DNA of 64,000 bases from assembly GCF_000521865.1 (NCBI RefSeq), contig NZ_JAME01000004.1, forward strand, positions 62,001 to 126,000, given 5' to 3'. Positions 1-64,000 of the stretch are shown one piece after another. A program made the translations under genes and the position numbers. The notes under the pieces were generated by a model. It was not told where the DNA came from and did not search any database. It was given only the letters and a program-made list of their open reading frames with translations. Positions within the stretch are counted from its first letter, which is position 1, and each line of letters begins with the position of its first letter. This stretch comes from Roseivivax isoporae LMG 25204 (GTDB lineage: Bacteria > Pseudomonadota > Alphaproteobacteria > Rhodobacterales > Rhodobacteraceae).

Positions 1-592
1 CGTGTCCATGGCCGCCGCGCTGAAGGCCGCGGGCCGGTCCTACGTGCTGCACTACGCGGCGCGCTCGCGCGCGGCCGCGGCGCTCGCCGATCACCTGGCC
101 GAGGCGCATGGCGACGCGCTGTCGCTGCATCTCGACGACACGGCCGGCGGGCCGCTCGACCTGGCCGCGGTCATGGCCGCGGCCGATCCGGCATCGCATG
201 TCTACATCTGCGGGCCGAAGCCCATGATCGAGGCGGCGCGCCGCGCGGCCGAGGCGGCGGGCATCCCGTCCGCGCGGATCCACGTGGAGCTCTTCGAGAG
301 CGCGGCGGCGCCCGCGGCGGGCGACGCGCCCTTCGAGGTCGAGCTCGCGTCGAGCGGAAAGGTCTACACGATTCCGCCCGGCCGCAGCATCATCGAGGTG
401 CTGGAGGAGGCGGGCGAGGACCTGATCTACGACTGCCAGCGCGGCGATTGCGGCATCTGCCAGACCGACGTGCTGGAGGGCGAGCCCGACCACCGCGACG
501 TGGTGCTGTCCGAGGACGAGCGCGCGTCGGGCAAGGTGATGCAGATCTGCGTGAGCCGGGCGAAATCCGCCCGCCTGAAGCTGGACCTCTGA
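1..592 (+). CDS. Rieske oxygenase reductase component, C-terminal part (5' truncated by window)
   Basis: Passes electrons from NAD(P)H through flavin to the Rieske oxygenase encoded next. The visible part is about 196 codons. The first half is the end of an NAD-binding domain, with the family signature YICGPKPMIEAA near residue 70. The last 90 residues are a plant-type [2Fe-2S] ferredoxin with CQRGDCGICQ followed by a later Cys in MQICVSRAKS. This order (flavin/NAD domain, then C-terminal ferredoxin) is that of the phthalate dioxygenase reductase/VanB class. The gene enters from outside the window, so the GTG at base 2 is not its start. It ends 12 bp before the oxygenase alpha gene and is surely co-transcribed with it. 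Confidence 0.88.
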   Translation, partial: VSMAAALKAAGRSYVLHYAARSRAAAALADHLAEAHGDALSLHLDDTAGGPLDLAAVMAAADPASHVYICGPKPMIEAARRAAEAAGIPSARIHVELFESAAAPAAGDAPFEVELASSGKVYTIPPGRSIIEVLEEAGEDLIYDCQRGDCGICQTDVLEGEPDHRDVVLSEDERASGKVMQICVSRAKSARLKLDL

Positions 593-604
593 GGGAGGAG
601 CGAG

Positions 605-1948
605 ATGGGACTTTCCACGAGACAGGACATCGAGGCGCTGGTGACCCCGTTCCAGGTGCACCGCGACGTCTACACCTCGGCCGAGGTCTACCGGCTGGAG
701 ATGAAGCATCTCTTCGCCAACACCTGGGTCTTCGTCGGCCATGACAGCCAGGTGCCGAACAAGGGCGACTACTACACCACGCAGGTGGGCGACCAGCCCG
801 TCATCATGGTGCGCCACTCGGACGGCGAGGTGAAGGTCCTCTACAACCGCTGCCCGCACAAGGGCACCAAGATCGCCATCGACCGCACCGGGAACACCGG
901 CAAGTTCTTCCGCTGCCCCTACCATGCCTGGTCGTTCAAGACCGATGGCTGCCTGCTCGCGATCCCGCTCAAGAAGGGCTACGATGGCACCGGCCTGTCC
1001 GAGACCGAGAGCGCGAAGGGCATGAAGGCCGTGGGCGCGGTCGAGGTCTATCGCGGCTTCGTCTTCGCCCGTCTCGCGCCCGAGGGCATCGGCTTTGCGG
1101 AATTCTTCGGCGACAGCCTGTCCTCCATCGACAACATGGTCGACCGCTCGCCCGCCGGGCGGCTCGAGGTGGCAGGGCAGCCGCTGCGCTACATGCACCG
1201 CTGCAACTGGAAGATGCTGGTCGAGAACCAGACCGACACCTGCCACCCGATGGTGGCGCACGAGAGCAGCGCCGGCACCGCCGTGCGCATCTGGGAGGAG
1301 ATGGACGCGCCCGAAGGCACGCCCAAGCCCGCGGCGATGCAGATCATCGCGCCCTTCATGAGCCCCTACGAGTTCTTCGAGGAAATGGGCATCCGCACCT
1401 GGCCGAACGGGCACGGGCACACCGGCGTGCACCACTCGATCCACTCTGCCTATTCCGAGATCCCGGGTTACATGGACGCCATGACCGCGGCCTACGGCGA
1501 GGAGCGCGCGACCGCGATCCTGGGCGAGAACCGGCACAACACAGTCTATTTCCCGAACATCATGATCAAGGGGCCGATCCAGCAGCTGCGGAACTTCATC
1601 CCGCTCGGGCCGGACAAGACGCTGGTCGAGAGCTGGATCTACCGGCTGGTGGACGCGCCCGACGAACTGGTGGCGCGCACCGCCATGTACAACCGCATGA
1701 TCAACGCGCCGACCTCGATCGTCGGGCACGACGACCTCGAGATGTACGAGCGCGCGCAGGAGGGGCTGATGTCCGACGGGCTCGAATGGGTGAACGTGCA
1801 GCGGCTCTACCGCGAGGGCGAGGATTTCGACACGACCGCCGAGGAGAACGGCACCACCGAGCGGCAGATGCGCAACCAGTTCCACGCCTGGGTCAAGTTC
1901 ATGACCGCCTCGATGCCGCGGGACGCCGCGCGGGAGGCGGCGGAATGA
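605..1948 (+). CDS. Rieske non-heme iron ring-hydroxylating oxygenase, alpha subunit
   Basis: Catalytic subunit of a two-component aromatic ring-hydroxylating oxygenase, 447 aa, the usual length. The Rieske centre ligands are C83/H85 (CPHKGTK) and C104/H107 (RCPYHAW). The mononuclear iron site and bridging Asp are seen in ENQTDTCHPMVAH as D211, H214 and H219. A strong ribosome site (GGGAGGAG) precedes the ATG. Its 3' end overlaps the beta-subunit start by 4 bp (ATGA). The substrate cannot be read from sequence. The neighbours (CoA ligase, DUF35 protein, isatin-hydrolase-like enzyme, aminobenzoyl-CoA-type oxygenase) make an indole-acetate-like substrate the leading guess. Anthranilate-, salicylate- or benzoate-type substrates are alternatives. 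Confidence 0.92.
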   Translation: MGLSTRQDIEALVTPFQVHRDVYTSAEVYRLEMKHLFANTWVFVGHDSQVPNKGDYYTTQVGDQPVIMVRHSDGEVKVLYNRCPHKGTKIAIDRTGNTGKFFRCPYHAWSFKTDGCLLAIPLKKGYDGTGLSETESAKGMKAVGAVEVYRGFVFARLAPEGIGFAEFFGDSLSSIDNMVDRSPAGRLEVAGQPLRYMHRCNWKMLVENQTDTCHPMVAHESSAGTAVRIWEEMDAPEGTPKPAAMQIIAPFMSPYEFFEEMGIRTWPNGHGHTGVHHSIHSAYSEIPGYMDAMTAAYGEERATAILGENRHNTVYFPNIMIKGPIQQLRNFIPLGPDKTLVESWIYRLVDAPDELVARTAMYNRMINAPTSIVGHDDLEMYERAQEGLMSDGLEWVNVQRLYREGEDFDTTAEENGTTERQMRNQFHAWVKFMTASMPRDAAREAAE

Positions 1949-2445
1949 GCGTCGCGACCACGGACCGCGCGGTGACCCGCGACGACCTCGTCGACTTCGT
2001 CTACGACGAGGTGCGCATGCTCGACGAGGGGCGCTGGGACGACTGGCTGAAGCTCTGGCTGCCGGACGGCATGTACTGGATGCCGCTCGACTACAAGCAG
2101 ACCGATCCGATCCACGAGACCTCGCTCATGTGGGAGGACCAGTTCATGCTGCGCCTGCGCGTCGAGCGGCTGAACGGGGCGCGCACCTTCTCGCAGAAGC
2201 CCAAGAGCCGCTGTCACCACGTGATCCAGCGCCCCTATGTCGACCGGATCGACAACGCGGCGGGCGAATACGTGGTGGTGACGCAGATGCACTATGTCGA
2301 GACGCGGCTCGACGACCAGATGCTGCTGGCGCTGACCGCCCGGCACGACCTCGTGCGCGAGGGGGACGCGTTGAGGATCCGGCAGAAGCGGGTGGACATC
2401 CTCAACTGCGACGCGGCCTTCGGCAACATCCAGCTGCTGCCATGA
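1945..2445 (+). CDS. Ring-hydroxylating oxygenase, beta subunit
   Basis: Structural beta subunit of the Rieske oxygenase, 166 aa, SnoaL/NTF2-like fold typical of ring-hydroxylating beta subunits. Family features are the N-terminal acidic helix with LVDFVYDEVRMLDEGRWDDW, the central H-x-I-x-RPYVDRI region and the C-terminal KRVDILN segment. It has no catalytic metal ligands; in this family it stabilises an alpha3beta3 assembly. The gene starts inside the end of the alpha gene (ATGA overlap) and overlaps the acyl-CoA ligase in the same way, so translation is likely coupled across the operon. Confidence 0.9.
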   Translation: MSVATTDRAVTRDDLVDFVYDEVRMLDEGRWDDWLKLWLPDGMYWMPLDYKQTDPIHETSLMWEDQFMLRLRVERLNGARTFSQKPKSRCHHVIQRPYVDRIDNAAGEYVVVTQMHYVETRLDDQMLLALTARHDLVREGDALRIRQKRVDILNCDAAFGNIQLLP

Positions 2446-4067
2446 GCCCGATGGACGCCGAGACGGTCGCGGGCGCGTTCGAGGCGGCCGCCACGCGCTG
2501 GCCCGCGCGGCCGGTGCTGAACGTGCTGCCAGAGACCGCGGAGGTCTACGGCATCCCCGCGGGCGAGATCGCCTACGGCGCGGCGGCCGAGCGGATCGCG
2601 GCACAGCGCGCGGCGTTCGCCGCGGCGGGATATGTCGCGGGCCAGCGGGTGATGCTGCTGCTCGAGAACCGGCCGGATTTCTTCCTCACCTGGCTCGCGC
2701 TGAACGGGCTCGGCCTGTCGGTGGTGCCGGTGAACCCGGACCTGCGGGCGGCCGAGCTCGAATACATGATCGGCCATGCCGAGCCCGCGGCCGCCATCGC
2801 GATCGCGTCCCGCGTCGCGGACCTCTCCGCCGCGGCCGAGGCCGCCGGCATCGCGATGCCGGTGGTGGCGCCAGGCGACGCGCTGCCCGCGCCGGGCCGC
2901 GGCCCGGTCTGCAGGGAGCCCGCGGCGGCGGAGGACCGCGAGGCGGCGATGCTCTACACCTCGGGCACGACCGGACGGCCCAAGGGATGCGTGCTGTCGA
3001 ACCAGTATTTCCTCGAGGCGGGCCGCTGGTACGCGGACGCGGGCGGCGTCTGCGCGCTGTCGGCGGAGGGCGAGCGCATGCTGACGCCGCTGCCGATCTT
3101 CCACATGAACGCCATGGCCTATTCGTTCATGGCGATGGTGGCGGTGGGCGGCTGCCTGACCGCGCTCGACCGCTTCCACCCGCGCACGTGGTGGGCGTCG
3201 GTCCGCGAGAGTGGCGCGACCTGCCTGCACTACCTGGGCGTGATGCCGTCCATGCTGATGGGTCTGCCCGAGGCGCCCGGCGACCGCGACCACGCGGTGC
3301 GGTTCGGCTTCGGCGCGGGGGTCGATCCCAAGCTGCACGCGGCCTTCGAGCGGCGGTTCGGCTTTCCGCTGATGGAGGCCTGGGCCATGACCGAGACCGG
3401 CGCGGGCGCGGTCGTCGCCGCGAACCATGCGCCGCGCAAGGTGGGGGTCGCCTGCTTCGGCCGTCCGGGGCCGGAGCTCGAGGTCCGCATCGTGGGCGAG
3501 GACGGCGCCGACGTGGCGCCGGGGGCGCCCGGCGAGCTCCTTGTGCGGCGGGCGGGCGACGATCCGCGGCGCGGCTTCTTCCGCGAGTACTGGCGCAACC
3601 CCGAGGAGACCGAGGCGGTCTGGGCGGGCGGCTGGTTCCACACCGGGGACGTGGTGCGGCAGGACGCGGACGGCTCGATGACCTTCGTCGACCGCAAGAA
3701 GAACGTGATCCGCCGCTCGGGCGAGAACATCGCGGCGGTCGAGGTGGAATCGGTGCTGATGCGCCATCCCGGGATCACCGCGGCGGGCGTCGCGGCGGTG
3801 CCCGACGACATCCGCGGCGACGAGGTCTTTGCCTGCCTGTCGGTCACCGGCGCGCGGGACGAGGGCGCGGCGCGGGCGATCGTGGACTGGGCGCTGACGC
3901 AGATGGCCTATTACAAGGTGCCGGGATACGTGGCTTTCGTCGACGCGCTGCCGCTGACCGCCACCAACAAGATCCAGCGCGGCGCGCTCAAGACCCTCGC
4001 GGCGGAGCTTCTGCGCGACGGGCGCGCGGTCGACACGCGCGGCATGAAGCGCAGGACCGCGGCATGA
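2442..4067 (+). CDS. ATP-dependent acyl/aryl-CoA ligase (ANL superfamily)
   Basis: Activates a carboxylic acid to its CoA thioester through an acyl-AMP, 541 aa. The P-loop YTSGTTGRPKG is present, with the A5 motif AWAMTETGAG, the A7 motif GWFHTGDVV and the A8 hinge DRKKNVIRRSGENIAAVEVE. The A10 lysine lies in LTATNKIQR. Overall form is closer to crotonobetaine/carnitine- and benzoate-type ligases than to long-chain ligases. It lies between the oxygenase and the thiolase-fold genes, with 4-bp overlaps on both sides. It therefore probably activates the hydroxylated acid made by the Rieske enzyme, so that a retro-aldol or thiolytic step can follow. Confidence 0.88.
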   Translation: MSPMDAETVAGAFEAAATRWPARPVLNVLPETAEVYGIPAGEIAYGAAAERIAAQRAAFAAAGYVAGQRVMLLLENRPDFFLTWLALNGLGLSVVPVNPDLRAAELEYMIGHAEPAAAIAIASRVADLSAAAEAAGIAMPVVAPGDALPAPGRGPVCREPAAAEDREAAMLYTSGTTGRPKGCVLSNQYFLEAGRWYADAGGVCALSAEGERMLTPLPIFHMNAMAYSFMAMVAVGGCLTALDRFHPRTWWASVRESGATCLHYLGVMPSMLMGLPEAPGDRDHAVRFGFGAGVDPKLHAAFERRFGFPLMEAWAMTETGAGAVVAANHAPRKVGVACFGRPGPELEVRIVGEDGADVAPGAPGELLVRRAGDDPRRGFFREYWRNPEETEAVWAGGWFHTGDVVRQDADGSMTFVDRKKNVIRRSGENIAAVEVESVLMRHPGITAAGVAAVPDDIRGDEVFACLSVTGARDEGAARAIVDWALTQMAYYKVPGYVAFVDALPLTATNKIQRGALKTLAAELLRDGRAVDTRGMKRRTAA

Positions 4068-5230
4068 CGCGACGCGATTACGCGGGCGTGGTGCTGGCGG
4101 CGCCCTTCTCGACGCCCTACACCCGCTATTCGACCGAGACCGCGCATCACTGGATCGCCCGGGCGCTCGCGGGCTGCCTGGACGCGGCGGGCCTCCGCAA
4201 GGACGCGGTGGACGGGCTGTCGGTCGCGTCCTTCACGCTGTTTCCGGACACGCCGGTGGGGCTGACCCAGCATCTGGGGTTCTCGCCCCGCTGGCTCGAT
4301 TCCATTCCCATGGGCGGCGCGTCCGGGGTGGTCGCGGTCCGGCGCGCGGCGCGCGCGGTGCAGGCGGGCGATGCCGACATCGTGGCCTGCGTCGCGGGCG
4401 ACACGAACCAGATCGACAGTTTCCGCAAGCTGCTGTCCTCGTTCTCGCGCTTCGCGATGGATGCGGCCTATCCCTACGGCTACGGCGGCCCGAACGCGAT
4501 GTTCGCACTGCTGACCGACCGCTACATGACCGAGTACGGCGCCACGCGCGCGGAGTTCGGCCATCTCTGTGTGGCGCAGCGGGCGAACGCGCTGCGGAAC
4601 CCGAACGCCGTGATGAAGACGCCGCTCAGCCTCGAGGATTATCTCGGCGCGCGGCCCATCGCGGACCCGATCGCGCTCTTCGACTGCGTGATGCCCTGTG
4701 CGGGCGCGGAGGCGTTCCTCGTCATGTCCGAGGATGCGGCGGCGCGCCTCGGGCTGCGGGGCGCGCGCATCGCGGGGACCATCGAGCGGCACAACGCCTT
4801 TCCCGACGATCCCGTGCAGCTGAGGGGCGGCTGGGCCGTCGACGTGGATGCGCTCTGGGCGCAGGCGGGCTGCGGGCCGGAGGACATGGACCTCGTGCAG
4901 ACCTACGACGACTACCCGGTGATCTCGGTGCTGCAATTCGAGGATCTCGGGTTCTGTCCCAAGGGCGAGGGGGCGGCGTGGCTCGCGGCGCGCGACCTAA
5001 CGGTGAGCGGCGACCTGCCGCACAACACCTCGGGCGGTCAGCTCTCGGCGGGCCAGGCGGGCGCGGCCGGCGGGTTCCTCGGCCTTGTCGAGGCGATCCG
5101 GCAGGTGACGGGGACCGCCGGGCCGACGCAGGTCGCGGGCGCCGCGCGCGCGCTGGTCTCTGGGTTCGGGATGATCAACTACGACCGCGGGCTCTGCTCG
5201 GGCGCGGCGGTGATCGAGGGCGTGGCATGA
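4064..5230 (+). CDS. Thiolase-fold protein lacking the nucleophilic Cys (SCPx/Ltp2-like, probable retro-aldolase subunit)
   Basis: Thiolase-superfamily protein of 388 aa related to lipid-transfer/SCPx thiolases. The position that holds the acylated Cys in true thiolases reads MGGASG here, so a normal Claisen thiolysis is unlikely. The rest of the fold is retained: QTYDDYPVISVLQFEDLGFC, HNTSGGQLSAGQ and a C-terminal GLCSGAAVI. The very next gene encodes a DUF35 protein. In steroid side-chain breakdown, Cys-less Ltp2-type proteins and DUF35 partners form a retro-aldolase acting on beta-hydroxyacyl-CoA esters. By that precedent this protein may release acetyl-CoA from a tertiary beta-hydroxyacyl-CoA. 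The assignment as aldolase is inference; membership in the thiolase superfamily is secure. Confidence 0.85.
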   Translation: MTRRDYAGVVLAAPFSTPYTRYSTETAHHWIARALAGCLDAAGLRKDAVDGLSVASFTLFPDTPVGLTQHLGFSPRWLDSIPMGGASGVVAVRRAARAVQAGDADIVACVAGDTNQIDSFRKLLSSFSRFAMDAAYPYGYGGPNAMFALLTDRYMTEYGATRAEFGHLCVAQRANALRNPNAVMKTPLSLEDYLGARPIADPIALFDCVMPCAGAEAFLVMSEDAAARLGLRGARIAGTIERHNAFPDDPVQLRGGWAVDVDALWAQAGCGPEDMDLVQTYDDYPVISVLQFEDLGFCPKGEGAAWLAARDLTVSGDLPHNTSGGQLSAGQAGAAGGFLGLVEAIRQVTGTAGPTQVAGAARALVSGFGMINYDRGLCSGAAVIEGVA

Positions 5231-6474
5231 CCGATCCGCTGAAGCCGCCACCCAAGAAGGACCCCCAGAAGGTGCAGGCGGTGCCGCTGCTGCCACCGTC
5301 CATGCGCAGCCGCGCGGCGATGGGCCTGACGGCCGCGGCCGCCGAGGCGCGGTTCATGCTGCAGCACTGCGCGCGCTGCGGCGCGGTGCAGTATCCCCCG
5401 CGCGACGCTTGCCGCGAGTGCCTGTCGGTGGATCTCGACTGGCGCGACACCGATCCGCGCGGCGTGCTGATCGCCGAGACCACGGTGCGCACCTCGCCCA
5501 ACCTCTACTTCCGCGGGCAGGCGCCGTGGCGGACCGGGACGGTGCGCCTCGAGGCGGGGGTGAGCGTCGTCGTGCACGTGCACGGCGATTGCGTGAAGGG
5601 ACAGGCGGTGCGGCTGATCAACCGGCTCGACCGCGCGGGACAGGGCGTGCTGATGGCGCTGCCCGAGGAGGCGACACCCGACATGGCCGACGATCCGGAA
5701 CTGCGCGAGCTGACCGCCGATCCGAAACACCGCCGCGTGCTGATCGCGGATGCGCGTGCCGACCACACCCCCGCGCTGGTGCAGGCGCTGCGGGCTGCGG
5801 GCGCCACGACGATCTTCCTCGGCGAGGCCGAGGCCTGGCGGCCGTGGCCGGGGCGCGCGGCGCTCGCGGCGCTGGAGGGCGTGCACATCCTGCCGCTCGA
5901 CGTGACCGATACCGCGTCGGTGACCGAGCTGGCCGGCGAGATCGGCGGCAAGGTCGACATCCTGATCAACAACGCGCGGTTCCTGCGGCCGGGCGGCGTC
6001 CTGTCGCGGACCGACACCGCCTGGGCGCGCGAGGAGATGGAGGTGAACGCGCTGGGGCTCATGCGGCTCGCGCAGGCCTTCGGGCCGGGGATGCGGGCGC
6101 GGGGCGCGGACGGCGTCAACAGCGCGGTCGCGTGGGTGAACATCCTGTCGGCGCACGCGCTGGTGCCGGACCCGGCCTACGGCGCCTTCGACGCGAGCCA
6201 GGCGGCGGCCCTGTCGCTGTCGCAATCGCTCCGGGCCGAGATGCGGCCGGGGGGCGTGCGGGTGATGAACGTGTTCACCGGGCCGACCGAGGACGCCTGG
6301 CACCAGGACGTGCCGCCGCCCAAGGTCACGCCCGGCGCGCTCGCGCGCGCGCTGGTGGCGGGGCTTCGCGAGGGGTGCGAGGAGGTCTGGTGCGGCGACG
6401 TGGCGCGCGACCTGGCCGAGCGGTGGCGCAAGGGCCCCAAGGTGCTCGAACGCGAGATGGGGGGCGACACATGA
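5227..6474 (+). CDS. DUF35 zinc-ribbon/OB-fold protein fused to a degenerate SDR domain
   Basis: A 415-aa two-domain protein. The N-terminal part (about residues 40-150) is a DUF35 rubredoxin-like zinc ribbon with C48, C51, C62 and C65, followed by an OB fold. The C-terminal part (about 170-400) has the SDR fold, shown by DVTDTASV and ILINNARF. The usual TGxxxGxG loop is IADARADH, and the YxxxK position reads YGAFD, so a dehydrogenase activity is doubtful. DUF35 proteins commonly bind thiolase-fold partners and CoA. Here the gene overlaps the thiolase-fold gene (ATGA), which supports a heteromeric complex. The SDR half may be structural or may bind a nucleotide without catalysis. Confidence 0.85.
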   Translation: MTDPLKPPPKKDPQKVQAVPLLPPSMRSRAAMGLTAAAAEARFMLQHCARCGAVQYPPRDACRECLSVDLDWRDTDPRGVLIAETTVRTSPNLYFRGQAPWRTGTVRLEAGVSVVVHVHGDCVKGQAVRLINRLDRAGQGVLMALPEEATPDMADDPELRELTADPKHRRVLIADARADHTPALVQALRAAGATTIFLGEAEAWRPWPGRAALAALEGVHILPLDVTDTASVTELAGEIGGKVDILINNARFLRPGGVLSRTDTAWAREEMEVNALGLMRLAQAFGPGMRARGADGVNSAVAWVNILSAHALVPDPAYGAFDASQAAALSLSQSLRAEMRPGGVRVMNVFTGPTEDAWHQDVPPPKVTPGALARALVAGLREGCEEVWCGDVARDLAERWRKGPKVLEREMGGDT

Positions 6475-7253
6475 GCGTGCTGGCGGGACTGGCGGGGGCG
6501 CTCGGCTCGGGCGCGGTCGAGGTGGTGGACCTGACCCACACGCTCGACCCGGATTTCCCGGTGATCGTGCTGCCGCCCGAGTTCGGGCAGTGCGCGCGGT
6601 TCCGGATGGAGGAAGTGTCGGCCTACGATCACCGCGGGCCGGCGTGGAAGTGGCACACCATCACCATGTCCGAGCATACGGGCACGCATTTCGACGCGCC
6701 CGTACACTGGATCTCGGGGCGCGACGTGCCGCGGGGCGCGGTGGACGAGATCGACCCCGCGGCCTTTGTCGGGCCGGTCTGCGTGATCGACTGCTCGGAG
6801 GGCGCGGCGGCGGACGACGATTTCGAGCTGACGCCCGAGATCATCGCCGCCTGGGAGGCGGTGCACGGCCGGATCCCGGCCGGGGCCTGGGTGCTCATGC
6901 GCACCGACTGGTCGAAGCGCACGGGCGCGGCCTACCTGAACCTGCGCGAGGACGGCGCCCATTCGCCGGGCCCCACGCCCGAGGCGGTGCGGCTGCTGGT
7001 CGAGGAGCGCGACATCCGCGGCTTCGGGACCGAGACGGTCGGCACGGATGCGGGGCAGGGCATGCATTACACGCCGCCCTTCCCGGCGCACTACATCCTG
7101 CACGGGGCGGGACGGCTCGGGCTCCAGTGCCTGTCGGGCCTCGACCGGCTGCCGCCCACGGGCGCGCTGCTGATCGCGGCGCCGCTCAAGATCAAGGGCG
7201 GGACCGGCTCGCCGCTCAGGGTGCTGGCCCTCGTCGAGAAGGAGACGGCATGA
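6471..7253 (+). CDS. Cyclase-family metal hydrolase, isatin-hydrolase-like
   Basis: A 260-aa member of the KynB/cyclase fold that hydrolyses cyclic amides with a divalent metal (manganese in isatin hydrolase). The metal-binding motif HTGTHFDAPVH is complete (H69, H73, D75, H79). Beyond the motif the protein matches the isatin hydrolase pattern as I remember it from Labrenzia, along nearly its whole length. Examples are VMRTDW-like VLMRTDWSKR, HSPGPTP, GTDAGQ, PPFPAH and the end segment GALLIAAPLKIKGGTGSP. Isatin hydrolase opens isatin to isatinate. Kynurenine formamidase (KynB) is the main alternative but is shorter and lacks several of these segments. It overlaps genes on both sides within the operon. 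Confidence 0.85.
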   Translation: MSVLAGLAGALGSGAVEVVDLTHTLDPDFPVIVLPPEFGQCARFRMEEVSAYDHRGPAWKWHTITMSEHTGTHFDAPVHWISGRDVPRGAVDEIDPAAFVGPVCVIDCSEGAAADDDFELTPEIIAAWEAVHGRIPAGAWVLMRTDWSKRTGAAYLNLREDGAHSPGPTPEAVRLLVEERDIRGFGTETVGTDAGQGMHYTPPFPAHYILHGAGRLGLQCLSGLDRLPPTGALLIAAPLKIKGGTGSPLRVLALVEKETA

Positions 7254-7972
7254 CCCACACGGCACTCATCACCGGCGGCAACAAGGGCATCGGCGCCGAT
7301 CTCGCGCAGGCCCTGCTCGACCGCGGCTACCGGGTCGTGTCGGTGGCGCGGCACGCGCCGGACGTCACCCACGAGCGGCTCGAGCACGCGGAATGCGACC
7401 TGCTCGATCCGGTGGCGGTCGCTGCGGTCGCGGCCGACATCGCCGCGCGGCACGAGATCACCCATCTGGTGCACAATGCGGGCGTGATCTGGCCGAACCG
7501 CGTCGAGGACGCGACGCCCGCCGACATCACCGGCCTCGCACAGCTGCATCTGGGATCGGCGCTGACGCTGCTGCAGGCCGCACTTCCGGCGATGAAAGAA
7601 CGGCGCTTCGGGCGCGTTCTTTTCAACTCGTCGCGTGCGGCGCTCGGCGCGGCGACGCGGACCGCCTACGGCGCGTCCAAGGCCGGCATGATCGGCATGG
7701 CGCGCACCTGGGCGCTGGAACTCGCGCCGCACGGCATCACGGTGAACGTGGTGGCGCCGGGACCGATCCAGACCGACAATTTCTGGGGAATCGTGCCGAA
7801 GGGGTCGGACCAGGAGGCCTCGCTCGCCACGCGCATCCCGGTGGGGCGGCTCGGGACGGTGGGCGACGTGACGCGCGCGTTCCTGTTCTTCTGCGATCCC
7901 GAGAACGGCTTCGTCACTGGCCAGACGCTCTATGTCTGCGGTGGCGCGAGCGTGGGGTCGGTGCCGATCTGA
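7250..7972 (+). CDS. Short-chain dehydrogenase/reductase (classical SDR)
   Basis: NAD(P)-dependent alcohol/ketone oxidoreductase of 240 aa with intact catalytic features: cofactor loop TGGNKGIG at residues 8-15, NAG in LVHNAGV, Ser in LFNSSRAA, and YGASK (YxxxK). The C-terminal GGASVGSVPI end is typical of FabG-like SDRs. It is the last gene of the forward operon, overlapping the isatin-hydrolase-like gene by 4 bp. It is followed by a strong hairpin. A role in oxidising or reducing a pathway ketone is likely, but the substrate is unknown. Confidence 0.88.
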   Translation: MTHTALITGGNKGIGADLAQALLDRGYRVVSVARHAPDVTHERLEHAECDLLDPVAVAAVAADIAARHEITHLVHNAGVIWPNRVEDATPADITGLAQLHLGSALTLLQAALPAMKERRFGRVLFNSSRAALGAATRTAYGASKAGMIGMARTWALELAPHGITVNVVAPGPIQTDNFWGIVPKGSDQEASLATRIPVGRLGTVGDVTRAFLFFCDPENGFVTGQTLYVCGGASVGSVPI

Positions 7973-7979
7973 TCGGGCG

Positions 7980-7999
7980 GGCCCCCCGCTTGGGGGGCC
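7980..7999. terminator. Bidirectional hairpin between convergent genes
   Basis: A perfect 8-bp inverted repeat (GGCCCCCC, 4-nt loop GCTT, GGGGGGCC) begins 8 bp after the SDR stop and ends 7 bp before the Rid gene stop on the other strand. There is no T-run on either side. In a GC-rich genome it still suits a shared terminator for the two converging transcripts. Confidence 0.6.
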
Positions 8000-8006
8000 T
8001 GCGCGC

Positions 8007-8408
8007 TCAGCCGTTCGGCAGGACCGCCGTCGCCTCGATCTCGACCTTCGCCTCGTCCTCGACGAGGGCACTCACCACGACCATGGTCATGGCGGGAAAG
8101 TGGTAGCCCATCACCTCGCGGTAGGCCGCGCCCACCTCGCGCTGGCGCGCGACGTATTCGGACTTGTCGGTGACGTACCAGGTCAGGCGCACGATGTCGG
8201 TGACGTCGCCGCCGGCGGCGCGCACCACCTCGGCGATGTTGACGAGCGCCTGCTTCATCTGGCCGATGAAGTCGTGGCTCTCGAAGACCTGCCGGGACGT
8301 CCAGCCGATCTGGCCGCCGACGAACAGCATGCGTCCCTCGGCGACGATGCCGTTGGCGTAACCCTTGGCGGGCGTCCAGCCTTCGGGGTGAATGGTGACC
8401 GTGCTCAC
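8007..8408 (-). CDS. Rid (YjgF/YER057c/UK114) family protein, non-archetypal
   Basis: A 133-aa Rid-family protein with a GTG start overlapping the stop of the upstream thioesterase gene (GTGA). Family segments are seen: LFVGGQIG, QMKQALVNIAEVV, VRLTWYVTD and KVEIEATAVLP. In true RidA enamine/imine deaminases a conserved Arg follows the Pro-Ala of the strand leading to the active site. Here that stretch is PAMTMVVV, so the Arg is missing. The protein therefore belongs to the Rid groups that lack proven imine-deaminase activity. In a pathway that would produce amino-cyclohexenone-type CoA esters, an enamine- or imine-handling role is attractive but not shown. Confidence 0.85.
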   Translation of the reverse strand: MSTVTIHPEGWTPAKGYANGIVAEGRMLFVGGQIGWTSRQVFESHDFIGQMKQALVNIAEVVRAAGGDVTDIVRLTWYVTDKSEYVARQREVGAAYREVMGYHFPAMTMVVVSALVEDEAKVEIEATAVLPNG

Positions 8409-8830
8409 TGCGGGGCATCCTCCAGATAACGTTCGAGCGCCCGGCGCGTGGGCTCGGGCCAGGGCTTCGATTTCAGCGGGTCGAGCGAGACGAGGACCAG
8501 CGTCGCCCGGGCGGTCAGCCGGGCGCTGCCGTCGTCGCCGGTGGCGTGCAGCACGAGGTCGAGGCTCGCGCCGCCGATGCGGGTGACGCGCAGCGACCAG
8601 TCGAGATCATCGCCGAGCCGCGAGGCGGCGTGGAACTCGGTGTCGATCCGAGCGGCGGGCACGCCCACCCGGTCCCGGCCGTGCATCCGCGCGAAGGACC
8701 AGCCGACCGCGTCGGCGAAGAACGTCTCGATCGCCGCGTTGATCATCTCGAAATAGCGCGGGTAGAAGACGATTCCGGCCGGGTCGCAATGCTGGAACAT
8801 CACGCTATTTCGCCACGCAAAGGCGGGCAT
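8405..8830 (-). CDS. Acyl-CoA thioesterase, 4-hydroxybenzoyl-CoA thioesterase (hot-dog) family
   Basis: A 141-aa single hot-dog-domain thioesterase. The signature HCDPAGIVFYPRYFEM near the N terminus carries the catalytic Asp of the 4-hydroxybenzoyl-CoA thioesterase/YbgC family. The ATG at 8830 was chosen because the fold begins within a few residues (FAWRNSVMFQHCDPAG). Upstream sequence in frame is not family-like. It is the first gene of a short minus-strand operon with the Rid gene and is divergent from the two-domain oxygenase. Likely role: releasing CoA from a dead-end or pathway aryl-CoA thioester. Confidence 0.87.
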   Translation of the reverse strand: MPAFAWRNSVMFQHCDPAGIVFYPRYFEMINAAIETFFADAVGWSFARMHGRDRVGVPAARIDTEFHAASRLGDDLDWSLRVTRIGGASLDLVLHATGDDGSARLTARATLVLVSLDPLKSKPWPEPTRRALERYLEDAPQ

Positions 8831-8918
8831 CAGCCGCGCCCCCCGTCCTGTTCGCCAATAGCCATGGGTCCTCGCCCGCTGCCGTTGCCCATCCACCTTC
8901 GGGCAGTGCGGCAAAAAC

Positions 8919-8944
8919 TTCAAGCCTAAAGTTTTATACTTGAA
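8919..8944. promoter_or_regulatory. Inverted repeat TTCAAG-N14-CTTGAA in divergent promoter region
   Basis: The 171-bp gap between the thioesterase (minus) and the two-domain oxygenase (plus) contains an AT-rich island unlike its surroundings. In it TTCAAG (8919-8924) and CTTGAA (8939-8944) form an inverted repeat with a 14-nt spacer. It is placed where a regulator could control both directions, and the island probably carries the promoters. No regulator gene is adjacent inside the window. Confidence 0.45.
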
Positions 8945-9001
8945 ATGAATCGCGGGCGGTGGGACAGTTCCGCCAAAGCTTGCCCGGAAGGAGAGCGCGC
9001 G

Positions 9002-11290
9002 ATGAAGATTGTCTGCCTCGGGGGAGGTCCGGCCGGCCTCTACTTCGCCATCAGCATGAAGCTGCGCCGCCCGGACGCCCAGGTGACCGTGCTGGAGCGC
9101 AACCGCGCCGACGACACCTTCGGCTGGGGGGTCGTGCTGTCGGACGAGACGCTCGACAACCTCGAGAAGAACGACCCGAAATCGGCCGCCCTGATCCGCG
9201 ACCATTTCGCCTACTGGGACGACATCAAGGTGGTGAAGGAGGACGTGGCGATCACGTCCACCGGCCACGGGTTCTGCGGGCTCGGGCGCAAGACGATGCT
9301 GCTGCTGCTGCAGGAACGCGCGCGGGAGCTGGACGTCGAGATGCGGTTCGAGACCGAGGTCGACGACATCGAGACGCTGATGCGCGAGAACGACCTCGTC
9401 GTGGCGGCGGACGGCATCAACTCGCGCACGCGGACGGCCTTTGCCGCCACGTTCAAGCCCGAGATCGACACCCGCGCGTGCAAGTTCATCTGGCTCGGCA
9501 CGCACGCGAAGTTCGACGACGCCTTCACCTTCATCTTCAAGAAGACCGAGGCGGGCTGGATCTGGGCGCATGCCTACCAGTTCGACGACGACACCGCGAC
9601 GTTCATCGTGGAATGCGCGGAGCCGACCTGGCGCGCGCTCGGCCTAGACACCGCGTCGCAGGACGAGACCATCGCGCTCTGCGAGAAGATCTTCGCGGAT
9701 CACCTGGACGGCCAGCCGCTCATGTCGAACGCCAAGCACCTGCGCGGCTCGGCCTGGCTGAACTTCAACCGCGTGCTCTGCGAGAAGTGGCACCACGAGA
9801 ACGTGGTCCTGCTGGGCGATTCCTCGGCGACCGCGCATTTCTCGATCGGGTCTGGCACCAAGCTCGCGCTAGAATCCGCGATCTCGCTCGCCGAGCTCGT
9901 GACCGAGAAGCCGACGCTGCGGGAGGCCTTCGAGACCTACCAGGAGGACCGTCGGCTCGACGTGCTGCGGCTGCAATCGGCGGCGCGCAACTCGACCGAG
10001 TGGTTCGAGGAGGTGGAGCGCTACCTGCATCTCGATCCGGTGCAGTTCACCTATTCGCTGCTCACGCGCAGCCAGCGCATCAGCCACGAGAACCTGCGCC
10101 TGCGCGACGCCGCATGGCTGCGGCAGGCCGAGGAGTGGTTCCAGGCGCAGGCGGGCGCCAACGGCGTGCACCGCGCGCCGATGTTCGCGCCCTTCGCGCT
10201 GCGCGACATGCGGCTCAAGAACCGCGTCGTGGTCTCGCCCATGGCGCAGTACAAGGCGGTGGACGGCTGCCCGACCGACTGGCACTTCTCGCATTATGCA
10301 GAGCGGGCAAAGGGCGGTGCGGGCCTCGTCTACATCGAGATGACCTGCGTCAGCCCCGAGGGGCGGATCACGCCGGGATGCCCGGGTCTCTACGCGCCCG
10401 AACACGAGGCCGCGTGGAAGCGGCTCTGCGATTTCGTGCATGCCGAGACCGACGCGAAGCTCTGCATGCAGATCGGCCATGCGGGCCGAAAGGGATCGAC
10501 CCAGATCGGCTGGGAGGAAATGGACGCGCCGCTGCCCGCGAACAACTGGCCGCTCCTGTCGGCCTCGGCGGTCCCGTGGTCCGACCGCAACGCGGTGCCG
10601 AAGGCCATGGACCGTTCCGACATGGACCGGGTGCGCGACGAATTCGTCGCCGCGACGGAGATGGCGGCACGGGCGGGCTTCGACATGATCGAGCTGCACG
10701 CGGCGCACGGGTACCTGTTGTCCTCGTTCATCTCGCCGATCTCGAACCTGCGCGACGACGAATACGGCGGATCGCTCGAGAACCGGATGCGCTGGCCGCT
10801 CGAGGTGTTCCGCGCCATGCGCGCGGCCTGGCCCGAGGAAAAGCCCATGTCGGTGCGGATCTCGGCAACCGACTGGATCGGCAGCCGCGGCGTCGAGGGC
10901 GAGGAGGCGGTCGAGATCGCGTCGATGTTCCGCGCGGCAGGCGTCGACATCGTCGATGTCTCGGCGGGCCAGACCAGCGTCGAGGCGCGCCCCGTCTACG
11001 GCCGGATGTTCCAGACGCCGTTCTCGGACCGCATCCGTAACGAGCGCGGCATTCCCACCATGGCGGTCGGCAACATCTACGAGCCCGACCACGTGAACTC
11101 GATCCTGATGGCGGGACGGGCGGACCTGGTCTGCCTCGCGCGGCCGCACCTGGCCGATCCCTACTGGACGCTGCATGCCGCGGCGGCCCTCGGCGACGAG
11201 GACACCGCCTGGCCCGATCCCTACCTTCCGGGCCGCGACCAGATGCGCCGGCTCGCCACCCGCGGCGAGGGGCTGGGGATCCGGGTATGA
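9002..11290 (+). CDS. Two-domain aryl-CoA monooxygenase/reductase (2-aminobenzoyl-CoA or salicylyl-CoA 5-hydroxylase type)
   Basis: A 762-aa fusion. Residues 1 to about 380 are an FAD monooxygenase with the dinucleotide motif [10 protein letters not shown] and the second FAD motif [18 protein letters not shown]. Residues about 390-760 are an Old Yellow Enzyme-type flavin oxidoreductase ([31 protein letters not shown]). This domain pair is known from 2-aminobenzoyl-CoA monooxygenase/reductase, which hydroxylates and then reduces the ring, and from salicylyl-CoA 5-hydroxylase SdgC. A clear ribosome site (GGAAGGAGA) sets the start. It overlaps the next SDR by 4 bp. With an isatin-hydrolase-like gene nearby, the aminobenzoyl-CoA reading is favoured, but salicylyl-CoA cannot be excluded. 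Confidence 0.88.
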
Positions 11291-12036
11291 CCGATCTCAC
11301 GGGACGCACGGCCCTGGTGACGGGCGGGGGCGCGGGCCTCGGCGCGGCGCTGGCGCGGGGGCTCGCCGAGGCGGGCGCCGAGGTCTGGATCGCCGGGCGC
11401 CGCGCCGGCCCGCTCGAGGCGGTGGCGGCGACGCATGCGCGCATCCGCGCGGTCGAGGCCGACGTGACCGACGAGACCTCCGTCGAGGCGATGTTCGAGT
11501 TCGCGGGCCCCTGCGACATCGTGATCGCCAATGCGGGCGCGTCCGAAAGCGCGCCCTTCTCGCGCACCGGGCTCGACACCTGGCGGGCGATGATCGACGT
11601 GAACCTCACCGGCGCCTTCCTGACGCTGCGCGAGGGCGCGGCGCGGCTCAAGGGCGCGGAGTGGGGCCGGCTGATCGCCGTGTCCTCGACCGCGGGGCTC
11701 AAGGGCTACGCCTACGTGTCGGCCTATGCCGCTGCAAAGCACGGTGTCGTCGGCATGGTCCGGTCCGCCGCGCTCGAGATGGCGCGCACGGGCGTGACGG
11801 TGAACGCGCTCTGCCCGGGCTTTCTCGAGACCGAGATGACCGACCGCTCGATCGCCAACATCGCCGAGAAGACCGGCATGAGCCCCGAGGATGCGCGGGC
11901 GCAGCTCGAGCAGATGAGCCCGCAGCGGCGCCTGATACGCCCCGAGGAAGTGGTGGCCGCGGCGCTCTGGCTCTGCGGGCCGGGATCGGAAGGGATCACC
12001 GGCCAGGCGATCGCGATCGCCGGCGGCGAGGCCTGA
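11287..12036 (+). CDS. Short-chain dehydrogenase/reductase (SDR)
   Basis: A 249-aa classical SDR resembling 3-hydroxybutyrate/3-hydroxyacyl-CoA dehydrogenases. It has TGGGAGLG near residue 12, NAG in VIANAGAS, Ser in [14 protein letters not shown] as the YxxxK motif, and the FLETEMT segment after the NALCPG strand. It overlaps the oxygenase-reductase gene (ATGA). A fitting job is oxidation or reduction of the hydroxyl/keto group on the dearomatised ring or on a ring-opened beta-hydroxyacyl-CoA. The exact substrate is not readable. Confidence 0.87.
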
Positions 12037-12037
12037 G

Positions 12038-12056
12038 GCGCGCGTCGCACGCGCGC
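12038..12056. terminator. GC-rich hairpin between convergent SDR and pmtA
   Basis: GCGCGCGT (12038-12045) and ACGCGCGC (12049-12056) form an 8-bp stem with a 3-nt loop, directly after the SDR stop and before the end of the minus-strand pmtA. No T-tract follows. It is a plausible shared terminator. Confidence 0.45.
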
Positions 12057-12075
12057 GTCCCGGTCCGCGCGTCGG

Positions 12076-12702
12076 TCAGACCTTCTCGAACACGAGGAAG
12101 GTCATGATGCCCATGGGCGGCTTGCGCTTGCGGATGATGAGGTTCAGGCCCGGCGTCTCGGTCACCGTGGACATCGGGAAATCCGAGTGCCAGCCCAGGA
12201 GGTCCGCGAAGGGCGCGATGCCGCGTTCGATCCGCGCCATTGGGCCCCGGTCGGTGGAGAAGTGGTTGGTCATGACGAGCCGGCCGCCCGGGCGCAGCAC
12301 GCGCGCGATCTCGGCCATGACGCGCCTTGGTTCGGGCACGACCGAGATGACGTGCATCGCGGCGACGGCGTCGAAGCTTTCGTCGGGAAAGGTCAGTTCG
12401 CGCGCGTCCATCTGCAGGAGCGCGTCGATCTGGTTCAGCCGGTCCCGGCTCACGCGCGCGCGCGCCTTGGCCAGCATCTCGTCGGAGAAGTCGATGCCCG
12501 TAACGCGCCGGTCGCGGCCGTAATGCGGCAGCGCGAGGCCGGTGCCAACCCCCAACTCGAGGACGTCGCGGCCCGGCAGCGCGTTGATGTGGCCGACCGC
12601 GCAGGCGCGCGTGCCGGCGGTCAGCGCGCCGAAGGTCCGGTCGTAGATCGGGGCCCACCGGGCATAGGTGTTCTTGACCGCGTCGAGTTCCAAGTGCCTC
12701 AT
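12076..12702 (-). CDS. pmtA: Phosphatidylethanolamine N-methyltransferase, Rhodobacter type
   Basis: A 208-aa SAM-dependent methyltransferase. The SAM-binding motif VLELGVGTGLALPHY lies near residue 57, with VTGIDFSDEML, DAVAAMHVISVV and LRPGGRLVMTNHF following as motifs II-IV. This pattern is that of the soluble UbiE-like PmtA of Rhodobacter, which methylates phosphatidylethanolamine stepwise toward phosphatidylcholine. The ATG at 12702 follows GAGGAGG and overlaps the end of pssA by 4 bp, so the gene sits in a Psd-PssA-PmtA lipid operon. Context makes the lipid substrate quite likely. Confidence 0.85.
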   Translation of the reverse strand: MRHLELDAVKNTYARWAPIYDRTFGALTAGTRACAVGHINALPGRDVLELGVGTGLALPHYGRDRRVTGIDFSDEMLAKARARVSRDRLNQIDALLQMDARELTFPDESFDAVAAMHVISVVPEPRRVMAEIARVLRPGGRLVMTNHFSTDRGPMARIERGIAPFADLLGWHSDFPMSTVTETPGLNLIIRKRKPPMGIMTFLVFEKV

Positions 12703-13481
12703 CCTCCTCGGGGTTTTCGCAGGTAGTCCCGGACCGACAGGAGCAGCGCCGCCCCGTAGAAGCCCGCGAGGACCACGAGGGTGGCCCATGTGTAGATCAG
12801 CAGGAGCGCCGCCAGGAGCACCGTCCCGAGCAGCACGTAGCGCGCGCGACCGCGCGAGATAGTCACGTTCTTGAAGGACGGCGTCGGCAGCCGGCTGATC
12901 ATCAGGAAGCCCACGAAGACCACCCAGGCCGCGACGGCGCCCGCCGGCAGGAACGGCCCGGCATCGAAGGCGAGCGACAGGATGATCGGCAGGAGCGCCA
13001 GGAACCCGCCCGCGGGCGAGGGGACACCGGTGAAATGCGTGGCGGGCCCCGCGGTCTCGGTGGTGCGGCTGTCGACGTTGAACCGCGCGAGCCGCATCAG
13101 CCCGCAGAGCGCGTAGCACAGGACCGCGATCCAGCCCGCGCCGCCGATCTCCTGCAGGCTCCAGAAATAGAGGATCAGCGCCGGGGCGACGGCGAAGTTC
13201 AGGAAGTCCGCGAGCGAATCGAGCTCCGCGCCGATCAGCGAGCGGCTGCGCAGGAGCCGGGCCAGCCGGCCGTCGAGCCCGTCGAGAAGGCCCGCGAGCA
13301 GGATCAGGCGCACCGCCCAGTCGAATTCTCCCTGCCATGCGAAGCGGATGGCGGTCATGCCCGCGCAGACCGCCGAGAGCGTGACGAGGTTCGGCAGGAG
13401 CTTGACCAGCGGCAGTTCGCGGGCGGCGCCGTTGCCGCGTCGCGGCTTGCCCTCGGGATCGCGTGGCGCCTCGTCCAGCAT
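12699..13481 (-). CDS. pssA: CDP-diacylglycerol-serine O-phosphatidyltransferase
   Basis: Makes phosphatidylserine from CDP-diacylglycerol and serine at the inner membrane, 260 aa. The CDP-alcohol phosphotransferase motif begins at D67: DGLDGRLAR, then after eight residues G84, D88 and D92 in GAELDSLAD. There are about six to eight hydrophobic segments. The gene follows psd by 3 bp and overlaps pmtA. Together these give phosphatidylserine, its decarboxylation product and methylated products. The assignment is strong from motif and neighbours. Confidence 0.92.
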   Translation of the reverse strand: MLDEAPRDPEGKPRRGNGAARELPLVKLLPNLVTLSAVCAGMTAIRFAWQGEFDWAVRLILLAGLLDGLDGRLARLLRSRSLIGAELDSLADFLNFAVAPALILYFWSLQEIGGAGWIAVLCYALCGLMRLARFNVDSRTTETAGPATHFTGVPSPAGGFLALLPIILSLAFDAGPFLPAGAVAAWVVFVGFLMISRLPTPSFKNVTISRGRARYVLLGTVLLAALLLIYTWATLVVLAGFYGAALLLSVRDYLRKPRGG

Positions 13482-13484
13482 GGC

Positions 13485-14177
13485 TCAGGTCGTCCGCGAG
13501 GACCGGCGGGGCTCGTCCGAGGCGAGGTCGGCGATCACCGTCTCGCCCGCGACCATGGTCTGGCCGACGCTCACGAGCGGCGCGACGCCCTCGGGCAGGT
13601 AGACGTCGAGCCGCGAGCCGAAGCGGATCAGGCCGAAGCGGTCGCCGCCGCGCAGGTCGTGGCCCTCGGAGACGAAGCAGAGGATGCGCCGGGCGACGAG
13701 ACCCGCGATCTGCACCACGGCGATGCGCTGGCCGCCCTCGGTGTCGATCACCAGCGCGTTGCGCTCGTTGTCCTCGGACGCCTTGTCGAGCGAGGCGTTG
13801 AGGAACTTGCCCGGGCGGTAGGCGATGGCCGAGACGCGGCCGGGAACCGGCGCGCGGTTCACGTGGCAGTTGAAGACCGACATGAAGACGCTGACGCGCA
13901 GACGCCGCTCCTCGGGCAGGCCGAGCTCGGGCGGCGGCGTCGCTTTCTCGATCAGCGACACGATGCCGTCGGCGGGGCTGAGCACGAGCCCGGGCCGTTC
14001 CGGCGAGGTCCGCACCGGGTCACGGAAGAAGTAGTAGCACCATACGGTCAGCCCGACACCGATCCAGCCGAGCGGTTCGGCGATCAGGAACAGGACCGCG
14101 GTAACGGCGGCGAAGATCGCGACGAAGCGGCGCCCCTCGGGGTGCATCGGCTTCAGGAAGGTGTCGCGCATGCGCAT
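13485..14177 (-). CDS. psd: Phosphatidylserine decarboxylase proenzyme (short type)
   Basis: Decarboxylates phosphatidylserine to phosphatidylethanolamine. The protein is 230 aa, the short form common in alphaproteobacteria. Near the C terminus [10 protein letters not shown] contains the Gly187-Ser188 bond at which the proenzyme cleaves itself to make the pyruvoyl group. [15 protein letters not shown] is the family core. One hydrophobic stretch (about residues 17-48) anchors it to the membrane. The ATG at 14177 gives the family-typical [15 protein letters not shown] start. A longer in-frame start at 14237 lacks support. Confidence 0.92.
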
Positions 14178-14288
14178 GGGCGGGTCTTTCGGGACGTGTC
14201 GGTACCCGGCGGTGGTATCCCGTGGCGCGCGGCACATGCAAGGGTCGCCGCGCGTCTGGATTGTGCGGATCGTTGCCGGGACGGCGCG

Positions 14289-14768
14289 TCAGTCGGCGCT
14301 TCCATGGATCGCCACGAGGTCGATCTCGGCCTCGGCGGGGGTGATGGCGCGGAAGCTCTCGCGCACGCCGGCCTCGGTCAGCTCGCGGCTGACGGCGAGG
14401 AGCACGTTCGGGGAATGGTCGGCGCAGAGCTCGACCATGTAGGCGATCTCCTCCCGCGCGATGGGCAGGGCGGCCTCGGCGTCAGGGGCGCCGTAGAGCT
14501 GCACGAAATGGTCGGCGAGCCGGCGCGCGAGCGGCTCGAGCTCGGCCTCCTCGACCTGCGCCACCGCGACGAGCGTCGCGCGGCCGAAGCTCTCGAGCGA
14601 CAGCCAGCCATTGGCGAAGGCCTGCCGCGCCTTGCCCGACAGGTCTCCCTCGGTCCAGTTCGAGAACTCGAAACCGCCGGGAATCGCCCATTCCCCCGCC
14701 TCGGCGGGACGGGAGAAGACCTGCGCGTCGCTTTCGTCGAAGCGGATCGTGCGGGCAAGTTTGGGCAT
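14289..14768 (-). CDS. DUF6505 family protein
   Basis: A 159-aa acidic soluble protein of unknown function, matching the DUF6505 family that accompanies formate dehydrogenase loci in alphaproteobacteria. There is no signal peptide, membrane segment or Cys cluster. The gene starts 4 bp after the biotin/lipoate ligase-like gene and is the last gene of the minus-strand accessory arm. A role in formate dehydrogenase assembly is suggested only by this repeated neighbourhood. Confidence 0.75.
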   Translation of the reverse strand: MPKLARTIRFDESDAQVFSRPAEAGEWAIPGGFEFSNWTEGDLSGKARQAFANGWLSLESFGRATLVAVAQVEEAELEPLARRLADHFVQLYGAPDAEAALPIAREEIAYMVELCADHSPNVLLAVSRELTEAGVRESFRAITPAEAEIDLVAIHGSAD

Positions 14769-14772
14769 GGGG

Positions 14773-15493
14773 TCAGAGGTCCTCCAGCATCAGGGTGAGC
14801 GGCAGGAGCCGCGTGGCCCCGTCCGACTTGAGGATCATGCCGCCCGTTTCGTCAAGGCCGAGGAACGTGCCCGTCTCCTGCCTGCCGGGCAGGGTTACGG
14901 TGACGGGGCCGTTCAGGCCGAAGGCGCGGCCGGTCCACATGGCGTGCAGCCGCTTGCGTTCGCCGCGGTCGAGCATGTCGATCCAGTAGAGCGCGTGGCG
15001 CCCCCAGGCCGACAGGAGGTCGGTCGCGGCCAGGTCGCCGCAGCCCTCCTCGATCAGGCTGGTGCGGTCGGGATGGTGGCCCGGTTCGTGCACCCGCGAG
15101 GACGTGAGCGCGAGGTCGAGGCCCACCACCAGCCAGTCGGGTTCCGCCTGCGGGTCGCGGGTCGCTGCCGCGGCGCGCAGCGTGCCGCACAGCCCGCCGT
15201 TGATCCGGATGCCGCCCGGCCAGTCGAACTGCGCGGCGATCTCGGAGGGCGCGAGCGCGCCGAAAGCGTCTGCGAAGCCGTTGGCGAGCGCCAGCACCGC
15301 CAGCATGGCCGAGCCGAGCGGCTCCTCGGGGGCGAGCACGATGGCGGCCGACAGCCTCTCGGCGTCGAGCCGGTGCAGGATCAGCCCGGGATCGGTGCCG
15401 GCGCGGGCGCGCGCCACCGCCTCGGGCAGCGGCGCGCGCCGCACCGGCTCTCCCCGCAGGAGCGGGGGGAAGGTGGGCGCGTCGGCGGTGACG

Positions 15494-15501
<8 letters not shown>
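14773..15501 (-). CDS. Biotin/lipoate A/B protein ligase-family protein
   Basis: A 242-aa protein of the biotin/lipoate ligase fold. Visible segments are LPEAVARARAGTDPGLI, FDWPGGIRINGGLCG and GRHALYWIDMLDRGERKRLHAMW. The classical GRGRxGR nucleotide loop of BirA is absent, so ordinary biotinyl-AMP synthesis is uncertain. It overlaps mrp by 8 bp and abuts DUF6505. The same set travels with respiratory formate dehydrogenases. It may modify or bind a partner in that maturation system; function is not established. Confidence 0.75.
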
Positions 15502-16560
<1,059 letters not shown>

Positions 16561-16564
<4 letters not shown>

Positions 16565-16785
16565 GCCGCGCCCCCGCTGTCGCGGGCGGGCTTGATGCGG
16601 CCCTCGACCACGTGCTCGAGCCCGAGCGCGTCGGAGGTGAGGACCACCTTCACCGGCACCTCGTCGGGAAGCGCGCGACCCTCGGCTGCGGCATTGCGCA
16701 CCGCCTCCTCGATCGCCTGCTGCGATGTCACGCCCACCTGCTTGAGGAACTTGCGCATGGACATGTTGAAATCTTCGTCGGTCAC
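16561..16785 (-). CDS. DUF6494 family small protein
   Basis: A 74-aa protein starting at a GTG preceded by GAGGAGG. It carries the family pattern FNMSMRKFLKQVGVTSQQAIEEAVR and VPVKVVLTSD. There are no Cys residues or membrane segments. The gene overlaps the Mrp gene by 4 bp and follows the polyferredoxin gene after about 150 bp. Its function is unknown; conservation next to mrp in formate dehydrogenase loci suggests a maturation or stability role. Confidence 0.75.
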
Positions 16786-16935
16786 TCTGGCCTCCTCGGC
16801 GTCGGATCCGGCGCGGCGCGCGCTGTGGCGTCGCGCCGCCGGTGGCGTTTGTGTCGTCTCGCGCGTCCGAGGACAAGGTGCGCGGCCGTCCGTCCCGCGC
16901 ATCGTGATCGCGGACCGGGACCGGCGCGCCTGTCC

Positions 16936-18933
16936 TCAGTTGCGCTTCGACGGGTCGAGATAGTCGTCGGTCGTGCGCACCCGCGGGCGGTCGCCCATCC
17001 GGAAGGGCGCGTTCTCGTCGTGGTACTGCGCCCGCACGCGGCAATCGTCGCACATGCGGATGAGCCGCGTGTTGTGCGAGTTCGTGAACATCGCGTGGCT
17101 GCCCTCGAGCTTGGCCACGATGCGCTCGACCGTCGACTTCACGCCGAACGGCTTGCCGCACTCGATGCAGCAATAGGGCTCCTCGGCCTTGAGGACGCGC
17201 GCGTCGAGCGCGGCGTCGGAGGGATCGAGCCGGGGTTCGAGCGTGATCGCGTCCTCGGGGCAGATCGTCGCGCAGATGCCGCATTGCAGGCAGGCGTCCT
17301 CGCGGAACCGCAGCTCGGGGCTGTCGGGATTGTCGAGCAGCGCCCCCGACGGGCAGAGCCCGGCGCAGGAGAGGCAGAGCGTGCAGGCCTCGGTGTCGAG
17401 GAGGACCGCGCCGTAGGGCGCGCCCTCGGGCAGGGCGATCGGGTCGTGTTGCGCGCCGCGGGCCAGCGCGCGGACCGCGAGCCGCGTGGCGTCGCGCCGC
17501 CGCCCGAGCGGCAGGATGGGCGAGACGCCGTCGAGCGGCGCGGGCCGCCCGGCATGCAGCGCGTCGGCGACCGCGTCCGGGTCCGCCATGTCGAGAAGCC
17601 GCACGCGGCCCGCACCCGCGCCGATGCCGCCCGACAGCGCCTCGGCCAGCGCGATCTCGGCCTCGAGCGGGCCGCGCTCGGTGCGGGGCGCGGGCAGGAT
17701 GTCGACGCCGACGAAGCCGCAGCCCAGGGCCACCAGCGCCTCGGCATGGCCGAAGGCGTTGAGCGCGGGCAGTTCCAGCGGGATCACGTCGGCGGGCAGG
17801 CCGCGGCCGAAGCGCGCGGCGAGAGCGATCAGCTCGCGCCCGTGGCCCTCGTCGTGCACGAGCAGCCGCGGCGCCGTGCCGCCCGCTGCGCGATGGGCCG
17901 CGGCGAGCGCCGAAATCTCGGCGAAGACGTCGGCCACGGGCGGCGCGTCGTAGGAGATGGCGCCCGAGGGACAGGCGGCCGAGCACATGCCGCAGCCCGC
18001 GCAGATCATCGGATCGACCGCGACATGGTCGCCGTCGGGGGTGATCGCCCCGGTCGGGCAGAGGTCGAGGCAGCGCGTGCAGCCGGTCTGCCCGGCGCGG
18101 GAATGGGCGCAGAGGCTTTCCTCGAGCGCCACGTGCAGCACCTTCTCGAAGGTGCCCGAGAGGTGCGAGGCCTCGAAGAGGACGCGTTCGACGGCGATGC
18201 GGTCGCGCGGGTCGGCGCGCAGGTAGCCCTCGCGCTTTTCATGCGCCGGAAAGAGCGGCGTGCCGCCCGTCAGGTCCAAGAGCACGTCGCAGTCCGAGGT
18301 GCCGCCGTCGCGGGGCGGGCCGAAACCCGGCACGCGGCCCGCGGGATCGAACGGGCGAAGCGCGTCCACCGTGACCTCGAAATGTCCGAGCGCACCCTCT
18401 GCGCGGCGCAGCCGGCCCATCGCCACGTCGAAGCGGCGCACGGGTTTCGCGAGCATCGCCGGATCGGGCGCGTCCGTCAGCACGCAGGTGACCGACAGCG
18501 CGTCCGCGAGCCGTTCCGCCGCGGGCAGCGCCACGTCGGGCGCGCCGATGACGAGGCAGAGCCCCTCGGACACCACGTCGCGCGTCTTGGCGGGCGTCCG
18601 GCCGCGGCGGGCGGCGGCGAGCAGCGCCGCGATCTTGGGCGTGGCGGCGCGGCCGCCTTCTTCGGACCAGCCGGCGCGATCGCGGATGTCGACGGTCAGC
18701 GGCGGCGGCACGCCCTGGTCTTCGGCCAGCGCCGCGAAGGTCTCGGCCTCCTGCTCGCAGGCGACGATGACCTCGGCGTCGGGATCGGCCAGCGCCTCGG
18801 TCAGCGCGTCGGACTGGCGGGTGCAGAGCGCGGTGTGCGTGCGCGGACAGCTCAGCCCCGTCGCCGCCGCGATGCCCTCGCGGTCGAGCGTCTGGCTGCC
18901 TCCGCAATCGCAGAGAAACAGGCGGCGTGACAT
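16936..18933 (-). CDS. Polyferredoxin: multi-[4Fe-4S] cytosolic electron-transfer protein
   Basis: A 665-aa protein beginning MSRRLFLCDCGGSQ, with at least four ferredoxin-type cluster motifs. One pair is in the middle (CTRCLDLCPTGAI and CAGCGMCSAACPSGAI) and one pair follows (CTLCLSCAGLCPSGAL and CLQCGICATICPEDAI). A CCIECGKPFGVK segment and a late CDDCR lie near the C terminus. There is no signal peptide, so it is cytosolic. The ATG at 18933 follows GGAAGGGACC. It is divergent from the DUF3305-DUF3306-fdh operon and is a constant partner of this formate dehydrogenase type. It may link the enzyme or its maturation to cytosolic redox carriers. Exact partners are unknown. Confidence 0.85.
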   Translation of the reverse strand: MSRRLFLCDCGGSQTLDREGIAAATGLSCPRTHTALCTRQSDALTEALADPDAEVIVACEQEAETFAALAEDQGVPPPLTVDIRDRAGWSEEGGRAATPKIAALLAAARRGRTPAKTRDVVSEGLCLVIGAPDVALPAAERLADALSVTCVLTDAPDPAMLAKPVRRFDVAMGRLRRAEGALGHFEVTVDALRPFDPAGRVPGFGPPRDGGTSDCDVLLDLTGGTPLFPAHEKREGYLRADPRDRIAVERVLFEASHLSGTFEKVLHVALEESLCAHSRAGQTGCTRCLDLCPTGAITPDGDHVAVDPMICAGCGMCSAACPSGAISYDAPPVADVFAEISALAAAHRAAGGTAPRLLVHDEGHGRELIALAARFGRGLPADVIPLELPALNAFGHAEALVALGCGFVGVDILPAPRTERGPLEAEIALAEALSGGIGAGAGRVRLLDMADPDAVADALHAGRPAPLDGVSPILPLGRRRDATRLAVRALARGAQHDPIALPEGAPYGAVLLDTEACTLCLSCAGLCPSGALLDNPDSPELRFREDACLQCGICATICPEDAITLEPRLDPSDAALDARVLKAEEPYCCIECGKPFGVKSTVERIVAKLEGSHAMFTNSHNTRLIRMCDDCRVRAQYHDENAPFRMGDRPRVRTTDDYLDPSKRN

Positions 18934-18956
18934 GTGGTCCCTTCCTGCGCACGTCT

Positions 18957-18968
18957 GGACATATGTCC
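18957..18968. promoter_or_regulatory. 12-bp perfect palindrome in the divergent fdh promoter region
   Basis: GGACATATGTCC is a perfect palindrome located 24 bp upstream of the polyferredoxin start and 61 bp upstream of the DUF3305 start. This 96-bp gap is the only divergent promoter space in the formate dehydrogenase locus. An operator for a dimeric regulator is plausible; no regulator gene is adjacent. Confidence 0.4.
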
Positions 18969-19029
18969 CGGTCTGCGCGTTATCCTCAGGCCGGGCACGG
19001 TAGAACGGCCGAACGGAGAGGACAAGATT

Positions 19030-19629
19030 ATGAATGGCGCATCGGACACGGGCACGGCGGCGCGCAGCGCGCGGCTGCCGGTCGGCATCGTGGTGCGGCG
19101 CGCGCCCGGGGCGACGCGCTGGGCGAAATGGTCGTGGCGCGTCGTGGCCCTGATGCCGGGGGCGGGGCCCGGCGGCTGGACCGAGCTGCGCCGCGACGGC
19201 GAGATCGTCGACTATCACGCCGCGACGGTCCCGCTCGAGCTGCACCGCGCCGAGACCGACGGCTACCTCGTGGCGCTGAACGGCACGCCGCCCGCGGTCT
19301 TCGTCATCCTGCGCCGGCCGCCCGGCACCATCGAGGCGCGGCCCGAGGTCGTGAAGATCACGGCCTCGGCCTATGACGGGCAGGACCACACCGACAACGG
19401 CGAGGACATCGTCGAGCGGGTGCCGATGCCCGAGGGGCTCGAGGCGTGGATCGCCGAGTTCTGCCGCACGCACCATGTCGAGGAGGCCTTCGTGAAGCGC
19501 AAGCGCACGCCGCACCACGTCGAGGCGCGCGAGGACGGCAAGGGCGACGCGCGGGTGCGTCAGGCGGCGGACGTCTACCGCGCGCCGGCCTCGCTGCGCG
19601 CGGGGCAGCGCGGGGAGGGTGCGGAATGA
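19030..19629 (+). CDS. DUF3305 family protein
   Basis: A 199-aa soluble protein. Family features are LPVGIVVRRAPGATRWAKWSWRV, the VPLELHRAETDGYLVALN core, and the MPEGLEAWIAEFCRTHHVEE segment. It has no cofactor motif. It is the first gene of the forward formate dehydrogenase arm and overlaps the DUF3306 gene (ATGA). DUF3305 and DUF3306 are nearly always paired upstream of TorD-like chaperone and formate dehydrogenase genes. They are probably assembly proteins, but no activity is known. Confidence 0.82.
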   Translation: MNGASDTGTAARSARLPVGIVVRRAPGATRWAKWSWRVVALMPGAGPGGWTELRRDGEIVDYHAATVPLELHRAETDGYLVALNGTPPAVFVILRRPPGTIEARPEVVKITASAYDGQDHTDNGEDIVERVPMPEGLEAWIAEFCRTHHVEEAFVKRKRTPHHVEAREDGKGDARVRQAADVYRAPASLRAGQRGEGAE

Positions 19630-20291
19630 CCGGCAGCGACGACGGGTTCCTCGGCCGCTGGTCGCGGCGCAAGCGGGCGGTGGCCCGGGAGGAGGCCGAG
19701 GCCGAGGACGTGGCGCCCGCGCCCGACACGGCGCCCGACGAGGCGCCGGATGCCGAACCCGAGCCGGCCGGGCCCGAGCGCAGCGACGCGGAGATCCTCG
19801 AGATGCTGGGGCTGAAGGATCCCGACCTTCTGAAGAAGGGCGACGCCTTCGCGCCCTACATGCAGGCCGCGGTGCCGGATCACCTGCGCCGGCGCGCGCT
19901 GCGCCGGCTCTGGCGGTCGAACCCGGTGCTCGCGAACCTCGACGGGCTCAACGACTACGACACCGACTTCACCGGCGGGGGCGTGGCGCCCGGGATGCTG
20001 AAGACCGCCTACAAGGTCGGGCGGGGATTCCTGCGGGATGCGCCCGAGGTGGCGGACGGGACGGGCGAGTCGGAGGTGGCGGTCGCCGATGCCTCGGACG
20101 AGCCCGCCGAGGCCGCTGCAACCGGAGCGGGAGACGCCGCGGCGGTGTCGGAGGAGACCCCCGCGGACGGTGGCACTGACGACACTGCAGAACCTCCCGA
20201 AGAACACGAGACCGGGAAGAAACGACACGAACCGCAGGATTATGCATACGCGCCGCCCCGTCGTAGAATGCGCTTTCATTTCAATGACTAG
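19626..20291 (+). CDS. DUF3306 family protein
   Basis: A 221-aa protein with a short basic N terminus (FLGRWSRRKRAVAREEAE), a conserved central part (LKDPDLLKKGDAFAPYMQAAVPDHLRRRALRRLWRSNPVLANLDGLNDYDTDF) and a long acidic, Ala/Pro-rich, probably disordered tail. It ends PPRRRMRFHFND, a common ending in the family. It overlaps DUF3305. The function is unknown; genomic pairing ties it to formate dehydrogenase maturation. About 140 bp without a gene follow before the chaperone. Confidence 0.82.
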   Translation: MTGSDDGFLGRWSRRKRAVAREEAEAEDVAPAPDTAPDEAPDAEPEPAGPERSDAEILEMLGLKDPDLLKKGDAFAPYMQAAVPDHLRRRALRRLWRSNPVLANLDGLNDYDTDFTGGGVAPGMLKTAYKVGRGFLRDAPEVADGTGESEVAVADASDEPAEAAATGAGDAAAVSEETPADGGTDDTAEPPEEHETGKKRHEPQDYAYAPPRRRMRFHFND

Positions 20292-20430
20292 GAAGTGAGC
20301 GGTGCGGCACCTGCGCGCTTGAATTATGACGCGGCACCGCGCAATCTGTATGCAAACGGGCGGAACGGCCCGATCGTGACGTCGCGGAACAGCGATGCAC
20401 GCCATGCCGCATATGGGAGGACGACCGATC

Positions 20431-21051
20431 GTGTCTTCGGGGACAGCCGAGCTTGACGCCATCGCGGAAGAGGACGCGCTCCGGGCCGAACTCTACGATC
20501 TGCTCGCCGCGCTCCTGGCGCGGCCGGCGGATGCGGAGCTGATCGCCCGCGTCGCGGGCCTGAGCGGTGACGCGACGCCCCTCGGGACGGCGATCGGGGA
20601 TCTGGCGCGGGTGGCCCGCGCGGCGAGCCCGGGTGCGGTCGAGCGCGAGTTCAACCGGCTCTTCATCGGTCTCGGGCGCGGCGAACTCCTGCCCTATGCC
20701 AGCTTCTACATGACCGGTTTCCTGAACGAGAAGCCGCTTGCGGCGCTGCGCCGGGACATGGCGCGCATCGGCGCCGCCCGCGCGCCCGGCGTATGGGAGC
20801 CCGAGGACAACGTGGCGAGCCTCTGCGAGATCATGGGCGGGCTCATTCGAGGCCGCTTCGGCGCGCCGGCGTCGCTCGCCGAGCAGCGCGAGATCTTCGG
20901 CCGGCACATCGCGCCCTGGGCCGGGCATTTCTTTTCGGACCTCGAGGGCGCGAAGAACGCGGAGTTCTACCGGCCGGTGGGCGCGGTGGGCCGCGCCTTC
21001 GTCGAGATCGAGAAACAGGCGTTCCGGATGTCCGGCGACGGCGCGGACTGA
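20431..21051 (+). CDS. TorD/DmsD-family molybdoenzyme chaperone
   Basis: A 206-aa all-helical chaperone that binds the TAT signal and guards the apo-form of a molybdoenzyme until cofactor is inserted. Family segments are ALRAELYDLLAALLARP, EREFNRLFIGLGRGELLPYASFYMTG, WEPEDNVASLCEIMGGLI and FGRHIAPWAGHFFSDLE. The GTG at 20431 is chosen because GGGAGGA lies about 9 nt upstream and the fold starts right after. In-frame ATGs at 20395, 20404 and 20413 are possible. Its client is most likely FdhA, encoded two genes downstream. Confidence 0.87.
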   Translation: MSSGTAELDAIAEEDALRAELYDLLAALLARPADAELIARVAGLSGDATPLGTAIGDLARVARAASPGAVEREFNRLFIGLGRGELLPYASFYMTGFLNEKPLAALRRDMARIGAARAPGVWEPEDNVASLCEIMGGLIRGRFGAPASLAEQREIFGRHIAPWAGHFFSDLEGAKNAEFYRPVGAVGRAFVEIEKQAFRMSGDGAD

Positions 21052-21093
21052 ACGGGCGCGCGGGGATACATGCAGCGGGAAGGGATCAGACAG

Positions 21094-21288
21094 ATGGCCG
21101 AAACGGACAGACCGGGCGACGCGAGCCGCCGCAACTTCCTGAAATTCGTGGGTGTCGCGGCGCCTGCGGCGGCTGCGGCCGCGACCGGAACCGCCGCGGC
21201 GGCCGATGTCGACCAGCCGGAGGCAGAGGGCAACGGTCTGCGCGATACCGCGCATGTCCGCGCCTACATCGCCAGCGCGCGGTTCTGA
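21094..21288 (+). CDS. Formate dehydrogenase-region TAT-signal mini-protein
   Basis: A 64-aa protein with a twin-arginine signal (SRRNFLKFVGVAAPAAAAAATG) and only about 30 further residues ending HVRAYIASARF. It matches the small TAT-targeted family found just upstream of formate dehydrogenase alpha genes. GGGAAGGGA stands 8 nt before the chosen ATG. It may be an export partner or small subunit carried out with folded FdhA. No activity is known. It lies between the chaperone and fdhA in the same operon. Confidence 0.82.
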   Translation: MAETDRPGDASRRNFLKFVGVAAPAAAAAATGTAAAADVDQPEAEGNGLRDTAHVRAYIASARF

Positions 21289-21370
21289 CCGCCGCGCACG
21301 GTCGCACTTTACCAGTACCGAGCGCAGCCCGGCCGGAATGACGGTCCGAGGCGAGCCAGGGAGGACAGAC

Positions 21371-24355
21371 ATGCTGAAGAAGAAGACGAACACCGCCCCC
21401 CGGTCGCGTCCGCGCGGGGCGTTCCAGCGCGTCGCGGAGGCGTCGGTCGACCGGCGCTCGTTCCTGCGGGGATCGGGTCTTGCCATCGGCGGGCTCGCAG
21501 CGCTCGGGGCCACCGCGGGCACCGTCACGCGGGCCGAGGCGCAGGCCGCCGTCGCCCGCGCGGTCGACACCGTGAAATCGGTCTGCACGCACTGCTCGGT
21601 CGGCTGCACCGTCATCGCCGAGGTGTCGGACGGCGTCTGGGTCGGGCAGGAGCCCGGCTGGGACAGCCCGTTCAACCTGGGCGCCCATTGCGCCAAGGGC
21701 GCGTCCGTGCGCGAGCACGCCCACGGCGAGCGCCGCCTCAAGTACCCGATGAAGAAGGTCGGGGGCGAGTGGCAGCGCATCTCGTGGGAAGACGCGATCA
21801 ACGAGATCGGCGACCGGATGATGGCGATCCGCGACGAGAGCGGGCCGGATTCCATCTACTGGCTGGGATCGGCCAAGCATTCGAACGAGCAGGCATACCT
21901 GCTGCGCAAGTTCGCGGCCTATTTCGGCACGAACAACATCGACCACCAGGCGCGGATCTGCCATTCCACCACGGTCGCCGGGGTTGCGAACACGTGGGGC
22001 TACGGCGCCATGACCAACTCCTACAACGACATCCACAATTCCAAGGCGATCTTCCTCATCGGCGGCAACCCTGCCGAGGCGCATCCGGTGTCGCTCCTGC
22101 ACCTGCTGAAGGCCAAGGAGGAGAACAACGCGCCGCTGATCGTCTGCGACCCGCGCTTCACCCGCACGGCGGCGCATGCGGACGAGTTCGTGCGCTTCCG
22201 GCCCGGGTCGGACGTGGCGCTGGTCTGGGGCATCCTCTGGCACATCTTCGAGAACGGCTGGGAGGACAAGGAGTTCATCCGCACCCGCGTCTGGGGCATG
22301 GACCAGATCAAGACCGAGGTCGCCAAGTGGACGCCCGACGAGGTCGAGCGCGTGACCGGCGTGCCGGGCAGCCAGCTCGAGCGCGTGGCCCGCACGCTGG
22401 CCAACAACCGTCCGGGCACCGTGATCTGGTGCATGGGCGGGACGCAGCACACCAACGGCAACAACAACACGCGTGCCTACTGCATCCTGCAGCTCGCGCT
22501 GGGGAACATGGGCACCGCCGGCGGCGGCACCAACATCTTCCGCGGCCATGACAACGTGCAGGGCGCGACCGACCTCGGCGTGCTCGCCGACACGCTGCCC
22601 GGCTATTACGGCCTGACCGACGGGGCCTGGGCGCACTGGGCGCGGGTCTGGGACGAGGACCTCGACTGGCTGCGCGGCAATTTCCGCGTGATGCCGGGGG
22701 CCGGCGCCGACGGCGCCGACCGCATGATGATCAACGAGACGGGCATCCCAGTGTCGCGCTGGTTCGACGGCGTGCTCGAGGCCAAGGAGAACCTCGACCA
22801 GCCCGACAGCACGCGCGCCATGGTGTTCTGGGGCCACGCGCCCAACTCGCAGACGCGCCTGCCGGAAATGAAGGAGGCGATGGAGAAGCTCGACCTCCTC
22901 GTGGTCATCGACCCCTATCCGACCATGACCGCGGTCATGCAGGATCGGACCGACGACCTCTACCTGCTGCCTGCCGCGACGCAGTTCGAGACCTACGGGT
23001 CGGTCACTGCGTCGAACCGGTCGCTGCAATGGCGCGAGAAGGTGGTCGAGCCGCTGTTCGAGAGCCGCCCGGACCACAACATCATCGCCATGTTCGCAGA
23101 GAAGTTCGGGTTCGCAGACCGGCTGTTCCGCAACATCGAGGTGAACGACACCGACCGCGGCCCCGAGCCGCTGATCGAGGACCTCACCCGCGAGTTCAAC
23201 CGCGGCATGTGGACCGTTGGCTATACCGGCCAGTCGCCGGAACGGCTGCGCACCCACATGCAGAACCAGCACACCTTCGACCGTACCACGCTGCGCGCCA
23301 TGGGCGGCCCCGCCGACGGCGATTTCTACGGCCTGCCGTGGCCCTGCTGGGGCACGCCGGAGATGCGGCACCCGGGGTCGGCGAACCTCTACGACACGTC
23401 GCTGCCGGTGGCCGAGGGAGGCATGGGTTTCCGGGCCCGCTACGGCGTCGAGTACAACGGCGACAACCTGCTGGCCGAGGGATCCTATCCCGTGGGCTCC
23501 GAGATCCAGGACGGCTACCCCGAGTTCACGATGCAGATGCTCATCGATCTCGGTTGGGACGGCGACCTGACCCCCGAGGAGCGCGCCGCGATCGAGACGG
23601 TCGCGGGCTACACGCCCCCGGGCGGCGAGGAGGTCGGCGAGACCTCGCAGACCGGCGAGCGTCCGTCCGACTATTCCGAGAAGGTCGGCGGCGTGAACTG
23701 GAAGACCGACGTGTCGGGCGGCATCCAGAGGGTGGCGATCGCCCATGGCTGCGCGCCCTACGGCAACGCCAAGGCGCGGGCCGTGGTCTGGACCTTCCCC
23801 GACCCGATCCCGCTGCACCGCGAACCGCTCTACTCGAACCGCCGCGATCTCGTGGCCGACTACCCGACCTACGAGGACAAGAAGTTCTGGCGGGTGCCGA
23901 CCATGTACGCGTCGATCCAGCAAAACGACTTCAGCAAGGACTTCCCCATCATCCTGACCTCGGGCCGGCTCGTGGAATATGAGGGCGGCGGCGACGAGAC
24001 CCGGTCGAACCCGTGGCTCGCCGAGCTGCAGCAGGAGATGTTCGTCGAGGTGAACCCGCGCGACGCCAACGATCTCGGCGTGCGGGACGGCTCGGACGTC
24101 TGGGTCGAGGGCCCGGAGGGTGGCAAGGTGCTCGTGAAGGCCATGGTGACCGAACGGGTCGCCGCAGGCGTCGCGTTCATGCCGTTCCACTTCGGCGGTC
24201 ACTGGATGGGCGAGGACCAGAGGTCGAAATATCCCGACGGCGCCGATCCCTACGTTCTGGGTGAAAGCACCAACACCGCGCAGACCTACGGCTACGACTC
24301 GGTCACCCAGATGCAGGAGACCAAGGCCACGCTCTGCAAGATCTCGGCCGCGTAA
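21371..24355 (+). CDS. fdhA: Formate dehydrogenase, catalytic alpha subunit (Mo/W-bis-MGD, Cys-type)
   Basis: Oxidises formate to CO2 on the periplasmic side. The protein is 994 aa. A TAT signal, DRRSFLRGSGLAIGG, lies at about residues 34-50. The N-terminal [4Fe-4S] ligands are in CTHCSVGC and the later HCAKGA. The metal ligand is C197 in HQARICHST, where E. coli FdnG has selenocysteine 196, so this is a cysteine enzyme. The cofactor-binding regions include FLIGGNPAEAHPV and the C-terminal molybdopterin dinucleotide domain. GGGAGGA precedes the ATG. The gene is followed by fdhB after 15 bp. Mo and W cannot be told apart from sequence. Confidence 0.95.
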   Translation: MLKKKTNTAPRSRPRGAFQRVAEASVDRRSFLRGSGLAIGGLAALGATAGTVTRAEAQAAVARAVDTVKSVCTHCSVGCTVIAEVSDGVWVGQEPGWDSPFNLGAHCAKGASVREHAHGERRLKYPMKKVGGEWQRISWEDAINEIGDRMMAIRDESGPDSIYWLGSAKHSNEQAYLLRKFAAYFGTNNIDHQARICHSTTVAGVANTWGYGAMTNSYNDIHNSKAIFLIGGNPAEAHPVSLLHLLKAKEENNAPLIVCDPRFTRTAAHADEFVRFRPGSDVALVWGILWHIFENGWEDKEFIRTRVWGMDQIKTEVAKWTPDEVERVTGVPGSQLERVARTLANNRPGTVIWCMGGTQHTNGNNNTRAYCILQLALGNMGTAGGGTNIFRGHDNVQGATDLGVLADTLPGYYGLTDGAWAHWARVWDEDLDWLRGNFRVMPGAGADGADRMMINETGIPVSRWFDGVLEAKENLDQPDSTRAMVFWGHAPNSQTRLPEMKEAMEKLDLLVVIDPYPTMTAVMQDRTDDLYLLPAATQFETYGSVTASNRSLQWREKVVEPLFESRPDHNIIAMFAEKFGFADRLFRNIEVNDTDRGPEPLIEDLTREFNRGMWTVGYTGQSPERLRTHMQNQHTFDRTTLRAMGGPADGDFYGLPWPCWGTPEMRHPGSANLYDTSLPVAEGGMGFRARYGVEYNGDNLLAEGSYPVGSEIQDGYPEFTMQMLIDLGWDGDLTPEERAAIETVAGYTPPGGEEVGETSQTGERPSDYSEKVGGVNWKTDVSGGIQRVAIAHGCAPYGNAKARAVVWTFPDPIPLHREPLYSNRRDLVADYPTYEDKKFWRVPTMYASIQQNDFSKDFPIILTSGRLVEYEGGGDETRSNPWLAELQQEMFVEVNPRDANDLGVRDGSDVWVEGPEGGKVLVKAMVTERVAAGVAFMPFHFGGHWMGEDQRSKYPDGADPYVLGESTNTAQTYGYDSVTQMQETKATLCKISAA

Positions 24356-24370
24356 GGGAGGACTCGATAC

Positions 24371-24964
24371 ATGGCACGCGCAAAATTCCTTTGCGACGCG
24401 GAACGCTGCATCGAGTGCAACGCCTGCGTCACCGCCTGCAAGAACGAGCACGAGGTGCCCTGGGGCATCAACCGGCGCCGGGTGGTCACCATCAACGACG
24501 GCAAGCCGGGCGAGCGGTCGATCTCGGTCGCCTGCATGCACTGCTCGGACGCGCCCTGCATGGCCGTCTGCCCGGTGGACTGCTTCTACCAGACTTCGGA
24601 CGGCGTGGTCCTGCATTCCAAGGACCTGTGCATCGGCTGCGGCTACTGCTTCTACGCGTGCCCGTTCGGCGCGCCGCAATACCCGCAGGCCGGCAATTTC
24701 GGCAGCCGCGGCAAGATGGACAAGTGCACCTTCTGCAACGGCGGTCCCGAAGAGGACATGTCCGAGGTCGAGTTCCAGAAATACGGCCGGAACCGGATCG
24801 CCGAGGGCAAGCTGCCCATCTGCGCCGAGATGTGCTCGACCAAGGCACTGCTCGCCGGTGACGGCGACACGGTGTCGGACATCTACCGCGAGCGCGTGGT
24901 CGCGCGCGGCTTCGGCTCCGGCGCCTGGGGCTGGGGCACGGCCTACGACCAGAAGGGCAACTGA
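24371..24964 (+). CDS. fdhB: Formate dehydrogenase, iron-sulfur beta subunit
   Basis: A 197-aa electron-transfer subunit with four [4Fe-4S] cluster motifs: CIECNACVTACK, CSDAPCMAVCP, CIGCGYCFYACP, and CTFC with a later CAEMC. It lacks the C-terminal membrane helix found in E. coli FdnH. It carries electrons from FdhA to the cytochrome b subunit and would be exported with FdhA as a folded complex, having no signal of its own. It is separated from the cytochrome gene by 141 bp containing two strong hairpins. Confidence 0.93.
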   Translation: MARAKFLCDAERCIECNACVTACKNEHEVPWGINRRRVVTINDGKPGERSISVACMHCSDAPCMAVCPVDCFYQTSDGVVLHSKDLCIGCGYCFYACPFGAPQYPQAGNFGSRGKMDKCTFCNGGPEEDMSEVEFQKYGRNRIAEGKLPICAEMCSTKALLAGDGDTVSDIYRERVVARGFGSGAWGWGTAYDQKGN

Positions 24965-24971
24965 TCCCTTC

Positions 24972-25050
24972 GGGTCCGGCGCCGGTGCGCCGGGCCCGTC
25001 ACCTGAAACGAGATCGGGCCGGACGGCGGGATGTCCCTGCCGGCCGGCCC
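24972..25050 (+). promoter_or_regulatory. Two tandem hairpins between fdhB and fdhC
   Basis: The first hairpin (24972-24997) has an 11-bp stem with one G-T pair and a CGGT loop. The second (about 25016-25050) pairs GGGCCGGACGGC-GGGA with TCCC-TGCCGGCCGGCCC. Neither is followed by a T-run. They may act as a partial terminator or as an RNA stability element that makes FdhA/FdhB exceed FdhC. Confidence 0.5.
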
Positions 25051-25105
25051 TTGAACGAAGGCCCCGTGCGCGGCACGATGGGCGCTCTCCGGGGAGGACG
25101 GCAGC

Positions 25106-26362
25106 ATGGCGACGACGGCATCGGGCGGCAGGGGATCGTCGGGTTTCGGGTGGTTCCTACTGATCGGTCTCGTTCTGGCGGTGGCGGGCGGCCTCTTCGT
25201 CCTGCGCAACGCCGAACCCGCGGGCCCGCCGCAGGAGGCGCTCGCCGAGGCGCGCGAGGCGGTGGGCGGGGCGTCGAGCCTCGAGGACATCCTCGCACGC
25301 CAGCAGGGCCTCGACGTGGACCGCACGCCGCGGGATTACGGCAGCGCGGCCGAGGGCGCGGACGAGATCCGCAGCCAGCTCGGCACGCTCGGCGGCACCT
25401 CGGATGCCGAGGTGTGGGAGGCGCTGCGCTTCGGCACCGCGGACGTGAGGGTGTCGGCGGGCGATGCGCCCGCGCGCGTGCTGATGCAGGACAACGGCAT
25501 GTGGTGGCAGCAGTTCCGGCAGGGCCCGCTGTCCACCTGGGGCGGCATCCTGCTGCTCGGCACGATCGGCGTGCTGACGCTGTTCTTCCTCGTGCGCGGC
25601 CGCGTCCGGATCGGCAAGGGCAAGTCGGGCCGCACGATCCTGCGATTCACCGCCATCGAACGCTTCGCCCACTGGCTGCTCGCCGGCTCGTTCATCCTGC
25701 TGGGCCTGACGGGTCTCATCACGCTCTTCGGGCGCAAGGGCCTGATCCCGCTCATGGGCAAGGACGGCTACGCGACGCTCGCGCTCTATTCCAAGTGGAT
25801 CCACAACAACGTCAGCTGGGCCTTCATGCTGGCCCTGGTTTTGGTGTTCCTGTTCTGGGTCTGGCACAACCTGCCTGACAAGACCGACCTCAACTGGATC
25901 GCCAAGGGCGGCGGCATCTTCGGCAAGGAGCATCCGCCGGCGAAGAAGTTCAACGCCGGGCAGAAGGTCATCTTCTGGTCGGTGGTGATCTTCGGGGCGT
26001 CGATCTCGGCCTCCGGCCTGTCGCTCCTCTTTCCGTTCGAGATCCCGATGTTCGCCAAGACCTTCGGCATCCTGAACGACATGGGCGTGCCGGCGATCCT
26101 CGGGCTCGATCCGTTCCCGGCGCAGCTCGCCCCGCACGAGGAGATGCAGTATGCGCAGCTCTGGCACGCGATCGTGGGCTTCGTGCTGATGGCGATCATC
26201 ATCGCGCACATCTACATCGGCACGGTCGGCATGGAGGGCGCCTACGATGCCATGGGCAGCGGCCAGGTGGACGTGAACTGGGCCCGCGAGCACCATTCGA
26301 TCTGGGCGGCCAAGGTCGAGGCCAAGCGTCGCGGCGGCCGCGCCGCCACACCTGCCGAATAG
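25106..26362 (+). CDS. fdhC: Formate dehydrogenase, cytochrome b556 gamma subunit
   Basis: A 418-aa membrane subunit that anchors the complex and passes electrons to quinone. It has an N-terminal hydrophobic segment (GFGWFLLIGLVLAVAGGLFVL), a periplasmic part of about 110 residues, another helix near residue 150, and then the four-helix cytochrome b domain. Candidate heme ligands are His in RFAHWLLAG, in WHNLPDK and in LWHAIVGF and IAHIYIG. It is longer than E. coli FdnI (about 217 aa) because of the extra N-terminal part, which is usual in alphaproteobacteria. The ATG follows GGGGAGGA. It is followed after 2 bp by the WD40-cytochrome c gene. Confidence 0.92.
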   Translation: MATTASGGRGSSGFGWFLLIGLVLAVAGGLFVLRNAEPAGPPQEALAEAREAVGGASSLEDILARQQGLDVDRTPRDYGSAAEGADEIRSQLGTLGGTSDAEVWEALRFGTADVRVSAGDAPARVLMQDNGMWWQQFRQGPLSTWGGILLLGTIGVLTLFFLVRGRVRIGKGKSGRTILRFTAIERFAHWLLAGSFILLGLTGLITLFGRKGLIPLMGKDGYATLALYSKWIHNNVSWAFMLALVLVFLFWVWHNLPDKTDLNWIAKGGGIFGKEHPPAKKFNAGQKVIFWSVVIFGASISASGLSLLFPFEIPMFAKTFGILNDMGVPAILGLDPFPAQLAPHEEMQYAQLWHAIVGFVLMAIIIAHIYIGTVGMEGAYDAMGSGQVDVNWAREHHSIWAAKVEAKRRGGRAATPAE

Positions 26363-26364
26363 CG

Positions 26365-27666
26365 ATGCGGGCGGCGCTGGCGCTCGTCCTCGCGGCGCTG
26401 TCGACGCCGCTGGCCGCCGAGGGCTTCCGCAGCTTCGCGGGCCACGGCGGCCCGGTCATGGACATCGCGGTGTCGGGCGACCGGGTGCTGACCGGCAGTT
26501 TCGACTACGCGGTCGGCCTGTGGCCGATCGGCGGCGGGGACCCGCGCTGGCTCGACGGTCATCGCGCGGCGGTCGTCGACGTGGCCTTCCTCGGGGACGG
26601 GCATGTGCTGTCGGCGGGTGACGATTTCACCGCGATCCTGTGGGACCTCGGCACCGGCACGATGGTGCGCCGGTTCGAGGGGCACCAGGGCAAGGTGACG
26701 GCGGTGCGCCCCTCGCCCGACGGGACGACGCTCGCCACGGCAAGCTGGGACGGCACCATCCGGCTCTGGGACATCGCGACGGGCGCGGAGCGCGCGGTCC
26801 TCGACGACCACGAGGGCAACGTCAACGACGTGGCATGGAGCACCGACGGCACGCATATCTACTCGGCCGGCTATGACGGCCTCGTGCTCGACTGGGACGT
26901 GGCGGCGCGGGAGCCGGTGCGCCGCCTCGCCGATCACGGCTTCGGGGTGAACGTGCTGGCGCGGGCGCCGGACGGGACGTGGCTCGCCTATGGCGGGCTC
27001 GACGGCGGCACCCGCATCCTCGACCTCGCCACGGGCGAGACGGTGGCGGACCTCTCCGGCGAACGGCGGCCCGTGCTGGCGCTGGCAGTGCCGCCCGCGG
27101 GGGACATGCTGGCCATCGGCGATGGCGAGGGGCACATCATGGTCGTGGGCGCGGCCGCGTGGAATGTCCTGCACGATTTCCGCGCCGCCGCGAACGGCCC
27201 GATCTGGGCGCTGGCCTTCACCCCCGACGGATCGGGGGTGATCGCGGGCGGCATCGCGGACGAGGCGTTCCTCTGGCCGCTCGCGGAGGCCACGTCGGAG
27301 GCGCCACAGATCGCCGAGGCCGCGCGCGCCTTCCACACCGATCCCGCAGCCGTGCCGAACGGCGAGCGGCAGTTCCTGCGCAAGTGTTCGGTCTGCCACA
27401 CGCTCGGCCCCGACGGCGCGCGGCGCGCGGGGCCGTCGCTTGCCGGCGTCTTCGGGCGTGCGGCGGGCAGTCTGCCGGGCTATCCCTATTCCGACGCGCT
27501 CCGGCAGAGCGACATCGTCTGGACGGCCGAGACCATCGACGCGCTCTTCGCGCTTGGTCCCGACCACGTCACGCCGGGCTCGAAGATGCCCATGCAGCAG
27601 ATCGCGCGTCCCGAGGATCGCGCGGACCTGATCGACTACCTTCGGCAGGCCACCGCCGCCAACTGA
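26365..27666 (+). CDS. Periplasmic WD40 beta-propeller fused to a class I cytochrome c
   Basis: A 433-aa exported protein. An N-terminal signal peptide (MRAALALVLAALSTPLAAEG) is followed by about seven WD40-like repeats (residues about 25-315, for example TVLATASWDG-like TLATASWDGTIRLWD). A monoheme cytochrome c domain follows, with CSVCH at 341-345 and a distal Met in PGSKMPMQQI. It starts 2 bp after fdhC, so it is very likely part of the formate dehydrogenase electron chain. It could be a periplasmic electron acceptor or an assembly scaffold. The fusion is unusual compared with ordinary three-subunit formate dehydrogenases. Confidence 0.87.
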   Translation: MRAALALVLAALSTPLAAEGFRSFAGHGGPVMDIAVSGDRVLTGSFDYAVGLWPIGGGDPRWLDGHRAAVVDVAFLGDGHVLSAGDDFTAILWDLGTGTMVRRFEGHQGKVTAVRPSPDGTTLATASWDGTIRLWDIATGAERAVLDDHEGNVNDVAWSTDGTHIYSAGYDGLVLDWDVAAREPVRRLADHGFGVNVLARAPDGTWLAYGGLDGGTRILDLATGETVADLSGERRPVLALAVPPAGDMLAIGDGEGHIMVVGAAAWNVLHDFRAAANGPIWALAFTPDGSGVIAGGIADEAFLWPLAEATSEAPQIAEAARAFHTDPAAVPNGERQFLRKCSVCHTLGPDGARRAGPSLAGVFGRAAGSLPGYPYSDALRQSDIVWTAETIDALFALGPDHVTPGSKMPMQQIARPEDRADLIDYLRQATAAN

Positions 27667-27678
27667 ACGGAGACCCCC

Positions 27679-27804
27679 ATGCCTTCGATGCTTCTTGCCT
27701 TCGTGTCGATCTTCGTCATCGCCTTCGGGGCCGAATACGGCCTCGAGCAGCTGGGCCTGTCGAGTGCCGCGACCCAGTCGGCAGACAGCGTTCGGCTCGA
27801 ATAG
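27679..27804 (+). CDS. 41-aa single-span membrane peptide
   Basis: A short gene of 41 codons and a stop, beginning MPSMLLAFVSIFVIAFGAEYGLEQ, followed by a short polar tail ending VRLE. The first 20 residues form one membrane helix, possibly a signal anchor. It follows the WD40-cytochrome gene by 12 bp with a GGAGA ribosome site, so it is probably translated as the last gene of the fdh operon. No family is recognised. It could be a small accessory subunit of the membrane complex. Confidence 0.6.
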   Translation: MPSMLLAFVSIFVIAFGAEYGLEQLGLSSAATQSADSVRLE

Positions 27805-27816
27805 GGGCGACGCGGC

Positions 27817-28329
27817 TCAGGCGGCGCGGTCACGCACCCGCGCGCGGGCCCAGGCAAAGAGCGCCTCGGGCTCGGGCGCCAGTTCCTCCGCCATGCCGTC
27901 GGCGATCTGCAGGAACGCCGCACGGTTCGCGTCGGACACCGACACCAGCACCGGCACGCCCTGCGACAGCGCCTCGCCGATCACCGGCAGGAAGCCGCGG
28001 CCGTCGCATTCCTGCTTGCCGAACTTGTTCACGATCAGCAGGTCGACGCGGGCATCGAGCGCGCCCGCGACCATCGCCGCCGCGCGTTCGAGCCCGTCGG
28101 GATCGAGCCGGCAGCCGCGGGCATGCTCGCCCAGGTCCTGGCTGATGCGCACGCGGCGCGTGCCCGCGAGCACGTGCAACTCCATGTGGCAGTGGCGACG
28201 CCCCGGGCGCTCGATGTTCTCCTGCACCGCGCCTGCGAGGTGGAGCCCCGCCTGCTGCAGGCGGCGGGCGAGTGCCGCCACCATGGGATCGGTGCCGCCC
28301 CGCTGGCGGCAGGTGAAGAACCCGAGCAT
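27817..28329 (-). CDS. DUF2478 family nucleotide-binding protein, molybdenum-associated
   Basis: A 170-aa protein that lies convergent to the fdh operon and divergent from fdhD. Its N terminus (MLGFFTCRQRGGTDPMVAALARRL) takes the place of a P-loop, and DLLIVNKFGKQECDGRGF is the family hallmark. DUF2478 proteins are NTPase-like and sit next to molybdenum enzyme or molybdate genes. GGGGAGA precedes the ATG. A role in molybdenum cofactor handling is inferred from neighbourhood only. Confidence 0.8.
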   Translation of the reverse strand: MLGFFTCRQRGGTDPMVAALARRLQQAGLHLAGAVQENIERPGRRHCHMELHVLAGTRRVRISQDLGEHARGCRLDPDGLERAAAMVAGALDARVDLLIVNKFGKQECDGRGFLPVIGEALSQGVPVLVSVSDANRAAFLQIADGMAEELAPEPEALFAWARARVRDRAA

Positions 28330-28405
28330 CTGATCTCCCCGTGAGCGGGCCTTGCGGACCCGCGGCGCAGCCGACAAGATGCGCCGGAAGGAGGATACCG
28401 CCCCC

Positions 28406-29278
28406 ATGCCCGACCGCAAGCCCATCCTGCCCGACCCGACGGATCCGCGGCTGACGCGGGCGGTCCTGGGGCGCGACCATACCGGCGCCGAGGTCGAGAT
28501 CGCGGTGGTCGAGGAGCGCCCGCTGACGATCTTCCTCAACAGCCAGGAGATCGTGACCGCCATGACCATCGGCGATCACCCCGATTACCTCGCCGTGGGA
28601 TTCCTGCGCAACCAGGGCATGCTGCGCGACGACGACGTGGTGACCGGCATCGACGTGGACGAGGAGACCGAGGTCGTCGTGGTGCGCACCGAGCGCGAGA
28701 CGCGGCACGAGGAGAAGCTGAAGAAGAAGACCCGGACCTCGGGCTGTGCGGTGGGCACCGTCTTCGGCGACATGATGGAGGGGCTCGAGGGCCTGACCCT
28801 GCCCGCGGCCGAGTGCCGGACGAGCTGGCTCTATGCGCTCGCGCGCGAGATCAACACGATGCCGTCGCTCTACCTCGCGGCCGGCGCGATCCATGGCACG
28901 GTGCTGTGCCAGGCCGACCGCCCGCTCGTCTACATGGAGGATGTCGGGCGCCACAACGCGGTCGACAAGGTGGCGGGCTGGATGTTCCGCGAGGACGTGA
29001 GCCCCGCGGACAAGATCCTCTACACCACCGGCCGGCTCACGTCCGAGATGGTCATCAAGACCGCGCTCATGGGCATCCCGGTCCTCGCCTCGCGGTCGGG
29101 CTTCACCGCCTGGGGCGTCGAGATCGCCCGCCAGGTCGGGCTGACGCTGATCGGGCGGCTGCGCGGCCAGCGGTTCGTCTGCCTCGCGGGCGAGGAGCGG
29201 CTCGTGCGCGATGCCGATCCGGGCGCCGTGTCGGACGAGGGGACGCGCCACCGGCGCAAGGCGGCGGCCCTTGACTGA
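28406..29278 (+). CDS. fdhD: Formate dehydrogenase accessory sulfurtransferase FdhD
   Basis: A 290-aa protein that transfers sulfur to the molybdenum cofactor so that formate dehydrogenase becomes active. Family segments are EIVTAMTIGDHPDYLAVGFL, MPSLYLAAGAIHGTVLC, YMEDVGRHNAVDKVAGW and YTTGRLTSEMVIK. E. coli FdhD has a CxxC pair on the catalytic loop; here the loop reads TSGCAVG, leaving one Cys (C114). AAGGAGG stands 11 nt before the chosen ATG; an in-frame ATG at 28379 is an alternative. It overlaps mobA by 8 bp. Confidence 0.93.
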   Translation: MPDRKPILPDPTDPRLTRAVLGRDHTGAEVEIAVVEERPLTIFLNSQEIVTAMTIGDHPDYLAVGFLRNQGMLRDDDVVTGIDVDEETEVVVVRTERETRHEEKLKKKTRTSGCAVGTVFGDMMEGLEGLTLPAAECRTSWLYALAREINTMPSLYLAAGAIHGTVLCQADRPLVYMEDVGRHNAVDKVAGWMFREDVSPADKILYTTGRLTSEMVIKTALMGIPVLASRSGFTAWGVEIARQVGLTLIGRLRGQRFVCLAGEERLVRDADPGAVSDEGTRHRRKAAALD

Positions 29279-29891
29279 CCTCCTGCCCGCGGTGGTGCTG
29301 GCCGGCGGCGCGGCGACGCGGATGGGCGGCGGCGACAAGCCGCTCCGCACGCTTGCGGGGCGCCCCATCCTCGCCCACGTGCTCGACCGGATCGGTCCGC
29401 AATGCGGGCCGGTGGCGCTGAACGCGAACGGCGATCCCGCGCGGCTCGGGGCGTGGGGCCTCCCGGTCCTGCCCGACACGCTGCCCGACCGGCCGGGTCC
29501 GCTGGCCGGCGTGCTGGCCGGGCTCGACTGGGCGGCGGACCTCGGGGCGGAGGCCGTGGTCAGCGTCGCGGGCGACACGCCGTTCTTCCCCGCGGATCTC
29601 GTGGCCCGGCTGCGCGGGGCGGCGGCGCCCTCGGGTCTCGCCCTGGCCGCGACGCCCGACGCGGAGGGCGTGCTGCGGCGGCACCCGACCTTCGGGCTCT
29701 GGCCCGTGGCGCTGCGCCACGACCTGCGCGCCGCGCTCGGGGACGGGCTGCGCAAGGTGGTGCTCTGGACCGACCGCCACGGCGCGGGCACGGCGACCTT
29801 CGCGACCGATCCGTTCGATCCCTTCTTCAACATCAACCGCCCCGAGGACATCGACGCCGCCGAGGCGCTGCTCGCGGGGGCGGCGCGGTGA
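29271..29891 (+). CDS. mobA: Molybdenum cofactor guanylyltransferase
   Basis: Links GMP to Mo-molybdopterin to make the bis-MGD cofactor used by formate dehydrogenase; 206 aa. The nucleotide-binding motif LAGGAATRMGGGDKPL is near the N terminus, and SVAGDTPFFP and FNINRPEDI are family motifs. The start is taken as TTG 29271, because the LAGG motif begins about ten residues later. Upstream in-frame codons lie inside fdhD and read as non-family sequence. It overlaps fdhD and mobB (GTGA), showing translational coupling. Confidence 0.92.
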   Translation: MTDLLPAVVLAGGAATRMGGGDKPLRTLAGRPILAHVLDRIGPQCGPVALNANGDPARLGAWGLPVLPDTLPDRPGPLAGVLAGLDWAADLGAEAVVSVAGDTPFFPADLVARLRGAAAPSGLALAATPDAEGVLRRHPTFGLWPVALRHDLRAALGDGLRKVVLWTDRHGAGTATFATDPFDPFFNINRPEDIDAAEALLAGAAR

Positions 29892-30382
29892 GGGTCTACG
29901 GCGTCACGGGGTGGAAGAACACCGGCAAGACCGGGCTGGTGGTCCGGCTGGTCGCGCATTTCGCGGGACAGGGCCTGCGCGTCGCCACGGTCAAGCATGC
30001 CCACCACGCGACCGAGACCGACCGGCCGGGCACCGACAGCTATCGCCACCGCGAGGCCGGCGCGGCCGAGGTGCTGGTCGCCTCACCGCATCGCTGGGCG
30101 CTGATGGCCGAGCTCGCGGGGGCGCCAGAGCCGCCGCTGTCCGAGCTCCTGGGGCGGCTCTCGCCCGCCGACCTCGTGCTGATCGAGGGCTACAAGTCCG
30201 AGCCGCACCCGAAGATCGAGACGCACCGGGCTGCCGCCGGCCGCGATCTCTTGGCGCCGACGTCCGCGTCGGTGCGTGCGGTCGCGTCCGACACGCCGCT
30301 CGACGGGATCGGCGTGCCGCTCTTCGATCTCGACGACACCGCCGGCATCGCGGCCTTCATCGCGGCCGAGGTCGGCCTGTGA
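29888..30382 (+). CDS. mobB: Molybdopterin-guanine dinucleotide biosynthesis adaptor protein
   Basis: A 164-aa GTP-binding partner of MobA. The P-loop GWKNTGKTGL lies at residues 8-17. TVKHAHH, DSYRHREAGA and VLIEGYKSEPHPKIETHR are typical MobB segments. The GTG start overlaps the mobA stop. MobB is not essential in E. coli but helps MobA and may deliver cofactor to the apoenzyme. It overlaps moeA in the same GTGA manner. Confidence 0.92.
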   Translation: MRVYGVTGWKNTGKTGLVVRLVAHFAGQGLRVATVKHAHHATETDRPGTDSYRHREAGAAEVLVASPHRWALMAELAGAPEPPLSELLGRLSPADLVLIEGYKSEPHPKIETHRAAAGRDLLAPTSASVRAVASDTPLDGIGVPLFDLDDTAGIAAFIAAEVGL

Positions 30383-31944
30383 GGGTCGTGGTCATCGACG
30401 GCGCGCGCACGGCCTGGGCCGAGGGCGACGCGACGGGGCTCGATCCCGTGGACCTTGCCGCCGACGTGGTGGGCGTGGGACCGGAGAGCGCGGGGCAGCC
30501 GGGCGTGGCGCTCGACCCCGCGGCGCTCGCGGCCGAGGCCGAGGCCGAGGCGCGCCGGTCGGGCGGCGCGCCCGAGGCGTGGCGGATGCGGCTCGCCGCG
30601 GCCGCGCTTCTCGCCATCGCGCGGTCCGGCACGCCGCCGCGGGTGCTCGACGCCGTGGCGCTCAGGCGGGCGGTGCCGTCGACGCTGGTGCCGCCGCGCC
30701 TGCGCGACGATTGTTTCGCCATGCCGCAGGGCGTCGCGTGGATCCCGGTCGACGACGCGCTGGCGCGCCTGCGCGCGGGACTGCACGCGGTCACGGGATC
30801 CCATACGGTGCCGCTGGCGGATGCCGGGGGCCGGGTGCTGGCGCGCGAGGTCACCGCGCTGCGGTCGAACCCGCCCGCAGCGAACGCGGCTGTCGACGGC
30901 TACGGGTTTGCCCACGCGTCGATTGGCGTGGGGCCGCAGCGCCTGCCGCTCGTGCGGGGCCGGGCGGCGGCGGGCCAGCCCTTCGCCGGGGCGGTGCCGC
31001 CGGGCGCGGCGGTGCGCATCCTGACGGGCGCGATCCTGCCCGAGGGCGTCGACACCGTGGTGCTCGAGGAGGACTGCGCCAGCGACGGTGCGGCGGTCGT
31101 GTTCGACGGCCCGGTGAAGCCCGGAGCCAACACTCGCCGCGCGGGCGAGGACGTGGTGGCGGGCACGCCGGCCTTCGGCGCGGGCCACGTGCTGCGGGCG
31201 CCGGATCTCGCGCTCCTGTCGGCGCTCGGGGTGTCCGAGGTGCCGGTGCGCGCGCGGCTCCGGGTTGGGGTGCTGTCCACCGGCGACGAGCTTGCCGACC
31301 GGGTCGCGGCGGACGCGCCGCCGCACGTGATCGCGGATGCGAACCGGCCGATGCTCCTGTCGCTGCTCGCGGGCTGGGGGATCGACGCGGTCGATCTCGG
31401 GCGGGCGCCCGACGATGCGGACGACATCGCGCGCCGGCTCGACCACGGGGCGGCGACGTGCGACGCGATCCTCACCTCGGGCGGCGCCTCGGCCGGGGAC
31501 GAGGATCACATGTCGCGGCTCCTGCGCACGCGGGGCACGCTGCAGAGCTGGCGCATCGCGCTGAAGCCGGGACGTCCTCTGGCGCTGGCGCTCTGGGACG
31601 GCGTGCCGGTCTTCGGCCTGCCCGGCAACCCGGTCGCGGCCTTCGTCTGCGCGCTCGTCTTCGCGCGGCCCGCCCTGTCGATGCTGTCGGGGGCGGGGTG
31701 GACCGAACCCCCGGGTTTCACCGTGCCGGCGGCATTCTCGAAATCGAAGAAGCCGGGCCGGCGCGAGTTCCTGCGCGCCCGGCTCGACGCGCAGGGCCGG
31801 GCAGATGTGTTCCGGTCCGAAGGCTCGGGACGCATCTCGGGCCTCGCCTGGGCCACGGGCCTGGTGGAGCTGCCGGATGGCGCAGCCGAGATCGCGCCGG
31901 GCGACCCGGTGACGTTCCGGCCCTATGCGGGCTTCGGCGTCTGA
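30379..31944 (+). CDS. moeA: Molybdopterin molybdenumtransferase MoeA with N-terminal extension
   Basis: Inserts molybdenum into molybdopterin. The protein is 521 aa, about 110-120 longer than the usual 400-410. The extra N-terminal part (residues 1 to about 115) is rich in Ala and Glu and has no recognised domain. The MoeA core follows: NAAVDGYGF, GAAVRILTGAILPEGVDTVVLEEDC, VLSTGDEL, TSGGASAGDEDH and PVFGLPGNPVAAFV. The GTG start overlaps the mobB stop, so the extension is really translated in this arrangement unless an internal start is used. It ends 3 bp from the convergent TusA-like gene. Confidence 0.9.
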   Translation: MRVVVIDGARTAWAEGDATGLDPVDLAADVVGVGPESAGQPGVALDPAALAAEAEAEARRSGGAPEAWRMRLAAAALLAIARSGTPPRVLDAVALRRAVPSTLVPPRLRDDCFAMPQGVAWIPVDDALARLRAGLHAVTGSHTVPLADAGGRVLAREVTALRSNPPAANAAVDGYGFAHASIGVGPQRLPLVRGRAAAGQPFAGAVPPGAAVRILTGAILPEGVDTVVLEEDCASDGAAVVFDGPVKPGANTRRAGEDVVAGTPAFGAGHVLRAPDLALLSALGVSEVPVRARLRVGVLSTGDELADRVAADAPPHVIADANRPMLLSLLAGWGIDAVDLGRAPDDADDIARRLDHGAATCDAILTSGGASAGDEDHMSRLLRTRGTLQSWRIALKPGRPLALALWDGVPVFGLPGNPVAAFVCALVFARPALSMLSGAGWTEPPGFTVPAAFSKSKKPGRREFLRARLDAQGRADVFRSEGSGRISGLAWATGLVELPDGAAEIAPGDPVTFRPYAGFGV

Positions 31945-31947
31945 GGC

Positions 31948-32178
31948 TCAGCCGCCCTTGCGGATGAAGTGGTAGGTGACGCCGTCGCCCTCCTCGGCGC
32001 CGAGATAGGCGTGACCGGCCTCGGCGCAGAAATGCGGCACGTCCACCACCGCGGCGGGATCGGTCGCGGCGAGCCGCAGCACCGCGCCGGGCGCGAGGGG
32101 GACGAGCCGCTTGCGCGCCCGCAGGACCGGCAGCGGGCATTTCAGCCCGACGGCGTCCACGTCCTCGTCGCTGTGCAT
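31948..32178 (-). CDS. TusA-family sulfur-carrier protein
   Basis: A 76-aa protein with the sulfur-carrying motif LKCPLPVLRARK, Cys14 being the persulfide site (CPxP). The typical second half, FCAEAGHAYLGAEEGDGVTYHFIRK, is present. E. coli TusA serves tRNA thiolation and also sulfur supply for molybdenum cofactor. Because it closes a locus with FdhD, MobA, MobB and MoeA, a sulfur supply to FdhD or cofactor synthesis is likely. A general role cannot be excluded. Confidence 0.85.
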   Translation of the reverse strand: MHSDEDVDAVGLKCPLPVLRARKRLVPLAPGAVLRLAATDPAAVVDVPHFCAEAGHAYLGAEEGDGVTYHFIRKGG

Positions 32179-32242
32179 GTGCCGTCCTCCGTTCCCGATG
32201 CCCGGTCCGCGCGGCGGACGCTAGCGCCCCGGGCGGGCGACC

Positions 32243-34036
32243 TCAAGCGGTGCGGTGCGCGGACCGCGCGGCGGCCCAGGAGAGGAGGTCGCCGCGGTCG
32301 AGCGGCGGCGACACGTAATATCCCTGCAGGAGGTCGCAGCCCATCTCGCGCACGAGCCGCGCATGTTCGGCGGTCTCGATCCCCTCTGCGGTCATGGGGA
32401 TCCCGAGGCCATGGCACATCTCGGCGATGGCGCGGACCATGGCGCCGGCGCCGCGCGTGTCCTCGAGCGCCGCGCGCACGATCTGGCTGTCGAGCTTGAC
32501 CCGGTCCGGCCGGATCTTGAGCAGGGAGGTGAGCGAGGCGCGGCCGCTGCCGAAATCGTCGACCTCGATCAGGATGCCGCGCTCGCGCAGGGCGTCGAAC
32601 ACCCACGCGATTTCGTCGAAGTCGCGGTCGACATCCACCGCCTCGAGGATCTCAAGGCTGAGGCGGAAGCCGTCGCAGGGCCCGGACGGCAGTTGCTGGA
32701 CGAACGGCCCCTCGGTCAGGCGGCCCATGCTGACATTGACCGACACGGTCGAGAGCGCATGCCCCGCCGCGACCAGAGCGCGGCCGGTGGCAATCGCGTG
32801 GTCGCAGATCAGCCGGTCGACGGTGGGCACGAGGCCCAGATCCTCGGCGATGCCGAGAAAGGCCTGTGGCCCGAGCAGGCCGCGGACCGGGTGGCGCCAG
32901 CGCGCGAGCGCCTCGAAGCCCACGAGCGTTCCGTCGGCCGCATCCACCTGCGGCTGGTACTGCGCCTCGATCTCGCCGCGGGAGAGCCCCGCGAGCAGGT
33001 CGTCGGACAGCGCCTTGCGCGCCTCGACCCGGTGGCGCAGGTCTGCGTTGAACAGCAGGTTGCGGTTGCGCCCGCCCTTCTTGGCCTCGTAGAGCGCGAT
33101 GTCGGCGTCGGCCTGCATCCGCGGCAGGTCGGCGGCGGGGCCAAGCGCGATGCCGATGCTCGCCCCGAAGCGCAGCGTCTTGCCGTTCCAGTCCACGGGT
33201 TCGCTGCACTGGCTGAGGATGCGCTGCGCGGCGGCCATCGCCCGGCGCCGGTCGCAGGGCGGCGTGAGCACCAGCACGAACTCGTCGCCGCCGACGCGTG
33301 CCACGACGTCCTCGCGCCGGACGCTGCGGGTCAGAACCTCGGCCACGCGGCGCAGCGCGAAGTCGCCGGCGGCATGGCCGAAGACGCTGTTGATCGGCTT
33401 GAAGCGGTCGAGGTCCACGTGCAGGAGACCGAAGCGCGCGGATTTCGGGCAGGTGCGGGCAAGCTCGGCCACCGCGCGTTCCAGTCCGCGGCGGTTCCGC
33501 AGGCCGGTGAGGGAATCGGTGGTCGCCGCGACCTCGAGCGCGGCGGCCTTTTCCCGCAGTTCCTGCTTGCGGCGCTTGATCTCGGTCACGTCCACGCGGA
33601 ATCCGGCCGTGTCGCCGTTGGGCAAGCGGACCTCGTGGATCTGCAGGTGGCGCCCGCCGGGCAGTTCCTGCGCGATGGGCCCCCGCGGCGCGCGGTGCCG
33701 TTCGAGCCGTTCGGCGAGCCACGCCTCTTCCCGTCCCGCGGCCTCGGGATACTGGCCGTGGGCGAGGCCCGCGCGCAGGATCTCCTCGAACGTGGCGCCG
33801 ATGCGGATCGCGCCGGCGGAGGCGGCGTAGAGGTCGCGGTACTTGGTGTTGAAGAGCGCGACGCGGTCCTCGGCGTCGTAGAGGACGAAGGCGTCGGGCA
33901 GCGCCTCGATCGCGGCCCAGAGCCGGTCCTCGGCGGCCCGTGCGGCCCGGCGCGCGCCGGCCAGTTCGGCGGCACGCCGCCAGCGGCCCTGGGCGGCCGA
34001 TGCGTCGTCGGGGCGCGGTGTCCCTGCCTCAGTCAT
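32243..34036 (-). CDS. PAS-GGDEF-EAL cyclic-di-GMP signalling protein
   Basis: A 597-aa cytosolic protein. The order is an N-terminal helix, a PAS-like domain (about residues 45-155, with PDAFVLYDAEDRVALFN), a GGDEF domain and an EAL domain. The GGDEF motif is intact (RVGGDEFVLVL), suggesting diguanylate cyclase activity. The EAL signature is FEALARW, and NVS, EILEA, VDDFGSG, KLD, AEGIE and QGYY are all present, suggesting phosphodiesterase activity too. No membrane segment is seen. The ATG at 34036 is chosen; a TTG 18 bp upstream is possible. Not clearly linked to its neighbours. Confidence 0.9.
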   Translation of the reverse strand: MTEAGTPRPDDASAAQGRWRRAAELAGARRAARAAEDRLWAAIEALPDAFVLYDAEDRVALFNTKYRDLYAASAGAIRIGATFEEILRAGLAHGQYPEAAGREEAWLAERLERHRAPRGPIAQELPGGRHLQIHEVRLPNGDTAGFRVDVTEIKRRKQELREKAAALEVAATTDSLTGLRNRRGLERAVAELARTCPKSARFGLLHVDLDRFKPINSVFGHAAGDFALRRVAEVLTRSVRREDVVARVGGDEFVLVLTPPCDRRRAMAAAQRILSQCSEPVDWNGKTLRFGASIGIALGPAADLPRMQADADIALYEAKKGGRNRNLLFNADLRHRVEARKALSDDLLAGLSRGEIEAQYQPQVDAADGTLVGFEALARWRHPVRGLLGPQAFLGIAEDLGLVPTVDRLICDHAIATGRALVAAGHALSTVSVNVSMGRLTEGPFVQQLPSGPCDGFRLSLEILEAVDVDRDFDEIAWVFDALRERGILIEVDDFGSGRASLTSLLKIRPDRVKLDSQIVRAALEDTRGAGAMVRAIAEMCHGLGIPMTAEGIETAEHARLVREMGCDLLQGYYVSPPLDRGDLLSWAAARSAHRTA

Positions 34037-34148
34037 GGCGCCGATCTGTCCCAAGCCCTGGTCCCGCGGACCACGAGGGCCATGGATGCACCAGAAAGCT
34101 TACGAAGCCGTTAGTGCGCGCCGCCCGGGTCGGGCGGCGCGCGGTCGC

Positions 34149-35441
34149 TCAGTTGCCCGGGGTGAGCTTGTGGATCATGCCCTCGTCGACCGCGGTGTAG
34201 AGGCTGCCGTCGGGCCCGAGCACCAGCGAGCGGAAGCGGCCCGCTTCCATGGGCAGGGTCATCTCGGTCACGTCCACGACCTCGGTGCCCTCCTCGTTGA
34301 ACTCGATGACGTCGATCCGCTGGCCGATGGGCGTCCCGCCGAAGCCGATGCCCATGATGCCGACCGCCATGGCGCCGTTCCAGTCGCCCCACTGCTCGCC
34401 CTCGAGGAAGACCGCCGAGGAGGTGCCCTGCGACCAGCCGTTGTTGGTCCAGACCGGGGGCATGGCGTCGGGATAGGTGTCGAAGTCGGTCATCGGCATG
34501 AAGGCCGCGCGCTCGTAGCGGTTCATCCCGTCGTTCTGGTTCGGGCTGTAGCCGCAGTAATCGTCGGGGCAGTCGCCGCGCCCGGCCATGTTCGGACGCG
34601 GATCCCAGCCGCCGTTCCCGCCATTCGTGAGCACCGTGATCTCGTCGGAATGCCAGGGCCCGTGCTCGGCCGTGATCGTGGCGCCGGTGTCCGGATGGAA
34701 GGCGATGCCCTGCACGTTGCGGTGCCCGTAGGTGTAGGTGCGCGGGTCGAAGCCCTCGGGCGGGCTGTTGTCGGGGTGTCCGTTGCCGTCGGTGTCCATC
34801 CGCAGCACCTTGGAGCCCATGATGGTCGGGCTCTGGGGGATTTCCTCGTTGTGGTTGTCCCCGGTGGTGAGCCAGAGCGCGCCGTCGGGGCCGAACCGGA
34901 CCCGGCCGCCATTGTGCGCGCCGGGGCCGCCGAACGGATGGTCCGAGGCCGCCATCTTGTAGGGCACGTCATCGACGATGTCGGTGCGGTCCGACACGCC
35001 GGTGAAGTCCTCGTTCACCACGAGGCGCATCAGCCGGTTGGTGTGCGGGTCCGACATGTTCGAGGTCGAATAGACGTAGATGCGGCGGTTGTCGGCGAAG
35101 GACGGATCGACCGCCACTCCCATCATGCCGGCCTGGCCCTCGCAGAAGAGGTCGTCGGCGGTGTCGGGATAGCTCTCGCTGCCGCCCATGCCGAGCAGCG
35201 CGTTCACCGTGCCGTCGGGCATCCGCACCGACAGGCCCTTGCACTTCTCGGTGAAGAACATCGTGCCGTCCTCGAGGAAGGCCATGTCCCACGGGTTCTC
35301 GAGATCCTCGAGCACGACCTCGTGCTGCAGGCTCGTGGTGTTCATGCCCGACTGCGCGAGGGCGGCGGTCGCGGTCATCGCGGCCCCCGCGACGACCGGC
35401 AGGACAAGCGCGGCGAGGGATCTTCTCGGTGGTTGAAGCAT
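34149..35441 (-). CDS. PQQ-dependent soluble sugar/aldose dehydrogenase-family protein
   Basis: A 430-aa exported protein with a signal peptide (RRSLAALVLPVVAGAAMTATAALA) and a six-bladed beta-propeller. Typical features are NPWDMAFLEDGTMFFTEK, GMMGVAVDPSFADN, HNGGRVRFGPDGALWLTTGDN, YGHRNVQGIAFHP and AEHGPWHSDEI. These are the substrate- and PQQ-binding strands of soluble glucose/aldose sugar dehydrogenases. GGGAGGAAACA precedes the ATG. A cytochrome c gene lies just upstream on the same strand and could take its electrons. The substrate is unknown. Confidence 0.88.
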   Translation of the reverse strand: MLQPPRRSLAALVLPVVAGAAMTATAALAQSGMNTTSLQHEVVLEDLENPWDMAFLEDGTMFFTEKCKGLSVRMPDGTVNALLGMGGSESYPDTADDLFCEGQAGMMGVAVDPSFADNRRIYVYSTSNMSDPHTNRLMRLVVNEDFTGVSDRTDIVDDVPYKMAASDHPFGGPGAHNGGRVRFGPDGALWLTTGDNHNEEIPQSPTIMGSKVLRMDTDGNGHPDNSPPEGFDPRTYTYGHRNVQGIAFHPDTGATITAEHGPWHSDEITVLTNGGNGGWDPRPNMAGRGDCPDDYCGYSPNQNDGMNRYERAAFMPMTDFDTYPDAMPPVWTNNGWSQGTSSAVFLEGEQWGDWNGAMAVGIMGIGFGGTPIGQRIDVIEFNEEGTEVVDVTEMTLPMEAGRFRSLVLGPDGSLYTAVDEGMIHKLTPGN

Positions 35442-35614
35442 TGTTTCCTCCCTGAAACGTGCGCCGTCGGCCGGGCGCCGGGCCATTCTGCGATGACGCT
35501 GCGTCAGGCCGACTCTCGGGACGGTAGAAAAGAAGGAAACACCCGGCAGCTTATTTCGTCGCCCGAAGGGGTTGCGGCGGGGGCCGGGTCGGATCCGGCC
35601 CCCCGGCGCGGGGC

Positions 35615-35929
35615 TCAGTCGAAGGCAGTGGTGATGTAGCCCGCGAGGTTCGCGATGTCGGCGTCCGACAGCTCCTTCGCGTGCGGGATCATCAGCATCG
35701 AGTTCGGGCCGATCTTCTCGCCGTCGCGGTAGCGCTCGAGCCGCTCGGTCAGGTAGTCCGCGTCCTTGTCCGACAGCCGCGGATAGCTCGCGATCCCCTG
35801 CGCCTTCGGGCCGTGACAGTTGCGGCAGACGCCCTGGTAGGTTTCCTCGCCCGCCGCGATGTCGGCCTCCGCATGGGCCGCCCCCGCACCGCCAAGCGCG
35901 AACAGGACCAGGAACATGGCGCGTTTCAT
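35615..35929 (-). CDS. Small periplasmic class I cytochrome c (c553-like)
   Basis: A 104-aa exported cytochrome with a signal peptide (MKRAMFLVLFALGGAGAAHA) and one heme site, CRNCH. The distal ligand Met is in MLMIPHAKELSD. The protein has the length of cytochrome c553/c5-type carriers. It lies 173 bp upstream of the PQQ dehydrogenase on the same strand, making an electron-acceptor role for that enzyme reasonable, though the gap may hold a separate promoter. Confidence 0.88.
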   Translation of the reverse strand: MKRAMFLVLFALGGAGAAHAEADIAAGEETYQGVCRNCHGPKAQGIASYPRLSDKDADYLTERLERYRDGEKIGPNSMLMIPHAKELSDADIANLAGYITTAFD

Positions 35930-36218
35930 GTGATGACTTCCCCTCGAGGCCATTGCGCAGGATGCCGCGCGCCGGCCGGTCCGGTCGCGCCAGATCCCGA
36001 CGCTACCGGTTCCGCGGCGTCGATCAAGCCGATTGTCGCGGGGTCGTATCGGGCTCGCGGATGCGGCGGAAGCACTTTTGCCGCGGGCGGCGAGCCTCTA
36101 CATACGGAACCGGACCGCCCGCCCGCGCGTCCAGAAAGGCGGCACCGCCGGGTACCGCCCGCGGGGGCGCCGGTCATCCGTCACAGCCGCGCCGGGTGGC
36201 GCGGGAACGAGGTCCCTC

Positions 36219-37511
36219 ATGGTTCTGGAAATGTCGATCGTCCTGGCGCTGATCGTGCTGAACGGCGTCCTCGCGATGTCCGAGCTCGCGGTCGTGTCCT
36301 CGCGCCCCGCGCGGCTCGAGACACGGGCGCGGCAGGGCGACCGGGGCGCGCGCGCGGCGCTGCGCCTGGCCGAGGAGCCGGGGCGCTTCCTGTCGAGCGT
36401 GCAGATCGGCATCACGCTGGTCGGCATCCTGTCGGGCGCGCTCTCGGGCGCGACGCTCGGCCTGCGGCTGGCGACGGTGCTGCCCGAGGTCGGTGTGCCC
36501 GAGCGCTTCGCGCAGGAGGTGGGCGTGGGCATCGTCGTCGTGGTCATCACCTACCTGTCGCTGATCGTCGGCGAACTGGTCCCGAAGCAGATCGCGCTCT
36601 CGAATCCCGAGGCGGTCGCCGCCCGCGTGGCCCCGGCGATGCAGCTTCTCGCGCGGATCGCGCTGCCGCTCGTCTGGGTCCTCGACCGCTCGGGCGCGCT
36701 GGTCCTCGCGCTGCTCGGCCAGTCGGGCCGGCGCGAGACCACGGTCAGCGACGAGGAGATCCGGCTGGTGATCTCGGAGGCCGCGGGCGCCGGCGTGATC
36801 GAGACCGCCGAGACCGAGATGATCGCGGGGGTGATGCGGGTCGCGGACCGCACCGCGCGCGGCCTGATGACGCCGCGCCACGACGTCGAGATCGCGGACG
36901 CGCGCGAGAGCCGGGCAGAAGTCCTCGCCCGGTTCGCGGCCTCGGGACGCTCGCGCCTGCCGCTGCGCGACGGGGGCGCGGACGACATCGTGGGAATCCT
37001 GCACAGCCGCGACGTGCTGCTCGCGCCGGCCGAGGCCTTCGTGCCGCGGGACATCGCCGTGGCGGTGCCGGTTGTGCACGAGGCGCTCGCCGCGACCGAG
37101 GTGATCGAGCGGCTCAAGACGGCGCCCGCGCACATGCTGCTCGTCTACGACGAGTACGGCCATTTCGAGGGCGTCATCACGCCCATGGACATCCTCGGCG
37201 CGATCACCGGCGGCTTCGACGAGACCGAGCGCGACGAGCCGAAGCTGGTGGAGCGGCCGGACGGGTCGATGCTCGTCGCGGGCTGGATGCCGGTCGACGA
37301 GTTCGCCGCGCGCCTCGGGATCGAGATCGAGCCCGAGCGCGATTTCGAGACGGTGGGCGGCCTCGTCCTCGACCGCGCCGGCGTCCTGCCGGACGTGGCC
37401 CAGCACGTCACCATCGGCGACTGGCGCATCGAGGTCGTCGATCTCGACGGGCGCCGCATCGACAAGCTGCTCGTCTCCCGCACCGCACCCATGCCGCCCG
37501 ACGCGGCCTGA
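36219..37511 (+). CDS. CNNM/CorC (HlyC-type) transmembrane protein with CBS domains
   Basis: A 430-aa protein with the domain order DUF21 membrane region (about 1-170, four hydrophobic stretches including SSVQIGITLVGILSGALSG and ELVPKQIALSNP), a CBS pair (about 200-325, starting MTPRHDVEIAD, and VYDEYGHFEGVITPMDIL) and a CorC_HlyC domain (about 345-420). Such proteins are magnesium or cobalt homeostasis factors; the hemolysin label is historical. The 289 bp upstream hold no recognised gene. Confidence 0.88.
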   Translation: MVLEMSIVLALIVLNGVLAMSELAVVSSRPARLETRARQGDRGARAALRLAEEPGRFLSSVQIGITLVGILSGALSGATLGLRLATVLPEVGVPERFAQEVGVGIVVVVITYLSLIVGELVPKQIALSNPEAVAARVAPAMQLLARIALPLVWVLDRSGALVLALLGQSGRRETTVSDEEIRLVISEAAGAGVIETAETEMIAGVMRVADRTARGLMTPRHDVEIADARESRAEVLARFAASGRSRLPLRDGGADDIVGILHSRDVLLAPAEAFVPRDIAVAVPVVHEALAATEVIERLKTAPAHMLLVYDEYGHFEGVITPMDILGAITGGFDETERDEPKLVERPDGSMLVAGWMPVDEFAARLGIEIEPERDFETVGGLVLDRAGVLPDVAQHVTIGDWRIEVVDLDGRRIDKLLVSRTAPMPPDAA

Positions 37512-37766
37512 CCCGTCGCCCGCGCGACGTCAGTCGAGGACCCATCCGGGGATGCCGTGCGCGCCGCGCGGTGGCTTTGCCCATCTCGTCTTCTATGCGC
37601 ATGCCGGCGATGTCCGCAGGTCTCGGACGCGGAGCGGAGCTCGTCCGTGGTGGAGATGTTCATCGTGGTCGGTGCCGCGGGGAGCCTCCCGCAGGCCATC
37701 TTGGGCGTGGCATGCGGCGCGGTTGCGGGTTAGGTCCGCAGGCGACGGAACCGCGCGGGACGCTGC

Positions 37767-38582
37767 ATGACCTTCGACGACCTCTGGCTTTTCCTGCCGC
37801 TCCTCCTCGCCACCGGCGGGTTCTCGGGCGTGATCTCGGGTCTTCTGGGGATCGGCGGGGGCATCTTTCTCGTGCCGGTGTTCCTGTTCGTCTTCACCCG
37901 GTTCGGGGTGTCGGACGCGGTGGTGATGCAGCTCTGCGTCGGAACCTCGACCGCCACCGTGGTCGCGACCTCGCTGCGCTCGGTGCTGAGCCACCACAAG
38001 CGCGGGGCGGTGGACGTCGCGGCGCTGCGGCTCTTCGCGCCCTGGCTGTCCGTCGGCGCCGTGGGCGGCGTAATCGCCGCCACCTCGATGCGGTCGGACA
38101 CGCTGATGGCGGTGTTCGGCACGATCGCGCTGGTGATGGGCTTCTACATCCTTGCGGGCAATCCGAGATGGCGGGTGGCCGAGACGCTGCCGCGCCGGCG
38201 GGTGGCGGCCCCGCTCGGCGGGTTCATCGGCTTCGTCTGCGCGATGATGGGGATCGGCGGCGGCACGTTCGGCGTACCGACCCTGACGGCGTTCGGGCGC
38301 AGCGTGCACGTGGCGATCGCCACCGCGGCGGGGTTCGGGTTGCTCGTGTCGCTGCCCGCGGCCCTGGCCTACCTGGTCCGGACACCCTCCGCCCCGGTGC
38401 CACCCCTGACCGCCGGCTTCGTGAGCCTGCCGGCTTTCGCGGTCACGGTGATCGCGACCTTCCTGACGGTGCCGATCGGCGTCCGGCTGGCGCATGTCCT
38501 GCCGGCGCAGACGCTGCGCCGCGTCTTCGCGGCCTTCATCATCCTCGCGGCCCTCAACATGCTGCGCAAGGCGTTCGGCTGA
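37767..38582 (+). CDS. TSUP-family membrane transporter (sulfite exporter TauE/SafE)
   Basis: A 271-aa polytopic membrane protein with about eight hydrophobic segments in two repeats. The two family repeats are visible as SGLLGIGGGIFLVPVF near residue 28 and MMGIGGGTFGVPTLTAFG near residue 161. TSUP proteins move sulfite, organosulfonates or other small anions. The cargo here is unknown. The 255 bp before the start hold no convincing gene, and the stop is 12 bp from the convergent LacI gene. Confidence 0.88.
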   Translation: MTFDDLWLFLPLLLATGGFSGVISGLLGIGGGIFLVPVFLFVFTRFGVSDAVVMQLCVGTSTATVVATSLRSVLSHHKRGAVDVAALRLFAPWLSVGAVGGVIAATSMRSDTLMAVFGTIALVMGFYILAGNPRWRVAETLPRRRVAAPLGGFIGFVCAMMGIGGGTFGVPTLTAFGRSVHVAIATAAGFGLLVSLPAALAYLVRTPSAPVPPLTAGFVSLPAFAVTVIATFLTVPIGVRLAHVLPAQTLRRVFAAFIILAALNMLRKAFG

Positions 38583-38594
38583 TCCCGCCGTGCG

Positions 38595-39620
38595 CTAGCG
38601 CGCCGCGGTGGACCGGCGCGGGATGAGCGAGGGCGTCACGACCCGCAGGCGGTCGTCGTCGGCAAGATCCGTCGCGGTCAGCAGGTCGAGCGCCGCGGCC
38701 GCGATCTGGTCGAAGGGCACGCGCACGGTGGTCAGCGGAACGGGCAGGCGACTGACGATGGGGATGTCGTTGTAGCCCACGAGCGAGATGTCCTCGGGCA
38801 CCGACAGGCCGCGCCGCGCGATGGCGGACAGGGCACCGATCGCGGTGTTGTCGTTCACCGCGAAGATGGCCGATGGCGGCGCGTCGAGAGACAGGAGCCT
38901 CTGCGTCGCCTCGGCGCCCGATTCGATGCTGAAGGTCGATCCGACGACCAGCGCGGGATCGACTTCGAGGCCGGCTTCCGTCATGGCCTGGCGGTAGCCC
39001 TCGACGCGGCCCTGCGCCGAGGTGGCGTAGTCCGGGCCGGTCAGGATGCCGATGCGCCGGTGCCCGAGATCGGTCAGGTGCCGCGTCGCGAGGTAGCCGC
39101 CCAGCCGGTCGTCGCCCACCGCGGCAAGGCTCCGACCGTTGTGGCGCAGCGCCAGAACGTAAGGCACGTCGCGCGCAGCCAGCTCGGCGGTGAAGTCGCT
39201 GCCCCGGCGCGCGGTCGACAGCACCAGCCCGTCCACGCCCCGGCGCAGGAGCGCGTCCGCCGCCTTGCGGTCGGCCTCGGGTTCGTCGTCGGTGGTGGCG
39301 ACGATGGTGAAGTGCCCGGTCCGCGCCGCGGCGCGCGCGAGCGCCTCGTAGAGCATCGCCATCACCGTGTCCGTCAGGCGGGGCACGATCACGCCGATCA
39401 TGCCGGTCGTGCCACGCCGAAGGCTCGAGGCCGAGACGTCGCGCACGTAGCCGAGCTTTTCCGCGATGCGGCGGACATGGCGGGCCTTCTCGGTGTCCGA
39501 CCGCGGCAGGCGTTCGTCGAGCATCCGCGACACGGTCGATTTCGACACTCCGGCAGCCTTCGCGACGTCGTGCAGCGTCACGCGCACCTTCTCCTTGCCG
39601 CGTCTGTCTTCGGGATACAT
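38595..39620 (-). CDS. LacI-family transcriptional regulator
   Basis: A 341-aa repressor with an N-terminal helix-turn-helix (VTLHDVAKAAGVSKSTVSRMLDE, about residues 14-36) and a periplasmic-binding-protein-like effector domain (IGVIVPRLTDTVMAM, RIGILTGPDYATSAQGR, AIFAVNDNTAIGALSA). GGAGGAAGG precedes the ATG at 39620. It is divergent from the DHDPS-TRAP operon. Two operator-like boxes lie in the 148-bp gap. It likely represses that operon until its sugar-acid-like ligand is present. Confidence 0.92.
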   Translation of the reverse strand: MYPEDRRGKEKVRVTLHDVAKAAGVSKSTVSRMLDERLPRSDTEKARHVRRIAEKLGYVRDVSASSLRRGTTGMIGVIVPRLTDTVMAMLYEALARAAARTGHFTIVATTDDEPEADRKAADALLRRGVDGLVLSTARRGSDFTAELAARDVPYVLALRHNGRSLAAVGDDRLGGYLATRHLTDLGHRRIGILTGPDYATSAQGRVEGYRQAMTEAGLEVDPALVVGSTFSIESGAEATQRLLSLDAPPSAIFAVNDNTAIGALSAIARRGLSVPEDISLVGYNDIPIVSRLPVPLTTVRVPFDQIAAAALDLLTATDLADDDRLRVVTPSLIPRRSTAAR

Positions 39621-39697
39621 GCGCCTTCCTCCTGCCGGCTGCTCGGGCCGCCTTCCGAAAACTAGCACTTGACTCGTGCGTGCTGCAATGGGAATTT

Positions 39698-39722
39698 GGG
39701 AACGTTCCCACAAACGTTCCCA
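39698..39722. promoter_or_regulatory. Two overlapping LacI-type operator boxes
   Basis: GGGAACGTTCCC (39698-39709) is a perfect 12-bp palindrome with the central CG usual for LacI-family sites. A second, imperfect copy (ACAAACGTTCCCA, 39710-39722) follows with centres 12 bp apart. A TTGACT hexamer at 39669-39674 could be the -35 element, with a weak -10 (GAATTT, 39692-39697) just before the first box. The position suits repression of the forward operon by the divergent LacI protein. Confidence 0.75.
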
Positions 39723-39768
39723 AACGCGCCGTGGGTCGGACATCGTCTCGCACAGGAGGAGCTACACA

Positions 39769-40710
39769 ATGCAACCCATGGATCTTCGCGGCCTCAACCC
39801 GGCCCCCGTCACCGCGTTCACCAGGGACGGTGCGCTGGATATCGAGGCGAACGTGCGCATCGCCAAATGGCTCGCGAGCTTCGAGGACGTGAAGTCTCTG
39901 GTCATCCTCGGCCACGCGGGCGAAGGCACGTTCCTGACCACGGACGAGCGGCTGGAGCTCATTCGCGCCTACAAGGATGCGGTCGACATCCCCATCATCG
40001 CGGGCATCACCGGCGAGGGCACGAAGGTCGCCGCCGAGGAGGCCAGGCGCTCGCACGATGCCGGCGCGACCGGCGCGCTGGTCTATCCCAACCACGGCTG
40101 GCTGCGCTTCGGCTTCCAGAAGGGCGCGCCGCAGGACCGCTACAAGGCGATCCACGAGGAGGGCGGCCTGCAGACGATCCTCTTCCAGTACCCCGATGCC
40201 ACCAAGGCGTGCTACGACCTCGACACCCAGCTCGAGATCGCGGCGCAGCCGGGCTGCGTCGCCACCAAGAACGGCGTGCGCAACATGAAGCGCTGGTACA
40301 CCGAGATCCCCGAACTGCGCGCGGCGCAGCCGGATCTGCAGATCCTGTCGTGCCACGACGAATGGCTGCTGCCGACCATGTTTGACGTGGACGGCCTCCT
40401 TGTGGGCTACGGCAACATCGCGCCCGAGCTGCTGATCGCGCTGATCAAGGCTGGCAAGGCGCAGGACTACACCGCCGCGCGCAAGGTCCACGAGCAGCTT
40501 CTGCCGGTGACCAAGGCGGTGTACCACCGCGGCTCGCACATGGAGGGGACGGTCGCTCTCAAGATCGGTCTGCGCCATCGCGGGCTCCTTGACCACGCGA
40601 CGATCCGCGAGCCGCTCAAGGATCTCGGCGCCGCGGCGGAGCGCGAGATCGAGGCCGCGTTCGACGCCGCGGGCATCGGCCGGGTCGAAAGCCGCATGGC
40701 GGCCGAGTGA
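39769..40710 (+). CDS. Dihydrodipicolinate synthase-family aldolase/dehydratase
   Basis: A 313-aa class I aldolase of the DapA/NAL family. The Schiff-base lysine is K167 in CVATKNGVR and the catalytic Tyr is Y141 in LFQYPDA. GHAGEGTFLTTDER replaces the GTTGE loop of true DapA, so lysine synthesis is unlikely. Family members cleave or dehydrate keto-sugar acids (KdgD and similar). It is the first gene of an operon with a TAXI-TRAP transporter and a PL22-like lyase. An intermediate from a uronic or other sugar acid would fit, but the substrate is not known. Confidence 0.87.
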   Translation: MQPMDLRGLNPAPVTAFTRDGALDIEANVRIAKWLASFEDVKSLVILGHAGEGTFLTTDERLELIRAYKDAVDIPIIAGITGEGTKVAAEEARRSHDAGATGALVYPNHGWLRFGFQKGAPQDRYKAIHEEGGLQTILFQYPDATKACYDLDTQLEIAAQPGCVATKNGVRNMKRWYTEIPELRAAQPDLQILSCHDEWLLPTMFDVDGLLVGYGNIAPELLIALIKAGKAQDYTAARKVHEQLLPVTKAVYHRGSHMEGTVALKIGLRHRGLLDHATIREPLKDLGAAAEREIEAAFDAAGIGRVESRMAAE

Positions 40711-40768
40711 CGCAGACAGCGGCCCCCGCGGCACCCGCGGGGGCATCCGGAGCAAGGGAGGAAAAGGC

Positions 40769-41767
40769 ATGTTGGACTTCATCCGCAAGCGGGCCCGGTC
40801 GGCGGCGCTTGCCGCGAGTGTGGCCGCGCTCGGCGCGACCGCCGTCGCGGCGCAGGACATCCGCATCGGCGCGATGCGCGAGGGCTCGTCCTGGTACGTC
40901 TTCGCCGCGACGCTCGAGCAGATCATCGAGCCGATCCTCGGCGGCAACTCGGTCGAGGTGATCGCGCGGGGCGGCGGCGTCGCCAACCCGATGGTCGTGC
41001 AGAACGGCAAGGCCGAGATCGCCCTGTCGAACGTCGCCTCGGCCGTGTGGGCCAGCCAGGGGGCCGACGTCTACTAGGGCATGGCTGCACCCGACATCCG
41101 CGCGCTCGTCGGTGGGCTGAACAACGTCTACGTGGGCGTGATCGCGCGGCAGGATTTCGTCGAGGCCCGCGGCACGCGCGACCTCGCGGAGATCCTCGGC
41201 TCGGACGAACCCGTGCGCGTGCTGATGAAGCCGGTCGGGTCCTCCGCGGTGCCGGTGGCCGAGATGATCTTCGAGAGCCTCGGCACCAGCGTCGACGACA
41301 TAAAGTCGAATGGCGGCGAGGTCACGCAGGTGGATACCGGCCAGATCGCCGACCAGATGCGCAACGGCGCCGCGGATCTCTACATCGACACGATGATCAA
41401 GGGGCATCCCGCGATCACGGAGGTCGCGCTGACCACGGACGTGACGTTCCTCGACCTGCCGCAGGCGGCGCTCGACCTGCTGACCTCGAACGGCCTGACC
41501 GAAGGCAGCTACGGACCCTGGTTCGAGGGCCAGGAGGGCGAGACCGTCGGCGCCAACCTCGGCACCGTGCTGATCGCCAGCGCCGCGCTCGACGAGGAAA
41601 CCGCCTACCAGGTCACCAAGGCGATCATCGAGAACGCCGAGGCGCTCAAGTCGTCGCACGGTGCCTGGGCTGCGTTCGATCCGGCCGCCGCGATGACGCC
41701 CGAGAACACCGGCGTGCCGCTGCACCCGGGCGCGCAACGCTATTACGAGGAAGCGGGCCTGATGTAG
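40769..41767 (+). pseudogene. TAXI-family TRAP solute-binding protein, interrupted by an in-frame amber codon
   Basis: Reads as one 332-residue periplasmic binding protein except for a TAG at codon 103 (41075-41077). Before it are a signal peptide (MLDFIRKRARSAALAASVAALGATAVAAQ) and DIRIGAMREGSSWYVFAATLEQII and NPMVVQNGKAEIALSNVASAVW. After it the same frame continues at once with GMAAPDIRALVGGLNNVYVGVIA to the normal end. A single base change would restore a sense codon (for example AAG or GAG). It may be a real nonsense mutation, a sequencing error or, less likely, readthrough. A good ribosome site (GGGAGGA) precedes the start. If real, the transporter lacks its binding protein. Confidence 0.85.
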
Positions 41768-41857
41768 GGCCCACCCGAGCCGCGCCGCCACAGGGAGGGC
41801 GCCGCGGCCGCACCGCCGGACAGACAGACCACGTCGCGCGCTCCAAGGGAGGAGATC

Positions 41858-43759
41858 ATGCTCGCAGGTTCCCGAAACACCCCGGCCCGGCTGCTTGCCT
41901 TCGGGATCGGTGTCGCCTTCATCGCCTTCCAGATCTGGCTGCTCTTCTCGCCGCAGCAGCCGCTTCTGGCGCGGCCGATCCACCTGTGCTTCGCGCTGGT
42001 CCTGCTGTTCCTCTACAAGCCCTTCCGCGCCGCTGCGCTGCCGGCCTGGGCCTGCCGCGCCGTCGACGTGGTCGCCATCGGCGCGGCGCTGGCGGTCGGC
42101 ACCTACTACCTCGCCGGCTTCGAGCGGCTGACCACGCGAATGGAGAACGTCTCGCCGATCTTCCCGGTCGACATCGCCATGGGGGCGACGCTGGTCCTGC
42201 TGCTGCTCGAGGGATCGCGCCGCGCGGTGGGCTGGATCCTCGTCTGGGTGGTCCTCGCCTTCATCGCCTACGCGTTCTGGGGAGACGTGCTGCCCGGCTG
42301 GCTGAACTTCCGCGGTTTCGGCGTCGAGGCGGCGACCGAGATCACGACGATGACGACCGCGGGCGTGCTCGGCATCACCACGTCGACCTCGATCAGCTTC
42401 GTCTTCTATTTCGTGCTCTTCGGCGCGTTTTACGCCGCGGTGGGGGGCGGCCAGCTGTTCATCGACCTCGCGATCCGCGCGGCGGGCCGTGCCACCGGCG
42501 GGACCGCGAAGGCCGCGATCATCGGCTCCTCCCTCATGGGCTCGATCAGCGGCTCGGCCGTGGCCAACGTGGTCTCGACCGGCGTCTTCACCATCCCGCT
42601 GATGAAGCGCACCGGGCTCTCGGCGCATCGCGCGGCGGGGATCGAGGCGATCGCCTCGACCGGCGGTCAGCTCATGCCCCCGATCATGGGCGTCGCCGCC
42701 TTCATCATGGCAGAGCTCCTCGGCATGCCCTATGCGCAGATCGCGCTCGCGGGCCTCATCCCGGCGGTGGCGTTCTACCTGGCGCTGCTGCTCGTGGTGG
42801 ACCTCGGCGCGCGCCGCGACGGCATCCGCGCGCTGACCGCCGCCGAGGTGGCCGACACCGAACGCCTCGGCCCGCGCATCCACCTGATCCTGCCGCCGCT
42901 CCTGCTCATCGGGCTTCTCGTCGGCGGCTATTCCGCCTCCTACGCGGCGGTTCTCGCCACGGTGTCGTGCCTCGTCGTGCCGTTCCTGCGGCGGTCGACC
43001 CGGATCGGCTGGTCCGAGATCGCGGACGGCTTCCGCGAGGCGCCGCGGCAGGCGGCCGAGGTGGCCGTGCCCATCGCCGCCATCGGCATCATCATCGCCG
43101 TCGCGGTGCAGTCGAACCTCGCGCTCAAGTTCGCGGGCTCACTCCTGTCGCTTTCCGAGGGGTCGGTCTACGCGTCGCTCGCGCTTGCCATGGTCGGATG
43201 CATCGTCATGGGCATGGGCCTGCCGACGGTCGCCGCCTACATCATCGGCGCGGTGCTCTTCGTCCCGGCGCTCGAGGATCTCGGCATCCAGCCGCTCGCC
43301 GCGCATTTCTTCATCTTCTACTACTGCGTCCTGTCCATGGTGACGCCCCCAGTCGCGCTCGCGTCCTTCGCCGCGGCCGCCGTCGGCGACGCGTCGGCGG
43401 TCCGGACCAGCATCTCGGCCTTCGGGCTGAGCCTCGTGGCCTTCTTCGTGCCCTTCGGCTTCGTCTTCGACATGGGCGTCCTGGCGCAGGGCAGCGCGGT
43501 CGAGATCGGCGTGAGCGCGCTGTCGCTGCTCGTGTCGACCGCGCTCTGGGCCGTGGCGTTCGGCGGATGGTGCGGCCGGCCGCTCTCCTGGGGCGCGCGC
43601 GTGCCGATCGGCATGGCCGGGCTCGTCGGCGTGATCGCCCCGTCGGGCACGCCGCTCTGGCTTGCCGCGGTGGCGGCGGGCTGGCTCCTCGTCGGCGGCA
43701 TCGCGCTGTTCTCGCGCCGCGCCGGTGCCCGTCCGGTCTTCGTCAAGCCCGCGGAGTGA
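41858..43759 (+). CDS. TRAP transporter fused 4TM-12TM permease
   Basis: A 633-aa inner-membrane protein combining the small (DctQ-like) and large (DctM-like) TRAP subunits, as is normal for TAXI-type systems. About 16-18 hydrophobic segments are seen. Family motifs are FGAFYAAVGGGQLFIDLA, GSSLMGSISGSAVANVVSTG, ASTGGQLMPPIMGVAAFIMAE and MGMGLPTVAAYIIGAV. GGGAGGAGA precedes the ATG. It works with the TAXI binding protein just upstream, whose gene is interrupted. The cargo is unknown. Confidence 0.92.
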   Translation: MLAGSRNTPARLLAFGIGVAFIAFQIWLLFSPQQPLLARPIHLCFALVLLFLYKPFRAAALPAWACRAVDVVAIGAALAVGTYYLAGFERLTTRMENVSPIFPVDIAMGATLVLLLLEGSRRAVGWILVWVVLAFIAYAFWGDVLPGWLNFRGFGVEAATEITTMTTAGVLGITTSTSISFVFYFVLFGAFYAAVGGGQLFIDLAIRAAGRATGGTAKAAIIGSSLMGSISGSAVANVVSTGVFTIPLMKRTGLSAHRAAGIEAIASTGGQLMPPIMGVAAFIMAELLGMPYAQIALAGLIPAVAFYLALLLVVDLGARRDGIRALTAAEVADTERLGPRIHLILPPLLLIGLLVGGYSASYAAVLATVSCLVVPFLRRSTRIGWSEIADGFREAPRQAAEVAVPIAAIGIIIAVAVQSNLALKFAGSLLSLSEGSVYASLALAMVGCIVMGMGLPTVAAYIIGAVLFVPALEDLGIQPLAAHFFIFYYCVLSMVTPPVALASFAAAAVGDASAVRTSISAFGLSLVAFFVPFGFVFDMGVLAQGSAVEIGVSALSLLVSTALWAVAFGGWCGRPLSWGARVPIGMAGLVGVIAPSGTPLWLAAVAAGWLLVGGIALFSRRAGARPVFVKPAE

Positions 43760-43764
43760 GCGTC

Positions 43765-44850
43765 GTGCCCGACAGCCTGCACCCCACCCGCGGACGCATC
43801 GTCGAGGAGCGGGACGACATCGTCGTGCGCCAGGTGACCGAGGGCGCCGCGATCCATCACCATCCGTTCTTCTTCGTCAATGCCTGGGACCGCGAGATGA
43901 CCTTTCTCGTCCTGGTCTCGCACCGGACGGGCCGGCCGCAGATCTGGCTCGAATGGCAGGAGACGGGCGCGCTCGTCCAGCTGACCGACGATCCGGCACT
44001 GGCGGAATGGTCGGTGATCCCGTCGAAGGACGGGCGCTGGATCTACTTCGTCTCGGGACAGGAGGGCAAACGCGTCTCGCCGCGGGACGGCTCGGTCGAG
44101 GTGCTGGTCGCGTTCGGCGGGGCGGAGATGCGCGAGGCGGGCATGGTCGGCGCCGCGATGGGGACCACGGCGCTCTCGGCCTCGGGCCGCTACTGGGCGG
44201 TCCCGGTCAAGACGGGCGGGGTCAGCCGCTTCTGGATGATCGACACCGGGCGCGGCACCGCCGACGTCTTCCTCGAAAGTCCGACCATCGGCCATCCGCA
44301 ATTCTGCCCCGACGACGACGACCTCATCCTCTACGCGGGCCCGATGACCGACCGCGTCTGGGTGACCGATCGCGCGGGCAACCGCCGCCGCATCTTCGAG
44401 CGGCGCCACGACATGCAGTGGATCACCCACGAGGTCTGGCGGCCCGGCCATCGCAGCGTCCTTTTTGTCGACTGGCCGAACGGCATGGGCGAGATCGACG
44501 TGGACACCGGCGCCGTCGGCACCGTCACGGGTTTTCCCGTCTGGCACGGTGCGCCCGACCCGGGCGGCAGGCGGCTCGTGTGCGACACGAACTTTCCGGA
44601 TCGGGGCCTTTTCGCGCTCGACCTCGACGGGGTCAGTGTCCCGCGGTTCCTGCACGCGCCCGGGGCGTCCTCGCAGGGCGCGCACTGGGCGCATCCGTTT
44701 CCCTACAACGATGGCCCGGTCACGGTGCATGCCCCGCAGCACACCCACCCGCATCCGCGCTTTTCCCCGGACGGTCGGCAGGTCGTCTTCACCTCGGATC
44801 GGACGGGACATGCGCAGGTCTACGTGGCGACGCTGCGCGACACCGGCTGA
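43765..44850 (+). CDS. Oligogalacturonate lyase-like (PL22) seven-bladed propeller protein
   Basis: A 361-aa protein without signal peptide. It matches oligogalacturonate lyase along its length: IHHHPFFFVNAWD near the N terminus, IGHPQFCPDDDDLILYAG, ITHEVWRPGHRSVLFVD and the C-terminal QHTHPHPRFSPDGRQVVFTSDRTG. The conserved His residues of the active region are present. PL22 enzymes cleave unsaturated digalacturonate in the cytosol. Sequence distance is noticeable and the operon has no pectin genes, so another uronate-like substrate is possible. A GTG at 43756 overlapping the permease stop is an alternative start; 43765 has GGAG at a better distance. Confidence 0.78.
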   Translation: MPDSLHPTRGRIVEERDDIVVRQVTEGAAIHHHPFFFVNAWDREMTFLVLVSHRTGRPQIWLEWQETGALVQLTDDPALAEWSVIPSKDGRWIYFVSGQEGKRVSPRDGSVEVLVAFGGAEMREAGMVGAAMGTTALSASGRYWAVPVKTGGVSRFWMIDTGRGTADVFLESPTIGHPQFCPDDDDLILYAGPMTDRVWVTDRAGNRRRIFERRHDMQWITHEVWRPGHRSVLFVDWPNGMGEIDVDTGAVGTVTGFPVWHGAPDPGGRRLVCDTNFPDRGLFALDLDGVSVPRFLHAPGASSQGAHWAHPFPYNDGPVTVHAPQHTHPHPRFSPDGRQVVFTSDRTGHAQVYVATLRDTG

Positions 44851-44854
44851 CCGC

Positions 44855-44877
44855 GCCCGCGCGCCTCAGGCGCGGGC
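44855..44877. terminator. GC-rich hairpin at convergent gene ends
   Basis: GCCCGCGC (44855-44862) and GCGCGGGC (44870-44877) form an 8-bp inverted repeat spanning the stop of the minus-strand MmgE/PrpD gene, just after the PL22-like gene ends. No T-tract is present. It is a likely shared terminator. Confidence 0.4.
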
Positions 44878-46257
44878 GGCTTCGTGCCGCGCCGCCGCGC
44901 CGGTCATGTCCCGCACGAGGCTGCCCCAGCGCAGGCCGTCGCCGGCGCCCCCGAGGATCGGCGCCAGGCGATCGGCGCCGCCGGGATAGGCCGCGTCGAT
45001 GGAACGGCGTCCCTTCTCGCGGATTTCGTCGGGCGTGAACGGGCGATCCGGGCCGCCGCGCGCGCTGCGGCATTCGCCGGTCAGCGTCCGTCCGCTGCCG
45101 AGCGTGATGCGCACGCGCGCGGGGCGATCCTCTGGCGCCGGCAGGGCGGGCTCGAACGGCACGAGCGTCACGCGGTCCCGCACCGCGGCAAAACCCGCAT
45201 CGGACAGCGTGTCGGGATGGAACGCGCCGGCATCGGCTGCCCCCGTGAGGAGCGTCGCCGCCGCAACATGCTGCATCGAGAACTTGGCGGCGAGCGTGGT
45301 CCGCGGCGCGGCGTTCTCGAGCTTCAGGGCCTTCTCGTGGGTCTCGATCCGGATCTCGGAGATGTCCGCCGCGTCGAGGACGTGACCGTCGAGTGCGCCC
45401 TGGATCGCCTCGACCGTCGAATGGGCGTACTGACAGCAGGCGTGCATCTTGTGGTAGCCTTGGCTCACCGCCCAGTCGGACCCGAGGTCCGCGGACAGCG
45501 CCTCTGGCTCCGCATCCGCGCCGAGGATGTCGCAGAACACGGCGCGCAGGCTCGAAGACGTTCCGGCGATGCCGATCTCGGCCCAGTCGACGGCCCGCAG
45601 GCCGTTCTGCGCGCAATGCCCCGGCCAGACATTGCGCACCAGCGCCCCCTCGACCGCGTGTCCGAAGGGGCCCGGCACGACCAGCGTCGCGGCGCCCGTG
45701 AGCGCGTCGAGGCGGGTTGCGGCGTCGTGGCCGCGCAGATGCGCCACCGCGGCGGCCGCCCCGATCGTGGCGAGACCGCCATGCGGATGCAGCTTCAGCG
45801 CGGGAAAGCTGAATGCCTTCGCCACGCGGGCGACCGTCTCGTAGCCCACCACGAGCGCCGCCAGCAGGTCGGGCACCGCGGCATCCGCGGCTTCGGCCTC
45901 GGCCAGGAGCGCGGGCAGGACGTAGAGCGCCGCATGGCAGACGACCGGGCGGAAGCCGCCGTCGAGTTCGCACCAGTCGGCCGCGCTGCCGTTGCCAAGC
46001 GCCGCGCTGTAGCGGTCGGTGCGGGTCGACCCGCCGTCGAACACGGTGGCCTCGGCGCGCCCTCCGCTTTCGGCGATCTTGCGGCGCAGGGCCCGGACCT
46101 CGGGTTCGTCCCGCGCGGCGAGCATCGCGCCCAGGTCGTCCCAGAGGATCAGCGCGGCGCGGCGCCGGATGTCCGCGGGCACGGCGTCCGGGGTCAGCCC
46201 GGCGGACCAGTCCGTCAGGGTGCGCAGGTGGGCGAAGATCGGGTCAGGCGGCGTCAT
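44866..46257 (-). CDS. MmgE/PrpD family protein (first copy)
   Basis: A 463-aa member of the MmgE/PrpD (2-methylcitrate dehydratase-like) fold, which includes dehydratases and isomerases such as cis-aconitate decarboxylase. Characteristic segments are AALILWDDLGAMLA, NGSAADWCELDGGF, ALKLHPHGGLATIGAAAA and YHKMHACCQYAHSTVEAI. GGAAGGAG precedes the ATG. It lies 17 bp downstream of a TRAP permease gene in a dctPQM-prpD operon. A second family member is encoded at 54030-55415. A hydroxy- or unsaturated polycarboxylate substrate is likely. Confidence 0.87.
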   Translation of the reverse strand: MTPPDPIFAHLRTLTDWSAGLTPDAVPADIRRRAALILWDDLGAMLAARDEPEVRALRRKIAESGGRAEATVFDGGSTRTDRYSAALGNGSAADWCELDGGFRPVVCHAALYVLPALLAEAEAADAAVPDLLAALVVGYETVARVAKAFSFPALKLHPHGGLATIGAAAAVAHLRGHDAATRLDALTGAATLVVPGPFGHAVEGALVRNVWPGHCAQNGLRAVDWAEIGIAGTSSSLRAVFCDILGADAEPEALSADLGSDWAVSQGYHKMHACCQYAHSTVEAIQGALDGHVLDAADISEIRIETHEKALKLENAAPRTTLAAKFSMQHVAAATLLTGAADAGAFHPDTLSDAGFAAVRDRVTLVPFEPALPAPEDRPARVRITLGSGRTLTGECRSARGGPDRPFTPDEIREKGRRSIDAAYPGGADRLAPILGGAGDGLRWGSLVRDMTGAAARHEAARA

Positions 46258-46274
46258 GTCGGCTCCTTCCGGCG

Positions 46275-47585
46275 TCAGCCGGCGATCGAGGGCAGGAAGG
46301 TCGCGATCTCGGGGAAGAGGATCAGCAGCATCAGCACCAGCGCCTCGAGCCCGATGAAGGGCGCGACGCCGCGGAAGACGTCGCCGAGGCTGAGCGGCAC
46401 GGGCGAGGCGCTGCGCACCACGTAGACGTTGAGCCCGACGGGCGGCGTGATGAGGGAGATCTCCGCCATCTTCACCGCGATGACACCCAGCCAGACCGGG
46501 TCGTAACCGACCTCGGTCATCACCGGGAACATCACCGGCAGCGTCATGATCATGATCGCGATGGGCTCGATGAACATGCCGAGGATCAGGAACAGGAGCG
46601 CGAAGGCCATGAGATAGGCGAAGGGCGGCAGCCCGAGGCCCAGCACCGCCTCGGACACCGTGGCGACGAGCCCGGTATAGGTCAGGAAGCGGGCGAACAG
46701 CATGCCGCCGATGATCACGGTGAAGATGGTCGAGCTTGTCAGCACCGCGTCGCGGAAGGTCTCGGCCAGCACGCCCGCCTTGGCGCGCCGCTTGAGCAGG
46801 ACGATGACGAAGGCGCCGAAGGCCCCGACCGCGCCGGCATAGGTCGGCACGAAGAAGCCGCCGTAGATGCCCCCGATCACCAGCGAGAAGAGCAGGACGA
46901 TCCCCCAGACGTTCTTGAGCGACGAGAGCTTTTCCGACATCGGGATCGGCTTGTCGGGCCGCGGCGCGATCTCGGGGTTCCGCCGGACCATGACGTAGAT
47001 GCCGACCAGGAAGACCACGGCGGTCAGCAGGCCCGGCACCAGTCCCGCGATCAGGAGGATGCCGACCGATTGTTCGGTGATGATCGCGTAGATCACCATC
47101 AGGACGCTCGGGGGGATCATCGCGGCGAGCGTGCCCGAGGCGGCGATCGAGCCCGCGGAGAGCTGCTTGGAATAGCCGAGCTTCGTCATCTCGGGCATGG
47201 CCATGCGGGTGAAGACGGCGGCGTTCACGATGGTCGATCCCGACGCCGCGCCGAACGCGGCGGAGGCGATCGTGGTGGTCATCGCGAGCCCGCCGGGCAG
47301 CCGCGAGACCCAGTTGTAGGCCGCGTGGTAGAGCTCCGTGGTCAGCCCCGCCTGCGTCGCGAGCGAACCCATCAGGATGAACAGGGGAATGACCGCGAGC
47401 GTGAAGGAGTTCGTGGTGCTGAAGGGCACCGTGGCCAGCTGGGCCATCGCCGCGCCCGAGCCGATGGTCAGCGTCATGCCGAGAAGGCCGGCAAGTCCGA
47501 GCGAGACGCCGATATGCGCGCCCGAGATGAGCAGGAACGCGACCAGCGCGATGACGATGAGGGCGGCCGTCACGGGATCGAACAC
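46275..47585 (-). CDS. TRAP transporter large permease subunit (DctM family)
   Basis: A 436-aa membrane protein with about 12 helices, the sodium-driven permease of a TRAP system. Family motifs are FTLAVIPLFILMGSLATQAGL, FGAASGSTIVNAAVFTRMAMPEM, AASGTLAAMIPPSVLMVIYAI and SLITPPVGLNVYVV. It follows the small subunit gene by 34 bp and precedes the MmgE/PrpD gene. Cargo is expected to be a carboxylate, but its identity is unknown. Confidence 0.93.
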   Translation of the reverse strand: MFDPVTAALIVIALVAFLLISGAHIGVSLGLAGLLGMTLTIGSGAAMAQLATVPFSTTNSFTLAVIPLFILMGSLATQAGLTTELYHAAYNWVSRLPGGLAMTTTIASAAFGAASGSTIVNAAVFTRMAMPEMTKLGYSKQLSAGSIAASGTLAAMIPPSVLMVIYAIITEQSVGILLIAGLVPGLLTAVVFLVGIYVMVRRNPEIAPRPDKPIPMSEKLSSLKNVWGIVLLFSLVIGGIYGGFFVPTYAGAVGAFGAFVIVLLKRRAKAGVLAETFRDAVLTSSTIFTVIIGGMLFARFLTYTGLVATVSEAVLGLGLPPFAYLMAFALLFLILGMFIEPIAIMIMTLPVMFPVMTEVGYDPVWLGVIAVKMAEISLITPPVGLNVYVVRSASPVPLSLGDVFRGVAPFIGLEALVLMLLILFPEIATFLPSIAG

Positions 47586-47619
47586 GTGGGAAACCTTTCT
47601 GGGGGCGGAGCGGGGCAGG

Positions 47620-48129
47620 TCAGCCCAGCTCGAAGTCCTTCGGCTGGCCGAAGGTCGCGAAGTCCTTCAGCAGGTCGAGGCAGAGTTGAACGATGTAGAG
47701 GCCGGCCCCGAGCACGACGGCGATGCGCGCGGGCAGGAGCGGGAAGCTCACGAGTCCCGACGTGGCCTCGCCGATCTGGTAGCTGAAGAGCGCCTCGTTG
47801 TAGGCCTGCCAGGTCAGCAGGCCGAAGAAGACGATGCCGCTCAGCGAGGCCACGATGTCCATGACGGATCGGAGCTTCGGCCCGGCCTGGAGATAGGCCA
47901 GTTCCACCCTGAGGTGCCGCTGCCGGATCTGGGCGTAGGCGAGTCCGCCGAAGACGATCAGCACCATGGTGCTTTCGGTGACTTCGAGCGCGCCGGGCAG
48001 CGGCTTGTTGAAGAGCGAGCCGATCACGTCGCCCATGCCGAGGAACATCGAGATCATCAGCCCGACGCCGCCCAGCAGCACGGCGAGGAACGCCATGGGC
48101 TCGATGATCCGTTGTGCACGGTCCAGCAT
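47620..48129 (-). CDS. TRAP transporter small permease subunit (DctQ family)
   Basis: A 169-aa protein with four membrane helices. The start IIEPMAFLAVLLGGVGLMISMFLGMGDVI and the LRVELAYL segment after helix 2 are typical for DctQ. It lies between the binding protein and the large permease on the minus strand and forms the membrane unit with DctM. Confidence 0.9.
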   Translation of the reverse strand: MLDRAQRIIEPMAFLAVLLGGVGLMISMFLGMGDVIGSLFNKPLPGALEVTESTMVLIVFGGLAYAQIRQRHLRVELAYLQAGPKLRSVMDIVASLSGIVFFGLLTWQAYNEALFSYQIGEATSGLVSFPLLPARIAVVLGAGLYIVQLCLDLLKDFATFGQPKDFELG

Positions 48130-48203
48130 TGCCAGTCTCCGTCATGCCAAGGCGCGGGCGGCACCTCGGCCGCCCGCGTGGAATCTTCGGTGAAGTGGGG
48201 GCG

Positions 48204-49214
48204 TCAGTCGGCCATCAGCTCGCGCCAGGCATCGGCAGTCTCCTGCGCCGCCTCGCCCTTGCCACGGCCCTCGAGCTCCTCGACCCACTGGGCCAGCATG
48301 TCGGGCGCAGCCTCGTCCCACTGGGCCAGCTGCTCGTCGGTATAGGCGTGGATCGTGGCGCCTTCGGCCTCGACGGCCTCGGCGGACCCGGCTTCGCTGG
48401 CGTCGACCCACTCGACGTAGCGCTGCTGGGCCTTCTCCGCCTCTTCCATGATGATCGTCCGGATGTCCTCGGGCAGGCGTTGCCAGGTGCGCTCGCCGAC
48501 GACCACCATGTGTCCCGCCATGGACAGCGCCGGGCCGCACAGGTTCGGGCCCGGCTCGTAAAGGCGATAGGCCTCGATGTTGCCGATGTTGACGAAGGCA
48601 TAGTCGAGGGTGCCGCGTTCCAGCGCCTCGTACTGGTCGCCTGCGGGCACCGATTGCGGCACCGCGCCGACGGCGTCCATCATCTTGGGGATGTCCGACC
48701 CGAAGGTGCGGACCTTCTTGCCCTGCAACCCGTCGAGGGTCTGGCACTCGTCCGACGGGCCGGCAAAGTAGTAGGACCCGAGCGGCTGGTGGAACAGCCG
48801 GCGCACGCGCAACTGGTCGAGCTCTTCCTTGAAGGCCGGGATGTTGTCGTAGGCATATTCGGCCGCCTCGATGGCCTCGCCGGGCGAGCCGAAGACGAAC
48901 GGGATCTGCAGCGCCTTCGCGAACAGCAGCTGGTTGGCGTAGTATCCCGGGACGACCGAGGCGATGTCGACCGCGCCGCGGCCGGCGAGCGTCAGCAGTT
49001 CGTCGCCGGCGCCGAGACCTCCGGAATAGACCACGTTGAATTCGACGCGGCCTTCGGTGCGTTCTTCCACGGCGGCGATGAACTCGTCCTCGACCTCGAG
49101 GAACGGGCCGTTCGCCAGGTAGTGGCCCCAGTTGAGCCGGAATTCCTGCGCCTGGGCCGCGCCTGCGCCGAGCGCCGTCGCGAGGAGCGTTGTCGTGACC
49201 AACCTGTTGAGCAT
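48204..49214 (-). CDS. TRAP transporter substrate-binding protein (DctP family)
   Basis: A 336-aa periplasmic protein with a signal peptide (MLNRLVTTTLLATALGAGAAQA). DctP features are LNWGHYLANGPF, GAVDIASVVPGYYANQL, GLQGKKVRTFGS and VPAGDQYEALERGTLDYAFVN. The Arg in KVRTFG is the usual carboxylate-binding residue, so an organic acid ligand is expected. It is the first gene of a minus-strand transport operon. A 15-bp box shared with a GntR promoter stands 86 bp upstream of the start. Confidence 0.92.
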   Translation of the reverse strand: MLNRLVTTTLLATALGAGAAQAQEFRLNWGHYLANGPFLEVEDEFIAAVEERTEGRVEFNVVYSGGLGAGDELLTLAGRGAVDIASVVPGYYANQLLFAKALQIPFVFGSPGEAIEAAEYAYDNIPAFKEELDQLRVRRLFHQPLGSYYFAGPSDECQTLDGLQGKKVRTFGSDIPKMMDAVGAVPQSVPAGDQYEALERGTLDYAFVNIGNIEAYRLYEPGPNLCGPALSMAGHMVVVGERTWQRLPEDIRTIIMEEAEKAQQRYVEWVDASEAGSAEAVEAEGATIHAYTDEQLAQWDEAAPDMLAQWVEELEGRGKGEAAQETADAWRELMAD

Positions 49215-49299
49215 CTAGTGACCTTTCATTCTGATGGGGTGCCCGTTTGCGGGTTCTTGGAGCGGTCCGGCCTCGGGGGCCGATCCTGCAATCTGCGAT

Positions 49300-49314
49300 C
49301 TGTTAACAGTTTAC
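49300..49314. promoter_or_regulatory. GntR-type operator copy 1 (CTGTTAACAGTTTAC)
   Basis: CTGTTAACAGTTTAC lies between dctP (minus, start 49214) and the nitroreductase-methyltransferase gene (plus, start 49369). Its first ten bases are a perfect palindrome. The same 15-mer with one change occurs at 58453-58467 upstream of an FCD-type GntR gene. Shared boxes in both divergent regions mark a common regulon. Confidence 0.75.
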
Positions 49315-49368
49315 ATTAGAGCCCCGCCCTGTCAATAAATGCAAGAGCCAAGCGCAAGGGAAATCGTG

Positions 49369-50733
49369 ATGCATCCGCAAACCCCCGGTGCCGCCCAACA
49401 TTTTGGCACCGATGCCGAGGTCCAGGCGATCCTCGACCGCCTCGCCGCCCGCCATTCCTGCCGGGCCTTCGACGGGCAGCCCATGGACCAAGAGGTGATC
49501 CGGCGCATCGTGCTGGACGGCACGCAGGCGCCGTCGTCCTGCAACCAGCAGCAATGGCATTTCGTCGTGGTCACCGACCGCGACACGCTCCGCCAGGCCC
49601 GCGACATCGCCGGCGGAAACCCGCATTTCGCCGAGTGCAGCGCCCTCATCTACCTCACCTTCCAGAAGGGCTGGGCGCACCGGAACTACTCGGTCGTGCA
49701 ATCGGTGGGCGCGGCCGCCTACCACATGCTCCTGAGCACGCATCTGCGCGGCTATTCCGGCATCTGGAACGCCGGGGTCGGCGAACATGCCGAGTTGCGC
49801 GAGATGCTGGGCATCCCGCAGATCTTCGAGATCCTGGGGGCACTCGCCATCGGCCGCGCCGCCGAGACCGCGCCAGGACTGAAGGCGCCGCGCCGGCCCG
49901 ACGACACCATCCTGTCCTTCGAGCGGTTCGATCGCCCCGCGCACACCGTCTACCCGGTGAAGCCCGCCGACAGCTACCCGGCCGACCGCATCGCCAACCA
50001 CGACAACCCTTTCGCCGAATGGGATCCGGTGCGCTGGAGCTGGGACCAGCTCGGCGACCTGCGCGGCTATTCGGTCTGGGCCAAGTCCCCGACGGCGGGC
50101 GTGTTCGTCTCGGCCCGGCACGGCGCGGCGACCGCGCGCGAGATGGATGTCCTCGGGCCCGTGGCGCCCGGCGCCCGGGTGGCCGAGATCATGCCGTGGG
50201 GCGGGACCACGACGGTCGACCTGCTGCGGCATTTGCCCGAGGACGTGCGGCTCGACGTGGTCGAGCTGTCCGACCACAACCTGTCCTTCATCCGCGAACG
50301 GCTCCGGCAGGAAGGCCTGACGCGCGAGGGCACGGCTTTCCTGCGCGCGGACGGCGGCCGTCTGCCCTTCGAGGACGGCAGCCTCGACATCGTGTACTTC
50401 CCCCAGTCGCTGGAGCAGGTGCCGGATCTCGGCGGCATCCTCGACGAGGCGCGGCGGGTGCTGAGGCCCGGTGGCACGCTTCTTGCCGGCGTGCGCAACA
50501 TGACCTCGCGCTACGGCCGCGAGTGGCGCGCGGTGGAGAGCCGGGGGCAGGTTCCGCTGCAGGGGCCTTTCGTTCCGCTTGCGGCCCGCACGGTCCGCGA
50601 TGCCGTCGCCGCGCGGTTCGCGATCGAGGACGAGGCGGGGATCGGCCTCGCCGCGGGTCACGAGGCCGACCTGGTGCGGGGCTGGGGACGTCATCGCCGC
50701 CGCATCTACGTCGTGCGCGCGCGCAAGGACTGA
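49369..50733 (+). CDS. Nitroreductase domain fused to a SAM-dependent methyltransferase domain
   Basis: A 454-aa protein. The N-terminal part (about residues 10-205) is a nitroreductase-family FMN domain: SCRAFDGQPMDQEVIRRI, QAPSSCNQQQWHFVVV, and GIWNAGVGEHAELREMLGIP. The C-terminal part (about 250-420) is a class I methyltransferase: VAEIMPWGGTTTVDLL as a variant SAM loop, LDVVELSDHNLSF, SLDIVYFPQSLEQV and LRPGGTLLAGVRN. An AAGGGA ribosome site supports the ATG at 49369; an ATG at 49339 is possible. The pairing of a redox or flavin-processing domain with a methyltransferase is unusual. Its place beside the operator box ties it to the neighbouring regulon. Confidence 0.85.
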   Translation: MHPQTPGAAQHFGTDAEVQAILDRLAARHSCRAFDGQPMDQEVIRRIVLDGTQAPSSCNQQQWHFVVVTDRDTLRQARDIAGGNPHFAECSALIYLTFQKGWAHRNYSVVQSVGAAAYHMLLSTHLRGYSGIWNAGVGEHAELREMLGIPQIFEILGALAIGRAAETAPGLKAPRRPDDTILSFERFDRPAHTVYPVKPADSYPADRIANHDNPFAEWDPVRWSWDQLGDLRGYSVWAKSPTAGVFVSARHGAATAREMDVLGPVAPGARVAEIMPWGGTTTVDLLRHLPEDVRLDVVELSDHNLSFIRERLRQEGLTREGTAFLRADGGRLPFEDGSLDIVYFPQSLEQVPDLGGILDEARRVLRPGGTLLAGVRNMTSRYGREWRAVESRGQVPLQGPFVPLAARTVRDAVAARFAIEDEAGIGLAAGHEADLVRGWGRHRRRIYVVRARKD

Positions 50734-50740
50734 CGGGCGC

Positions 50741-51634
50741 TCAACTGCCCGGCACGATGCCGGGCGCGAGGCCCGCGCAATGATCGTGCACGCCGCCGAC
50801 CGTGGTGATCCAGAGCGCGTCGCGGTGCTGCAGGATGTGGGTCAGTGCCCGGCGCAGCGCCCTGAGGCGGTAGGGCTGTCCGAACACGAAGGGGTGCGTC
50901 ACGAGCGTGAAGACCAGCGGCCGCGTGCGCGACTGGTGCAGCATCTCGTCGAACTGGTCGACGATCATGCGCTCGAAGGACATGGCGCTTTCCTGCCGGA
51001 AGACCATCGAGGGCGAATCGTTCAGCTCGACCGAATAGGGCACCGACATGATCCGCCCCGCGCGCGTGCGCATCCAGAACGGCTGGTCGTCGGCGGGCCA
51101 GTCCAGCATGAAGCGGTAGCCCGCCTCGGCGAGGAGGTCGAGCGTCACCTCGCTCTGGGCGAAGTACGGCCCCATCCAGCCCTTGGGCTGGTAGCCCAGA
51201 TGCGCGATCAGCTCCTCGGTCGCCTCCGCGATCAGCGTGCGCTCCTCGGCCTCCGGGCGGTCGTCCTGCCGCTCGCCGTTGGTGCGCCCGTGGCCCACGA
51301 CCTCGTCGCCGCGCGCCACGATCCGCTCGAGGATCTGCGGATGGGCGGCGAGCAGGCCGGAATTGGTGTTGTGCGAGGCGGGCAGGCCCAGCTCGTCGAG
51401 GAGGTCGAAGAGATACCATTGGCCGACGCGGTTGCCGTAGTCGCGCCAGGCATAGTTGCGGTGGGTCTGCGGCGCGCCGAGGACGGCGCTGTCCGATCCG
51501 AGACCCTCGCGGTAGCCGAAGATCTCGAGGTTGTTGCAGAGGCAGAAGGCAAGGCGCTTGCCGCCCGGCCAGGAATAGTCCGGGCGGTCGGGCAGGGGGA
51601 TGTAGTCGTAGCGGCCGTGCGTGCGCAGTTTCAT
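50741..51634 (-). CDS. Polysaccharide deacetylase-fold protein, PuuE-allantoinase-like
   Basis: A 297-aa NodB-fold protein without signal peptide, so cytosolic. The pattern follows the PuuE/cyclic-imidase branch: LAFCLCNNLEIF, HNTNSGLLAAHPQILERI, GDEVVGHGRTNGE, GWMGPYFAQSEVTLDLLAEAGY and PLVFTLVTHPFVFGQPYR. The usual metal motif HxxxH reads HGRTN, so the second His is missing, as in metal-independent relatives. Members of this branch hydrolyse allantoin or cyclic imides instead of sugars. It lies 1 bp downstream of the asparaginase-like gene in a long minus-strand operon of amide-handling enzymes. Confidence 0.82.
   Translation of the reverse strand: MKLRTHGRYDYIPLPDRPDYSWPGGKRLAFCLCNNLEIFGYREGLGSDSAVLGAPQTHRNYAWRDYGNRVGQWYLFDLLDELGLPASHNTNSGLLAAHPQILERIVARGDEVVGHGRTNGERQDDRPEAEERTLIAEATEELIAHLGYQPKGWMGPYFAQSEVTLDLLAEAGYRFMLDWPADDQPFWMRTRAGRIMSVPYSVELNDSPSMVFRQESAMSFERMIVDQFDEMLHQSRTRPLVFTLVTHPFVFGQPYRLRALRRALTHILQHRDALWITTVGGVHDHCAGLAPGIVPGS
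50747..50765. terminator. Perfect hairpin at convergent gene ends
   Basis: GCCCGGCA, loop CGA, TGCCGGGC: an 8-bp perfect stem lying 14 bp past the stop of the plus-strand fusion gene. It overlaps the last codons of the minus-strand deacetylase gene. It probably terminates the plus-strand transcript and maybe the other. Confidence 0.5.
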
Positions 51635-51635
51635 G

Positions 51636-52640
51636 TCAGACCTCGTCGAAATCCTGTTGCAGGCGCTCGGGATCGGCGGTGCGCGTCAGGCCGAGCATGA
51701 GAAGGATGCGCGCCTTGTGCGGCGGCAGGTCGCCGCCGGCGATCCACCCGCCACGGGCAAGCGCGTCGCGCCGGGCGACGCGGCCGCTGCCGGCGCGGCT
51801 GCACTGGACCACGGCCACGCCCTGCCGCGCGGCATCCGCCAGCGCGTCGCGTTCGGCGGGCGAGGTCATGCCGGGCGCGAAACCTGCGGAGACGAGGCCG
51901 CTTGCGCCGGCCGCAAGGCAGGCGCGCGCCATCACGTCGTCGCCGCCCGCCACCGCGTAGAGGACGTCGACCCGCGGCAGCGCCTCGATCCGCGCCGGAT
52001 CGAAGCGGAGCCCCGCGCGGTCCGGGCGGCGACGGAACACCACCCGGTCGGCGTCGACCACGCCGATCGGCCCGTACGCGCCCGACACGAAGGCCTGCAG
52101 CCGGTACGTCGAGCGCTTGGAGACGTCGCGCGCCGCGTGGACCTCGTCGTTCAGCACCACCAGCACGCCGCGGTCGCGGGCCTCGGGGGCGATCACGGTC
52201 CGGAGCGCGGCGGCGGCGTTCGAGACCGCGTCGCTGCCGGCGGTATGCAGGGGACGCTGCGCCCCGACCAGCACCACGGGCCGGTCGCTCTCTACCGTCA
52301 GGTCGAGGAAGAAGGCGGTTTCCTCCAGCGTCGCCGTCCCGTGAAGGATCATCACCCCGGCAAGCTCCGGATCGGCATCGAGCGTCTCCTGCACGGTGCG
52401 GGCGAGGGCCAGCCAGTCATCGGGGCCGATCTTGCTGGACCCGACCTCGCGGAACGGAACCGGGCGAAGATCTGCGAAGGCGGCGAGCTCGGGCATCTCG
52501 GCCAGGACCTCGGCGGCGGCAAGCTTGGTGCCGGTCTCGGGATAGTCGAGCGTGTCGAACGGCCCCGACACGACGGTCGAGATCGTGCCGCCGCACCCGA
52601 TCAGCGCGACCCGCGGCAGCGATGTCCCGGGAGCCGCCAT
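51636..52640 (-). CDS. Asparaginase-family protein with Asp-to-Ala change in the TDT motif
   Basis: A 334-aa asparaginase/glutaminase-fold protein, cytosolic. The first nucleophile loop is intact (CGGTISTV, T19). The second signature, normally HGTDT, reads HGTATLEET, so the Asp that orders the catalytic Thr is A103. The third motif keeps Lys (ARDVSKRST, K175). The loss of Asp makes ordinary asparagine hydrolysis doubtful and suggests a changed substrate. It is flanked at 1-bp gaps by the deacetylase-fold gene and the cyclic amidohydrolase gene. It probably acts on an amide released from the cyclic compound. Confidence 0.82.
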   Translation of the reverse strand: MAAPGTSLPRVALIGCGGTISTVVSGPFDTLDYPETGTKLAAAEVLAEMPELAAFADLRPVPFREVGSSKIGPDDWLALARTVQETLDADPELAGVMILHGTATLEETAFFLDLTVESDRPVVLVGAQRPLHTAGSDAVSNAAAALRTVIAPEARDRGVLVVLNDEVHAARDVSKRSTYRLQAFVSGAYGPIGVVDADRVVFRRRPDRAGLRFDPARIEALPRVDVLYAVAGGDDVMARACLAAGASGLVSAGFAPGMTSPAERDALADAARQGVAVVQCSRAGSGRVARRDALARGGWIAGGDLPPHKARILLMLGLTRTADPERLQQDFDEV

Positions 52641-52641
52641 C

Positions 52642-54033
52642 TCAGTGCCTCAGCGTGCGGTGCTGGTAGCGGCCTGTCCCGGCCGCGTCCGGCACGAGCG
52701 CGCCCGCGCGCACCACGCCCCGGCCCCGCACGAAGGTGTCGGTGACCTTGCCCTGGAACGTCCAGCCCTCGTAGATCGAGTAACCCGCCGAGGACACCAC
52801 GTCCTCGCGCCGCAGGGTGTACTCGGCATCGAGGTCGACCAAGGCCAGGTCCGCGTCGAGCCCGACGGCGATCCGCCCCTTGCGGTCGGACAGGCCCATG
52901 AGTCGGGCGGGGGTCTCGCACAGCAGCGCGACGATGCGTTCGAGCGGCAGGCCGCGGTTGCGGTATCCCTCGGTCAGCATGACCGGAAGCAGCGTCTCCA
53001 TGCCGGGGCAGCCGGGCGAGGCCTTCCAGATGCCGCCGTCCTTCGAGGTGATGTCGCGGTGCACGTGATCGGTGGCGACGGTGTCGATGTCGCCGTCGTG
53101 GATCGCCTGCCAGAGCCGCTCGCGGTCTTCCGGGTGCCGCAGCGGCGGGTTTATCTTGCCGACGACGCCGCCCTCCCACGTCACGTCGTGCGTCAGGTAG
53201 TGCGGGCAGGTCTCGAGGTGCACCACGTCGCCCGCCAGTCGCCGGGCAAGCGCGGCCTCGAGCGCCGCGGTCGAGGACGTGTGCACGACGTAGAGCGGCG
53301 CGCCCGCCTGGTTGGCGAGGTAGGCTGCGCGCTGCACGGCGTCGCCTTCGACGAAACCCGGACGCGTCGCGTCCCACGCGGCCAGCCCGCCCGTCCCCTC
53401 GGGATCGGCGCCCATCACGCGCGCGCGGAAGGTCCAGGCGACCTCGATGCTTTCGGGGTGGGGATTGACCATGCCGCCATGCTCGGCCGCAAGCTCGGCC
53501 AGCCGGTACAGGAACCCGTCGTCGATGTCGGGCAGGCCCAGCCGTTCACCCTCGCCGCCCCGGTTGTTCATGAAGGTCTTCAGCGTCGGGGCGCCGTATT
53601 CGGTGATGTAGCGCGGGACCTCGGCCAGCTGCTCCTCGGTCGACACGATGGGGTGGTAGCCGAAGTCGATGCGCGATCCTGCCTCGGTGACCGCCACGAC
53701 CTCGTCGAAGATGCCGGAATAGGGTCCGGTCGACATGAGGTAGGGGATCATGCACGTCACGCCGCCAAGTGCCGCCGAGGCGGATTCGCGGTCGGCATCC
53801 TCGGGCACCTGCGGGCGCGAGATGTCCTTGCCGTGTCCGAGGTGCAGGTGCGCGTCGATGACGCCGGGAAGGATCACCCGGCCGTCGGCCGCGACCGTTT
53901 CGTCGGCCTCGGCGCCGTGTCCGGGCGCCAGGATGGCGGAAATCCGTCCGTCGGTCACCGCGATGTCGCACCGCGTGCGGCCGGTTCCGGGCAGGATCGC
54001 CTCGCCCCCGGTGATCAGCAGGTCGTGTCTCAT
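52642..54033 (-). CDS. Cyclic amidohydrolase (dihydroorotase/dihydropyrimidinase/allantoinase family)
   Basis: A 463-aa metal-dependent hydrolase that opens a cyclic amide ring. The HxH motif is DAHLHLGHG (H62, H64) and the bridging carboxylated lysine is K152 in PTLKTFMN. Metal-binding His follow in NPHPES and YVVHTSS, and the catalytic Asp is in TVATDHVHRD. Within the family it may be a hydantoinase, dihydropyrimidinase, allantoinase or enamidase; sequence alone does not decide. It overlaps the second MmgE/PrpD gene by 4 bp. Confidence 0.87.
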   Translation of the reverse strand: MRHDLLITGGEAILPGTGRTRCDIAVTDGRISAILAPGHGAEADETVAADGRVILPGVIDAHLHLGHGKDISRPQVPEDADRESASAALGGVTCMIPYLMSTGPYSGIFDEVVAVTEAGSRIDFGYHPIVSTEEQLAEVPRYITEYGAPTLKTFMNNRGGEGERLGLPDIDDGFLYRLAELAAEHGGMVNPHPESIEVAWTFRARVMGADPEGTGGLAAWDATRPGFVEGDAVQRAAYLANQAGAPLYVVHTSSTAALEAALARRLAGDVVHLETCPHYLTHDVTWEGGVVGKINPPLRHPEDRERLWQAIHDGDIDTVATDHVHRDITSKDGGIWKASPGCPGMETLLPVMLTEGYRNRGLPLERIVALLCETPARLMGLSDRKGRIAVGLDADLALVDLDAEYTLRREDVVSSAGYSIYEGWTFQGKVTDTFVRGRGVVRAGALVPDAAGTGRYQHRTLRH

Positions 54034-55415
54034 GTCTGTGCCTCCTTCGCGGAAATGCCGGCCAGCAGCGTGCGCACCTCGCCCAAGTCATCGAGACGGG
54101 CCAGGTGGCGCAGGGCGTGGGCAAGCCGCTCCGCGGCTTCGGGATCGGCAAGGTCGCCGAGGTTGTCCATGAACTTGCCCCGGACCGCGTCCTCGGAGGG
54201 CGGACGCGAGGCATTGCCGTAGACGTCGTCGATCCGGCGCGTGAGGACCTCGCCGCCGACGGTCTCGATCTCGAGCAGCGCGTCGAACCGTTCCGGAAAG
54301 CGGCTGTCCGCAAGCGGGCGCCATGTCGACCGCGCGGCGACTTCGAACACGGCAGCCTCCGGCGTGCGCTCGAAGCTCTCGAGTCCGACGCGCCCCTCGA
54401 CGATCTGCATCGCGACGACGACCGGAAGGCTCCACCGCGCGGCATGCCCCGAGGCGCGGCATTTCGCTTCCCACGGCGCGCAGACGATCGGCGCAGCCCC
54501 TTCCGGCACGTGCAGGCGGATCGCGGCGATCCCGTCCGCGCCCGGCCGTCCGGCGGTCAGGTCCCGCGCAGCCTCGACGAATGGATGGATGTAGTGGCAG
54601 CACGGCACGAACTTGTAGGCCACGTCCGGCAGGTGCCACCGCCGGCCGAGGTCGGCGACATGCCCGGCAAGACGTCCCGCGCCCTCGGCGTCGCCCGCGA
54701 AGACGCGGAAGAGGCCGAACGTGTCGTCGAACGGCCGGTCGGGCCCGGTCAGGCCGGCCGATGCCAGCTCTGCCGCGGTGATGCCCGCATGGGCGGCCCA
54801 GCCCGGATGCATCGACTTCACCGTCGCGCCGTTCGACAGGAACGCGAACACGCCCGAAGCCTGGCTGAGCGCGATCCCGACCGCGTGCGCGACGCCCTCA
54901 CGGTCGAGGCCCTTGAGCGTGGCCGCGATCCCGGCCGCGCAGAGCGCGCCGCCCACCGAGGTCAGCTGGAACCCGCGGGCCTGGAACCCGCCGGCGGCCG
55001 AGAGGCCGAGGCGGATCAGCACCTCGTACCAGACCGCGTAGGCGCGCAGGGTCGCGCAGCCGCTCCGTCCCTCGGCCTCGGCCACCGCGAGCGCGGTCGC
55101 GGCCAGCACCGCGGACCCGTGCGCGATGGCCCCGGTATGGGTGTCGTCGTATTCGAGGCTGTGCATCAGGCCGCCATTGACCAGCGCGGCATCGGCCGGG
55201 CGCGCCCGGTGCCCGGTGCCGATCATCGAGCTCCGGCCGGCATCCGCCGCCACGGTGGCGGCGTGCCGCACCCACGGCGCCCCGGCCGAGCTGCGGGCCG
55301 CCGCGGCGGCCACGCCCACGATGTCCAGGAGGTGGCCGGACGCTGCCGCATCGACCTCGGGCGGAAGCGTGTCGATGGCGTCGAGCGCGGTCAGCAGGTC
55401 CTGCAACAGGCTCAT
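54030..55415 (-). CDS. MmgE/PrpD family protein (second copy)
   Basis: A 461-aa MmgE/PrpD-fold protein distinct from the one at 44866. Family segments are HLLDIVGVAAAAARSS, ALVNGGLMHSLEYDDTHTGAIAHGSA, SMHPGWAAHAGITAAELASAG and VAYKFVPCCHYIHPFVEAA. It overlaps the amidohydrolase gene on one side and the flavoprotein gene on the other, both by 4 bp. Two copies in one regulon suggest two dehydration or isomerisation steps or two related substrates. Confidence 0.88.
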   Translation of the reverse strand: MSLLQDLLTALDAIDTLPPEVDAAASGHLLDIVGVAAAAARSSAGAPWVRHAATVAADAGRSSMIGTGHRARPADAALVNGGLMHSLEYDDTHTGAIAHGSAVLAATALAVAEAEGRSGCATLRAYAVWYEVLIRLGLSAAGGFQARGFQLTSVGGALCAAGIAATLKGLDREGVAHAVGIALSQASGVFAFLSNGATVKSMHPGWAAHAGITAAELASAGLTGPDRPFDDTFGLFRVFAGDAEGAGRLAGHVADLGRRWHLPDVAYKFVPCCHYIHPFVEAARDLTAGRPGADGIAAIRLHVPEGAAPIVCAPWEAKCRASGHAARWSLPVVVAMQIVEGRVGLESFERTPEAAVFEVAARSTWRPLADSRFPERFDALLEIETVGGEVLTRRIDDVYGNASRPPSEDAVRGKFMDNLGDLADPEAAERLAHALRHLARLDDLGEVRTLLAGISAKEAQT

Positions 55416-56785
55416 GGTTCCGCCTTCGCGAGGTCCCGGGCGGCGGCGAGCGCCGCGAGGCGGCCAAGCGCGACCGCCGTCAGCAGGCCGTTCCCCGAGG
55501 CGTAGCCGTTCGCTCCGGCCCGCCCGCTGATGCCGGCCGCCGCGCCGCCGCCGGCAAAGAGGCCGGGGATCGGCGATCCGTCCGTGCGCAGGACCCGGCC
55601 ATGCGCATCGACCTTCAGGCCGCCCTGCGTGTGGAAGAGCGCCGGCACCGTGCGGCAGGAATAGAACGGCGCCCGGAGCGGCGCGTGACCGAAGGCGGTG
55701 CGGCCGAACCTGTCGGGGCGCCCGGCTTCGGCGGCGGCGTTGTAGTCCGCGACGGATGCCTCCGCGGCGTCACCGTCGAGGCCCTGCGCCCGGGCGACGT
55801 CCGCGACGCTGTCGCCCGTCTTGAGGCCGCCATGCGCGTGCAGCTCGGCGAACTCCTCCTCCTGCATGGCGATCTCGAAGATCCGCTGGTCGAAGACCGC
55901 ATATGCGTAATCGCCCTGCGCCAGGACGTGCCTGGCAAAGCCCGAATACCCGAGGCTCTCGTCGCCGAAGCGGGCGCCGTCCCCGCCCAGAAGGACGCCG
56001 CCCTTCTCGATCGTGGTCCAGGACAGGATGCTGCCGTGCGGGTCGGCCACCGCGGCATAGCCCTGGTAGGCCGCCATGTTCACGAGTGCGGCGTCGAGGG
56101 CCTCGCCCCATTCGACCGCCTCGCCGTCCGAACCGGGGGCGCCGAAATACTGCGCGCCCGCGATCTCGGGCGTGAAGCGTTCCACGAGTGTGCGGTTCGC
56201 GCCGAAGCCGTTGAGCGCGAGCAGGGTCGCGGCGGCCCGGAACTCGACCTCGGCGCCGTCGCCGGTGTCGATCACTGCGCCGGCCACGCACCCGTCCTCG
56301 ACGATCAGGCGGCGGACGGTGTTCCCCACCGCGAGGGGGATGTCGCGTTCCTCGACCGCGCGCACGAGGTCGTCGACCAGGTCCCGGCCCCGGCGGGATT
56401 TCGGCGCGTGCAGCCGCGGGACCGAATGGCCGATGTGCTTGTAGGCGGTGACCAGTTCGATCCGCGCCTTGACCGCGTCCACCAGCCATTCGACCGTCTC
56501 GGCCGACACGGCGGTCATGCGGCGCACGAGGTCCGGATCCTCGGTCTCGCCCGCGATCGACATGAGGTCGCGGAAATATGTCTCGGCGTCGTCCTCGATG
56601 CCGGCCTCCTTCTGGAACCGGGACCCCGCCGCCGGGACCGACCCGGTGCTCAGGGCCGAGTTCCCGCCGGGGCGATCGGTCTTTTCCACGATGGCCGCGC
56701 TGAGGCCGGCATCCGTGGCCGCGATGGCGGCGCAGAGGCCGCAGGCGCCCGCCCCGATAACGAGAAAGTCGACGTCATTGGCCAT
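55412..56785 (-). CDS. FAD-dependent dehydrogenase/reductase, fumarate reductase flavoprotein-like
   Basis: A 457-aa flavoprotein. The FAD motif is GAGACGLCAAIAATDAGLSAAIVEK near residue 12, with PGGNSALSTG next. The C-terminal FAD region GGLKVDAHGRVLRTDGSPIPGLFAGGGAAAGISG is typical of soluble fumarate reductase/3-ketosteroid dehydrogenase relatives. It would oxidise or reduce a C-C bond beside a carbonyl. It overlaps the MmgE/PrpD gene and follows the cysteine hydrolase gene by 41 bp. The substrate is unknown. Confidence 0.88.
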   Translation of the reverse strand: MANDVDFLVIGAGACGLCAAIAATDAGLSAAIVEKTDRPGGNSALSTGSVPAAGSRFQKEAGIEDDAETYFRDLMSIAGETEDPDLVRRMTAVSAETVEWLVDAVKARIELVTAYKHIGHSVPRLHAPKSRRGRDLVDDLVRAVEERDIPLAVGNTVRRLIVEDGCVAGAVIDTGDGAEVEFRAAATLLALNGFGANRTLVERFTPEIAGAQYFGAPGSDGEAVEWGEALDAALVNMAAYQGYAAVADPHGSILSWTTIEKGGVLLGGDGARFGDESLGYSGFARHVLAQGDYAYAVFDQRIFEIAMQEEEFAELHAHGGLKTGDSVADVARAQGLDGDAAEASVADYNAAAEAGRPDRFGRTAFGHAPLRAPFYSCRTVPALFHTQGGLKVDAHGRVLRTDGSPIPGLFAGGGAAAGISGRAGANGYASGNGLLTAVALGRLAALAAARDLAKAEP

Positions 56786-56826
56786 GTCGGGTCTCCTGCT
56801 GATGTGGGGGTCCGGTCGCGGCGGTC

Positions 56827-57519
56827 TCAGCCGACCTGCGCCAGGGCCTCGATCACGCCGTCCGTGGGCATGACGTCCGCGTATTTCGAGGCCATGTCGA
56901 ACAGGTTCACCGCGTGGGACGTGCTCGAGCGGTCGTAGACCGCGTCCTGCGGCACCGTGACGTGGAAGTTGTAGGCGAAGGCATCGACCACCGAGCCCCG
57001 CACGCAGCCGCTGGTCGTGCAGCCCGTGACCACCAGCGAATCCGCGTTCAGGTCGATGAGGTAGCTGGCCAGCGGCGTGCCGAAGAAGGCGCTCGGGTGC
57101 TTCTTGGGCAGCAGGATGTCGTTGCCGGAAGGCGCCACGTCCGGCACGAACTCGTAACCCTTGGCCGAGACGCCCATCAGAGCCGGCACCTTCTCGGCGA
57201 GCCGGCCGGTATCGAAGCTCTCCTTCGGCGCGACGTAGGGGTAGATGACCGGCCAGCCATTGGCGCGGAAGACCTTGAGCAGCTTCGCGATGTTCGCGAC
57301 CGCGTCCCAGCCGACCTGGCCGCAGGAGGTCGGGAATTCCTTCACCGCCTCGAAGAACGGCTTCGGTTCGGTGCCGACCGTGCGGTACTGGACGTCGATG
57401 ATCAGGAGGGCAGGGCGCTTGCCGAGGCCGGTCGGGGCCCCGAATCCCGCGGCCTCGTAGGCCCGCACTTCGTCTTCGCCGATGATGCCGTCCCAGGGGC
57501 GGCGGGTCTCAGTTGTCAT
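56827..57519 (-). CDS. Isochorismatase-like cysteine hydrolase (N-carbamoylsarcosine amidase-like)
   Basis: A 230-aa amidase with an intact Asp-Lys-Cys triad: D42 in LLIIDVQ, Lys in LLPKKHPSAFFGT (139-140) and C172 in GCTTSGCVRGSV, with the usual cis-peptide stretch. The long N-terminal arm and overall length fit the N-carbamoylsarcosine amidase/maleamate amidase group more than isochorismatase. It overlaps the isocitrate-lyase-family gene by 11 bp. Likely chemistry: hydrolysis of a carbamoyl or amide group after ring opening, releasing ammonia. Confidence 0.87.
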   Translation of the reverse strand: MTTETRRPWDGIIGEDEVRAYEAAGFGAPTGLGKRPALLIIDVQYRTVGTEPKPFFEAVKEFPTSCGQVGWDAVANIAKLLKVFRANGWPVIYPYVAPKESFDTGRLAEKVPALMGVSAKGYEFVPDVAPSGNDILLPKKHPSAFFGTPLASYLIDLNADSLVVTGCTTSGCVRGSVVDAFAYNFHVTVPQDAVYDRSSTSHAVNLFDMASKYADVMPTDGVIEALAQVG

Positions 57520-58375
57520 TGTATCGTTCCTCGAGCGCGTCCCATGTCGCCTTGTTCACGGTGGTCTGGCGTTCCTCGAACGAGGCCAGCCGGTCGCCCA
57601 CCCGGTCGAGCGAGCCGTCCACCTTCAGCGCGCCCAGCACCTCGCGCGAGGCGCGCAGCGCCGCCTGCAGCGCGGCGTTCGCGTAGAGCACGAAGCCGAA
57701 GCCGTTCTCGGCCAGCACCGCGCGTCCGGGATCGGGGGTCCGGCCCCCGAACACGATGTTGGCCACCTGCGGCACGGGCAGGTCGCGGCCGATCCGGGCC
57801 AGTTCGTCGAAATCCTGCGGCGCCTCGACAAAGGTCATGTCCGCGCCGGCCTCGATGTAGGCATGGGCACGGTCGATGGCCGCATCCAGCCCCTCGACCG
57901 CCCGAGCATCGGTGCGCGCGATGATCATCAGGTCGTCGTCGAGCCGGCTGTCGACGGCGGCCCGCACCTTCTGCACCATCTCCGACCGCGCGATCACGGC
58001 CTTGCCCGAGAAGTGTCCGCACTTCTTTGGAAAGACCTGGTCCTCGATCTGGATGGCGGAGGCGCCGGCGCGTTCGAGCAGGCGCACGGTCCGCACCGTG
58101 TTCACCGCGTTCCCGAATCCCGTGTCCGCGTCGACGATGATCGGCAGGTCGACCGCGTCGGCCATGTCGGACACCGCCTTTGCCACCTCGGTGACGGTGG
58201 TCAGCCCGACATCCGGTGCCCCGAGCGACATGTTCGCGATTCCGGCGCCGGTCGCGTAGACCGCGTCGAATCCGAGGTCCTCGATCACGCGGGCAAACAT
58301 CCCGTTCGCCGCTCCGGGGACGCTGATGGCCCGGCGCTCCGCGGCAAGGGCTTTCAGTCGTGTCGTGTTCTTCAT
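57509..58375 (-). CDS. PEP mutase/isocitrate lyase-family enzyme
   Basis: A 288-aa alpha/beta-barrel lyase. The catalytic motif KKCGH is at 117-121 (Cys119). VDADTGFGN and IIARTDARAVEGLDAAIDRA bind magnesium and substrate. Presence of the Cys points to a C-C bond lyase (methylisocitrate lyase, dimethylmalate lyase) more than PEP mutase. It is the first gene of the seven-gene minus-strand catabolic operon, with the GntR-type box 78 bp upstream of the start. It may give the final cleavage to pyruvate or a small acid. Confidence 0.88.
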   Translation of the reverse strand: MKNTTRLKALAAERRAISVPGAANGMFARVIEDLGFDAVYATGAGIANMSLGAPDVGLTTVTEVAKAVSDMADAVDLPIIVDADTGFGNAVNTVRTVRLLERAGASAIQIEDQVFPKKCGHFSGKAVIARSEMVQKVRAAVDSRLDDDLMIIARTDARAVEGLDAAIDRAHAYIEAGADMTFVEAPQDFDELARIGRDLPVPQVANIVFGGRTPDPGRAVLAENGFGFVLYANAALQAALRASREVLGALKVDGSLDRVGDRLASFEERQTTVNKATWDALEERYNDN

Positions 58376-58452
58376 CTGGGCTGTCCGTCCATTGTGTCGC
58401 CACGCGGCGGTTCGGTGCGATTGTCCCATCGGATAGCGGACGGCTCCGGCAA

Positions 58453-58467
58453 CTGTCAACAGTTTAC
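58453..58467. promoter_or_regulatory. GntR-type operator copy 2 (CTGTCAACAGTTTAC)
   Basis: CTGTCAACAGTTTAC lies between the isocitrate-lyase-family gene (minus, start 58375) and the GntR gene (plus, start 58601). It is identical to the box at 49300-49314 except for one base. It probably serves both autoregulation and control of the catabolic operon. Confidence 0.75.
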
Positions 58468-58600
58468 CGAAAACCGATTACAAGATCGACATGCCCGGCC
58501 GGATGGTGCTATTCAACTGCAAATAGTGAAAAATACCGCGCGCGCCCGTAGGTCACCCGGGGTGTCCGCCCCCCTTGAACCACATGAGGCAGAGTGCCGT

Positions 58601-59254
58601 ATGGACAAAATCGTCGGAACTTCGCTGGCGTCCGAAGCTTTTGATCGCGTTGTCGAGGCCATCATTTCCGGCGAGTTCGAGCCGGGCCAGAAGATCTCGG
58701 AGGCCGACCTCGCCCGCCGGCTCGGCATCAGCCGCGGACCCGTGCGCGAGGCACTGCACCGGCTCGAGGGGCGCCTCGTGTCCCGTGTCCCGCGCATCGG
58801 GGTGCGGGTCATCAAGTTCGGCTCGCACGAGCTGCGACAGCTCTTCTACCTGCGCGAGGCGCTCGAGGGCATGGCCGCCCGGCTGGCCGCGGAGTTCGCG
58901 CCGGACGATTTCGTCGAGGAGCTCGAGTCGCTCCTGCACCGCGATTCCGCAGAGATCGCCCAATCCGGTCAGAGCGTCTATCGCCAGCGCAGCGCGGACG
59001 AGGATTTCCATTCCGCCATCGCGGGGGCGTCGAACTGCGAGAACATCCAGCGGATCCTGCTGAACGAGGTCTACTACCAGCTTCGCATCCACCGGCTGCG
59101 GTCCTCGCAGAAGCCCGGCCGCGCCGACCAGGCGCTGAAGGAGCATTTCGAGATCATCGCCCAGCTCAAGGCGCGCAATCCGGCCGCCGCCGAGGAGGCG
59201 ATGCGCGCCCACGTCCGGGCCGCCCGCGAAAGCAGCCTGGCGGATCTTTCCTGA
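58601..59254 (+). CDS. GntR-family regulator, FCD (FadR) type
   Basis: A 217-aa regulator with an N-terminal winged helix (EAFDRVVEAIISGEFEPGQKISEADLARRLGISRGPVREALHRLE) and an all-helical FCD effector domain with metal-binding His in DEDFHSAIAG and LKEHFEII. It is divergent from the amide-catabolic operon, and the shared 15-bp box makes it the probable controller of genes from 44866 to 58375. It converges on the AbrB-family membrane protein gene with a 13-bp gap. Such regulators are usually released by an organic acid. Confidence 0.92.
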   Translation: MDKIVGTSLASEAFDRVVEAIISGEFEPGQKISEADLARRLGISRGPVREALHRLEGRLVSRVPRIGVRVIKFGSHELRQLFYLREALEGMAARLAAEFAPDDFVEELESLLHRDSAEIAQSGQSVYRQRSADEDFHSAIAGASNCENIQRILLNEVYYQLRIHRLRSSQKPGRADQALKEHFEIIAQLKARNPAAAEEAMRAHVRAARESSLADLS

Positions 59255-59267
59255 CCCGAATGACGCC

Positions 59268-60329
59268 TCATTCCCGGCGTCGCAAGCGGAGGACGGCGGC
59301 GACGATCGGTGCGCCGGTGATGACGAGGATGATCCGGGTGAGGTGGTGCACCACGATGAACCCGAGATCCGCCCCAGCGACGATCGCGAGCACCGTCATC
59401 TCGGCCTGGCCGCCGGGCGCGAAGGACAGGAAGCCCTCGACGGGCGTCGCGAACCCGGCGAGGACGACGATCTCGGTCACCACGAAGGCGAGGACCGCCA
59501 GGATCAGCACGTAGACGACGCCGGCCAGGACATCCTTGCGCAGCTCGTGCAGGGTCACGCCCACGTAGCCCACGCCGATGCCGATCCCGATGAAGAACTG
59601 CGCGGCGAGGATCGCCTCCCGCGGCGGGCGCTGGTCGATCAGGCCCGCGAGGGACAGCGCCGCGGTCAGGAGGAGCGGGCCGATGATGGTCGCGCCGAAC
59701 AGGCCGATGCGCTCGCCCCCCTTCCAGCCCACGAGCGCGGCCACCGCCATGAGCGCCATCTGCTGAAGCGGCAGGTCCGAGGCTGGCGCGCCGATCGGCT
59801 GCGTGAGCGGCCGGTCGAAGAGGTGCACCAGGAGGAACGGCACCACCGTCACGATCACCAGCACGCGGGTCGCGTGGATCAGCGACAGCGCCCGCACGTC
59901 CGCGCCGGCCTCCTGTCCGAAGACCACCATGTCCTGCAGCCCGCCGGGCATCGCCGCGTAGTACGAGGTTGCCATGTCGAACCCGCAGACCTTGCGGAAA
60001 TAGGGCACGCCGATCGCGCCGATGACGATGACGTAGAGCGGCACGAAGGCGACCGAGGCCGCCATCGCCGGCAGCTGGCCCAGCACCTCCGGCGTGACGG
60101 AGGCGCCCACCGCCACGCCGAGGATCGTGCGTGCCGCCTTCGACACCGGCCCCGTGCCCCTCAGCGGCGCGCCGAGCAGCGCGGCGATGAGGCAGGCCGA
60201 CATCGGGCCGAAGAGGAACGGCAGCGGCAGGTCGAGCACCCAGAACAGCGCCGCACCGCCAGCGGCAAGGCCGAGGGTCGCGAGGCGCCGGGTGCCGGTC
60301 GGGGCGGGGGTGGGGGCGTGTTGACTCAT
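59268..60329 (-). CDS. AbrB-family (duplicated) membrane protein, putative transporter
   Basis: A 353-aa polytopic protein with about ten hydrophobic segments in two similar halves. The halves start near PLPFLFGPMSACLIAALLG and FGATIIGPLLLTAALSLAGLI. This is the AbrB membrane duplication family, often misnamed as a regulator or ammonia monooxygenase; it has no DNA-binding part. Opposite orientation to a GntR-tcuAB unit suggests it moves the tricarboxylate substrate or a related acid, but transport has not been shown for this type. Its start codon lies inside a perfect inverted repeat. Confidence 0.82.
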   Translation of the reverse strand: MSQHAPTPAPTGTRRLATLGLAAGGAALFWVLDLPLPFLFGPMSACLIAALLGAPLRGTGPVSKAARTILGVAVGASVTPEVLGQLPAMAASVAFVPLYVIVIGAIGVPYFRKVCGFDMATSYYAAMPGGLQDMVVFGQEAGADVRALSLIHATRVLVIVTVVPFLLVHLFDRPLTQPIGAPASDLPLQQMALMAVAALVGWKGGERIGLFGATIIGPLLLTAALSLAGLIDQRPPREAILAAQFFIGIGIGVGYVGVTLHELRKDVLAGVVYVLILAVLAFVVTEIVVLAGFATPVEGFLSFAPGGQAEMTVLAIVAGADLGFIVVHHLTRIILVITGAPIVAAVLRLRRRE

Positions 60330-60352
60330 GTGTATCCAAGAGTATACACATG
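60327..60352. promoter_or_regulatory. Perfect 9-bp inverted repeat operator between divergent genes
   Basis: CATGTGTAT (60327-60335) and ATACACATG (60344-60352) are exact inverse complements with an 8-nt spacer. The repeat includes the ATG of the AbrB-family gene and ends 5 bp before the GntR start. It is the obvious site for autoregulation by the GntR protein and control of both genes. Confidence 0.75.
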
Positions 60353-60357
60353 CACAC

Positions 60358-61074
60358 ATGAATCAAGACAAAGAATCCATGGCGCGCGTGCAGGACGGTG
60401 CGGGCGGGGCCTCGCAGGGGGAAAGCGTCTACGTGGCGCTCCTGAACGACGTGCGCTCGGGCGTGCTGGCGCCGGGCGCCCGCCTGCTCGAGACCGAGAT
60501 CGCGCAGCGGCTCGACGTCAGCCGGACGCCCGTGCGCGAGGCGATCCGCCGGCTGGAGGCGGACGGGCTCGTCAGTCACATGCCGCGGGCGGGCGCCACC
60601 GTGCGCCGGCTCTCCTACCCGGAGATCATGGAGCTCTACGAGATGCGGACCGTGCTCGAGGGCACCGCGTCCCGGCTCGCGGCCCGCAGCGCGTCGGAGG
60701 TGGAGCTCGACGAGCTGCAGAGCATCAACGACGAGATGGGTGCCTGCGGTGGGGACGGTGCGCGGCTCTTCCAGCTGAACCAGCTCCTGCACCGCACGCT
60801 CATCGACGCCGCGCGCAACCGCTTCCTCGTCAAATCGGTGAACGCGATCCACACCACGCTGCTGATCCTCGGGCCCTCGACGCTCGGCCGGCCCGACCGC
60901 GCACCCGAGGCGGTGATCGAACACCAGGCCGTGCTCGACGCGCTGCGGTCCCGCGACGGCGACGCCGCCGAGGCGGCCATGCGCCGCCACATGGAGGCCG
61001 CGCAGCGGACCCGCCTGCGCATGCTGCGCGATATCGGCATCCTCGACGACAGCTATCCGGAAGACGCCCTATGA
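60358..61074 (+). CDS. GntR-family regulator, FCD type, of the tcu-like operon
   Basis: A 238-aa regulator with a winged-helix domain (VYVALLNDVRSGVLAPGARLLETEIAQRLDVSRTPVREAIRRLEADGLV) and an FCD domain (MRTVLEGTASRLAARSA, QLLHRTLIDAA, EHQAVLDALRSRDGDAAEAAMRRHM). It overlaps tcuA by 4 bp, so it is translated with the catabolic genes. In enterobacteria the tcu genes are controlled by a LysR protein, so a GntR here is different. An ATG at 60379 is an alternative start and would leave more room for the divergent promoter. Confidence 0.9.
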   Translation: MNQDKESMARVQDGAGGASQGESVYVALLNDVRSGVLAPGARLLETEIAQRLDVSRTPVREAIRRLEADGLVSHMPRAGATVRRLSYPEIMELYEMRTVLEGTASRLAARSASEVELDELQSINDEMGACGGDGARLFQLNQLLHRTLIDAARNRFLVKSVNAIHTTLLILGPSTLGRPDRAPEAVIEHQAVLDALRSRDGDAAEAAMRRHMEAAQRTRLRMLRDIGILDDSYPEDAL

Positions 61075-62477
61075 CCGACGATCTGAACCGCCTGTCCGCC
61101 ACCCGATGGGACGTGGTGGTCGTGGGGGGCGGCAATGCCGCCCTCTGCGCCGCCATCGAGGTCGCCGAGACCGGCGCCAGCGTGCTGATGCTCGAAGGCG
61201 CGCCCGAGACCTATCGCGGCGGCAACTCGCGCCATACGCGGAACTTCCGCTGCAAGCACGACGCGCCCCTGTCGGTCCTCACCGACGCCTACGAGGAGGA
61301 CGAGTTCTTCGACGACCTGATGCGCGTCACGAAGGGCAAGACCGACGAACACCTCGCCCGGCTCGCGATCCGCAAGTCCGAGGAGGCGCTGCCGTGGATG
61401 GAGGCGCACGGGGTGCGGTTCCAGCCGTCGCTGTCGGGCACGCTGTCGCTCGGCCGGACCAACGCCTTCTTCCTCGGGGGCGGCAAGGCGCTGGTGAACG
61501 CCTATTACAACACTGCCGCCGATCTCGGCGTGCGCGTGGTCTACGAGGCGCAGGTGCGTCACGTGGGCATCGAGGGGCGCCGCTTCACCCATGTCGAGGT
61601 CGAGAAGGACGGCGTCACGCACCGGATCGAGGGCCGCGCCATCGTGCTGGCCGCCGGCGGCTTCCAGGGCGACATCGACTGGCTGGCCCGCGCCTGGGGC
61701 GAGAGCGCGCGCAACTTCCTGATCCGCGGCACGCCCTACAACAAGGGTGTCGTGCTCCGCGACATGCTCGACCAGGGTGCGGAAAGCGTCGGCGACCCCA
61801 CCCAGTGCCACGCGGTCGCGATCGACGGCCGCGCGCCGAAATACGACGGCGGCATCGTCACCCGGCTCGACTGCGTGCCGTTCTCGGTGGTGGTGAACCG
61901 CGACGGCGACCGCTTCTATGACGAGGGCGAGGACGTCTGGCCCAAACGCTACGCGATATGGGGCCGCCTCGTCGCCGCCCAGCCCGAGCAGGTCGCCTAC
62001 TCGATCATCGATTCCCGGTCGATCGACCTTTTCATGCCCTCGGTCTACCCGCCCGAAAGCGCGGACACGATCGACGGGCTGGCACAGAAGCTGGGCCTGC
62101 CCGGCGCGAAGCTGCGCGAGACCGTGGAGCGGTTCAACGCGGCCTGCACCGACGGAAGCTTCAGCCCGCAGGAGCTCGACGGGCTCGCCACCACGGGGAT
62201 CGAGCCGGCCAAGACCAACTGGGCCCGCCCGATCGCCGAGCCGCCGTTCTACGGCTACGTGCTGCGCCCCGGCGTGACCTTCACCTACCTTGGCCTGCGC
62301 GTGGACGAGACCGCGCGGGTCACCGGCCCCGAGGGCCGTTACGACAACATCTGGACCGCCGGAGAGATGATGGCCGGCTCGATCCTGGGGCAGGGCTACC
62401 TGGCCGGGTTCGGCATGACCATCGGCACCGTGTTCGGCCGCATCGCAGGCCAGGAGGCCGCAGCCCATGTCGCTTGA
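61071..62477 (+). CDS. tcuA: FAD-dependent tricarballylate dehydrogenase
   Basis: Oxidises tricarballylate to cis-aconitate. The protein is 468 aa, the family length. The FAD motif VVVGGGNAALCAAIEVAETGASVLMLE is at about residues 12-38, followed by the TcuA hallmark GGNSRHTRNFR. The C-terminal GYVLRPGVTFTYLGLRVDETARV and GEMMAGSILGQGYLAGFGMTIG regions complete the flavoprotein. It starts inside the GntR stop and overlaps tcuB by 11 bp. Substrate assignment rests on similarity and the TcuB partner. Confidence 0.9.
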   Translation: MTDDLNRLSATRWDVVVVGGGNAALCAAIEVAETGASVLMLEGAPETYRGGNSRHTRNFRCKHDAPLSVLTDAYEEDEFFDDLMRVTKGKTDEHLARLAIRKSEEALPWMEAHGVRFQPSLSGTLSLGRTNAFFLGGGKALVNAYYNTAADLGVRVVYEAQVRHVGIEGRRFTHVEVEKDGVTHRIEGRAIVLAAGGFQGDIDWLARAWGESARNFLIRGTPYNKGVVLRDMLDQGAESVGDPTQCHAVAIDGRAPKYDGGIVTRLDCVPFSVVVNRDGDRFYDEGEDVWPKRYAIWGRLVAAQPEQVAYSIIDSRSIDLFMPSVYPPESADTIDGLAQKLGLPGAKLRETVERFNAACTDGSFSPQELDGLATTGIEPAKTNWARPIAEPPFYGYVLRPGVTFTYLGLRVDETARVTGPEGRYDNIWTAGEMMAGSILGQGYLAGFGMTIGTVFGRIAGQEAAAHVA

Positions 62478-63573
62478 CGTCACCCTTCAGACCGACCCCG
62501 AAAGCTTCGGCGCGGACGCCACCGACGAGGCGCGGCGCCAGGTCGAGATCTGCAATGCCTGCCGCTATTGCGAGGGCTACTGCTCGGTCTTCCCCGCGAT
62601 CACGCGGCAGAAGGTGTTCGCCTCGGGCGACATCACCCAGCTCGCGAACCTCTGCCACAATTGCCGCGGCTGCTACTACGCCTGCCAGTACACCGAACCG
62701 CACGAATTTGCGCTGAACCTGCCGCGCGCGCTGGCCGAGGTGCGGACCGAGAGCTGGGACCGCCTCGCCTGGCCCGGCGGTCTCAGCGAGACGTTCCAGA
62801 AGAGCGGGGTCGCTCTCGCCGGCGCGCTCGTCGCGGGCTTTGCCCTCATGTTCTTCGCCATCTCGGCCCTGCCGAGCGGCGGAGAGGGGTTCTACGCGCA
62901 TCTCGGCCACACGGCCATGGTGGCGATCTTCGCCCCGGCCTTCCTGCTGCCGCTTGCCGCCATGGGGGTGAGCCTGACGCGGTACTGGCGCGAGGTCGGC
63001 GGCACGCGGGTCACCTGGGCGGACCTCCGCGAGGCCGGCGCCTCGGCCGGCCGGCTCCGGAACCTCTCGGGCGGCCAGGGACAGGGCTGCAACTTCGAGG
63101 AGGGCGACCGCTACACGGACCGGCGGCGACAGATGCACCAGCTCGTGCTCTACGGCTTCCTTCTGTGCTTCGCCTCGACCTCCTCGGGCACGATCATGCA
63201 CTATGTCTTCGGCATGGAGGCGCCCTATGCCTGGTACGCGCTGCCGAAGCTCCTCGGCGTGCCCGGGGGCGTGATGCTGACCGTCGGCGCGCTGGGGCTC
63301 GCCTGGCTCCGGACCAAGGCCGATCCGGAGCTCGGCGCCCCGGACGTGAAGGGTGGCCAGATGGGTTTCGTGCTGCTCCTCGCCTTCGTGGGCCTGTCGG
63401 GGCTCGTTCTTTATGCCGCGACCGGAACCGCGGCGGTGCCGCTCCTGCTCGCCCTGCATCTCGGCAGCGTGCTCGCGCTCTTCCTGCTGATCCCGTATTC
63501 CAAGATGGCGCACGGCTTCTACCGTTTCGCGGCGCTCGTCCGCGAGGCCCAGATCGCGCGGGCCGCGTCATGA
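62467..63573 (+). CDS. tcuB: Tricarballylate utilisation protein: Fe-S/heme membrane electron carrier
   Basis: A 368-aa protein (CitB/TcuB family) that reoxidises the FADH2 of TcuA and hands electrons to the quinone pool. The N-terminal part has two [4Fe-4S] motifs, CNACRYCEGYCSVFP and CHNCRGCYYACQYTEPHEF. The rest has about six membrane helices with likely heme-binding His (for example in HQLVLYGFLLCF and HYVFGME). It overlaps tcuA and the next dehydrogenase gene (ATGA). Confidence 0.9.
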   Translation: MSLDVTLQTDPESFGADATDEARRQVEICNACRYCEGYCSVFPAITRQKVFASGDITQLANLCHNCRGCYYACQYTEPHEFALNLPRALAEVRTESWDRLAWPGGLSETFQKSGVALAGALVAGFALMFFAISALPSGGEGFYAHLGHTAMVAIFAPAFLLPLAAMGVSLTRYWREVGGTRVTWADLREAGASAGRLRNLSGGQGQGCNFEEGDRYTDRRRQMHQLVLYGFLLCFASTSSGTIMHYVFGMEAPYAWYALPKLLGVPGGVMLTVGALGLAWLRTKADPELGAPDVKGGQMGFVLLLAFVGLSGLVLYAATGTAAVPLLLALHLGSVLALFLLIPYSKMAHGFYRFAALVREAQIARAAS

Positions 63574-64000
63574 GCGGCGCAAGGCTCCTGATCCTCGAGG
63601 GCGACGGCATCGGGCCCGAGATCGTGGCGGCGACGCGCACGGTGCTCGACGCCTGCGACGCGGCCTACGGCCTCGCGCTGCGCCTCGAGACGGCGGAGAT
63701 CGGCTTTTCCGCCCTCGACGCGCACGGCACGACCATTCCCGACACCGTCGTCGCGGCTGCGCGCGCGGCGGACGGCGTGATCCTCGGCCCCGTGTCGCAC
63801 AACGACTATCCCCCGGTGGCCAAGGGCGGGCTCAATCCCTCGGGCGTGCTGCGCAAGTCGCTCGACCTCTATGCCAATATCCGTCCCGCCCGCACGCCCG
63901 AAGCCCTCGGTTTGCCGGGTCGCGCAGTGGACCTCGTGACGGTGCGGGAAAACACCGAGGGCTTCTATGCCGATCGCAACATGTTCGAGGGCCCGGGCGA
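63570..64000 (+). CDS. Isocitrate/isopropylmalate-family dehydrogenase, N-terminal part (3' truncated by window)
   Basis: The first 143 codons of a beta-decarboxylating dehydrogenase. Typical features are the start LLILEGDGIGPEIVAATR, the substrate loop LNPSGVLRKSLDLYANIRPAR and VRENTEGFY. The family includes isocitrate, isopropylmalate, tartrate and homoisocitrate dehydrogenases. The ATG overlaps the tcuB stop, so it belongs to the same operon. If TcuA makes cis-aconitate, an isocitrate-like product might be oxidised next, but the substrate class needs the missing part of the gene. Confidence 0.88.
   Translation, partial: MSGARLLILEGDGIGPEIVAATRTVLDACDAAYGLALRLETAEIGFSALDAHGTTIPDTVVAAARAADGVILGPVSHNDYPPVAKGGLNPSGVLRKSLDLYANIRPARTPEALGLPGRAVDLVTVRENTEGFYADRNMFEGPG

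Follow-up and report, generated by a model that had tools for sequence, protein, structure and literature searches.

An iad operon of Roseivivax isoporae suggests an aldolase-like pair and a keto-acid oxidoreductase on the route from indole-3-acetate through isatin

How does an iad locus remove the side chain of indole-3-acetate (IAA), and what becomes of the ring once it has been opened? These two steps are left open or assigned otherwise in the literature examined. We addressed them in the window, a 64,000-nucleotide stretch of Roseivivax isoporae LMG 25204 (NZ_JAME01000004.1, positions 62,001 to 126,000). Judged by sequence, positions 1-7972 are the iadCDEFGHIJ operon for aerobic IAA catabolism, a kind of locus that has already been described. 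All its genes lie on the plus strand: the 3' part of iadC, the oxygenase reductase with Fer2 and NAD-binding domains (1..592; whole gene at -367..592, L009:17633-18592), iadD and iadE, the Rieske oxygenase alpha (605..1948) and beta (1945..2445; PF00866) subunits, the acyl-CoA ligase gene iadF (2442..4067), iadG for a thiolase-fold protein (4064..5230), iadH, which joins DUF35 (Zn ribbon, OB) and a degenerate SDR domain in one protein (5227..6474; PF12172, PF01796, PF00106), the isatin hydrolase A gene iadI (6471..7253), and iadJ for an SDR dehydrogenase with intact motif residues (7250..7972). From iadD through iadJ, each junction is a four-base overlap. The operon proper ends at 7972, and 8007-12036 forms a separate unit, which encodes a RidA family protein (8007..8408, minus strand; TIGR00004, score below the model cut-off), a 4HBT-type thioesterase (8405..8830, minus strand; PF13279), a two-domain aryl-CoA monooxygenase/reductase of the ACMR type (9002..11290, plus strand) and an SDR behind it (11287..12036, plus strand; PF00106). 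All genes listed in a preliminary description of this DNA are open frames at the places given there, backed by Pfam or NCBIfam; its two SDRs should read three SDR domains in 1-12036, one of them within the DUF35 protein.

Compared with characterised iad clusters, IadD, the gene order and the regulator match those of IAA degraders. IadD (58% identical to Variovorax IadD) scored 577 bits against 9o71, the Variovorax enzyme, and 572 bits against 7yls, as compared with 154 bits for the next chain, a non-Iad structure. The divergently encoded MarR regulator, a putative IAA-binding repressor, is closest to 3CDH, an IAA-binding regulator (79 of 134 aligned residues identical). IAA as the substrate, as had been proposed earlier, is thus supported by the closest solved structures of both proteins. 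The order iadC-D-E-F-G-H-I-J is that of the published operon of Variovorax paradoxus CL014 (PMC9613470, PMC10374108, PMC12633357), which shares the Rieske pair and probably MarR control, and in which IMG gene ids run consecutively from IadC to IadK3 (PMC10374108) and IadI carries the annotation kynurenine formamidase, an enzyme related in fold to isatin hydrolase. The same order is seen in a relative whose IadD is 94% identical to that of Variovorax (L109), and from C to J in Ruegeria pomeroyi DSS-3 (NC_006569, SPO_RS20500-SPO_RS20465; protein identity 47-63%), for which degradation of IAA and its binding by the MarR protein have been reported. Unlike in V. paradoxus CL014, the IorAB (iadAB) genes here lie 26 kb to the left rather than beside iadC, TRAP transporter and Liv ABC genes adjoin the operon, and an aminobenzoyl-CoA-type block follows at 8007-12036.

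Among the best 80 relatives in a search of genome contigs (among the matches listed), neighbours were counted when more than half of the query was covered, with some loci clipped by contig ends; C was found in 78, D in 80, E in 80, F in 72, G in 67, H in 67, I in 65 and J in 74, a few of the F and G matches being distant paralogues because coverage of only more than half of the query was required. Recurrence at these numbers goes beyond a chance arrangement. The Rieske motif is intact in 81/81 IadD sequences (window and best 80 relatives). Of 198 family genomes, 16 have IadD, and exactly these 16 have IadG. The compared stretch holds no close iadG in 14 of the best 80 relatives, including one clipped by a contig end (L047). 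An iad pathway without IadG was considered and rejected: when 13 such genomes (L047 left out) and 4 sampled ones were searched for a distant copy, 16 of the 17 carried IadG (61-77% identity) outside the locus stretch, and G324 was the single genome in which it was not found. Upstream of iadC, 5 of 11 relatives inspected (L011, L012, L013, L015, L020) share with this locus a palindrome (AAAATATGA...TCTTTT type) at a similar place, too few for an operator claim.

The preliminary description had the oxygenase producing dioxindole-3-acetate. Oxygenation of IAA stands; a 2025 preprint on Variovorax, however, has IadCDE put one oxygen on IAA, dioxindole-3-acetate being completed by IadJ. IadJ keeps TGxxxGxG, Ser128, Tyr140 and Lys144 in 75/75 sequences (window and 74 relatives). 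The same preprint reports that normal anthranilate output requires IadF, G, H and I, and together with PF00501 and gene position its role for IadF suggests a dioxindole-3-acetate:CoA ligase.

We take the catalytic residues of a thiolase to be the nucleophilic Cys, the His of HDAF and the His of GHP. In an alignment with two thiolases, BbsB (7pxp) and 7yvy, IadG has Gly at the first of these positions, Tyr at the second and Gln at the third, and the residues concerned (Gly85, Tyr281 and Gln331), like Asp283, are each kept in 70/70 aligned sequences. IadG was therefore rejected as a ketothiolase, since the Cys and both His are absent from all 70. It had been called a Cys-less thiolase, a term that needs correction; the protein has 8 cysteines, and it is the nucleophile position that is occupied by Gly85. 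In the PDB, Sal is the best match of IadG in both sequence and fold, Ltp2 ranking high as well, and IadG shows the Sal/Ltp2 aldolase signature, namely the Tyr of YDxF/Y, Gly replacing Cys, and a DUF35 partner. The steroid aldolases Sal-Shy(DUF35) and Ltp2-ChsH2(DUF35) (9myr, 6ok1; PMC12329534) likewise combine a thiolase fold lacking the nucleophilic Cys with this Tyr, a DUF35 partner and a beta-hydroxyacyl-CoA type substrate, and Gln347 and Gln352 of Sal (numbering offset-derived) are kept in IadG. IadG differs from them in having YDDY in place of YDCY or YDHF, in the fusion of its DUF35 partner to a degenerate SDR, and in the proposed indole substrate. Where Sal has Cys304 as its second catalytic residue, IadG has Asp283, so that IadG may work like Sal without being filed as Sal or Ltp2. 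In a retro-aldol reaction Tyr281 would serve as the base and Asp283 perhaps as the acid, the acid being a guess because Asp283 replaces Cys304 and Tyr344 of Ltp2 is missing. Query TM-scores were 0.84 for Sal, 0.83 for TbSLP, 0.83 for BbsB (7pyt) and 0.80 for the thiolase 7yvy. The fold scores do not sharply separate the aldolase and thiolase classes.

The presumed partner protein, IadH, keeps the Zn-ribbon Cys in 69/70 sequences, the remaining row being a gap. Its DUF35 part is recognised by Pfam and by weak sequence matches to ChsH2 (E 4.7e-5) and Shy (E 0.009); the 50 fold matches listed for the IadH model are SDRs, with no DUF35 protein among them. Although the fold is that of an SDR, the activity motifs (TGxxxGxG, Tyr-x3-Lys) are broken: the first Gly was found in 0/70 sequences, and Tyr and Lys together in 0/70. 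IadH as a dehydrogenase was rejected, as the motifs are intact in 0/70. The solved structure nearest to the SDR domain is 5u4s, crystallised with NADP, which counts against reading this domain as dead. Since the thiolase residues are absent, the pattern is Sal-type, Sal is the top match, and IadH is a DUF35 protein with a broken SDR, IadGH most likely cleaves dioxindole-3-acetyl-CoA to isatin and acetyl-CoA, as the sequences indicate. Cleavage by such a pair had been anticipated; residue pattern, Sal match and DUF35 partner agree with it, and a retro-aldol split fits better than a thiolytic one.

An isatin hydrolase following this pair is supported. IadI is 80% identical (205/255) to 5nnb, a crystallised isatin hydrolase, and the metal motif HxG[TA]HxDxPxH is kept in 65/65 IadI sequences (window and 64 relatives), in keeping with the identity first given to the 6471-7253 product. 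Over 255 aa, 5nnb shows 100% identity to the iadI product of Roseibium aggregatum (L044); crystallised isatin hydrolase A is therefore R. aggregatum IadI. Of the two enzymes described from Labrenzia (Roseibium) aggregata (5nnb, 4j0n; PMC6117287), the other, isatin hydrolase B, has an ortholog (521 bits) beside the IorAB genes left of the window. The available part of PMC6117287 gives neither enzyme a genomic role (iad operon or IorAB neighbour), and the words operon and gene cluster are absent from the text of the paper.

These IorAB genes (C4:32605-36320) share the contig of the window, lying 26-29 kb to its left and not adjacent to iadC. IorA has a TPP domain and IorB a POR domain. Two further, weaker IOR/POR-type genes occur in the genome, on C5 and C7. 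With IorA called at 65% identity or more, a cut-off chosen after the matches were seen, 37 of the 198 family genomes have both IorA and isatin hydrolase, 1 has IorA only, none has the hydrolase only and 160 have neither; in 27 of 39 IorA copies, the hydrolase starts within 6 kb. For IorA and ACMR, the corresponding numbers are 35 with both, 3 with IorA only, 33 with ACMR only and 127 with neither. IorAB stands directly before iadC in L111 and L113, as does iorB in the Variovorax-type L109, whose stretch ends there, and L086 has IorAB-FGHI-CDE-J all on one strand; within the compared stretch, IorA was found in 14 and IorB in 13 of the best 80 iad loci. In the part of PMC9613470 available, IorAB (iadAB) serves as a marker of iad-like operons. 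We suggest that the isatinate step is probably carried out by this IorAB-type enzyme, in line with the earlier expectation that its genes lie left of the window. It is rather unlikely that IorAB instead acts before IAA, converting indolepyruvate to indoleacetyl-CoA, with no more than a loose link to the isatin branch, a reading suggested by its family name and by the label indolepyruvate ferredoxin oxidoreductase given to the homologues in the same part of PMC9613470. The score of IorA against that family model (TIGR03336) is 286.6 bits, far below the cut-off of 650.9, and IorA and isatin hydrolase co-occur in the 182 genomes lacking iad too: 21 have both, 1 has just IorA, none has just the hydrolase and 160 lack both.

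At the far end of the proposed route, the 9002-11290 product is, by its score of 1287 bits against NF006101 (cut-off 1078), a two-domain monooxygenase of the salicylyl-CoA/aminobenzoyl-CoA type, here read as an aminobenzoyl-CoA-type oxygenase. The idea of a single pathway locus holds for the operon but not for this block, which is much less fixed: it is found whole beside iad in 1 of the best 80 relatives (L012), and in parts at 53-71% identity in L026, L027 and L060. A ridA-like gene (44-49% identity) occurs in 8 further relatives of the best 80, in L136 RidA shares a cluster with genes for a ligase, a thioesterase and ACMR, and an SDR of 45-66% identity stands behind ACMR in L133-L137. ACMR is missing from 2 of the 16 iad genomes, a third (G543) has a version of only 49% identity, and no homologue was found in 21 kb of the R. 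pomeroyi DSS-3 iad region.

Taken together, these data suggest that side-chain removal is the work of an aldolase-like pair and that the opened ring is handled by a keto-acid oxidoreductase. IadF would convert dioxindole-3-acetate to dioxindole-3-acetyl-CoA, a beta-hydroxyacyl-CoA. Retro-aldol cleavage of this ester by IadG and the DUF35 domain of IadH would release isatin and acetyl-CoA, and the SDR domain of IadH would be a non-catalytic partner. IadI would open isatin to isatinate, as reported for isatin hydrolase A. The IorAB-type enzyme may then decarboxylate this aryl-glyoxylate oxidatively with CoA, giving 2-aminobenzoyl-CoA directly, to be taken on by ACMR with SDR, hydratase and dehydrogenase partners. 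As a whole, we regard this route as a likely best explanation. For the wider proposal, that IadGH (YDDY, dead SDR scaffold) is a new kind of DUF35-dependent aldolase, that IorAB is an isatinate:ferredoxin oxidoreductase, and that IAA, or another isatin source in genomes without iad, reaches aminobenzoyl-CoA without free anthranilate, we see an even chance. No aldolase role in an IAA, isatin or iad pathway, and no IorAB role in an isatin pathway, was found in a literature search that covered mainly open-access main texts; the available part of PMC9613470 gives none for IorAB.

The 2025 preprint takes another view, in which IadG acts as a ketothiolase and IadH as an alcohol dehydrogenase; with IadF they take off the side chain by reduction, leaving C8H7NO2 (dioxindole), and C7H7NO (2-aminobenzaldehyde) leads to anthranilate without any IorAB step. 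C8H7NO2, the formula of dioxindole and not of isatin, accumulates without IadI, the detected C7H7NO suggests an aldehyde route, and C8H7NO3 is also among the formulas in mutants and overexpressers. The Variovorax iadC-K2 segment, moreover, is sufficient to restore anthranilate in an HS33 deletion; as it lacks iadAB, going by nomenclature, IorAB seems not to be required in Variovorax. We nevertheless consider this view unlikely, in light of the missing thiolase residues of IadG, the broken SDR motifs of IadH and the membership of IadI in the isatin hydrolase family; isatin from a retro-aldol split would yield the same C8H7NO2 if reduced by other enzymes. Very unlikely is a scheme in which ring opening comes before thiolysis of 2-aminobenzoylacetyl-CoA by IadG to 2-aminobenzoyl-CoA and acetyl-CoA, isatin being a side product: it would supply ACMR directly and recalls an older Bradyrhizobium proposal via 2-aminobenzoylacetate (cited in the available part of PMC8383072), but IadG has neither the thiolase nucleophile nor the histidines, and an isatin hydrolase kept in the locus in 65 of the best 80 relatives would have no role. 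A role of oxygenase and ligase in the breakdown of some unrelated aromatic acid, for instance salicylate or benzoate, is extremely improbable, despite the NCBIfam name of the two-domain enzyme (salicylyl-CoA 5-hydroxylase) and matches of IadD to benzoate and anthranilate dioxygenase models, as every such IadD score is far below its cut-off, which led us to reject a salicylate or benzoate operon, and IadD similarity, regulator and operon agree with IAA degraders.

We thus prefer the route through isatin by IadGH and IorAB. Work is under way to control auxin by introducing the iad operon into root bacteria, with middle steps assigned from annotation (PMC12633357). Should IadGH prove to be a retro-aldolase and IorAB to oxidise isatinate, the pathway would become redox-balanced and each of the two crystallised isatin hydrolases would have a place in a genomic context; how much carbon and energy auxin yields, as acetyl-CoA plus an aroyl-CoA, could then be tested with purified enzymes.

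The left end of the window carries an indole-3-acetate (IAA) degradation (iad) locus of a known kind. Analysed DNA was widened by 38 kb to the left (stretches L009 and L010, numbered below 1), where the reductase gene and a regulator were found, and the genes that the preliminary description had read at 1-12036 stand. On one strand lie iadC (-367..592), iadD (605-1948), iadE (1945-2445), iadF (2442-4067), iadG (4064-5230), iadH (5227-6474), iadI (6471-7253) and iadJ (7250-7972), with four-base overlaps linking iadD through iadJ. IadD, the Rieske oxygenase alpha subunit, matched the solved Variovorax IadD (9o71) with 577 bits and 58% identity, and 7yls, which we take to be an earlier Variovorax structure, with 572 bits; the next chain reached 154. 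The available text of the preprint PMC12633357 gives iadC as a reductase, iadDE as a Rieske pair, iadF as an acyl-CoA synthase, iadG as an acetyltransferase, iadH as an alcohol dehydrogenase, iadI as kynurenine-formamidase-like, iadJ as a dehydrogenase and iadK2 as an uptake protein, and in the accessible part of PMC10374108 the gene ids run unbroken from iadC to iadK3. A sampled genome whose IadD is 94% identical to that of Variovorax showed the same iad order, with iorB directly before iadC at the end of the fetched stretch. Ruegeria pomeroyi DSS-3, presumably the same strain as ATCC 700808, carries iadC to iadJ in identical order. R. pomeroyi ATCC 700808 breaks down IAA, and its MarR protein 3CDH binds IAA (0.237 uM) with the highest affinity of the MarRs measured there (PMC9613470, in the part available). 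3CDH is the best solved relative of the MarR beside the iad operon (79 of 134 aligned residues identical).

A scan of genome contigs returned at least 570 encoding stretches, of which the best 80 were kept. Among these, neighbours with more than half of the query covered were found for iadC in 78, D in 80, E in 80, F in 72, G in 67, H in 67, I in 65, J in 74 and marR in 75, for IorA and IorB (an indolepyruvate ferredoxin oxidoreductase-type pair) in 14 and 13, and for the two-domain aryl-CoA monooxygenase/reductase type (ACMR) in one. At 55% identity and 70% coverage, iadG was present in 66 of these best 80; of the other 14, one stretch ends at a contig end, and for the remaining 13 together with four sampled genomes, IadG was found outside the fetched stretch at 61-77% in 16 of the 17.

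Compared by sequence, IadI is almost certainly an isatin hydrolase: the Roseibium aggregatum IAM 12614 iadI (L044) and crystallised isatin hydrolase A (5nnb) have the same sequence across 255 residues, and IadI here shares 80% identity with 5nnb. This match favours isatin as the intermediate. IadGH would convert dioxindole-3-acetyl-CoA, a beta-hydroxyacyl-CoA, to isatin (C8H5NO2) and acetyl-CoA by a retro-aldol reaction with no redox change. In the available part of PMC12633357, loss of IadI is reported to give C8H7NO2, which has two hydrogens more than isatin, and the authors conclude that IadFGH take the side chain off reductively; we infer that C8H7NO2 is isatin reduced by other enzymes. 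IadGH is quite likely a retro-aldolase, a reading well supported by residues.

The catalytic residues of thiolases are a Cys, the His of HDAF and the His of GHP. In an alignment with BbsB (7pxp) and 7yvy, these correspond to Gly85, Tyr281 and Gln331 of IadG. A thiolase was rejected on this replacement, seen in 70/70 sequences (the window, 66 relatives, R. pomeroyi L108, Variovorax-type L109 and L116 of genome G319); Asp282, Asp283, Tyr284 and Gln326 were likewise each kept in 70/70. By our own count, Gly85, Tyr281, Asp283, Gln326 and Gln331 align to Gly89, Tyr302, Cys304, Gln347 and Gln352 of the steroid retro-aldolase CtSal. The available text of PMC12329534 identifies CtSal Tyr302 and Cys304 as catalytic by mutation, names Tyr294 and Tyr344 in TcLtp2, and states that Gly at the nucleophile Cys position excludes thiolysis. 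Among solved relatives, IadG scored 172 bits by sequence with Sal, 152 with 4u4e, 131 with Ltp2, 116 with 7yvy and 101 with BbsB. The IadG model had a mean pLDDT of 81.9, with values below 50 at 117-122, 125-141, 203-209, 327-332 and 372-375, so that the model is unreliable in some of the active site, Gln331 among it. Foldseek ranked Sal-Shy(DUF35) first and Ltp2-ChsH2(DUF35) second, ahead of 4u4e and of 7yvy, a thiolase, with TM-scores of 0.84 for Sal, 0.79-0.80 for Ltp2, 0.79 for 4u4e and 0.78-0.80 for 7yvy; one BbsB chain gave 0.83. Judged from this model, fold alone does not sharply separate aldolase from thiolase, and the argument rests on the residues.

IadH combines zf-ChsH2, OB_ChsH2_C (DUF35) and SDR domains, and its DUF35 matches ChsH2 and Shy weakly by sequence. 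In an alignment of 70 sequences, made up of the window, L108, L109, L116 and 66 relatives taken with limits of 50% identity and 70% coverage, the four zinc-ribbon Cys were kept in 69, the remaining row being a gap. In the SDR domain, the first Gly of TGxxxGxG was found in 0/70, Tyr in 7/70, Lys in 1/70, and the latter two together in 0/70. All three were kept in 75/75 sequences of the SDR dehydrogenase IadJ. The 50 fold matches listed for the IadH model are SDRs; the top one, 5u4s, was crystallised with NADP, so cofactor binding by IadH keeps some likelihood.

Isatinate is 2-aminophenylglyoxylate, and phenylglyoxylate:acceptor oxidoreductase is an analogue for the oxidative decarboxylation of an aryl-glyoxylate. 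By this analogy, IorAB would convert isatinate to 2-aminobenzoyl-CoA and CO2. The suggestion that isatinate-step genes might lie left of the window gained candidates: an IorA/IorB-type pair at -29395..-25680 (IorA with a TPP domain, IorB with POR and DUF6537) and a gene at -30821..-30033 that matched crystallised isatin hydrolase B over its whole length (521 bits). Counting against IorAB, iadC-K2 alone brings anthranilate back in a Variovorax deletion (PMC12633357, available part), the IorA score stays far short of the cut-off of the IOR equivalog, and two more IOR/POR-type genes lie on contigs C5 and C7. On balance, IorAB is a good candidate for the isatinate enzyme, and a moderately probable one.

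Co-occurrence was assessed in 198 family genomes, each genus being represented by a single genome, with E limits up to 1e-120 for IadD/IadG and 1e-60 for isatin-hydrolase-like proteins. IadD and IadG occurred in the same 16 genomes. IorA at 65% identity or more, a line drawn after the hits were seen, with five genomes having only a 54-58% group, was found in 38, and hydrolases in 37 (both 37, IorA only 1 [G559], hydrolase only 0, neither 160). Counting every one of the 43 genomes with IorA gives 37, 6, 0 and 155, and with the 16 iad genomes left out, at 65%, the counts were 21, 1, 0 and 160. The hydrolase started within 6 kb in 27 of 39 IorA copies (65% or more); of the other 12, 7 had no hydrolase on the contig. 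Fisher p values here ignore relatedness and were not taken as proof. ACMR occurred with IorA in 35 genomes (IorA only 3, ACMR only 33, neither 127) and with IadD in 14, one of them (G543) having an ACMR of only 49% (IadD only 2, ACMR only 54, neither 128). Seven stretches from genomes without iad were inspected, five picked for IorA near ACMR and two from the best-scoring IorA matches. In L133-L136, hydrolase B is found together with IorAB and ACMR; L137 has IorAB with ACMR; L138 and L139 carry IorAB along with hydrolase and ridA, with no ACMR within the stretch. In such genomes, some with isatin hydrolase B beside IorAB, an isatin source other than IAA, possibly indole, would be expected. IorAB lies directly 5' of iadC in L111 and L113, and L086 has the order IorAB-FGHI-CDE-J on one strand.

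Left of the iad operon, TRAP transporter genes and marR (-3865..-544) lie on the opposite strand, followed farther left by flavin monooxygenase, cupin and Liv ABC transporter genes. Between dctP and iadC, an inverted repeat, AAAATATGAAATCGCATCTTTT, lies at L009:17524-17545 (window -476..-455); similar repeats were seen in 5 of 11 relatives, and it is possibly a MarR operator. A livF-type ABC ATPase gene contains a perfect 39-bp tandem duplication repeating 13 residues in frame (L009:11979-12056; window -6021..-5944). To the right of the operon come two minus-strand genes, ridA and a thioesterase gene, and beyond them the genes of the two-domain monooxygenase/reductase and of an SDR; from 12036 rightward, putative phospholipid-type genes come first, as judged by reading translations. 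Contig C4, of which the window covers bases 62001-126000, has 197,161 bases in a 4.9 Mb genome and carries a ParA-type gene (Pfam) and a ParB-like gene (by eye) at L010:2345-4710 (window -35555..-33190), so C4 could be a plasmid or a chromid. IadG of 60-80% identity was found on 32 plasmid records. The iad genes are split in L031, L032, L111, L113 and L115, where CDE-J (CDEF-J in L115) form one operon and the remaining genes sit on the opposite strand or at another place, which suggests that the modules are exchangeable.

The 9002-11290 product scores above the cut-off of NF006101, whose name refers to salicylyl-CoA 5-hydroxylase; 2-aminobenzoyl-CoA monooxygenase/reductase belongs to the same family. 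A minus-strand cluster at L009:1081-6413 (window -16919..-11587) encodes a MarR, an enoyl-CoA hydratase family protein (479.7 bits, cut-off 330), an acyl-CoA dehydrogenase (below all cut-offs), a tryptophan 2,3-dioxygenase (398.5 bits, cut-off 390.7), a cupin and a benzoate-CoA-ligase-like aryl-CoA ligase (366 bits, just under the cut-off of 375). It looks like a cluster for tryptophan catabolism to aminobenzoyl-CoA; with its ligase, dioxygenase, dehydrogenase and hydratase, the gene set fits anthranilate rather than salicylate. Given the position of this tryptophan 2,3-dioxygenase cluster to the left of the iad genes, the tryptophan and IAA routes may converge here.
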